This document shows, piece by piece, positions 1 to 37,836 of a stretch of 37,836 nt of DNA. Under the pieces are notes generated by a model. That model was given only the letters and a program-made list of their open reading frames with translations. It had not been told where the DNA came from and ran no database searches. The DNA comes from Parcubacteria group bacterium. Lineage in GTDB: Bacteria; Patescibacteriota; Minisyncoccia; Phycocordibacterales; JABMOB01. Position numbers and translations under genes: made by a program. Position 1 is the stretch's first letter; every line of letters starts with the position of its first letter. The stretch covers positions 1 through 37,836 of the forward strand of contig JABMOB010000026.1 in assembly GCA_013204345.1 (NCBI GenBank), given 5' to 3'.

Positions 1-1274
1 AAATCATTTTCAGATATTTTCCCCAAAATTTCTACAATTTTTTCAATATGAATTTTAGTAGATTCTTTGGAATTATCTTTTCCTAAAAGTTTTTCTGTCT
101 CAATCGTTGGTTTCTGTAAAAAATACGATAGTTCACCAGAGGTTTCCATATCCCCCACCTCGCAGGCGACAGAAACTCTATCTTTAATAACCGGAATTAT
201 TTTTGTGATTATTGAATGGTACAGCGGAGAATTTTTAATTGCATTAGAAAGATATTTTTCTATAGAAGCTTTAAAATCGTCATCGGATAACATCAAAAGA
301 TGTTCCCGATTTACCCATTTTAGTTTTTCTTCATTAAATCTCCCCCCCGCTTTATGTATCTGTTCAAGTTTAAATAAACTTACAAATTCTTGCACTGTTA
401 GCACTTCTTTTTCATCACCAGGGTTCCAACCAATAAAAGCGAGAAAATTGACCATCGCCGAGGCTAAATAACCTTCTTTACGATATTCTAAAATATCTTT
501 AGCACCATCTCTTTTACCGAGCTTTTTTTTGCCGTCAGGGGTCATAATAGGTGGTAGAGTGACAAATTCAGGTCTCTTGATGTCCAGAGCATCATAAAGA
601 GACAGAAATTTTGGGGTAGAAGAAATAAATTCATCAGCTCTAAAAATATGAGTGACCCCCATTTCTAAATCATCGATAATATGGGCAAAGTTATATGTAG
701 GATATCCGTCACTTTTGATAAGTATAAAATCGTCCAGAGCTTCCGGGCCAGCCTTTAGATCCCCACGCACAAGATCGTGCCATTCATACGACTTTATTTG
801 CGACACCTTGAGCCTGAGAGCTTGCGCCCCATCCCAAACAGGAGGATTTTCCGGTCTATGATCTCTATACAAAAAAGCCTTGTGTTCTTCTTCGGCTGTT
901 TTTCTAAACTTTTCCAATTCCCCTTCTGTGTATGGGTCTGCATATGCAAGCCCTTTTTCCACAAGAATACGAGCGTATTTTTTATAGTTTTCTAGACGTT
1001 TTGATTGAAAATATGGAGCACTTGGCCCTCCAATATCAGGACCTTCATCCCATATAATTCCAAGCCATTTCAAAGACTCCATTATGTGTTCTACCGAGCC
1101 TTCCACCTCACGTTCTTTGTCGGTATCCTCAACCCTAAGAATAAATTTTCCATTATTTTGCTTAGCATAGGCCCAAGCAAAAAGGGCGGTCCTTACACCA
1201 CCTACATGCAAAAACCCTGTGGGAGAAGGGGCAAATCTAGTTACAATTTTCTGTTTTTTGGAAAATATACCCAT
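1..1274 (-). CDS. gltX: Glutamyl-tRNA synthetase, partial (C-terminus beyond window edge)
   Basis: Minus-strand translation from ATG at 1274: MGIFSKKQKIVTRFAPSPTGFLHVGGVRTALFAWAYAKQ...; class I HIGH-like region, and KKLGKRDGA as the KMSKS-equivalent. Not in the ORF track because it is truncated. Confidence 0.95.
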   Translation of the reverse strand, partial: MGIFSKKQKIVTRFAPSPTGFLHVGGVRTALFAWAYAKQNNGKFILRVEDTDKEREVEGSVEHIMESLKWLGIIWDEGPDIGGPSAPYFQSKRLENYKKYARILVEKGLAYADPYTEGELEKFRKTAEEEHKAFLYRDHRPENPPVWDGAQALRLKVSQIKSYEWHDLVRGDLKAGPEALDDFILIKSDGYPTYNFAHIIDDLEMGVTHIFRADEFISSTPKFLSLYDALDIKRPEFVTLPPIMTPDGKKKLGKRDGAKDILEYRKEGYLASAMVNFLAFIGWNPGDEKEVLTVQEFVSLFKLEQIHKAGGRFNEEKLKWVNREHLLMLSDDDFKASIEKYLSNAIKNSPLYHSIITKIIPVIKDRVSVACEVGDMETSGELSYFLQKPTIETEKLLGKDNSKESTKIHIEKIVEILGKISEND

Positions 1275-1363
1275 TATATAATTTTATTCATAGCTATTCG
1301 TATAATTCGTAACATTCGCTCGCTTGCGCGTACACGCAGGCAGGTATATTAGTATGTTTATCT

Positions 1364-2491
1364 TTATTTTTCGTGCCGCAAAGCTATTGTCAATATTTCT
1401 TTGGCGATTTTTTCCGCAGCATCGGGGTGATTGAAAGACTCTGTCCCTTTCTTCATGGCTTCTCTTCCTGTGGAACTGTCCATAAGACGGTTGATTTCAG
1501 AAACAAGAATATTGGCTGATAAGTTTTCTTCTTCAACAACTACACACGCACCGCTTCTAGCATACGCAAAAGCATTTTTTCTCTGATGGTCACCGTTAGT
1601 ATCCGTAATAGGAATAATAATTGAAGGAATCTTCCATGAGGCAATTTCAAATATAGTTGAACCAGCCCTAGATATAACGATATTAGCCGCCCCAGCCGCC
1701 ATACGCATCCCAAGAACATTTAAATAATCGAATGGTTTATACCTATTTTCATGAGGATTATCACGAAGCATAACACTAGCACGCTCCGTAACCTGTTTTA
1801 AATTTTTTCTTCCAACTTGATGTATTACCTCAAAGCGCTCCACCAACCGTGGAAGTGCATCCACGATTGTCTCATTTATAATTTGTGAACCAAGAGATCC
1901 TCCTAAAATAAACAAAACCGGCGTATTGTCTTCTAATTTTAAAAATTCTCGTGCACCAGTTTTTAATGGTTGAATCAATTCTTTGCGAACGGGATTGCCT
2001 GTATAAGCCACTTTTTCTTTAGGAAAATATTCTGCAGCCTCAGGATAAGACACTGCAATCTTCTCAGCAAATTTACCGGCCCAAAGATTTACTCTTCCTG
2101 GTACACTATCTGATTCATGAATTACCACAGGTATACGAAAAACTTTTGCCGCGAAAAGCGCTGGAAAGCTTGCATACCCACCTTTACTAAAGACAACATC
2201 TGGATAAATATTAAAAACTTCCCAAAGCGAACCCAAAACTCCCCAAAACGTTTTAAACAAATCAAAAAAGTTTAAAATAGAAAAATACCTTCGAATTTTA
2301 CCGGCAGAATTTTTTTTAAAAGTAATACTGTTGTCAAAAAGGGTACCTGCGTTGTAAGGACTATTGGACATATAGTAAATATCCGCATTCATAAGCCGAT
2401 TTTCCTTCCTAAGTTTATTTATAGCTTCCGCAATAGCAATAATTGGATAGAAATGCCCACCACTACCACCGCCTGTAAGTAAAATTTTCAT
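1364..2491 (-). CDS. murG: UDP-N-acetylglucosamine--N-acetylmuramyl-(pentapeptide) pyrophosphoryl-undecaprenol N-acetylglucosamine transferase
   Basis: MKILLTGGGSGGHFYPIIAIAE N-terminus, FSKGGYASFPALFAA, SRAGSTIFEIA; 4-nt overlap with ftsW. Confidence 0.96.
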   Translation of the reverse strand: MKILLTGGGSGGHFYPIIAIAEAINKLRKENRLMNADIYYMSNSPYNAGTLFDNSITFKKNSAGKIRRYFSILNFFDLFKTFWGVLGSLWEVFNIYPDVVFSKGGYASFPALFAAKVFRIPVVIHESDSVPGRVNLWAGKFAEKIAVSYPEAAEYFPKEKVAYTGNPVRKELIQPLKTGAREFLKLEDNTPVLFILGGSLGSQIINETIVDALPRLVERFEVIHQVGRKNLKQVTERASVMLRDNPHENRYKPFDYLNVLGMRMAAGAANIVISRAGSTIFEIASWKIPSIIIPITDTNGDHQRKNAFAYARSGACVVVEEENLSANILVSEINRLMDSSTGREAMKKGTESFNHPDAAEKIAKEILTIALRHEK

Positions 2492-3585
2492 CTCTTTTGA
2501 TATTTAGAAATATTTAATACGATACCTATCTCAGCTAAAGTCATAAAAAGTGCCGTTCCACCATGACTAACAAATACAAGCGGTATACCAGAAAGTGGCA
2601 AAACACCGAGAATTGCACCAATGTTTACAAATGACTGAGATATGATAAGTATAACAATTCCAACGACCAAAAGTCTACCGAAGGAATCTGGCGCTTTTAT
2701 AGATATTTTGAGACCCCTAAATGCAAAAAATAAAAATAATAATATAATCGATGATGCTCCAATAAAACCAAACTCCTCACCAGCAACAGCGAAAATAGAG
2801 TCCCCTATTGGCTCCGGTAGAAAATTAAACTTCTGAACACTTTGTCCAAATCCCCTACCTCCTATACCTCCTGAACCAATTGCAATTAGCGATTGCTGAA
2901 TCTGATAACCTGAACCCAAAGAATCTTTTGAAGGATCCAAAAAAGTTGTTATTCTATCTTTTATATATGGTCTAAATAAGGAAAGGATCAATACCCCACA
3001 AAAAACTGCGAGCAAAAGAAGCCCAACATGCCTCCAAAGTGCCCCAGCTACGACAAACATAGCTAACCCAGCAAAAAAGATCACAATAAAGGTGCCAGTG
3101 TCAGGTTGTTTCAAAAGTATAAGACCTGTAATCCCAGTAATACCAATAAAAGAAAGTAGTCCATATGAAAATGAGGTGACTTTTTCTTTTATCCCAGACA
3201 TCCACGCCGCAAAATATATAATAAAACCAATTTTCAACAATTCTGCAGGCTGAAAAGAAAATCCTGCTATAACAATCCATCTTTGTGCACCACCATGGGT
3301 AAAACCGAGTCCAGGCACAAAAACTAAAAGTGTTAGAACAATACTTGCCAGAAAAATAAAAAGTGCGTATTTACGCCAAAATCGATAATGTATCTTAGAA
3401 TTGATAATTAAAGCAATCGTACCTAAAAATAATCCGAAAAAAGCCTGATTAAAGGCGACACTAGAAAATTCAGCGCCGTCTCTTGCCAAAAGCCCAAGAG
3501 AAGCTGAACTAAAAATAAAAAAACCTCCTACTGTTAAAAGGATAACTGCAATCAAAAATGGTTTATCAAAAGAAACTGTTTTCAT
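2488..3585 (-). CDS. ftsW: FtsW/RodA/SpoVE (SEDS) family, probable lipid II polymerase FtsW
   Basis: Polytopic SEDS protein with FQPAELLKIGFI, KQPDTGTFIVI and GEEFGFIGA motifs; next to murG. Confidence 0.92.
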   Translation of the reverse strand: MKTVSFDKPFLIAVILLTVGGFFIFSSASLGLLARDGAEFSSVAFNQAFFGLFLGTIALIINSKIHYRFWRKYALFIFLASIVLTLLVFVPGLGFTHGGAQRWIVIAGFSFQPAELLKIGFIIYFAAWMSGIKEKVTSFSYGLLSFIGITGITGLILLKQPDTGTFIVIFFAGLAMFVVAGALWRHVGLLLLAVFCGVLILSLFRPYIKDRITTFLDPSKDSLGSGYQIQQSLIAIGSGGIGGRGFGQSVQKFNFLPEPIGDSIFAVAGEEFGFIGASSIILLFLFFAFRGLKISIKAPDSFGRLLVVGIVILIISQSFVNIGAILGVLPLSGIPLVFVSHGGTALFMTLAEIGIVLNISKYQKR

Positions 3586-3591
3586 GTTGGT

Positions 3592-3719
3592 TTACCCTGT
3601 TAAATATGATTTGTATTACAAATCATAACTTTAAATTCTATTTAATCTAAAATCTCCGTAATTGTAACATACGAGCACAGCAAAATATTATGATATTTAA
3701 AGTTATTTAACAGGGTGAA
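3592..3719. repeat. Three-way-junction palindromic element, copy 1 (upstream of ftsW)
   Basis: TTACCCTGTTAAAT [ATGATTTGTattACAAATCAT][AACTTTAAAT...58 nt...ATTTAAAGTT] ATTTAACAGGGTGAA. Confidence 0.85.
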
Positions 3720-3784
3720 TTATAACACGGGTCAGAATAAGATTTTTGTAATATAATAAGGTCTTACAAATAACACACACACCA

Positions 3785-4654
3785 ATGTCAAAAATTAAAA
3801 AAGTAATCATCCCAGTAGCAGGTCTTGGCACAAGATTTCTCCCTGCAACAAAAGCTCAACCAAAAGAAATGCTTCCAATAGTAGACAAACCAATTATCCA
3901 ATACATTATTGAAAGTGCAGTAGAATCTGGAATTGAAGACATTATTCTTGTCACCGGAAAAACAAAACGTGCGATAGAAGACCATTTTGACCAAGATGAA
4001 TTTCTTGAGCGGTATCTTATTGAGGCAGGCAAAGAAAAATATGCTGAGAAAATAAGAAAAATATCAAAGCTCGCTAATTTTATCTATATTCGTCAAAAAG
4101 GCCCGTATGGAAATGGTACCCCTGTTTTGAATGCTAAACATATTATTGGAGACGAACCCTTTGCTGTGCTTTGGGGAGATGATATTTGGAACACACCGCG
4201 TGTACCACACCTGAAACAACTCATGGATGTTTTTGAAAAATATGGTGATCCTGTAATTTCTGCAATGATGACTGATGACGAAGGTACTGGAAAATATGGG
4301 ATTATCGATGGAGTAAAAATTGGCGATGATACATATGAAGTAAAATCAATCATTGAAAAACCTGGAGCAGAAAAAGCCCCTTCGCGAATTGCTTCTCTTG
4401 GTGGATATATTTTTACACCGGACATTTTTCTAGAACTGGAGAAAACTCCCGTAGGAAAAGGGAATGAATTATGGCTCGTTGATGCTATCGCCCGCTTACT
4501 TGAAAAACGACCGATTTACGCAAAAATTATAGATGGAGATTATATGGATATTGGCTCAAAATTAGGTTTCCTTAAAGCCAATGTGCATTTTGGTTTAAAT
4601 GATGCAGATGTAAAAGATGAGCTAAAAAAATATTTGAAAGAAGTTTTGAAATGA
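3785..4654 (+). CDS. galU: UTP--glucose-1-phosphate uridylyltransferase
   Basis: KKVIIPVAGLGTRFLPATKAQPKEMLPIVDKPIIQYI nucleotidyltransferase signature. Confidence 0.95.
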   Translation: MSKIKKVIIPVAGLGTRFLPATKAQPKEMLPIVDKPIIQYIIESAVESGIEDIILVTGKTKRAIEDHFDQDEFLERYLIEAGKEKYAEKIRKISKLANFIYIRQKGPYGNGTPVLNAKHIIGDEPFAVLWGDDIWNTPRVPHLKQLMDVFEKYGDPVISAMMTDDEGTGKYGIIDGVKIGDDTYEVKSIIEKPGAEKAPSRIASLGGYIFTPDIFLELEKTPVGKGNELWLVDAIARLLEKRPIYAKIIDGDYMDIGSKLGFLKANVHFGLNDADVKDELKKYLKEVLK

Positions 4655-4704
4655 AAAACCGTCACATTCAGTAACGGCTATCGTTTTGACATTTTTAGTT
4701 CAAA

Positions 4705-4896
4705 TTACCGATAATGTAGATAAGAAACAAACAAAAGAAGGGCAACCCCTCCCAAAGAACAAAAAACTCCTCCGATAATGTAGTTACGTTGGTGCTTATA
4801 ACCATAAACAGAGACCAGAGGATTATTTGAGTCCAACACGCACCGTAGACCACCAAGGACCATGACCAGAGCAACGATACATAGGAAGATTATCAT
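4705..4896 (-). CDS. Small hypothetical membrane protein (63 aa, about two TM segments)
   Basis: Hydrophobic ORF with strong Shine-Dalgarno (AAGGAGA) upstream of ATG; downstream of mraY. Confidence 0.6.
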   Translation of the reverse strand: MIIFLCIVALVMVLGGLRCVLDSNNPLVSVYGYKHQRNYIIGGVFCSLGGVALLLFVSYLHYR

Positions 4897-4960
4897 CAGA
4901 TTTTCTCCTTATATTAAAAACCTGATCATATATAAACATATTCACCAAACTAAATCAAAC

Positions 4961-6040
4961 CTACCCAACCAACGCCAAAATCATTCCTAAAATAGCAAAG
5001 ATTACCCCTATAACCCAAAAACGCATCACAACCTTATAAGACGGCCAACCAAGAGCTTCAAAGTGATGATGAATTGGTGCGATAAGAAAAACTTTTTTGC
5101 CATTTCTAAACTTTTTTGACGTAAGCTGAATAACATCCGACAAAGATGTCAAAATAAGTGGCATAGCGATAATAGGCAGTACCAGTATTCCATAACCACC
5201 ACCGAGAGAATCTGTCATAAAAGCCACGACGGCCAAAGTCATAGTCAACCCCATCGTTCCAGTTTCAGACATATAAAATCTAGCTGGAGGAATATTAAAC
5301 CATAAAAAGGCTAGTATACCACCGACAATCAAAGCACAAAAAGCCGCGAGATTTATTTGATTTTGTGAAAATGCGATCCCCGCATAAGCGGCAAACATAG
5401 TAGCAAAAACCCCGCCAGCAAGACCATCTAATCCATCTATCACTCCACCAGAATAAATACCGACAGTAACCAAAGAAAAGAAAATTATGAAAAACCAACC
5501 AAGCGGTATTCCCCCACCCCAAGCCATCGGTAAACCGATTGAGGAAACATCCAATTTAAAGAAAAACCAAGCCCCACAAAGAAGTCCTATAACAGAAACT
5601 ATAACTAAACGTTTTTTTAGTGACAAACCGCCTGCAATATGTCCACCAGTTCCCTTTACTTCCAAAAAATCGTCAACAAGTCCCACTAAAGCACCCACAA
5701 TAAGAGTAGCTAGAGGGATCCACGTTTGGTTTCTACTTAAAAAATCTAGCTTACTAATAATGTCTCCTGGAAAAAATTTTGAGACTAGCCATATACCCAC
5801 AATAGTAAGAGCCGCACTAAACCAAATGACTATTCCACCCATCTTAGGAGTTCCTACTTCTTTATTTTTATGAAGCTCGTTGAAGATAGGCGTGGCTCGT
5901 CCATCCGGAGCAACTTTGCCAGATTTTTTCTTCCACATCTCATGTTTATAAAGATATTTTGTGAGAATAGGAGTAAAAACCACACCAACAATAAAGGCAA
6001 TAATTGATGGAAGAAAAACTTTTATAACATTTATGATCAT
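4961..6040 (-). CDS. mraY: Phospho-N-acetylmuramoyl-pentapeptide-transferase
   Basis: DDFLEV, DGLDGLAGG and APIHHHFEALGW motifs. Confidence 0.96.
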   Translation of the reverse strand: MIINVIKVFLPSIIAFIVGVVFTPILTKYLYKHEMWKKKSGKVAPDGRATPIFNELHKNKEVGTPKMGGIVIWFSAALTIVGIWLVSKFFPGDIISKLDFLSRNQTWIPLATLIVGALVGLVDDFLEVKGTGGHIAGGLSLKKRLVIVSVIGLLCGAWFFFKLDVSSIGLPMAWGGGIPLGWFFIIFFSLVTVGIYSGGVIDGLDGLAGGVFATMFAAYAGIAFSQNQINLAAFCALIVGGILAFLWFNIPPARFYMSETGTMGLTMTLAVVAFMTDSLGGGYGILVLPIIAMPLILTSLSDVIQLTSKKFRNGKKVFLIAPIHHHFEALGWPSYKVVMRFWVIGVIFAILGMILALVG

Positions 6041-6085
6041 TGGATTGTATTATAGCTATCTAAATGTGATTTGGCAAAAAATCTT

Positions 6086-7051
6086 TTACTGATCTATATA
6101 CTTCATCGTGGCATCAACAATTTTTGACACATCGTCAAACCGACCGTCATAAGTAGAACCAAAAACAGAAATAATAATAGGACGGCCTAGAAACGGATCT
6201 ATTGCTATCACCAAATTTCCACCAGCAAGATTCGTATAACCTGTTTTAGAGGCGATAATACCAGGAATTTTGTCTATATCAATATTTGTATTTTTCGCGT
6301 AATGTGAAATATTATTCAAAGACTCGATTTTAACCGAACCATGTTTTGTAGATTCAACAATTTCCGGATGATTTTTTAAAATATATTCCATAAGTATTGC
6401 CATATCTTTTGCCGAACCGACGGCTCCTGGCAAAGTATCCTCGGTATCCAAACCATCTTCATTCAAAAAATAAGTTTGTGTCAGCCCAAGTGACTCGGCT
6501 TTTTCATTCATTTTTTTAACAAATTCTGCTCTACCAATATCCAGATTTTCTCCAGGATTACCGTTGATCACAGAACCAACAACAGAAGCGACCGCACGAG
6601 CACCATCGTTGGACGAAACAGTCAAAGTAAAATTGAGCAGGTTCTTTAGATTCCATCTCTCTTGAGAAAAAAGTCCTGTGTCCCCTTCTTCAGCCAAAAA
6701 CTCTTTATCGATTTCAATTACGGTATATGGAGGAACAAGATCAATCGCTGTGATAGCCATCATAAGTTTGGCAACAGAAGCCAGAGGAACTTTTTTGTCT
6801 GGATTAAAGGCATATAGAGGAGTTTTGTTTACAATATCCCATACAAATACAGACTGGGCTGATAGTTTTATATTTTTGAATGGATCTACAAAAACTTTCT
6901 CTGGTTTTTTTTCAATATTTTTTACCAACTTTGAAGTACTGTTTGCATAAAAAATACCAAACAATATAATCAGGGCGAAAAAAATTGTTGCCAGCGCAAC
7001 AAAAGTAGATTTCTTTTCAAAAAAATTTACCTTCCGGTTTTGTTCGTCCAT
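6086..7051 (-). CDS. D-alanyl-D-alanine carboxypeptidase (S11 family)
   Basis: SVAKLMMA (SxxK), SSNDGAR (SxN), SKTGYTNLAGG (KTG); single N-terminal TM. Confidence 0.93.
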   Translation of the reverse strand: MDEQNRKVNFFEKKSTFVALATIFFALIILFGIFYANSTSKLVKNIEKKPEKVFVDPFKNIKLSAQSVFVWDIVNKTPLYAFNPDKKVPLASVAKLMMAITAIDLVPPYTVIEIDKEFLAEEGDTGLFSQERWNLKNLLNFTLTVSSNDGARAVASVVGSVINGNPGENLDIGRAEFVKKMNEKAESLGLTQTYFLNEDGLDTEDTLPGAVGSAKDMAILMEYILKNHPEIVESTKHGSVKIESLNNISHYAKNTNIDIDKIPGIIASKTGYTNLAGGNLVIAIDPFLGRPIIISVFGSTYDGRFDDVSKIVDATMKYIDQ

Positions 7052-7053
7052 TT

Positions 7054-7671
7054 TTAATTTAGTTGTGTTGTCTCCGTATTTTCCACTTCTACTTGAGCAT
7101 CATCATCCTCTTTTTTTTCCTGTTCAATAACCTCTTCCACTTCCCTTTTAACCTCTACATATTCGGGCAAATCCTCTATCTTTGAGATACCCATAAAAGA
7201 AAGTACCTCAAACGTTGGCTTATAGAGAAAAGAACGAGCATCATTAGTATTTTGAATCCTCTCTACTAAACCCCTTATGAGCAGATTACGTAGAATAAAA
7301 TTTGAATTAACTCCGCGAATATAGTCTATTTCTCGGCGACTAATAGGTCCTTTATACAGAATAATAGACAATGTTTCAAGCCCGGCACGCCCCAAGTCAC
7401 GAGTAAGCTCTTCTTTGGTGACAGCTGAAATAAGATCTGACATTTCTGGTGAAGTTCTAAGCTCTACTTCATCATCTTTTCTCATAAGTACCAATCCCCT
7501 GTCCGATAATTTGTTTTCTAAAACAACAAGAGCTTCTGAAACTTTTTCAGACGTCTCACCAATAAGTTCAGATATTTTTTTAATAGAAACCGGCTCACTT
7601 TTGAAAAACAATAACGCTTCTATTTTTGCATCTATTGTTGATTTTGTTTTGTTTTGATTTTCTTCTTGCAT
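7054..7671 (-). CDS. scpB: Segregation and condensation protein B
   Basis: KIEALLFFKSEPVS...LETLSIILYKGPISRREIDYIRGVNS. Confidence 0.92.
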   Translation of the reverse strand: MQEENQNKTKSTIDAKIEALLFFKSEPVSIKKISELIGETSEKVSEALVVLENKLSDRGLVLMRKDDEVELRTSPEMSDLISAVTKEELTRDLGRAGLETLSIILYKGPISRREIDYIRGVNSNFILRNLLIRGLVERIQNTNDARSFLYKPTFEVLSFMGISKIEDLPEYVEVKREVEEVIEQEKKEDDDAQVEVENTETTQLN

Positions 7672-7728
7672 GATTTTTGTATTTACTTTAAGAACTTTAT
7701 AGACTTTTGACTTTTAGACTAACAGGAT

Positions 7729-8463
7729 CTACATGTAGTTTGGCACATGTAAATCCTGTGTCTGCATATCTATATCATCAAACATTTTGTCTTGAGTCAC
7801 AGCAATAACCCCTTGCTTCACAAGCTCCAACATTGCCAAAAAACTAACTATAACATTTACTTTTTCTTCTTTGCCAATACCGGAAAAATTCTTGAAACTC
7901 ATCTTGAGACTTGATTTTACCCTTTCTGTGAGTCTAACGATAGTCTCCTCAAGACTCAAAACTTTTTTCACAACTACATTAGCAAGTTTTTCAACCTTAG
8001 GTACATTTTTCAAGACCTCTTTTATAGAAGCAAGTACGCCAGACGAAGTGATAGTTTTCTCGGGAGAAAACACAGGCTCTATATTTTTACTTGGCATCTT
8101 TTCAAACATAATTTCTTTGCCAAAAGTGTTTTTAACGTGAATACTCAGGTCCTTTATACGTTTGTAAAGTTTAAGTCTTTTTTCCAAATCTTCGATACTC
8201 GATTCTTCTTCCAAAGTAAGATCTAGAGTTGGTAAAAGCGATTTTGATTTTATAAGCAAAAGAGTAGAAGCAATCAATATAAAATGAGCACTTTCTGCTA
8301 TAGGAAAATTCTGAATACTCTTTACGTATTCAATATAATCATCCGTAACCTTCGCAAGCGAAATGTCACTAATAAAAAGCTTCCTCTTTTCAATGAGATT
8401 CAAAAGGAGATCCAGAGGACCTTGAAATACTTCCGTTTTTACACTATATGAAGTCGTTTCCAC
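7729..8463 (-). CDS. scpA: Segregation and condensation protein A
   Basis: VFQGPLDLLLNLIEKRKLFISDISLAKVTDDYIEY signature; next to scpB. Confidence 0.93.
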   Translation of the reverse strand: METTSYSVKTEVFQGPLDLLLNLIEKRKLFISDISLAKVTDDYIEYVKSIQNFPIAESAHFILIASTLLLIKSKSLLPTLDLTLEEESSIEDLEKRLKLYKRIKDLSIHVKNTFGKEIMFEKMPSKNIEPVFSPEKTITSSGVLASIKEVLKNVPKVEKLANVVVKKVLSLEETIVRLTERVKSSLKMSFKNFSGIGKEEKVNVIVSFLAMLELVKQGVIAVTQDKMFDDIDMQTQDLHVPNYM

Positions 8464-8498
8464 CCTTTAATTATAACACTTTTTAGGATTATACACAC

Positions 8499-8524
8499 TT
8501 GACATTTTCAATTTAAGTTATAAT
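8499..8524 (+). promoter_or_regulatory. Candidate promoter for aspartokinase cassette
   Basis: TTGACA (8499-8504) and TATAAT (8519-8524); 14-nt spacer is shorter than canonical. Confidence 0.45.
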
Positions 8525-8574
8525 GTCAAAGGTGAACTGATCTTTAACATGAAAACCCAGAAAGGAACTTACAT

Positions 8575-9912
8575 ATGTTGAGAGTCGCAAAATTTGGCGG
8601 AACGTCATTGGCAAATGGTGCACAAATAAAAAAGGTCATTGGTATCATCAAAAAAGACCCCTGTCGTAGAGCAATCGTTGTTTCGGCTCCAGGCAAAAGA
8701 CACCCCAGAGATCAAAAGATTACTGATTTGCTTTTGCGCATCAGTGACCACAATCACACCAGAAATGATCTTCACGAAATTGGTTATGTTGATATGATAA
8801 CCGTTCGTTTTGAAGAAATCGTCAAAGAACTCGGACTAGAAATCGATATCAAGCAAATATTTGGCGACATTTTGGAAAAAGTATCAAAATTGGGTCCACT
8901 TCTTGCGCGTGAATATTTAGCGAGCAGAGGTGAATACCTAAACGCCATAATCATCGCGAAAGCTCTTGGTTTTGAGTTCATTGACGCTGATGAGTTCATC
9001 CATCTCGACGAAAAAGGACGCTACGACCAAAAGAGGACGGCTAACGCAGCCCAAAAAATAGGTCTCGTCGAAAAGGTGGAAAAAGGTATCGTGGTTCCCG
9101 GTTTCTATGGAATTGACGCGCAGGAAAATATCCGAACATTTCCACGAGGAGGTTCTGATATTACTGGCGCTATTGTCTCAGCCGTGCTTCATGCAGACAT
9201 GTATGAAAATTGGACAGATAAACCAGGTGTTCTCATGACCGATCCATCAATCGTACCCGATGCAAGAACAATCTCCCAAATGAACTATTCTGAGCTCAGA
9301 GAATTGACTTATATGGGGGCAAACGTCTTTCAAGACGAAGCTGTATTCCCTGTCCGTGAACTTGATATTCCAATCAATGTACGAGACACCAACAATCCGG
9401 GTCACCCAGGTACTTTGATTGTAGCAAAATCGAATGATGAACCAAACAATCTCTGTCCAATAACGGGAATAGCGGGACGGAAGAATTTTACCGTCATTAG
9501 TATGAGTAGGGCACTAATGAATCAAGAGATTGGATTTGTCCGACGTGTATGCTCAATTATGGAAGAAGAGGGTGTGAGTTTTGAACATATGCCGACCAGT
9601 ATTGACTCTCTGTCCATTATTATTTCTGGAGATCAATTTGCGGGTAAAGAGACTCTCCCATCGCGGATAGATCAGGAAATGAGGCCTGATGGACTGGTCA
9701 CTCAGCACGGCATCTCACTCATTTGCGTAGTAGGGAGAGCAATGGTCCATATTCCTGGGATAGCGGGGCGAGTGTTTGGCGCTCTTGGCCAGGCGAAGAT
9801 CAATGTCAAAATCATCAATCAAGGCTCGAGTGAAACCAATATCATTATCGGTGTAAGCGACAGCGATTTTGAGAACGCGACCAGAGTCATCTACAATGAA
9901 TTCGTTGTTTGA
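8575..9912 (+). CDS. Aspartate kinase with C-terminal ACT-like region
   Basis: RVAKFGGTSLANG N-terminus; FPRGGSDITGAIVSAVLHADMYENWTDKPGVLMTDP; RELTYMGANVFQDEAVFPV; SD AGAAAGGA. Confidence 0.95.
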   Translation: MLRVAKFGGTSLANGAQIKKVIGIIKKDPCRRAIVVSAPGKRHPRDQKITDLLLRISDHNHTRNDLHEIGYVDMITVRFEEIVKELGLEIDIKQIFGDILEKVSKLGPLLAREYLASRGEYLNAIIIAKALGFEFIDADEFIHLDEKGRYDQKRTANAAQKIGLVEKVEKGIVVPGFYGIDAQENIRTFPRGGSDITGAIVSAVLHADMYENWTDKPGVLMTDPSIVPDARTISQMNYSELRELTYMGANVFQDEAVFPVRELDIPINVRDTNNPGHPGTLIVAKSNDEPNNLCPITGIAGRKNFTVISMSRALMNQEIGFVRRVCSIMEEEGVSFEHMPTSIDSLSIIISGDQFAGKETLPSRIDQEMRPDGLVTQHGISLICVVGRAMVHIPGIAGRVFGALGQAKINVKIINQGSSETNIIIGVSDSDFENATRVIYNEFVV

Positions 9913-9922
9913 GCTGAACCAC

Positions 9923-9958
9923 ACAACCCCCAAGGCGTTATGCTTTGAGGGGTTGTTT
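9923..9958 (+). terminator. Rho-independent terminator of aspartokinase cassette
   Basis: AACCCCcaaggcgttatgctttgAGGGGTT followed by GTTTTTATTTT. Confidence 0.85.
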
Positions 9959-10552
9959 TTATTTTATTCTTTTCTCTTCCAACCAATCTGGTACTGGGAC
10001 GAAAGTTATACTTTCCCAACCATCTATCTCGTCCTCAGTAACATCAAAATCTTTTTGGTATGCGTTTTCTACACTTCCATGAAGAGCCTTTCCCCAATCA
10101 AACTTTAGTTTTTTCGCAACTTTTTTTATTTCTTCTTCCGTCGACGACTCAATTTCGACAAACGTTGGTATCCACGGCCAAGTGTCTATTGTCACTTCAC
10201 TGTCCCCTATCGCCCACTTTTCTCTTTTTGTTTCTTGATAAGATTTTTGTATCAAACCTAAAACCGAAAGAATTTGACAAGTTTTCTCAAAATCATCCAC
10301 AACCACATTGATTTCTTTTGTGCCGTGAAGGGTTCTATCGTTTAATTGTTTATAGCTCAAGGTGATTTTGTCGCCTTCATCACGAACACGAACCCAGCCT
10401 CCAATTTTTCGGAGACGATTGTCAGCAAAATCAAAAACTTTCCTTTTCATTAGTCGCTCAGAGTAAATTAGCCTAGCGCCAATATCCTTGAGTTTATTTC
10501 TCAAGTCTTTGGAATCTATATCCAAAAATTTAGCCTCAATCTCCGTTTGCAT
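9959..10552 (-). CDS. CYTH-domain protein (CyaB/thiamine-triphosphatase-like triphosphate tunnel enzyme)
   Basis: N-terminal EIEAKF (ExExK) signature and CYTH-like VRVRDEGDKITLSYKQ. Confidence 0.85.
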   Translation of the reverse strand: MQTEIEAKFLDIDSKDLRNKLKDIGARLIYSERLMKRKVFDFADNRLRKIGGWVRVRDEGDKITLSYKQLNDRTLHGTKEINVVVDDFEKTCQILSVLGLIQKSYQETKREKWAIGDSEVTIDTWPWIPTFVEIESSTEEEIKKVAKKLKFDWGKALHGSVENAYQKDFDVTEDEIDGWESITFVPVPDWLEEKRIK

Positions 10553-10608
10553 AGACTCTCAGTCTAACGCAATTTATCACCAATTTCCATAGTGTCTTTT
10601 CATCACAC

Positions 10609-10633
10609 ATTGTCAAGGTTCAACCTTGACAAT
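10609..10633. repeat. 25-bp perfect palindrome (1-nt centre)
   Basis: ATTGTCAAGGTT c AACCTTGACAAT. Confidence 0.9.
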
Positions 10634-10715
10634 TTATAGCTTCCGGAAAATCATCTACTTCAATCACCTTCCCCAATCTTATATCAACTTTCTCAAAATC
10701 TTCGTAAATAATCAT
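10620..10715 (-). pseudogene. Truncated CsaA-like tRNA-binding (OB-fold) protein remnant
   Basis: ATGA overlap with aspS stop; translates MIIYEDFEKVDIRLGKVIEVDDFPEAINCQG*, matching the start of CsaA-type tRNA-binding domains, then stops inside the palindrome. Confidence 0.65.
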
Positions 10716-12109
10716 TCTGTTTTTTTGTCTATTTTAATCCCCAACTCCTTAAGTTGCCCGGCAGATATTTCTGCTGGAGAATCCATCATTAAGTCTTTAC
10801 CCTCACCTGTCTTTGGAAATGCAATAACCTCACGAATGTTCGGCTCATTTTGAAGAATCATCATAATACGATCGATTCCTGGAGCAAATCCCCCATGCGG
10901 AGGAGCACCGAACGTAAACGCCTCAAGCATGTGACCAAATTTTAGTTTCTGCTTTTCTTCAGAAACACCAATAAGATCGAAGACTTGTTTCTGCTCAGCT
11001 CGATCATGTATACGGATACTACCAGATGAAAGCTCGTAACCATTCAACACAAGGTCATAAGAGTTTGCTCGTATAGAGAAGATATCTTCTCCTTTCATAA
11101 ACTTTTCTTTGTCTTCTGGTTTTATAGAACAGAACGGATGATGTGTGGCCTGAATCTCACCGTCATCCTTTTTTTCAAACATTGGAAAATCAATCACCCA
11201 AACAAAAGACAACTCATCTGGATCGTTTTTATCTTTACGTAAATCCGGTTTATCATTACCGTATTTTTCCATCGATTCTTTGTAAGTAATACGAGGAAAA
11301 GGAGTTTCTGGTATTTTTTTATTGGAATAAAGTTTTTTAACTAACTCAATAAACATAGCCTCCGTGTATTGCAACACGTCTTCTTGTGTTACGAATGACA
11401 TTTCAAAGTCCAACTGTGTAAATTCTGGCTGTCTATCTCCTCTTGTATCCTCATCACGCATACATCGAGCAATTTGGAAGTAGCGTTCAAAACCTGCAAC
11501 CATAGAGAGTTGTTTAAATTGCTGAGGAGACTGCGGTAATGCATAAAATTTTCCCGGCTCAAGGCGCGACGGTACAACATATTCACGACTACCTTCCGGA
11601 GTCCCCTTCATAAGCATAGGGGTTTCAATCTCTACAAAATCGTTCTTGTGCATATAATCTCGGAAAAAAGTAATCACTTTGTCACGCATTCTAATGTTTT
11701 TTTGCATTCTTTCACTACGTAAATCAAGATACCGATATTTCAGACGCAACTCTTCGTTAATAGCCTTTGTTTCATTAATTTCAAATGGTGGTGTTTCAGC
11801 CTGATTAAGAATAGTTATTCCTAAAATCTCCAGCTCGATATCACCGTTCATTTTATCCTTTTGGATATTTTTTTCCGGGCGAGGATTAACTTTTCCCTGA
11901 ACTTCAACAACCCACTCTGGTCGAAGTTTTTCACCAACTTCGTGAGCTTCTTTTGCGTTAGGTAAAATAACACCCTGAACTTTTCCAGACATATCACGGA
12001 AATCCAAGAAAATTAATTTCCCTTGGTCGCGACGAATATCCACCCAACCTTTGATTACGACCTCCTTACCTTCATACCCCTTTAAATCTTTTATATATGT
12101 TCTTTCCAT
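10712..12109 (-). CDS. aspS: Aspartyl-tRNA synthetase (bacterial type, GAD domain absent)
   Basis: Class II motifs: FVEIETPMLMKGTPEGSREYVVPSR, GFERYFQIARCMRDEDTRGDRQPEFTQLDFEMSF, GGFAPGIDRIMM. Confidence 0.95.
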   Translation of the reverse strand: MERTYIKDLKGYEGKEVVIKGWVDIRRDQGKLIFLDFRDMSGKVQGVILPNAKEAHEVGEKLRPEWVVEVQGKVNPRPEKNIQKDKMNGDIELEILGITILNQAETPPFEINETKAINEELRLKYRYLDLRSERMQKNIRMRDKVITFFRDYMHKNDFVEIETPMLMKGTPEGSREYVVPSRLEPGKFYALPQSPQQFKQLSMVAGFERYFQIARCMRDEDTRGDRQPEFTQLDFEMSFVTQEDVLQYTEAMFIELVKKLYSNKKIPETPFPRITYKESMEKYGNDKPDLRKDKNDPDELSFVWVIDFPMFEKKDDGEIQATHHPFCSIKPEDKEKFMKGEDIFSIRANSYDLVLNGYELSSGSIRIHDRAEQKQVFDLIGVSEEKQKLKFGHMLEAFTFGAPPHGGFAPGIDRIMMILQNEPNIREVIAFPKTGEGKDLMMDSPAEISAGQLKELGIKIDKKTE

Positions 12110-12127
12110 ATTTAGTTTTTAATTTGT

Positions 12128-12179
12128 TAAAAAAACGCCCTTACAAAACTACTCAAAATGAGCAATCTTGTAAGGACGT
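12128..12179 (-). terminator. Terminator hairpin of the aspS T-box leader
   Basis: RNA: AACGUCCUUACAAgauugcucauuuugaguaguUUUGUAAGGgCGUUUUUUU. Confidence 0.85.
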
Positions 12180-12365
12180 TCTCGTACCCCCTTCGCATAA
12201 AGCTTCGGCGGATCAAGGCGTGGTACCACCTTACTTTGTTTCCCAAAGGAAACCTCAATACAGCTTTAACGGGCTTACCCGTGGAGTTCTATTCACCCTG
12301 AAGCACAGTTGAAGGGCTTTCTTCCCCAGACTCAGCCTTGTTAAGGCGTCTTAGTCATTGTTGTT
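12128..12365 (-). ncRNA. T-box riboswitch leader upstream of aspS
   Basis: Antiterminator AAGGUGGUACCACG (12219-12232) with distal CGUCCUUAC (12170-12178) that also forms the terminator; upstream ACGGG-uaag-CCCGUUA and GUUUCC-uuug-GGAAAC hairpins typical of T-box leaders. Confidence 0.88.
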
Positions 12366-12400
12366 AATAATACTACAAATAACAAAGCAAGCAAGTTTAG

Positions 12401-13384
12401 TTATTTCAGTTTCAAACCAACTTTCTCTCGCACTTCTTCCATTTTTTTCTCGGCTTGAGCACGGATAACTTTTCCGCCTTCTTCCAAAATACTTAGAACG
12501 TAAGCTCGGTCCTTGGCGATTTTTTCTCGTTTTTCTCGCATAGGAGCAATAAACTCACTTAGGTTTTTTATAAGCAATTCTTTTGATTCTTTATACCCTA
12601 TTCCACCTTTTTCATATCTTTTTCTCAAATCACTGAGTTCCGGCTCTTTGGTAAAGAAAGTGTGTAAACTAAAAACCTTATCTTCTTCTGGATTTTTGGC
12701 TTCGTCCACACCCTTGGAATCAGTTGGTATTCCCATCACGGCCTTTTTTATTTCTTCATCCGAAGCAAATAGCTCAATGGTATTTTTATAACTTTTTGAC
12801 ATTTTTTGTCCATCTGTACCAGGCACCGTTTTAACCTCCTCCAAAATATATGGCTCCGGTAATCTAAATGTCTCACCAAAAATACGATTAAACTTCTCGC
12901 CTGTATCTTTAGCAATTTCTAAATGTTGTTTTTGATCAAGTCCGACAGGCACTACATCAATATCGTGAATCAAAATATCTGCAGCCATGAGAATTGGGTA
13001 GTCAAAAAGCCCAACATTTATTTCTTTGCTCTTTGCCTCTGCATCTTTGAAAGCGTGAGCCCTCATAAGATATGGCATAGTGGTAATACAATTAAAAATC
13101 CAAGCGAGCTCGGCGACCTGAGGGACATCAGACTGTTTGAAAAGAATGGTTTTTTTAGGATCTAAACCAATAGCCAAATAATCCACGGCCAGCTCAAAAA
13201 TCCTCTCTTCCAGCTCTTTTTTATTTTGTACCGATGTCAAAGCGTGCAAATCAGCGATAAAAATTGAGGACTGGTAATCATCCTGCAAATCCACAAACTG
13301 CTTCATAGCACCCAAGTAATTGCCCACATGAGGTCGTCCCGTAGGCTTAACACCAGATATTAAAGTTTTCTTATTTTTGGTCAT
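12401..13384 (-). CDS. trpS: Tryptophanyl-tRNA synthetase (likely start at 13384 rather than 13429)
   Basis: SGVKPTGRPHVGNYLGAMKQF, QKMSKSYKN. Confidence 0.95.
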   Translation of the reverse strand: MTKNKKTLISGVKPTGRPHVGNYLGAMKQFVDLQDDYQSSIFIADLHALTSVQNKKELEERIFELAVDYLAIGLDPKKTILFKQSDVPQVAELAWIFNCITTMPYLMRAHAFKDAEAKSKEINVGLFDYPILMAADILIHDIDVVPVGLDQKQHLEIAKDTGEKFNRIFGETFRLPEPYILEEVKTVPGTDGQKMSKSYKNTIELFASDEEIKKAVMGIPTDSKGVDEAKNPEEDKVFSLHTFFTKEPELSDLRKRYEKGGIGYKESKELLIKNLSEFIAPMREKREKIAKDRAYVLSILEEGGKVIRAQAEKKMEEVREKVGLKLK

Positions 13385-13449
13385 TGAGAGAATAATACCA
13401 GAATAGTAGACCCTTTGAAAGATACTCATGTATCCTCACAAAATATAGA

Positions 13450-14754
13450 CTACTCAACCTCAGCATTTAAATCTTGAAGTTTTTCTAAAAAGTTTTCATA
13501 ACCTCGCTCGATAAGACTGATATTTTTCAAAATAGTTTTTCCTTCAGCAGCAAGAGCCGCGATAACATAAGCAAAACCAGCGCGTAGATCCGGAATTACG
13601 ATTTCTTCTCCGTGAAATTTTGTCGGCCCTGTAATAACGGCGCTATGAATATGATGTAAACTACCAAAACGACACATGGAACCACCTAGGCAATTTTCGT
13701 GGACTTTTATATTTGCCCCCATCTTATTAAGTGCAACAACATAATCAAACCGATTTTCATAAACTGTTTCGTGGATAATAGAGACGCCAGGAGTCTGCGT
13801 CAAAAGAATAGAAAACGGTTGTTGCCAATCGGTAGCAAAACCAGGATAAACATTTGTTTCAATATTGATTGGACTAAGTTTCTTTCCACGCCAAAATGAA
13901 ATACCGTCATTTTTTATTTCAAATTCCCCGCCAACTAATCGAAAATTATTGAGAAAGGTCATTAATTCAGCTTGACGAGCATTTTTCACAAATATTTTTC
14001 CGTTTGTAACAGCCGCCGCAATCGCCCACGAAGCCGCCTCCAATCTGTCTGGAATCGGCGTATGGTCAAAACCTTTGAGCTCCTTTACACCAACAATAGT
14101 AATCAGCCTATCGGTATCAACAGAAATAATCGCACCCATTTTTTGCAAAACAGAAATGAGGTCAATTATTTCTGGCTCGATAGCAGCACCAGAAAGTTCA
14201 GTGGTTCCTAGAGCCAATACAGCTGCCAGCAAAACCTGTTCTGTCGCTCCCACACTTGGATACGGAAGTTTTATTTTTGAACCAATAAGTTTTTTTGCCC
14301 TTATATGAAAACCTTTTTCAACATGTTCTATCTTTGCACCAAGTTGCTCCAAAGCAAGAAGATGAAAATCTACCGGGCGTTTACCAATCTCACAACCACC
14401 AAGCTCCGGCACATAAGCTTCACCCATTCGCGCCAAAAGTGGTCCGGCAAAAAGGATTGGAATGCGACTTTTTTTGTCTACAGAACGAAGTTTTTCTGGG
14501 TCTACAAGTTTAAGATTTTTTGCATTCAAATTATAAGTGGTTTTATCTACCTGTTCTACAGTTCCACCCAAAACAGAAATCATTTCAGAAACAATTTTCA
14601 CATCACGAATAGAGGGTACATTTCGTAAAACGCAATTATCTTCAGTCAAAAGTGAAGCAACCATTATTTTTGAAACACTATTTTTTGCGCCACGAATCTC
14701 CACTGTACCGTGAAGAGGTTTGCCTCCTGTTATTGTAATACTGTCATTTTGCAT
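13450..14754 (-). CDS. murA: UDP-N-acetylglucosamine 1-carboxyvinyltransferase
   Basis: GGKPLHGTVEIRGAKNS; active-site region ELGGCEIGKRPVDFH. Confidence 0.96.
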   Translation of the reverse strand: MQNDSITITGGKPLHGTVEIRGAKNSVSKIMVASLLTEDNCVLRNVPSIRDVKIVSEMISVLGGTVEQVDKTTYNLNAKNLKLVDPEKLRSVDKKSRIPILFAGPLLARMGEAYVPELGGCEIGKRPVDFHLLALEQLGAKIEHVEKGFHIRAKKLIGSKIKLPYPSVGATEQVLLAAVLALGTTELSGAAIEPEIIDLISVLQKMGAIISVDTDRLITIVGVKELKGFDHTPIPDRLEAASWAIAAAVTNGKIFVKNARQAELMTFLNNFRLVGGEFEIKNDGISFWRGKKLSPINIETNVYPGFATDWQQPFSILLTQTPGVSIIHETVYENRFDYVVALNKMGANIKVHENCLGGSMCRFGSLHHIHSAVITGPTKFHGEEIVIPDLRAGFAYVIAALAAEGKTILKNISLIERGYENFLEKLQDLNAEVE

Positions 14755-14952
14755 TTTTTTGTTTTTTAATTGTACGCTTCACGTTCATAATCTTCGTGAT
14801 CACAAGTTACTAAGTATTTTAAAAAATATTAATTTTCTAAAATACGTAAGTACTTGCCGACCCTGGCTCGGCTATTCGTCTACTGACGAATTATACCTAT
14901 GCCTTCACAAAATGTCCTCAGACAAAGAAGTTTGTTTGCTTTGCACATTTTG

Positions 14953-15024
14953 TGACCCTACAGAGAATCGAACTCTGATTTAAGCCTTGAGAAGGCTCCG
15001 TCCTAACCGTTAGACGATAGGGCC
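14953..15024 (-). tRNA. tRNA-Glu (anticodon CTC), CCA not encoded
   Basis: Cloverleaf by eye: GGCCCTA acceptor / TAGGGTC; anticodon stem GAGCC-TTCTCAA-GGCTT; T-arm CAGAG-TTCGATT-CTCTG. Confidence 0.9.
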
Positions 15025-15031
15025 CACTTCT

Positions 15032-15117
15032 CTCCGATATACTATCGGAGCTTCGCGGGGCAAGCGGCGGTCAATCAAACCAACACTTGTCCTTCGAAGC
15101 TCAAATACTATTTGAGC
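15032..15117. repeat. Two related hairpins in the tRNA-Glu/murF spacer
   Basis: CTCCGATatactATCGGAG (15032-15050) and GCTCAAATactATTTGAGC (15099-15117). Confidence 0.7.
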
Positions 15118-15184
15118 GTAGGAGGAGACGATAAGGCTAATCAAACACAGAATAACGAATAAAAGCCAAGTAATCAAGCAAAAA

Positions 15185-16489
15185 CTAGCGTTTTTGCCAC
15201 TCCTTATCCTGTCTCACAAGTAAATTTTCTTTTAATTCTGGGTGTGCAATCACCTCTTCTACCGCCCGTTCCATTCTCGCACCCTGCGAACCTTTAGCAA
15301 GAATGACATCTCCTTTCTCAATTATATTTTCTAAATGTTTACCAGCTTCTCGCGGGTCATCAAATTGAAAAATATTTTTTTCATCCATACCAGCATTTAG
15401 AGCTCCTTCAGCGAAATATCTAGCTCGTATACCTACAGTGATAAGAATGTCACAAATCTCCCCAACTAACTTACCAGCATTTTTGTGCTCATCCATAGAA
15501 TATTTACCGAGCTCAAGCATATCGCCCAAAATAGCAATTTTCCGTCCGGTAGTGTTTATTTGCTTAATAGTCTCAAAGGCTTTAGCTAAAGCAACGGGAG
15601 ATGAATTATATGTATCATCTATAATCATAGAATTTTTTATGCCTTCGACAAGCTTCATTCTACCAACAGGGGGTCTGTATTTACCAAGTGCATCTGCCAT
15701 TTTGACAATATTTAGGTTTTGAGAAATTCCAACTCCAATAGCGGCGAGTATTGTGTAGACATGTTGATGCCCAACAGAACCATGTATAAATATCGGCACA
15801 GAATTACCCGAATAATCCACTTTAAAATTGATACCGGATGGCACTTCAATGTTACCTTTCTTTTCATAAATAATATTGTAATTTGAGGCGATGAGATTTG
15901 CATTTCCATTTTCTCCGTAAATAATAGTTGCCCCTCCATGTTCATTTTTAAATGACAAAGCATCTGGATCATCACCATTTACAATCAAAATACCATCCCT
16001 CTTTAAAGCTCTAGCAAGAAATAGTTTTTCCTTAATAACAGCTTCTGGGGACGGAAAAAACTCTACATGAACCGGAACTTTGCTGAAACGTGTGATGACC
16101 GTAACATCTGGTTTGATCCAATGAGTAATTTTTTCTATATCCCCCGGTCTGTCGGCTCCCACCTCAAGGACAAGCCATTTGGGATATTTTCGTGAAAAAA
16201 TTATTATATAAAGACCAACAAAAATATTTTTTATCCAAAGAAATAAATTATTCCAACCACTAGGGCAACCAAGTATAGTCAAAGGAACACCAAGCTCACT
16301 ATTGAAACTTTTTTCACTTTTACGTGTGTGGTATGTACTTGATAACACAGCGTAAATAGCGTCCTTGGTTGTGGTCTTGCCGACACTCCCTGTTACTGCG
16401 ACAATATTTGGTTTAAATTTTTTGAGAACAAGCCTTGCTTCCCAAGTAAGGATACTGACAATGATTGATTTTAAAAATATTTTTCCCAT
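15185..16489 (-). CDS. murF: UDP-N-acetylmuramoyl-tripeptide--D-alanyl-D-alanine ligase
   Basis: VTGSVGKTTTKDAIYAVL, DTYNSSPVALAKAFETI, GDMLELG, AKGSQGARME. Confidence 0.94.
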   Translation of the reverse strand: MGKIFLKSIIVSILTWEARLVLKKFKPNIVAVTGSVGKTTTKDAIYAVLSSTYHTRKSEKSFNSELGVPLTILGCPSGWNNLFLWIKNIFVGLYIIIFSRKYPKWLVLEVGADRPGDIEKITHWIKPDVTVITRFSKVPVHVEFFPSPEAVIKEKLFLARALKRDGILIVNGDDPDALSFKNEHGGATIIYGENGNANLIASNYNIIYEKKGNIEVPSGINFKVDYSGNSVPIFIHGSVGHQHVYTILAAIGVGISQNLNIVKMADALGKYRPPVGRMKLVEGIKNSMIIDDTYNSSPVALAKAFETIKQINTTGRKIAILGDMLELGKYSMDEHKNAGKLVGEICDILITVGIRARYFAEGALNAGMDEKNIFQFDDPREAGKHLENIIEKGDVILAKGSQGARMERAVEEVIAHPELKENLLVRQDKEWQKR

Positions 16490-16500
16490 AATTTTATAAA

Positions 16501-16570
16501 TTAGGTTTTAGGCTCTAGGTTCTAGGCTTTAGGAATTAGAATTTCTAACGCCTAGTGCCTAACGCCTACC
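16501..16570. repeat. Heptanucleotide-phased array with polarity inversion (ftsI/murF spacer)
   Basis: ttaggtt ttaggct ctaggtt ctaggct ttaggaa ttagaat | ttctaac gcctagt gcctaac gcctacc: ten uninterrupted 7-mers. Confidence 0.9.
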
Positions 16571-18278
16571 GGTCGGGTGGAATTTCATAATAATTTATTA
16601 AAAATTTAGTTGTGTCAATAAATGACGTGGTTAGTGTTTCGGAAGCATATCTCACATTTTTAGGATAATACGTATAAAGAAAAACTAGAAATTTAGCGTT
16701 ATAAGCTGGGAAATATCCGAAAAATGAATGGAGGTACCTATCTTCATAATAACCGCCTCCATTTGGATTAGCAACCTGAGCTGTACCAGTTTTGGCAGCA
16801 ACACTATAGTTTGGTAATTTTACTGTACCGTCACGAAGAGCTTTATCCACAACCACTACAAGCATTCTAGATATCTCATCGGCCGTTTCTTTTTTAATTA
16901 CCCTTATTCCTTCTCCGCCAGCCACCTCTTTTGATATGCCAATTTTATAGTTAATCGTTGAAGCAACGTGCGGGGTAACGAGAAGCCCCCCATTGGCAAG
17001 TACTGAAAGCGCTCGGGTTATTGCTAAAGGTGTCATAGCTATTCCTTGCCCATAAGAAGCTGTAGCGTGCTCTATATCTCGTGGACTTTTTAGATTATCC
17101 ACAAGACCAGTAGCCTCGTTTGGAAGATCAATTCCTGTTATGGAGCCGAGCCCAAAATTTAACATATACCGTGAAAAATTTTCCTTACCCATTTTCAAAG
17201 CCACAAAAGTAGCACCTGTGTTTAGGGACTGATTTAAAACCTCCTGCATATTTACCGTACCACGACCTTTACCGTCATAGTTTGAGATTGTTTTATTATT
17301 TAAAGTAAGGAAACCCGCATCATAATAAGTAGTTGCTGCTGTTACCGCACCAGAATCAAGGCCGACTGCCATTGTAAGTGGCTTCATAATTGACCCCATT
17401 TCGTAAACACTTTCAACTATAGGGTTTGAAAAAATAAGAGAACTTTTTTGTTCTTGAGGAAAATTTGGATTGAAAGCGGGCCCCATTGCCATAGCAAAAA
17501 TTTTTCCTGTTTTAGGCTCTATCACAATTCCACCAGAATAATCGGAATCCCAAGTTTTATTAATCTTTGCAAGTTCGGTTTCTAAAAAAAACTGAACTTG
17601 TGGCTCAATAGAAGTTACAACATCACCCTCAATTTTTGGTTTACTTGAAATACTTTGCTGAATATCAGTAAAAATTTCAGCAAAAAAGTTTACATAAACA
17701 GAATCATTACTACGATTAAGAATGTCTTCATAATATCGCTCCAGACCATATCGCCCAGCAAGATCGTTACCTTTATAAGCCACAAGCCCAAGTGCATGAG
17801 AAGCTATCTCATCACCGGGATACAACCTCCACTTTTCTTGAGAAATAGTAAGCCCTGGAATATGAAGCGCGGATATCTTATCTGCCGTCGATATATCAAC
17901 CCTCTTTAATATCTCCTCATACGGATCCCCTTTTTTCGCAACCCCCTCAAAGAAAAGTGTTTGGTCCAAAGTCGGCACAATTTCTTTTATTTTGTCAAAA
18001 GATGCTTGAGGGTCAGTGATAGAGTCTGGTGCGATAGCAACGATAAATCCATTTTCTTGTGTAGCAGCGGAAACCTGACTTCCGTCTTTATTTGTGAAAT
18101 AAATATTGCCACGATTAAATACATTTGACACTGGGCGAACATACTGTCTATCAGCACGCTCTTTGAAATTTTGGCCTGAAACAATTTGAACAAAGTAAAG
18201 CTTGGCAACGAGAACAAGAGCAAATAAGGAAATAACCACAAAAATAAGTCTAATACGCCGTGGAAAATTTGCTTTCAT
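16566..18278 (-). CDS. ftsI: Division-type penicillin-binding protein (FtsI/PBP3-like transpeptidase)
   Basis: N-terminal TM, EMGSIMKPLTMA (SxxK), KTGTAQVANPNGG (KTG); downstream of rsmH and ftsL-like ORF. Confidence 0.9.
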   Translation of the reverse strand: MKANFPRRIRLIFVVISLFALVLVAKLYFVQIVSGQNFKERADRQYVRPVSNVFNRGNIYFTNKDGSQVSAATQENGFIVAIAPDSITDPQASFDKIKEIVPTLDQTLFFEGVAKKGDPYEEILKRVDISTADKISALHIPGLTISQEKWRLYPGDEIASHALGLVAYKGNDLAGRYGLERYYEDILNRSNDSVYVNFFAEIFTDIQQSISSKPKIEGDVVTSIEPQVQFFLETELAKINKTWDSDYSGGIVIEPKTGKIFAMAMGPAFNPNFPQEQKSSLIFSNPIVESVYEMGSIMKPLTMAVGLDSGAVTAATTYYDAGFLTLNNKTISNYDGKGRGTVNMQEVLNQSLNTGATFVALKMGKENFSRYMLNFGLGSITGIDLPNEATGLVDNLKSPRDIEHATASYGQGIAMTPLAITRALSVLANGGLLVTPHVASTINYKIGISKEVAGGEGIRVIKKETADEISRMLVVVVDKALRDGTVKLPNYSVAAKTGTAQVANPNGGGYYEDRYLHSFFGYFPAYNAKFLVFLYTYYPKNVRYASETLTTSFIDTTKFLINYYEIPPDR

Positions 18279-18293
18279 TATAAAAGTAAGGAT

Positions 18294-18608
18294 TTATCTT
18301 AAAGAGTTTAAGGACAAAATATCTGGAGTCTTTCTTGAAATAAAAGCTGATTTTTCAACGTTTTTGAAACCAAGGGTATAAGCAAGATCTAAATTAACCT
18401 TATTTTTCAAAGTAATATACTGAAACTCAAGCTCCCCAACTTTTGAACCAAGTGTATTTAGAGCTTGCTCTGCCCTCCCCCGTTCTACAACATTCAAAAC
18501 AGTTCTCTCTATAAGATAACCGTAAAAAGCAAACAAAATTACAGCTGTAAATACCAACACCCAGACTATATTTTTTTTGTTATTAAATTGTAATATTTTT
18601 TCAGTCAT
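18294..18608 (-). CDS. FtsL-like bitopic membrane protein (positional call)
   Basis: 104 aa, single N-terminal TM then coiled-coil-like region, between rsmH and ftsI. Confidence 0.6.
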   Translation of the reverse strand: MTEKILQFNNKKNIVWVLVFTAVILFAFYGYLIERTVLNVVERGRAEQALNTLGSKVGELEFQYITLKNKVNLDLAYTLGFKNVEKSAFISRKTPDILSLNSLR

Positions 18609-18726
18609 AAATTCGTAATACTAATATACTAATTGTTACCAATATACGAATGGCTACAAATGTATGTCATTGTCACATTAGTATTCATTCGTAGATTAGT
18701 ATTCATTCGCATATTGGTATGTTTAT
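18609..18726. repeat. About 9-nt phased array with polarity inversion (rsmH/ftsL spacer)
   Basis: Minus strand: ATACCAATA TGCGAATGA ATACTAATC TACGAATGA ATACTAATG TGACAATGA ... CATTCGTAT ATTGGTAAC AATTAGTAT ATTAGTATT. Confidence 0.8.
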
Positions 18727-19620
18727 CTAGTTTTTTTGAATAATTCTCAACTTCGCGCTTCGTGATCTTGGATTTTCTAAAATTTCTTCGCGGGTCGGAA
18801 CTATAGGTTTTTTTGTAATAAGTACAGCTTCTTCCGCTTTATTTTTTTCTCTAAAATAATTCTTTACAACCCTATCTTCCAAGCTATGAAATGAGATGAC
18901 CGCCATTCTTCCTTTTGGTGACAATCGCTCAAAACCTTTGGTAATCCCCTCTTTCAAACTTTCAACCTCATCATTTACTGCAATTCGTAAAGCTTGAAAA
19001 GTTTTTGTCGCTGGGTGGATCTTCATTCGATGATAAAAAGTTGGTGTAGCCATTTTTATAACCCCTACCAAATCAAATGTTGTCTTAATGAGCTTCTTCT
19101 TTCTTTCAACAACAATTGCTCTTGCGATTCTTTTGGCAAAGCGCTCTTCACCATAACCCTCCAAAATTGCCACGATATTTTCTTCATCCCAATTGTTTAT
19201 GATCTCTTCAGCTGTAATATCTTCTGGAGAAATATTTTCTTTGAAAGTCATCAGAAGTGGTTCATCTTTTTGAAATGTAAATCCCCTACCCGATTCTTCA
19301 AATTGATTGGAGGACAAACCGAGATCAAAAAGAATTTTGTCAACACTTTTTAAACCAAGCTCATCTAAAACTTTATTCATATTACGGAAACTTTCTTTGT
19401 GAAAAGTCACTGACGAACTGATGGATGACAAACGAATCTTTGATCTATCTAGAGCTTTTTCATCTAAATCAAGACCGATAACCCTTACCTTGTCACAAAA
19501 CTTTTTCAATACCATTTCACTGTGACCGCCGCCACCCAAAGTACCATCAAGAAAAGTATCACCAGTTTTGATGTCTAATCCTTCAATCGAAGATTGTAAA
19601 AGAACAGTTTTGTGCAACAT
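18727..19620 (-). CDS. rsmH: 16S rRNA (cytosine(1402)-N(4))-methyltransferase
   Basis: HKTVLLQSSIEGL, DGTLGGGGHSE, FDLGLSSNQFEESGRGFTFQKDEPLLM, SFHSLEDRVVK. Confidence 0.96.
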   Translation of the reverse strand: MLHKTVLLQSSIEGLDIKTGDTFLDGTLGGGGHSEMVLKKFCDKVRVIGLDLDEKALDRSKIRLSSISSSVTFHKESFRNMNKVLDELGLKSVDKILFDLGLSSNQFEESGRGFTFQKDEPLLMTFKENISPEDITAEEIINNWDEENIVAILEGYGEERFAKRIARAIVVERKKKLIKTTFDLVGVIKMATPTFYHRMKIHPATKTFQALRIAVNDEVESLKEGITKGFERLSPKGRMAVISFHSLEDRVVKNYFREKNKAEEAVLITKKPIVPTREEILENPRSRSAKLRIIQKN

Positions 19621-19625
19621 GACCG

Positions 19626-20060
19626 TTATAACATCCCAATTTCACCCAGTTTTTCCGCCATTCCATCTGCTTGTTTCTCAATTTTTTTCTTGTATTCTTG
19701 CCATTTTGAATCGTTCCAGATTTCTATACGATTATGTACCCCAGTAAACACAACCTTAGTTTTCAAGCCAGCGAATTCTTTCAAAAAATCTGGAATGAGA
19801 ATTCTGCCGATTGTGTCAACTTCTACTTCTACAGCTCCCGCTAACATAAAACGACTAAAACCTCTTTTATCTGACTGCACCATACCAAGCTTTGAAAGTT
19901 GTTCGGAAATTTTCTTCCACTCTTTCATCGGATAAAGAAACAGACAACTATCAAGACCGTGAGTAATAACAACTTTTCTACCAACTTCTTTTCGAAACTT
20001 TGAAGGTAGAGAAATTCTCTTTTTTTCGTCAGTTGTATGTGTGTATTCGCCGATTAACAT
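19626..20060 (-). CDS. mraZ: Transcriptional regulator MraZ
   Basis: MLIGEYTHTTDEKKRISLPSKFRKEVG and second SpoVT/AbrB-like repeat; heads rsmH. Confidence 0.94.
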   Translation of the reverse strand: MLIGEYTHTTDEKKRISLPSKFRKEVGRKVVITHGLDSCLFLYPMKEWKKISEQLSKLGMVQSDKRGFSRFMLAGAVEVEVDTIGRILIPDFLKEFAGLKTKVVFTGVHNRIEIWNDSKWQEYKKKIEKQADGMAEKLGEIGML

Positions 20061-20101
20061 GATAGATTTTCTTAGCGAGCGGATCGAGTTTTAGAAAATC
20101 A

Positions 20102-20164
20102 TCACCCTGTTAAATCCCGCTCACGGGATCATTCGCTTCTGCGAATGATATTTAACAGGGTTAA
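20102..20164. repeat. Three-way-junction palindromic element, copy 2 (upstream of mraZ)
   Basis: TCACCCTGTTAAAT [CCCGctcaCGGG][ATCATTCGCttctGCGAATGAT] ATTTAACAGGGTTAA. Confidence 0.8.
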
Positions 20165-20200
20165 GGAAATTATAGTCACTACGTTCCTCAATTTTCTTAA

Positions 20201-20246
20201 TACCACTCTCTCCCACTTAGTTACTATTGTATAACACTTCTTCCCA
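20201..20246 (-). promoter_or_regulatory. Candidate MraZ boxes around the mraZ promoter
   Basis: TGGGA-N5-TGGTA (20201-20215) and TGGGA-N5-TGTTA (20232-20246); extended -10 TGTTATACAAT. Confidence 0.6.
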
Positions 20247-20260
20247 CAATACTAATAAAG

Positions 20261-20269
20261 TTATCCACA
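20261..20269 (+). promoter_or_regulatory. Single consensus DnaA box
   Basis: TTATCCACA perfect match upstream of mraZ promoter. Confidence 0.4.
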
Positions 20270-20271
20270 GC

Positions 20272-20375
20272 ATAAACCGAGGTATTTCCTCGGTTTATTG
20301 CTAGTCCAAAGTTTAAAGTTGAATGTCCAAAGTAAAACCGAAACATTCAAAAACCGAGGAAATACCTCGGTTTTT
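20272..20375. terminator. Pair of mutually inverted hairpins in the lysS/mraZ spacer
   Basis: ATAAACCGAGGtatttCCTCGGTTTAT (20272-20298) and AAAACCGAGGaaataCCTCGGTTTTTTT (20350-20377); loops are reverse complements. Confidence 0.65.
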
Positions 20376-20446
20376 TTACTTTACGAACTTTATAGACCTG
20401 TCTGCCGTGCTCGGCACAGGCAGACTTTGGACTTTTAGACTACCCT

Positions 20447-21919
20447 CTACCCTTTTGGGCGCAAGGTTGGGAAAAATATAACTTCTCTAATATTTTTAGT
20501 GTCAGTCAAAAGCATAGCCATTCTATCAATACTTAAACCGAGCCCACCGGCTGGTGGCATTCCATACTCCATTGCTTCAATATAATTTTCATCTTTCGGC
20601 TGGGCTTCGGCGTCGCCATCAATTCGCTTTTTTTCTTGTTGTGTAAAACGCTCACGCTGTTCGATTGGATCATTCAATTCTGAAAAAGCATTTAGAACTT
20701 CAAAACCCCCAACAACAATTTGGAACCTCTCAATAAATTCAGGATCCTTGTCACTTTGTTTTGCTAGTGGCGAAAAAGCTTTTGGGTAATCAGTAATAAA
20801 TGTTGGCTGTATTAGCTTTGGTCGACAAGTTTTTTTATAAATAGCATCCATAATTTTTTCTATTCCATAACTTGGGTCCACTTTTATACCAAGTTGTGTT
20901 GCTTTGAGAGATAAATCATCGCGAGTAATGCTTTCCGGATGAGAGATGAGAGCGTATCCCCTCAATAAATCTAAATAAGCAATCTTTGAGAACTTTTTAC
21001 TGAAATCTATTTTTTGCTTATCAAAAGTTACTTCTGTACTTCCGACAACTTTTTTCACAAGATTGCGAATAAGTTTTTCCACAAAAATCATTTGCTTGTC
21101 CGCATCACTATATGCTTCATACCATTCTACTGTTGTAAATTCTGGATTATGAGTTGCATCAATCCCCTCATTCCTAAACAATCGTCCAATTTCATAGACT
21201 TTCGGGAAACCTGCAACCAGAAGTTCTTTCAAATAAAGTTCCGGTGCGATGCGAAGATACAGATCTATATCAAGCGCATTGTGATGAGTAAGAAAAGGTT
21301 CAGCTGTCGCTCCACCGGCAATCGGCTGAAGAACAGGGGTTTCAAATTCAACAAATCCTTCACTATCAAGAATCTTACGAAGTTCCGAAACCAATCTGGC
21401 CCGCAACAAAAAACGATTCTTAACCTCAGGAGACATTAATGCGTCCAAATATCTTTTACGAAATCTTTCTTCAACATCGACAAGACCGTGCCATTTTTCG
21501 GGAAGCGGTCGTAAACTTTTGGAAAGCATCTTCCAGCTACCGACTTGAATCGTTTTTTCTTCTCGTTTAGTTACAAAAAGTTTTCCTTCTACTTCTACAA
21601 AATCCCCTATGTCTACCACCTCAGAAAAAAGCTCGAATGAATCGTCTGCAACAGCTTCTCCTTTTTTCAAAAGTCCTTGAAATTTTGCCGTACCATCATC
21701 AAGATTAAAAAAAGTTAAACCACCCTGAGGACGAAGTGACATTACTCTACCGACGATAGAAACCTTTTTACCTGCTTTGGAAAGTTTTCCGAAATTTTCT
21801 ACGAGATCTATGAGGGTATAATCTTGAGACGAAAAAACAGGATAAGGATTAATCCCTTCTTTTTTCAACTTTTCCAATTTCTCCAAACGATTATTTCTAA
21901 TTTCCTCTAAAGAAGCCAT
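20447..21919 (-). CDS. lysS: Lysyl-tRNA synthetase (class II)
   Basis: GFPKVYEIGRLFRNEGIDATHNPEFTTVEWYEAY, GGLGLSIDRMAMLLTD. Confidence 0.95.
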   Translation of the reverse strand: MASLEEIRNNRLEKLEKLKKEGINPYPVFSSQDYTLIDLVENFGKLSKAGKKVSIVGRVMSLRPQGGLTFFNLDDGTAKFQGLLKKGEAVADDSFELFSEVVDIGDFVEVEGKLFVTKREEKTIQVGSWKMLSKSLRPLPEKWHGLVDVEERFRKRYLDALMSPEVKNRFLLRARLVSELRKILDSEGFVEFETPVLQPIAGGATAEPFLTHHNALDIDLYLRIAPELYLKELLVAGFPKVYEIGRLFRNEGIDATHNPEFTTVEWYEAYSDADKQMIFVEKLIRNLVKKVVGSTEVTFDKQKIDFSKKFSKIAYLDLLRGYALISHPESITRDDLSLKATQLGIKVDPSYGIEKIMDAIYKKTCRPKLIQPTFITDYPKAFSPLAKQSDKDPEFIERFQIVVGGFEVLNAFSELNDPIEQRERFTQQEKKRIDGDAEAQPKDENYIEAMEYGMPPAGGLGLSIDRMAMLLTDTKNIREVIFFPTLRPKG

Positions 21920-22025
21920 GTCTAATGATTATTTACAATAAAAGAAAGTATAGCACAACACTTAATATTCTCAAAAAAAGGGCTGATACAAAAATACAGA
22001 AGATAAACTTCTGTATTTTTGTATC

Positions 22026-22499
22026 CTATTTAATGTCTATTACTTTGTATTTAATCTTTCCGGTCGGAGTAGTGAAAGTAAAAGTTTCGTTTTTGCTTTT
22101 TCCTACGACGGCGCTACCAAATGGAGACCTAACAGAAATTTTACCAGAACCCGTATCGGCCTCCTCAGAACCAACAATTGTATATGTTTGAGATTTACCG
22201 TCGGATTCTTTTTCTACGGTAACGACTGACCCGACGACAACAATAGTATTACTACCATTAGATGAGGATACAATAATCGCTGACTTTAAAATTGTTTCTA
22301 GTCTGAAAATTCTATCTTCTACCACAGCCTGCATGTCACGAGCCTCGTGATATTCTGCATTTTCAGAAAGATCTCCTAGAGATTTGGCGTATTCCAAACT
22401 TTCCGCAACTTCTTTTCTGCGAACATGTTTAAGATTATCAAGCTCTTTCTTGAATTCTTCGTATTTATCTTTTGTTAAATAATTCTTCTCTTCTGGCAT
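22026..22499 (-). CDS. greA: Transcription elongation factor GreA
   Basis: GDLSENAEYHEARDMQAVVEDRI and C-terminal SPFGSAVVGK. Confidence 0.95.
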   Translation of the reverse strand: MPEEKNYLTKDKYEEFKKELDNLKHVRRKEVAESLEYAKSLGDLSENAEYHEARDMQAVVEDRIFRLETILKSAIIVSSSNGSNTIVVVGSVVTVEKESDGKSQTYTIVGSEEADTGSGKISVRSPFGSAVVGKSKNETFTFTTPTGKIKYKVIDIK

Positions 22500-22592
22500 A
22501 ATTTTATGTACACAAGGCCTAAAAAGGCCTGGATTTAATAATCAATATTGGATTGCAATTTTATACTATATATAAAAAAAGTCCAGCATTAA

Positions 22593-22686
22593 CGAAATTG
22601 TTAATTGACAATTACGAATTATGAATTTCAAACCTGTGTTACCGGTATCTTTATAACTCGTAATTCGTAATTTTTAATTCATAATT
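22593..22686. repeat. Heptanucleotide-phased two-arm array (mrdA/greA spacer)
   Basis: cgaaatt gttaatt gacaatt acgaatt atgaatt - 24 nt - tataact cgtaatt cgtaatt tttaatt cataatt. Confidence 0.85.
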
Positions 22687-24388
22687 ATTTAAAGTATTGT
22701 GGTGTGTGAATAGACATCCAATCAAAAAGATTTCGCATTACATATGTACCTCCAACCGTATTGTGACTTGGTCCTTTTTCCATCACCACAGCAAAAGCGT
22801 ATTTTGGATTATTGTATGGGAAAAAACCAACTGACCAAGAATTAACCAATGCTTTGGCAACGCCAAGTTCAGCAGTACCAGTTTTAGCTGCCACATCTAC
22901 ATATGAGACATTTAATCCAGAGGCGATTCCATCAGTAACAGCCTGACGCATTCCTTCTTTTGCTACCTTAAAGCTATCTTTAGCAAAACCGAGACGACGG
23001 ATAACAGATACTGATTGACCCATAAGCACATTTGGTCTGACTAAAGTTCCTTCGTTGGCAATAGCTCCAATCGCCCGCACTGCTTCTAATGGTGTTACTT
23101 GAAAACCATACTGACCAATAGCAGTAAAATAAGTATCCCCCACCCTCCAGTCTTCTCCGTTGAAATTATCCTTTTTCCATTCCGGATCGGGAACAACTCC
23201 AGATTTTTCCCCAAAAAGGTTTATCCCCGTTTTTTCTTGAAAACCGAAAGCGTCAGCGTATTTTTCAATATTATAAATTCCCAAACCTTTTTGATCACCA
23301 AAACCACCACCTACTTCATAAAAGTAAACGTCCGAAGAAACCGCAATGGCTTTTCTCATATCAACCCAACCGTGGGCTTTCCAGTCTGTAAACACAGATT
23401 TTTTATCTGGGAAAAATGGGTTTGGAAGAGAAATAGAACCAGTACTCAAAATTTGCTTCAAAGGATCAATGATTTTTTCTTCAAGCGCACCGATCGCCAC
23501 AAAAGGTTTGACGATAGAACCTGGTGTATAAAGACCAGACGTTACTCTGTCCAAAAATGGAGTGTTCGTATCTCGGAGATATTGATTTATTTTTTTTGAA
23601 TCAGAGCCTTCCGATAAAACAAATGAGTCGTATTCGGGGAAACTTACCAAAGACAAAATTTCCCCACTAGAAATATCCATGATAACACCAGCACCACCTT
23701 TGAATCCAAATTCTTTAGCTGTTTCCGCTATGTCTTTATAAAACCTACCTTGAACTCCAGAGTCAATAGAAAGCATGACACTTTCGCCATTTTTAGGTGG
23801 TTGCATAACACTTTCAGATTGTAATTCACCCTTAGCATTAGTTTCAACAATTTTGACACCATCTGATCCAGATAGATCGTCGTTGAAAAATTGCTCCACA
23901 CCATCCATCCCATCAATACTTTTTTGATAATAAAATCCATACTTATCTTTGGATGGATACTTCACATAACCCAATAAAGTAGAAAATCCCGGTACCGAGG
24001 GGTACCCTCTATGCAAAAATTCCGGAGCAGATGGATCAAGAAAATTTGTGACCAAAATATCACCATTTCTATCAAAAATGATCCCCCTGTTAGCAAAAAT
24101 AGCAGTGTGGAGAAGGCGATTATTTTCACTCTTATTTTGATATATTTCACCCTTAACAACCTGAAGAATAGAGAGTTTAGAAATATAAACAACAACAATC
24201 AAAGCGAAAAAAATGCCCAAGAAAAAAAATGTTCTTATTGGTATAGGTCTTTCAAGCCTCCCTTCAAATTGAGAAGTGTCAAATTTTGGCAGATTACTTG
24301 AATCAATAAAAATTTCATCAGGGTAAATTTCCTTGCCCCCCTTGTGATGTCTCCGACTAAAAAAATTTTTAATATTTTTTAAAAACAC
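22685..24388 (-). CDS. mrdA: Elongation-type penicillin-binding protein 2
   Basis: RGIIFDRNGDILVTN, YTPGSIVKPFVAIGAL (SxxK), AAKTGTAELG; downstream of mreBCD. Confidence 0.9.
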   Translation of the reverse strand: MFLKNIKNFFSRRHHKGGKEIYPDEIFIDSSNLPKFDTSQFEGRLERPIPIRTFFFLGIFFALIVVVYISKLSILQVVKGEIYQNKSENNRLLHTAIFANRGIIFDRNGDILVTNFLDPSAPEFLHRGYPSVPGFSTLLGYVKYPSKDKYGFYYQKSIDGMDGVEQFFNDDLSGSDGVKIVETNAKGELQSESVMQPPKNGESVMLSIDSGVQGRFYKDIAETAKEFGFKGGAGVIMDISSGEILSLVSFPEYDSFVLSEGSDSKKINQYLRDTNTPFLDRVTSGLYTPGSIVKPFVAIGALEEKIIDPLKQILSTGSISLPNPFFPDKKSVFTDWKAHGWVDMRKAIAVSSDVYFYEVGGGFGDQKGLGIYNIEKYADAFGFQEKTGINLFGEKSGVVPDPEWKKDNFNGEDWRVGDTYFTAIGQYGFQVTPLEAVRAIGAIANEGTLVRPNVLMGQSVSVIRRLGFAKDSFKVAKEGMRQAVTDGIASGLNVSYVDVAAKTGTAELGVAKALVNSWSVGFFPYNNPKYAFAVVMEKGPSHNTVGGTYVMRNLFDWMSIHTPQYFK

Positions 24389-24409
24389 GTGAATATAGAT
24401 ATGGTAAAT

Positions 24410-24685
24410 TTAATTTTGATAAAATTTTAATTTCTTTTTTAAATATAAAGATGTCAAAAAAATAATTGCGGAATATAAAGTAAAAGCAAAATTCAAACCA
24501 AAAAACATGTCCAGAGAGACCCCATAAACTGAATCTATTATAAATCCTGCTATAAGAATTTCATAATAAGAATTGAAGTAAAAAACCAAAGCCAAAGCCA
24601 CTATCACAAAAATATAACCAGGAAAAACAAAAATTCCAATAAACAGAAGAGCATCAATAATAATACGTAGGATTTTAGGGCTCAT
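24410..24685 (-). CDS. mreD: MreD-like small membrane protein
   Basis: 91-aa polytopic ORF between mreC and mrdA; positional plus hydrophobicity. Confidence 0.6.
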   Translation of the reverse strand: MSPKILRIIIDALLFIGIFVFPGYIFVIVALALVFYFNSYYEILIAGFIIDSVYGVSLDMFFGLNFAFTLYSAIIFLTSLYLKKKLKFYQN

Positions 24686-24688
24686 ATT

Positions 24689-25495
24689 TTACAAACTAGT
24701 ATCTACCAACATCAACTTTATCTGAGAAATATTAACAGGACTCTTTAGAAGCACGTGACGAAAAGAATCTTCTGGATTTGTTTCTATACTAAACACTACT
24801 CCTAAAATTTTACTAAATAATCCGGGTAAGACAAAAATATCCCCAGAAACAATATCGATCTCACGAGGTACCATAACATCAAAATTACCACCTCCTTGTC
24901 CAATAATTTCTAAAGAAATATTGTTACGAACATTTACTACTTGTATTTTTTCTCCAGCAGTAGAATACAATTTTGCTTTAGAGGCCTGTCCATAAACCTC
25001 AATAATTTCCCCTAAAACAATACTTCCGTTAGCAAAAATTCTGTTCCCATTTTTCACGTCAAGATTACTACCCACATCCAATATAACGGTGTCATAAGAA
25101 GATTGTGGTGGTTTGACCAAAACAGTCGCAAGAATATTATTAGAAGTATTAGTTCTACTAAAAAGTTCTTTCAAGTCATTATTTTCCTTAACGAGGATAT
25201 CCCTATCCAAAAGAAGGAACTTCACAGAATCAAGTTCTGTTTTAAAAATATTGTTTTCTTTAATAAGATTATTCCTAGAACCAAGAAAACCACCGACCAT
25301 TCTTATATTTTGAGAAAAGAAATTGTCCGATCGCCATAATGGACGAGCAAGAAAGTTAAATATCCCACCAAAAAAAGATGGGAAAAAACTTTGAGCCAAA
25401 ATTACAAAAATAAGAAAAACGGCAACGACAAGAACTGGGAACATAACCCCTCTTGTTTTTTTACTTTTTTGAAGGTAAATCATCTTCGTTCGCAA
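24689..25495 (-). CDS. mreC: Rod shape-determining protein MreC
   Basis: N-terminal TM, coiled coil, and VLDVGSNLDVKNGNRIFANGSIVLGEIIEVYGQASKAKLYSTAGEKIQV. Confidence 0.88.
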   Translation of the reverse strand: MRTKMIYLQKSKKTRGVMFPVLVVAVFLIFVILAQSFFPSFFGGIFNFLARPLWRSDNFFSQNIRMVGGFLGSRNNLIKENNIFKTELDSVKFLLLDRDILVKENNDLKELFSRTNTSNNILATVLVKPPQSSYDTVILDVGSNLDVKNGNRIFANGSIVLGEIIEVYGQASKAKLYSTAGEKIQVVNVRNNISLEIIGQGGGNFDVMVPREIDIVSGDIFVLPGLFSKILGVVFSIETNPEDSFRHVLLKSPVNISQIKLMLVDTSL

Positions 25496-26522
25496 TTAAC
25501 ACTTCTTTGAAAGTTTCCATATCCTCTAAAATGATACCTGTGCCTCGAGCTACCGCAGTCAAAGGATCATCCGCAACATGAACGGGAATCTTTATATACT
25601 CTTCAAGTATAGGTCCTAAACCTTTAATCAATGCCCCTCCTCCAGCCAAGTAAACGCCTCTATGCATAATGTCAGACATAATTTCTGGCGGAGTCGCTTC
25701 AAGCACTTCTTTCGTAGACTCAATCAAAGTATCTATAGACTGTGATATCGCTTCACGAACATCCGAATCAGTAACAACTACCTCGCGAGGAAGACCTGTG
25801 ATTAAATCACGTCCTTTTATAACCGCCTCAAGAGAAGCTTCAGTAGGCACCACGGCTCCAATAGCAATTTTTATATCTTCAGCTGTTTTTTCTCCAATTA
25901 AAATTTTAAATTCACTTCGTATGTATGAAATGATATCCGTATTTAACTTATCTCCAGCTACTCGTAGATTTTTTGAACTAACAACACCTCCAAGAGAAAT
26001 AACTGCTATATCAGAAGTTCCTCCTCCTATATCAATTATCATATTGCCAACCGGCTCCATAACAGGCAGTCTCATACCAATAGCGGCAGCCATAGGTTCC
26101 TCTACAATATGCACTTCGCGTGCACCAGCATTCTTTGTAGCGTCACGCACAGCCCTTATCTCCACATTTGTAATACCAGAAGGTACTCCAACAACAACTC
26201 GCGGACCAAACATTTTTTTTGAATCTTTCTGAGCTTGATTAACAAGGTAAGTAATCATTTCCTCAGTCACCTCAAAATCAGAAATCACACCATCAACAAG
26301 GGGGCGAATTGCAATAATATGGGCAGGTGTTCGCCCAAGCATTTGTTTTGCCTGAGAACCAACCGCAACTACTCGACCAGTTTTCTGGTTTACAGCAACA
26401 ACAGAAGGTTCATTTAAAACGATACCTTTTCCGCGCACATACACAATAGTATTTGCGGTACCCAAATCAATGCCTATGTCGTGAGACGTAAGCGCATAAA
26501 AATTTTTTAATCTTTTAATCAT
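25461..26522 (-). CDS. mreB: Rod shape-determining protein MreB
   Basis: GIDLGTANTIVYVRGKGIVLNEPSVVA, IDIGGGTSDIAVISLGG. Confidence 0.96.
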   Translation of the reverse strand: MIKRLKNFYALTSHDIGIDLGTANTIVYVRGKGIVLNEPSVVAVNQKTGRVVAVGSQAKQMLGRTPAHIIAIRPLVDGVISDFEVTEEMITYLVNQAQKDSKKMFGPRVVVGVPSGITNVEIRAVRDATKNAGAREVHIVEEPMAAAIGMRLPVMEPVGNMIIDIGGGTSDIAVISLGGVVSSKNLRVAGDKLNTDIISYIRSEFKILIGEKTAEDIKIAIGAVVPTEASLEAVIKGRDLITGLPREVVVTDSDVREAISQSIDTLIESTKEVLEATPPEIMSDIMHRGVYLAGGGALIKGLGPILEEYIKIPVHVADDPLTAVARGTGIILEDMETFKEVLIANEDDLPSKK

Positions 26523-26530
26523 TTATTTAA

Positions 26531-27790
26531 TCAAGGACCAATGAGTTTTTTCAAAAAAACTTTATCAAATAATTCCTTCTCTGACACCATATTCATCTCA
26601 CCTGTTTTTCTTTCTTTGATTTCCACTTTACCTTCTTTCAGTGATCTCTCACTTATAACCAAACGGTATGGCATACCAAGAAGGTCTGAATCAGCAAACT
26701 TTTCTCCCGGCCTAACCTCCCTGTCATCATACAGAACGTCAATTCCTTCTTTTTCCAATCGTGCCATAATGTCCTCGGCCTTTGCTCTAACCTCCGCGCT
26801 ATCTCCCAACTCTACCAAATGAATGCTAAACGGTGCAACCTCTTTGGGCCAGACAATACCATCCTTATCTGAAAGAACCTCAACGATAGTACCCATAAGT
26901 CTGCCAATTCCGATACCATAGCAACCCATTATAACCTTCTTTTTTTCTCCTTTTTCATCCAAATAAACAAGATCGAACGCATCTGAAAATTTGGTTCCTA
27001 AATTAAAAATATTTCCAACCTCTATAGCTTTTTCTTTTTGTAGTTTATCATTATCACATTCAGGACAAACCTTCTGTTCGGCAATAATTTCCTCGTTTAC
27101 TGCAACTTTACATTTTTCACAAATGTGAATCGTATCCTCACCAGTGACAGCTAACGTCTGGAATTCTTGAGAATACTTGCTAAAAGTACCCCCCGAAGCA
27201 AAAGTTATATAGGTTTTACTGCCGATCCCCGCTCGCTCAAAAATTTTCTTATAAGCTATTTTAGATTTTTCATAGAAATCATTGTGCTCTTTTTCATCTT
27301 TAGAAAAAGAATACAGATCTTTCATCAGAAATTCTCGCCCACGTAATATACCTGATTTCGCCCGAAGTTCCATTCTAAATTTATTTTGAAATTGATATAA
27401 AGAAAACGGTAAATCTTTATATGAAGAAACATATTCTCTGGCAATCGGAACAACAATCTCTTCATGTGTCGGTCCAATAGCCACTTCTCTCCCAGAAGAA
27501 TCTTTTACCTTATATAAATCATCCATCGTATTCCATCTTCCTGTAGCCACCCATTTTTCTTTTGGGTGAAAAGTTGACATAAATATTTCTTGCCCACCCA
27601 AACCATTTATTTCTTCACGAATAATATTTTCAATTTTTTTGATTACTCTCAATCCCAAAGGCAAATACGAATAGACCCCTGCCATTTCTTTGTGGATAAA
27701 ACCTCCACGGATTAAAAGCTCAGCATTTTTTGAAACCTCATCTTTTGGGGCTTCTTTTCGTGTTTTTGTAAAAAGTTTTGACTGTAACAT
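26531..27790 (-). CDS. proS: Prolyl-tRNA synthetase (no INS editing domain)
   Basis: SKNAELLIRGGFIHKEMAGVYSYLPLGLRV, RAKSGILRGREFLMKDLYSF, MGCYGIGIGRLMGT. Confidence 0.95.
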   Translation of the reverse strand: MLQSKLFTKTRKEAPKDEVSKNAELLIRGGFIHKEMAGVYSYLPLGLRVIKKIENIIREEINGLGGQEIFMSTFHPKEKWVATGRWNTMDDLYKVKDSSGREVAIGPTHEEIVVPIAREYVSSYKDLPFSLYQFQNKFRMELRAKSGILRGREFLMKDLYSFSKDEKEHNDFYEKSKIAYKKIFERAGIGSKTYITFASGGTFSKYSQEFQTLAVTGEDTIHICEKCKVAVNEEIIAEQKVCPECDNDKLQKEKAIEVGNIFNLGTKFSDAFDLVYLDEKGEKKKVIMGCYGIGIGRLMGTIVEVLSDKDGIVWPKEVAPFSIHLVELGDSAEVRAKAEDIMARLEKEGIDVLYDDREVRPGEKFADSDLLGMPYRLVISERSLKEGKVEIKERKTGEMNMVSEKELFDKVFLKKLIGP

Positions 27791-27982
27791 TGGAACCTAT
27801 CTCAAAAATAATGAATAATACAAACGTTACAATTTCTAGGAAAAAATGAAGGATGAGGAAGAAGGCATAATTTCATTATGCCGACCAACGAAACTTCATT
27901 TTTTACAGAAATTTTAATGTTTGGATATTCAAGTGATTTCATATTAGTTTTATTATAACGGTTATTTTTGAGATAGGTTCCA
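27791..27982. repeat. 192-bp element with 21-bp perfect inverted termini and nested inner palindromes
   Basis: TGGAACCTATCTCAAAAATAA (27791-27811) / TTATTTTTGAGATAGGTTCCA (27962-27982); inner AATTTCT..AAAAAATGAAG / CTTCATTTTTT..AGAAATT; core GGCATAATttcATTATGCC. Confidence 0.85.
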
Positions 27983-28056
27983 GCTACACAATCTTACAGC
28001 AATCTTTGCTGTAATACAAACTACTATTTAGAGAATCAAAAACACTCACAACCACC

Positions 28057-28401
28057 CTAGCGGTATGAAGAAACTATAAAAAAGTCTTTTTGAACTAAAT
28101 CTACAACAGCCGTTGGATCTCTCTCAAATTCTTCTAGCAAATCAGGATGTCCGTCCAACACTTGATCTAAAGCAATATTAAAATTTGCACTATTTTTTAA
28201 AATCCATTTTCCGATGATTTTATAGTCATCACTTCCACAAAGTCTCACCGCAAGTAAAAACTGGATCTTTTGGTAAACATCCTCTTGCGCCTCAATATCA
28301 TCCTCCATAGTTTCGGTAATTTTAAGAACCTCACTATTTTGGGGAGATTTTATATCTTCATCGCGCCCTTCATCTTTTACTGAGAAACTCTCAAATGACA
28401 T
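28057..28401 (-). CDS. Hypothetical protein, 114 aa, acidic N-terminus
   Basis: Complete minus-strand ORF between rseP and proS; no family recognised. Confidence 0.55.
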   Translation of the reverse strand: MSFESFSVKDEGRDEDIKSPQNSEVLKITETMEDDIEAQEDVYQKIQFLLAVRLCGSDDYKIIGKWILKNSANFNIALDQVLDGHPDLLEEFERDPTAVVDLVQKDFFIVSSYR

Positions 28402-28448
28402 ATTTATATTTTATCTTAAAATTTTTAACTAAACCAGACGGGGCGTAT

Positions 28449-29552
28449 TTAGAATAATTTTACAATATCGTGAAATGTCACAACCACCATAAGAATAATC
28501 AATAAAGCAAAACCTATAGTATTTATAATGTTGGCAATTTTCGGATTTATAGGAGACCTTTTTATAGCTTCAATCGCTACAAAAAGAAGCCTTCCTCCAT
28601 CCAATGCGGGAAAAGGAATAAGATTTATAACAGCAAGATTTATTGATATAAAAGCCGTAAATGAAAGCAGGTATACAAAACCCAGATTCGTTACATCCCC
28701 TACAATACCTACAATACCTACAGGGCCTGCAACTTGAGAAAAATCTCCACGACCCAAGATAGCATTACCTATAAATATCCCCAATCCTATAGTTGTAGCC
28801 CAGATCAAATTTATAGTTGTTTTCAAACCCTCAATTACCGCAGGTAATATAGGCAACTTTAGTACTCCAATCATATCCATAGAAATACCAATAGCTTTTT
28901 TATCTATAGCAATCCCCGACTCTGGGCGTACAGTGGTTCTTAGGGGAGTAAGGGCTGAATCACCCCGACTATAAGAAACAATTATTTCACTATCACCATG
29001 CTCTGTAATAAATCTAGACACATTCTCAGGAGTTAATTCGCTCAAAGTATCGTTCCCTGTGGTCATTGAGAGAATACTGTCTCCCGCTTTGATATCTGCT
29101 TTTTCTGCTGGGGAATTTTTTACTACACTTGTAATAATAAGCTTCACATCAGTAACAGAACCGGCACCGATATAATTTGCCGGCGTAGGAAGTCCCCAAA
29201 GAAAACCTGCTGAAATAAGTATCCACGCAAAAACAATATTAAAAGCAACACCAGCGATCAAAACAGAAGCCTGCACTCCACGAGATTTATTTACAAAACT
29301 TTTTTCTTTTTCAGGGCCACTTATAGATTCATCATCTGGATTCTCGCCAAATATCTTTACAAAACCACCAAAAGGAATTGCATTTAACGTATAATCTGTT
29401 CCGTTTTTTCGCCACAATGTTGCAATTCTAGGAGGATAACCCAAACCAAACTCATCAACACGAATACCATTTTTCTTAGCAACCAAAAAATGCCCCAACT
29501 CATGAACTAGTATCAAAACTACCAATATGATGATAAATATAATTATACTCAT
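28449..29552 (-). CDS. rseP: RIP (site-2) zinc metalloprotease, RseP-like
   Basis: LVLVHELGHFLVAKKNGIRVDEFGLGYPPR (HExxH), PDZ-like insert, NLIPFPALDGGRLLF. Confidence 0.93.
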   Translation of the reverse strand: MSIIIFIIILVVLILVHELGHFLVAKKNGIRVDEFGLGYPPRIATLWRKNGTDYTLNAIPFGGFVKIFGENPDDESISGPEKEKSFVNKSRGVQASVLIAGVAFNIVFAWILISAGFLWGLPTPANYIGAGSVTDVKLIITSVVKNSPAEKADIKAGDSILSMTTGNDTLSELTPENVSRFITEHGDSEIIVSYSRGDSALTPLRTTVRPESGIAIDKKAIGISMDMIGVLKLPILPAVIEGLKTTINLIWATTIGLGIFIGNAILGRGDFSQVAGPVGIVGIVGDVTNLGFVYLLSFTAFISINLAVINLIPFPALDGGRLLFVAIEAIKRSPINPKIANIINTIGFALLIILMVVVTFHDIVKLF

Positions 29553-29665
29553 TTGTAAAATACTAATATACGAATTTATGCGAATGATACGAATGTCTAC
29601 AAATGTTTGGCGTAGTTATATTAGTAGCTATTAGTAGATTCGTGTTCATTCGTTGATTGGTATGA
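29553..29665. repeat. About 9-nt phased array with polarity inversion (frr/rseP spacer), related to 18609-18726
   Basis: Minus strand: ATACCAATCAACGAATGAACACGAATCTACTAATAGCTACTAAT...CATTTGTAGACATTCGTATCATTCGCATAAATTCGTATATTAGTATT. Confidence 0.8.
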
Positions 29666-30217
29666 CTATGCCGTGATTTCTTTCTCTTTTTTTTCTACAA
29701 CCTCTTCCAGCTTCTTCGTTGTCTCGTCTACAATTTTTTGCATTTCATTTTTTAATCTAAATTTCTCATCTTCACTCATTTCGCCTTCTTTCTCTTTTTT
29801 CTGAATCTCTTCCCAAATTTTTTCACGTTCCATACGAAGGGTCACTTTTGCATCTTCGTGTTTTTGTTTAGCAACTTTGACCAACGCAACTCGACGTTCA
29901 GAAGTAAGCTCTGGAAACATTACCCTTACACCCTTATCATCAACCATTACCGACAACCCAAGGTTTGCAACAGAAATCGCCTTTTCTATACTTTTTGCCT
30001 GTGACATATCCCAAGGAGTAATCCGAATAGACCTAGCGTCCTCTCCTACTATATTTGCCAATTGATTTATCGGCATCATTGCACCATAAGATTCAACCAT
30101 AACACCGTCCAAAATAGATGGATTTGCCCGGCCCGCACGAACAGTGGAGAGTTCCTTTTTTAACCACTCCTCAACATCCTTCGCTTTTTGTTTAAATTCA
30201 GAAAAATTATATACCAT
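29666..30217 (-). CDS. frr: Ribosome recycling factor (likely start at 30217)
   Basis: ELSTVRAGRANPSILDGVMVESYGAMMPINQLANI, ERRVALVKVAKQKHEDAKVTLR. Confidence 0.95.
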   Translation of the reverse strand: MVYNFSEFKQKAKDVEEWLKKELSTVRAGRANPSILDGVMVESYGAMMPINQLANIVGEDARSIRITPWDMSQAKSIEKAISVANLGLSVMVDDKGVRVMFPELTSERRVALVKVAKQKHEDAKVTLRMEREKIWEEIQKKEKEGEMSEDEKFRLKNEMQKIVDETTKKLEEVVEKKEKEITA

Positions 30218-30292
30218 AGATTTTATAAATATTAGCTTTGTAACAATAATACCAGAATATAAACATATACTCCAGCTCAATATTCTCCAAAC

Positions 30293-30321
30293 TGGACAAG
30301 AAAACGCAACTGTGCTATAAG
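30293..30321 (+). promoter_or_regulatory. Sigma70-type extended -10 promoter for an orphan small RNA
   Basis: TGGACA-N17-TATAAG with TGn extended -10. Confidence 0.65.
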
Positions 30322-30327
30322 TATCTG

Positions 30328-30420
30328 GTGTGGTTTGACCTCGCCTTGCCGGCTAGAGATCCCGCACCTCTGGCTCTGTTTGTTAATCACCCGACGATTA
30401 ACGGCAGAGCCATTTTTTTA
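30328..30420 (+). ncRNA. Candidate structured small RNA, about 93 nt, no recognised family
   Basis: Hairpin 1 GGUGUGG..CUC.GCC-uugcc-GGC.ua.GAG..CCGCACC; terminator hairpin GGCUCUG..GUUAAUC-acccgac-GAUUAAC..CAGAGCC then AUUUUUUU; no ORF. Confidence 0.65.
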
Positions 30421-30423
30421 TAC

Positions 30424-31122
30424 CTACAAGACAGGGACAAAAAGACAAATGTGTTCTAAAAGCATTTTTACAGACGGAGACCTGTCATTTAAGTAACTTC
30501 TACATTTAATAATTTGTTCGAATACCAAGATATGTTCAGGACTAATTTTCTTCATATTAACTTTCTCTCTAAAAACAACCTCCAAAGCATTCAGAAATTC
30601 AATCGCTTTTTGTTTGTTTTTTTCTTCGATAACCTCAACGAACATTGAAATACGTTTTGCTTGGCTAGTCTTCAAAAATTCTTCCGCCGTTTTTCTATCA
30701 CCAGATTCCAAATCACCAACAGTCTTTCTAGATATAACAACCATTCGAGACTTAAGGGTTGGCAAATAAACTTCACTTGAACTAGTTAAAATAAAAAAGT
30801 GGGTTTTTGGTGTTGGTTCCTCAAAAATTTTCAGTAATGAATTTTGCGCTTCGTGAGTAATAAAGTCTGTAGAAATGACAAAAATCTTTTCAGTATCACT
30901 AAAAGCTTTATTGAGGTGCATCTCTTGAATCATTCTCGCCTGATCTATACCAAAACCATCAAATTCACCATGCCAAAAATCTGGGTTGCCTTTTGTCTTC
31001 ACCCCAACCTGTTTTTCCAAAAAATCACAAAGTTTTACAAACAAATCTGATTTATCACCTTCTACGAGATAGGCGTGATGCAAATTTTTGCTGTTTTTGT
31101 AAATATCAATAATAGAATCCAT
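30424..31122 (-). CDS. holB: DNA polymerase III delta' subunit
   Basis: LHHAYLVEGD, THEAQNSLLKIFEEPTPKTHFFILTSSSEVYLPTLKSRM. Confidence 0.85.
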   Translation of the reverse strand: MDSIIDIYKNSKNLHHAYLVEGDKSDLFVKLCDFLEKQVGVKTKGNPDFWHGEFDGFGIDQARMIQEMHLNKAFSDTEKIFVISTDFITHEAQNSLLKIFEEPTPKTHFFILTSSSEVYLPTLKSRMVVISRKTVGDLESGDRKTAEEFLKTSQAKRISMFVEVIEEKNKQKAIEFLNALEVVFREKVNMKKISPEHILVFEQIIKCRSYLNDRSPSVKMLLEHICLFVPVL

Positions 31123-31207
31123 AAGAGTATCGTTAGCATATTATAGCAAGAGAATAGCTCTAGTAAAAACTGCACTTATTTCTGTGAAATACTATAAACA
31201 CGTCATC

Positions 31208-31235
31208 CAGTTTGTTCGATATATCAAACAAACTG
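31208..31235. promoter_or_regulatory. 28-bp near-perfect palindrome upstream of a -35 box
   Basis: CAGTTTGTTCGATATATCAAACAAACTG; only positions 10/19 break symmetry; promoter TTGACA-N17-TATTGT at 31241-31269. Confidence 0.6.
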
Positions 31236-31326
31236 AAAACTTGACAAGTTTACCCACTGAAGCTATTGTCCATCATAGAACATTGAGAGCTCGTAGCTCT
31301 TTAGGCCTAGTAAAAGGAGAACTGCC

Positions 31327-31569
31327 GTGGCAAAGAAATCAGTGTTTGAAACTCTTCGGGAAAAAATTGTGAAAATTATGACTCTGGCGAAGAAAATCAA
31401 CGACCCGGAAAAACTTCATCGAAACGGACTCCAGTTGGATAGTTTGCAACTCAAGATCGTCGAATCATCAAACGTTCTTTCTTGTCAAGAAATCATTGTT
31501 CTCATGTTGCTTATCGCCTGCGCAGAGCAATACCATGTGAGCAGAAGAAATCGCCTTTACAGCAAATAG
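31327..31569 (+). CDS. Hypothetical protein, 80 aa (GTG start)
   Basis: SD AAAGGAGA, own promoter upstream, CCCGCccaGCGGGTTTTTTT terminator downstream; no family recognised. Confidence 0.7.
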   Translation: MAKKSVFETLREKIVKIMTLAKKINDPEKLHRNGLQLDSLQLKIVESSNVLSCQEIIVLMLLIACAEQYHVSRRNRLYSK

Positions 31570-31609
31570 GCAAGGATACCGAACTCAATCCGAAAACTAA
31601 TAACCACCA

Positions 31610-31629
31610 CCCGCCCAGCGGGTTTTTTT
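31610..31629 (+). terminator. Rho-independent terminator of the 80-aa ORF
   Basis: CCCGC-CCA-GCGGG-TTTTTTT. Confidence 0.8.
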
Positions 31630-31635
31630 ATATAA

Positions 31636-31681
31636 AATATCTCCAATATAGAGCGATATATCGCTCTATATTGGAGATATT
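31636..31681. repeat. Perfect 46-bp palindrome without loop
   Basis: AATATCTCCAATATAGAGCGATA|TATCGCTCTATATTGGAGATATT. Confidence 0.97.
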
Positions 31682-31764
31682 AAGCAAAAAAGAAGTCAAA
31701 TAAAAAGGGTAGCAGTTTTAGATGAAGTTCAATATAAATAAACCACCACAGTAAAAAACGCCAT

Positions 31765-31990
31765 TTTTGGATAAAATTCGAGACGAATTATGATTTTACA
31801 ACTAAGCTGTACTTATCAGTACAGCGAGGGAGAAAAATTATAATTCAACAAAGAAGATTGCTGAGGATAGTGTGACCAAGCTGAGATATTTTGAGAGAAT
31901 TTCGATGTAAAATAAAATTTTGACGACCACGCTGTATGATTAATACTGCACGGGAGTAAAAATTTTATTTGACGAAGAAATTATCCAAAA
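31765..31990 (+). repeat. 226-bp element: terminal inverted repeats plus two tandem homologous structured blocks
   Basis: TTTTGGATAA / TTATCCAAAA ends; block 1 about 31778-31860 and block 2 about 31898-31984, each an AT-rich stem enclosing a GCTGTA-hairpin with conserved GGGAG internal loop. Confidence 0.75.
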
Positions 31991-32001
31991 TTTCTCGGCG
32001 G

Positions 32002-33036
32002 CTATTTTTTTGAGATTATTGTTTTCTTGTAAGTATCTAAGTGTTCTAACGCAATACCCGTCCCCTTCACCACACAATACAGGGCATCTTCAGCCAAAAC
32101 CGCTTTCACACCAGTCCTACGAAAAATAAGTTCTGGTAAATTACGCAATTGGGAAGAACCTCCTGTCATAATAATTCCCCTATCAATAATATCAGAGGCA
32201 AGTTCTGGAGGGGTGTCTTGAAAAACATCTTTGACGGCTTTTACCATTTCGCGCAATTCTCTACTAATTGCTTTTACAATCTCATTTGTTTTTATTTCTA
32301 CCGAACGAGGAAGACCTGTAATAAAATCACGCCCTTTGATTGTGACAGCTAGTTCTTCATCCAGAGGAATTGCTGACCCTATTCTTATTTTTATGTTTTC
32401 CGCTGTCTTATCACCAATACCAAGATTGAAAGTTTTTTTAATATAATCGGTAATAGCATAATCAATTTTATTTCCGGCACATTTTACAGACGTAGAAGCC
32501 ACAATACCGCCAAGAGAAATTACAGCTACATCGGTCGTTCCACCGCCAATATCTACGATCATATGCCCCACGGCCTCTTGAATCGGAATACCCGCGCCGA
32601 TCGCAGCAAGAATCGGCTCTTTAACAACGTACGCATTTTTTGCACCAGCCTTGATAGCCGCTTCAATCACAGCGCGACGTTCGGTAGATGTCACCCCAGC
32701 AGGCACGGAGACTAAAACATCTGGCTTCACAAAGTTCCATTTTCCAAGAGCTTTGTTTATATAATACCGAAGCATAGCCTCCGTCACGCGATAGTCAGCT
32801 ATGACACCATCTTTCATCGGCCGATAAGCAATAATATTTTCTGGAGTTTTCCCAATCATATTCTTTGCCTCAAGACCAATAGCAAGAATTTTATTATCTT
32901 CTTCAGAAACAGCTACAACAGATGGTTCATTTAGAACAACACCTTTTCCAGGCACATAGACAAGAGTGCTCGTAGTTCCAAGGTCAATTCCTAGTTTTTT
33001 TGAAAAAAAAGACATAAATTTAAAAGTAAACCCCAA
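32002..33036 (-). CDS. Second MreB/Mbl-family actin-like protein
   Basis: KLGIDLGTTSTLVYVPGKGVVLNEPSVVAVSEED, VDIGGGTTDVAVISLGG. Confidence 0.94.
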   Translation of the reverse strand: MGFTFKFMSFFSKKLGIDLGTTSTLVYVPGKGVVLNEPSVVAVSEEDNKILAIGLEAKNMIGKTPENIIAYRPMKDGVIADYRVTEAMLRYYINKALGKWNFVKPDVLVSVPAGVTSTERRAVIEAAIKAGAKNAYVVKEPILAAIGAGIPIQEAVGHMIVDIGGGTTDVAVISLGGIVASTSVKCAGNKIDYAITDYIKKTFNLGIGDKTAENIKIRIGSAIPLDEELAVTIKGRDFITGLPRSVEIKTNEIVKAISRELREMVKAVKDVFQDTPPELASDIIDRGIIMTGGSSQLRNLPELIFRRTGVKAVLAEDALYCVVKGTGIALEHLDTYKKTIISKK

Positions 33037-33245
33037 TACGTTATTATCAAATACAAAACCTTACAAAAGTAAATATATAGTATTCTATTTTGGTAAATAA
33101 ACAAGCCCGGGCACTAAGCTTGTCACAGCTTTTATTTTGTAATAAATAATCATAAATATACACAAGTTTATGCTAATAATTTTCTTAAAAATAAAGAAAT
33201 TATTTGAAAAAGCAAAACGGTGACAAATTTAGTGTGCGGGCAAGT

Positions 33246-33309
33246 TCACCCTACCAAATTCCTCCCAAACGGAACCCCTCGCAAGGGTGAATGATATTTA
33301 ACAAGGTAA
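33246..33309. repeat. Degenerate copy 3 of the palindromic element (upstream of priA-like gene)
   Basis: TCACCCTaccAAAT...GGGTGAATGAT ATTTAACAAGGTAA. Confidence 0.6.
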
Positions 33310-33326
33310 ATGCTACTATAAAGGCC

Positions 33327-35210
33327 ATGAATATTATCAAGGTTATCCCCATAACCCGCGGTATTTCCAAGGAAAACCTATCATATTTCACTTCGATAGA
33401 CGTCCCTGTGGGATCTATCGTGCGTGTACCTTTGCGCAAAAAAATCGTAAATGGCCTTGTCGTAAGCAAAGAAAACGCCACCCTGCTCAAGTCAGAAATA
33501 AAAACATCTTCATTCGCAATTAAAAAGATTGAAAAACTGACAGCAACAAAATTTTTATCACCAGAGTTTGTAAAAAGTGCTGAAAATGCTGCAGAATTTT
33601 TCGCCACTTCGACAAGTGCCATTCTGAATGCAGTGATTCCAAAAAGTATACTGGACAATGTTGACAAAACTTTTACCAAAAGAAATTCCAACGAGGTACA
33701 AGGTACATATCAAAAATTAGTACTTCAAACAACTGACGAAGAACGTTTTACAAATTACAAAAGTCTCATTCGTGAAGAATTTGCTAGAAAATCATCTGTA
33801 TTTTTTTGTGTTCCGACAATAGGCGACATACAAAAAATAAGATCCGTTTTGGAAAAAGGAATTGAAAAATATACTTTCATACTTCACGGATCTCTTCGTA
33901 AAAAAGATACTATTTTAATCTGGAACAAGATTTTGGAAGAAAATCATCCCGTCCTTATTATCGCCACAGGCCCATACCTTTGTATTCCTAGAGAAGACAT
34001 AAAAACTATTATAATCGAGAGGGAAAATTCCAGATCATACAAGACCCAAACAAGACCGTTTCTAGACATCAGGATATTTGCTGAATTTCTAGCAAAAGAA
34101 ACCAAATCAAAAATCCTTTTCGGCGATATCTTGCTTCGCACAGAAACATTGTGGCGAGAACAAAACGAGGAAATATTTCCATTTGCACCATTAAAATTTC
34201 GCTCACTTACCACAGCCGAGCAGGTCTTGGTAGATATGAAAGAAAAAAAAGATTCTTCCGAAAAAAAGTTCCAGATAATTTCCGATGAATTGGCAGATTT
34301 GATACGAACAAATAAAGAAAATAATGAAAATCTTTTTATCTTTGCGGTACGTAGAGGATTATCACCAACCACTGTCTGTGGAGATTGTGGACACACTGTT
34401 TCCTGCAAAACCTGCAATGCGCCGACCACACTTCACGGTGGATCAGAAAATTTTTTCTTATGCCATAGATGTGGCGAGAAAAGAAACGCGAAAGAATTTT
34501 GTGCTGTTTGTCAGAGCTGGAAACTAACAACTCTTGGTGTAGGTATTGAAACAGTAGAAAAAGAGCTCAAAGAAAAATTTTCACAGATAAAGGTTTTCGT
34601 TCTGGACAAAGATAAAGCGAAAACTCATGAAAAAGCTATGGCTATAGTAGAAGAATTCAATAATACGCCGGGAAGTATACTTCTAGGTACAGAAATGGCG
34701 CTTTTGTATATAAATAAAAAAATAGAAAATGCTGCTGTTGTATCTATTGATTCCCTATTTTCAATACCGGATTTTCGCATTACAGAAAAAATTCTTTACA
34801 TTTTGCTAAATATACGATCAATGGCCCAAAAGAAATTTATTCTACAAACTAGAAATGCCGAGCAAAGTATCTTGGAATATGCACTCAAAGGTAATCTAGT
34901 TGATTTTTATAGAGAAGAAATTGAGGCAAGAAAAACTTTCGGATATCCACCATTCAATGTTTTGATAAAAATTACACTACAAGGGCAAAAACTAGCGGTT
35001 ACAAAAGAGATGGAAAAATTAGAAACAATTTTTGGCAAAGAAACAATAATCACCTTCCCTGCTTTTGTACCACTAGCAAAAGGCAAATACACAATGCATG
35101 GTCTTATAAAAATTGCCCGAGAAAAATGGGTTGACAAAGAAATTTTAGCGAAGCTTCTATCCCTTCCACCACAATTTCAAATCAAAGTTGATCCAGAGAG
35201 CCTTTTGTAA
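33327..35210 (+). CDS. priA: PriA-like primosomal protein with degenerate helicase motifs (likely start at 33327)
   Basis: Zn-binding cluster CGDCGHTVSCKTCN...CHRCGEKRNAKEFCAVC and KLTTLGVGIETVEKELKEKF; C-terminal YPPFNVLIKI; Walker A and DEEH not recognisable. Confidence 0.85.
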   Translation: MNIIKVIPITRGISKENLSYFTSIDVPVGSIVRVPLRKKIVNGLVVSKENATLLKSEIKTSSFAIKKIEKLTATKFLSPEFVKSAENAAEFFATSTSAILNAVIPKSILDNVDKTFTKRNSNEVQGTYQKLVLQTTDEERFTNYKSLIREEFARKSSVFFCVPTIGDIQKIRSVLEKGIEKYTFILHGSLRKKDTILIWNKILEENHPVLIIATGPYLCIPREDIKTIIIERENSRSYKTQTRPFLDIRIFAEFLAKETKSKILFGDILLRTETLWREQNEEIFPFAPLKFRSLTTAEQVLVDMKEKKDSSEKKFQIISDELADLIRTNKENNENLFIFAVRRGLSPTTVCGDCGHTVSCKTCNAPTTLHGGSENFFLCHRCGEKRNAKEFCAVCQSWKLTTLGVGIETVEKELKEKFSQIKVFVLDKDKAKTHEKAMAIVEEFNNTPGSILLGTEMALLYINKKIENAAVVSIDSLFSIPDFRITEKILYILLNIRSMAQKKFILQTRNAEQSILEYALKGNLVDFYREEIEARKTFGYPPFNVLIKITLQGQKLAVTKEMEKLETIFGKETIITFPAFVPLAKGKYTMHGLIKIAREKWVDKEILAKLLSLPPQFQIKVDPESLL

Positions 35211-35234
35211 AAATCAATCTCGCCAACAATTTAT

Positions 35235-35263
35235 TTGACATATTTATACAATTATGCTAGTGT
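35235..35263 (+). promoter_or_regulatory. Promoter of the RHH cassette
   Basis: TTGACA-N17 with TGn then TAGTGT (extended -10). Confidence 0.5.
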
Positions 35264-35297
35264 AAACATAAATTGATCTTCATCAGAAAGGACCCGC

Positions 35298-35528
35298 ATG
35301 GGAGCTGAAAGAAAATTTAGGTTTCAATGTGATCTACCAGATAGAATGGCAAAAGTACTTGACCGAACTAAGGACAAAATGGGTGCCACAAGCCGCAGAG
35401 AGGTTGTCCAAGAAGCGATTAATGTCTTAGACATTATCGCCCAAAATCAAGGCAAAGAAGTTGCATTTCAAATGACCGATAGCGGTGCAATCCTGATTAC
35501 GAAACCAAAAACGCAAAGCGAAAGCTGA
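35298..35528 (+). CDS. Ribbon-helix-helix-like small DNA-binding protein (76 aa)
   Basis: RKFRFQCDLPDRMAKVLDRTKDKMGATSRREVVQEAINVLDII resembles an RHH fold; SD AGAAAGGA; terminator-like AACGCaaagcgaaagctgaGCGTTTTTTATTTT. Confidence 0.7.
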   Translation: MGAERKFRFQCDLPDRMAKVLDRTKDKMGATSRREVVQEAINVLDIIAQNQGKEVAFQMTDSGAILITKPKTQSES

Positions 35529-35566
35529 GCGTTTTTTATTTTATCAAAATATGTATACTTATATGC

Positions 35567-36115
35567 ATGGTAAAAATTGTTCAAAAAAGTGATCCTGTGC
35601 TACGAGAAACGGCCAAAGACGTTGTTATTTCAGATATTCAAACACCCAAAATACAAAAAATCCTAAAAGACATGAAAGAAGCGCTAGCTTCACAAGAAGA
35701 TGGCGTGGCAATAGCTGCACCGCAAATCGGAGAATCTTTGCGAATTTTTGTTATATCTGGAAATGTTTTTGAAATAATAAAAGGTAAAAGTGAAAAAATA
35801 AATGAAAGTGAAAAATTTCCAGATATTGTTTTTATAAACCCAAAAATCACCAAACTTTCAAAAGAGAAAAAAAACATGGAGGAAGGATGTCTTAGTGTAC
35901 GATATCTATATGGCAAAGTAGAACGCTCTGCAAAAGCATCAATAGAGGCCTATGACGAAAAAGGCAAGTTCTTCAAAAAGGGTGGTTCAGGTCTTATGGC
36001 GCAGATTTTTCAGCACGAAGTAGAACATTTGGACGGTGTTCTTTTTATTGATAAAGCAAAAGAAATAGAAGAGATACCTCCGGAGACAAAAAATGATCCA
36101 GCTAAAAAAATTTAG
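35567..36115 (+). CDS. def: Peptide deformylase
   Basis: DGVAIAAPQIG, EEGCLSV, QHEVEHLDG (the three PDF motifs). Confidence 0.94.
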   Translation: MVKIVQKSDPVLRETAKDVVISDIQTPKIQKILKDMKEALASQEDGVAIAAPQIGESLRIFVISGNVFEIIKGKSEKINESEKFPDIVFINPKITKLSKEKKNMEEGCLSVRYLYGKVERSAKASIEAYDEKGKFFKKGGSGLMAQIFQHEVEHLDGVLFIDKAKEIEEIPPETKNDPAKKI

Positions 36116-36124
36116 AAAATAAAA

Positions 36125-36996
36125 ATGCAAAATAAAAAAGTATCATTCATTTTTTTTGGCACCTCAGAGTTTTCAGTATTTGTGTTAGATGAGTTAAAAG
36201 AGCTCGATCTTATCCCCTCTCTAGTCATTACGACCCCTGATAAACCAAAAGGAAGAAAACTATCATTACACCTTCGGAAGTAAAAATGTGGGCAGAGAAA
36301 AACAAAATCGAAACTCTACAACCAGAAAAGCTTGATTCTATATTTGTCGATAAGTTAAAAAGTGCCAAAAGTGACTTTTTTCTTGTTGCGTCCTATGGCA
36401 AGATTATTCCGGAAATAGTTTTGAGTATTCATCCTCACAAAACATTAAATATTCACCCCTCACTTCTTCCAAAACTTAGAGGCGCATCGCCGATACAATT
36501 TGCAATTCTACAAGAAAAAGAAACAGGTGTAACGATAATGGAGATAGACAAAGAAATGGACCATGGACCAATTGTTGCTCAAGAAAAAGTTGGTATTACC
36601 GAATGGCCACCGAGAAGAGACGTGCTAGAAAAAACGTTGGCCATATCCGGAAGTAAACTTTTAGCCAACATACTACCGAAATGGTTATCCGGAGAAATCA
36701 AACCTAAACCACAAAACCATGAAGAGGCCACTTATACCAAAAAAATAGAGAAAACCGACGGACTTGTGGATTTATCCGATGACCCTTATGAAAATTACAA
36801 AAAAATCCAAAGCTTTTATGGATGGCCGGGTACTTATTTTTTCGTCAAAAAAGACGGGAAGGAAATACGGGTAATAATAAAAGACGCCATTTTCAAAGAT
36901 GGTAAATTAGAAATAAAACGCGTATTACCAGAGGGTAAAAAAGAAACGGATTGGGTTAGTTTCTGCGCCAACGGCCAAAACCCGGCAAGCCTTTAA
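36125..36996 (+). pseudogene. fmt: Methionyl-tRNA formyltransferase split by a 1-nt frameshift near 36261-36271
   Basis: Frame 1: MQNKKVSFIFFGTSEFSVFVLDELKELDLIPSLVITTPDKPKGRKLSL-HLRK*(36283). Continues in another frame as TPSEVKMWAEKNKIETLQPEKLDS...NIHPSLLPKLRGASPIQFAI... Confidence 0.85.
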
Positions 36997-37342
36997 TAAT
37001 AGCTTTCATTTTGGAAGCACCCCTTCTAAACAAAGTTCGCTTTTTTGTTTTGTAAGTTTTCAACTCACGCAAAATTTCATCTCTCATTTCATCTATCGCC
37101 GAATGCAAGCTCTCTTTTTCGGAGAAAGCGTATAAACTTTTTCCGTCAATTTGCATATTTATTTCTGCGCGAAAAACTTCACCAGACTTATGATGTTCTG
37201 TTGTTTTAGCAACCTCAACCTCCGCCAAAATACTGTCATTGTTCGGGTTTATAAACTTATCAAGAGAAGCTATTTTTTTATTTAAATAATCAGCAGATTC
37301 AGGTAAAAGAGTAAGATTGGTAACTTTTATATTTAGTTTCAT
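36956..37342 (-). CDS. hpf: Ribosome hibernation promoting factor (short HPF/RaiA type)
   Basis: MKLNIKVTNLTLLPESADYLNKKIASLDKFI...EVFRAEINMQIDGKSLYAFSEKESLHSAIDEMRDEILREL. Confidence 0.85.
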   Translation of the reverse strand: MKLNIKVTNLTLLPESADYLNKKIASLDKFINPNNDSILAEVEVAKTTEHHKSGEVFRAEINMQIDGKSLYAFSEKESLHSAIDEMRDEILRELKTYKTKKRTLFRRGASKMKAIIKGLPGFGRWRRN

Positions 37343-37419
37343 ATTGTAAATAAATTAATTAGTATGTACCTATTATACATAACTTTGTGGACTTTAGACA
37401 TTCGAACTGGGACTTTTGA

Positions 37420-37641
37420 TTACTTCTCAATATCCAATATTTTCGTAGGAGAATGATGGCCAGAAATAATTCGCACTTTACCCCTGGAAATACCAAAATG
37501 GTCTGCCACCACCTCCACCACTCGCCTATTGGCCATATTCCTTTCGGCTCTCTCCTTAACCTCTATATCAAAATGTGTTTCTGATTTTTTCTTCAAAATC
37601 TCCTTTTTCGCACCAGCTTTCACTTTTACTCTTATATACAT
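37420..37641 (-). CDS. DUF167/YggU family protein
   Basis: MYIRVKVKAGAKKE...FDIEVKERAERNMANRRVVEVVADHFGISRGKVRIISGHHSPTKILDI. Confidence 0.85.
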   Translation of the reverse strand: MYIRVKVKAGAKKEILKKKSETHFDIEVKERAERNMANRRVVEVVADHFGISRGKVRIISGHHSPTKILDIEK

Positions 37642-37726
37642 ATATACATTATAATCTCATTTTTTGATTTACATGCAAAGAAAAAATCTTTGCAATATAT
37701 GTATCTTTTGATAATATAAACGACAT

Positions 37727-37798
37727 TCCGCAGTAGCTCAGTGGTAGAGCGATCGCCTGTTAAGCGATTGGTCGTTGGTTCGAATCCAACCCGCGGAG
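37727..37798 (+). tRNA. tRNA-Asn (anticodon GTT)
   Basis: TCCGCAG acceptor / CCGCGGA+G (one A.C mismatch); anticodon arm ATCGC-CTGTTAA-GCGAT; T-arm GTTGG-TTCGAAT-CCAAC. Confidence 0.92.
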
Positions 37799-37836
37799 CC
37801 CAATCTCGTTTATTATAATTTTGTTGGAAACTATAG

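Follow-up and report, generated by a model that had tools for sequence, protein, structure and literature searches.

Two adjacent copies of a MITE-like hairpin element beside mreB in a Patescibacteria genome

Introduction

A structured, non-coding stretch between two convergent genes of a Parcubacteria group bacterium raises the question of whether it is a regulatory RNA or a piece of mobile DNA. The window analyzed here, that is, the whole stretch of 37,836 nucleotides of contig JABMOB010000026.1, contains at positions 31765-31990 a 226-bp segment located in a convergent gap of 432 bp, with an 80-aa ORF on one side and mreB on the other. The original prediction described this segment as two tandem structured blocks with compensatory changes, bounded by inverted ends, and offered as possible identities a tandem regulatory RNA, a type III antitoxin-like repeat RNA or a MITE-like element.

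Several families of short bacterial repeats offer a frame for comparison. ERIC is an extragenic, imperfect palindrome of 127 bp with TA termini and a target duplication, which can sit at the 3′ ends of genes and whose effect on the mRNA depends on its orientation (PMC2229807, PMC10969869). Correia/NEMIS and RUP are dispersed hairpin MITEs of ~100-155 bp with TA ends, and Correia hairpins are present in transcripts (PMC2229807). YPAL/RU-2 (Yersinia palindromic) are palindromic mobile repeats with target duplications, as shown by the comparison of empty sites (PMC2229807). The anatomy of ERIC, Correia and RUP comprises a size of 100-200 bp, TA termini, hairpin transcripts and a target duplication, together with a mobiliser that is usually unproven (PMC2229807; PMC10969869).

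Results

The mreB locus and its two hairpins

Both blocks are present in the sequence as originally described, with TTTTGGATAA at 31765-31774 and TTATCCAAAA at 31981-31990, and so is the 124-nt offset between them, while no ORF of at least 60 aa was found that accounts for the element. The plus strand of the stretch folds at -79.8 kcal/mol, whereas its dinucleotide-shuffled versions give -40.0 +/- 3.9 (z -10.1, 0/200), and the minus strand folds less well (z -7.4). The predicted fold consists of two independent hairpins (31758-31873 and 31880-31999), and the stretch is best read as two adjacent units, each with its own hairpin, and not as one 226-bp element (Table 1). The stems exist as described, but they are longer than initially drawn, and the two ends described as bounding the blocks are not partners of one another, as the predicted fold pairs each of them with the opposite arm of its own unit. 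No Rfam family scored above its gathering threshold for the stretch, weak miRNA-type matches lying far below it. Around the doublet, the window encodes mreB, the unassigned 80-aa ORF and a DNA polymerase III delta′ gene, and a TTTTTT run follows the outer stem of unit 1 on the mreB strand.

Table 1. Coordinates of the genes and structural features around the doublet in the window
Feature	Position	Strand	Remarks
80-aa ORF	31327-31569	+	Without Pfam match
Unit 1, imperfect hairpin	~31758-31873	+ (folded strand)	Covariance-model match 31765-31870
Unit 1 apical hairpin, GCTGTACT-tatc-AGTACAGC	31806-31825	+	Flanked by conserved purine-rich internal loops ACAACTAA / GAGGGAG
Unit 2, imperfect hairpin	~31880-31999	+	Model match 31889-31994; 3′ end abuts mreB stop codon
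Unit 2 apical hairpin, GCTGTAT-gatta-ATACTGC	31931-31949	+	Conserved GUA/UAC stem
mreB TAG stop codon	32002-32004	-	7 nt from model end of unit 2
mreB	32002-33036	-	MreB_Mbl (MreB/Mbl), E 3e-133; doublet adjoins its 3′ end

Directly past the terminator of the 80-aa ORF there is a perfect palindrome, ATATCTCCAATATAGAGCGATATATCGCTCTATATTGGAGATAT, with 20-bp arms (31637-31680), which is possibly a minus-strand terminator or another small repeat. The window also encodes two MreB/Mbl paralogues 6 kb apart, both on the minus strand (25461-26522 and 32002-33036), the second of which adjoins the element.

Covariation and the folded strand

When 59 copies are compared at 35 base pairs, in a covariance-model alignment that is fitted to the assumed structure and whose pairing figures lean toward it, standard pairs fill 88.8% of the cells, versus 61.9% after shuffling and 33-44% with slid partners; the slide control and the fold energies of the raw sequences agree. 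Double-change cells amount to 532 versus 158, and changes on both sides of the pair (double compensatory) occur at 34 of the 35 base pairs. The compensatory changes claimed from just two blocks hold across this larger set. Most stem positions drift, with compensation, while several loop positions are strongly conserved, the loop purines being kept at 90-100% across genomes of the order (A17 93%, G18 100%, G19 90%, A47 93%, G71 95%, A100 98%). Formally, G18 forms a lone pair with C101, and the conserved loop positions would fit A-G/G-A mismatches beside short helices.

At well-paired positions, G-U outnumbers A-C by 124 to 23 on the window plus strand, and in 119 of 125 copies the model strand, which corresponds to this plus strand, gives a more stable fold than its complement (mean difference of 10.4 kcal/mol). 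DNA also tolerates G-T better than A-C, and the G-U excess therefore identifies the strand, not whether it acts as RNA or as single-stranded DNA. The advantage of the plus strand, originally deduced from a G.U pair, was thus borne out for the folded strand, but not for a plus-strand regulatory RNA, which would be antisense to the abutted gene.

Copies and distribution

Two covariance models were used, the first one built from 5 units and the second rebuilt from 59 copies. With the first model, the genome that harbours the window (756 kb in 47 contigs, the window being contig 30) was found to contain 8 copies at 6 loci, that is, six copies beyond the two in the window. At the level of the order, this model detected the element in 19 of 60 genomes, the richest of them holding 17 copies, and at the level of the phylum the second model detected it in at least 55 of 384 genomes at E 1e-4, a figure that the strict filters keep below the real count. 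Iterating the covariance model over relatives, as originally suggested, did recover homologues with paired covariation. A scan of ~85,000 species genomes with the core pattern returned matches whose named lineages were all Patescibacteria (Nomurabacteria, Taylorbacteria, Zambryskibacteria, Parcubacteria, Paceibacterota, Patescibacteria), and the phage and plasmid collections searched gave no match to the element. As far as sampled, the element is specific to Patescibacteria.

Only 5 of 125 copies map inside an ORF. Most loci carry a single copy, and two doublets, both of them in the genome of the window, have the 124-nt offset; the tandem arrangement is not general to the element.

Ends, target duplications and empty sites

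In several genomes where the ends could be called, copies measure 121-127 bp, starting and finishing in TA. Terminal inverted repeats with defined ends (TAGGACTTACGC...GCGTAAGTCCTA) are found in Taylorbacteria RIFCSPLOWO2_12_FULL_43_20 (G023) and its relatives, the copies of G023 being near-identical and ending abruptly (TAGGACTT...AAGTCCTA); tips in other genomes vary, yet they match within a copy. The 5-bp flanks of 23 copies from G023 and its congener G438 agree at 82 of 115 positions, against 38.5 when shuffled (z 8.7), and nine of these copies show exact 5-bp duplications, whereas flank lengths of 2-4 and 6-9 bp gave no signal in the same 23 copies. A wider set contains 12 exact 5-bp repeats, with 0.4 expected, in G023, G438, G041, G117 and G160. 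In addition, the copies that G023 carries at L052 and L058 are missing from the orthologous intergenic regions of G438. The copies are insertions with a 5-bp stagger, and the element is mobile. No recognisable 5-bp duplication surrounds the copies of the window itself, which are older.

The element is short, non-coding, multi-copy and dispersed, with terminal inverted repeats and a fixed-length target duplication, and it is regarded as MITE-like (ERIC-like) and non-autonomous. Among the identities first proposed, that of a MITE-like element is the one favoured by the 5-bp duplications, the TA-ended inverted termini, the dispersed copies and the empty orthologous sites. A target motif with TAA on the gene strand, counted by eye in 5 of the 12 exact duplications, was too weak to be claimed. 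Two half-copies of G023 (L324 and L325) retain the left arm only, suggesting decay through internal breakage.

The 124-nt offset of the doublets equals the length of the element. In DNA searches, unit 1 is closest to the single unit that follows rpsG at G000:C6 (G000 being the genome of the window) and unit 2 to the first unit of the doublet at G000:C18, both with 89% identity. As each unit has its nearest relative elsewhere, the doublets seem to have arisen through independent insertions next to a copy already in place.

Attachment to stop codons

When genes of at least 80 aa are considered, 68 of 177 distinct copies have a stop codon of the opposite strand at a distance of up to 12 nt from the model 3′ end; only 4 of the 177 have one beside the 5′ end (p 5e-16). 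Farther out, between 12 and 120 nt, the two sides are alike (about 43 versus 34). All 6 loci in the genome of the window abut stop codons, the genes concerned being pyk (identified by its translation), rpsG, mreB and three more. At L050 and L058, the terminal TAG/TAA of the element itself serves as the stop, at L077 and L079 the native stop lies 0-2 nt outside the element, and at L124 (AATAA) and L128 (TAAAT) it falls within the duplicated target. Neighbouring genes are mostly unrelated from copy to copy, and the rpsG site, occupied in 6 genomes, showed no element in most of the 55 rpsG-bearing genomes. The abutted gene is thus transcribed into the complement of the folded strand, an orientation that speaks against a cis-acting RNA role in its 3′ UTR. 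The near-absence of the opposite orientation at stop codons may reflect a target preference that is itself oriented, or else selection that keeps the stable strand out of the mRNA.

Two other apparent regularities were discarded: a depletion of TGA among the abutting stops, strong on 125 copies, gave p 0.065 on the larger set, and a recurrent neighbour gene of ~498 aa was an artefact of the 1500-bp locus flanks. At L063 (1501-2003, G031), a 90-aa gene whose product resembles HU-type DNA-binding proteins lies between two oppositely oriented copies.

Matching of the arms within copies

Over the outermost 12 bp, the left arm of a copy matches its own right arm at 8-10 of 12 positions, and those of other copies in the same genome at about 5-7. 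In 7 of 8 groups, none of 2000 permutations reached the observed value, the exception being G023 (19/2000), whose copies are near-identical. Left and right arms agree within a copy and differ between the copies of one genome, whereas the recognition of linear terminal repeats by one transposase would predict shared tips. Two readings would account for this pattern, namely recognition of the hairpin itself or mutual correction of the arms, and correction alone does not explain why the mismatches are conserved. At the rpsG site of G027 (L042), the outer stem runs through the last rpsG codons, a mirror image of which lies downstream of the element; the palindrome gives the impression of having extended into rpsG.

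Search for a mobiliser

No longer, transposase-bearing element with the same ends was found in 750 kb of G438, and inspection of DDE_Tnp_1 and Y1 loci in G023, G041, G044 and G047 revealed no autonomous partner. The DDE_Tnp_1 transposases examined in G023 and G041 were rejected as mobilisers on account of their different ends (CTTTGAATTACGAAAC and others). In these two genomes, the ends CTTTGAATTACGAAAC define another repeat family (L319, L322, L323, flanks of L050 and L052), carried by DDE_Tnp_1 elements of ~1 kb and by short derivatives beside two copies of the element.

Y1 transposases occur in 40 of 60 genomes, in 14 of the 19 that bear the element and 26 of the other 41. The Y1 profile gave no match in G031, with its 13 copies, nor in G005, G010, G037 and G051, and many genomes with Y1 are devoid of the element; with no association across the 60 genomes, a RAYT/Y1 mobiliser was dismissed. 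The single Y1 gene in the genome of the window (L005, 1320-2095, contig 9) has TTGTCAAGGTTCAACCTTGACAA-type palindromes before, inside and after its ORF, and is a REP/RAYT-like unit unrelated to the element.

Discussion

The stretch beside mreB is probably a pair of neighbouring copies of a mobile, MITE-like element that is ~124 bp long, non-coding and, as far as sampled, specific to Patescibacteria, and for which recognition of the folded strand and insertion with a 5-bp stagger can be inferred. A recombinase or transposase acting in trans would recognise the folded strand, either as an extruded cruciform or as a single-stranded hairpin, instead of linear terminal repeats, and the same enzyme would insert the element with the 5-bp stagger. 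Conservation would then fall on the folded shape and the loop purines and not on the sequence of the arms, which would drift copy by copy while still matching each other. Insertions at stop codons may persist either through the own TAG/TAA of the element, which would end the frame at once, or through a native stop kept just outside the element or within the duplicated target. At the mreB locus, unit 2 sits at the stop codon and unit 1 lies directly past unit 2, one element length away. This explanation leaves the orientation bias at stop codons unaccounted for.

In view of the stop-codon pattern, an attractive alternative is a 3′-UTR RNA that acts in cis, as an attenuator, a terminator or a stabiliser of the mRNA, and that is maintained by selection behind certain genes, among them rpsG, mreB and pyk. 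The one orientation of the 68 copies within about 12 nt of a stop, the recurrent occupation of the rpsG site and the T-run after the outer stem of unit 1 on the mreB strand speak for it. However, the mRNA carries the complement of the best-folding, G-U-tolerant strand, the adjoining genes mostly differ between copies and the rpsG site is only patchily occupied. In addition, abutting copies show no clear excess of T-runs behind the element (20/49 versus 25/76), and copies with target duplications are also found elsewhere. With the folded strand antisense and the rpsG site empty in most genomes, this explanation was rejected as unlikely. The tandem regulatory RNA of the original prediction meets the same antisense obstacle, and its tandem layout is not general. 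On the other hand, the structured tandem repeats of the window could recall a type III antitoxin RNA or an integron attC-type recombination site, folded-strand recognition being a feature of attC sites. Among the neighbours of the window (Table 1 and the delta′ gene) there is no ToxN-type or toxin-like gene beside the repeat, and neighbours at the other loci are mostly unrelated to each other. The copies are dispersed hairpins of ~120 nt, mostly with one unit per locus, and bear 5-bp duplications in several genomes, which makes both identities highly improbable.

Another alternative is an ordinary MITE of a DDE transposon, whose covariation would arise neutrally through template-switch (quasipalindrome) correction between the arms and whose loops would be remnants. 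Replication is known to correct long palindromes, and the covariation of palindromic arms can also originate neutrally in this manner; moreover, 5-bp duplications and TA-ended termini are usual MITE features, and the within-copy match of the arms extends to the very tips. Correction, however, should erase the internal mismatches as well, yet the loop purines are kept across the order, and the GU:AC ratio of 124:23 would need a strand-biased mutation process, which leaves this alternative as fairly unlikely. A further possibility is a repeat of the REP/REPIN kind that a Y1 (RAYT/IS200-type) transposase would mobilise in single-stranded form; the resemblance lies in the folded-strand specificity, the hairpin shape and the extragenic 3′ location, and Y1 genes are common in these genomes. 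Target duplications of 5 bp are not expected from Y1 transposition and weaken such a reading, while the multi-copy genome and the four others without Y1, the many Y1 genomes free of the element, the unrelated palindrome of the Y1 gene in the genome of the window and units of ~124 bp instead of 20-40 also count against it; it can be considered very unlikely.

Regarded as a MITE-like mobile element, the repeat is like ERIC in its size, TA termini, target duplication and 3′-end location, a comparison of anatomy and not of sequence. It differs from ERIC in the host phylum, in the 5-bp duplication measured here, in the conserved internal-loop purines and phylum-wide covariation, and in the tight, one-sided abutment to stop codons. 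With Correia/NEMIS and RUP it shares the ~100-155-bp scale, the TA ends and the dispersed hairpin MITE character, but RUP, which inserts at TA, has the same ends as an IS630 element, whereas the element described here shows a 5-bp duplication and no related IS was found. YPAL/RU-2 are similarly palindromic mobile repeats with target duplications and empty-site evidence, but they measure 168 bp, lack TA termini and have duplications of 3-26 bp. REP/REPIN sequences with RAYT are likewise extragenic hairpins, and differ in size, in the 5-bp duplications and in the absence here of an association with Y1 transposase genes. In the open-licence literature, no earlier description of the element was found, and it is considered a previously undescribed MITE-like element of a new family. 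What is new in it is the strand-specific, loop-conserved fold kept across the phylum, together with the one-sided attachment to stop codons.

Patescibacteria have tiny genomes in which few mobile elements have been studied. It can be tentatively proposed, although with considerable doubt, that the phylum contains a family of mobile hairpins moved as a folded strand, in which loop purines would replace the terminal sequence as the signal, and whose directional insertion at stop codons would be carried out by a recombination enzyme. If it is true that the arms drift while the loops stay fixed, it would be the shape that is recognised and not the terminal sequence, which would be unusual for target-duplicating elements. 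These data are also a warning that strong RNA covariation in Patescibacteria genomes can stem from mobile DNA. A structured, phylum-wide mobile element whose fold is strand-specific and whose preference for stop codons is one-sided can serve as a lead to an unrecognised transposition system.
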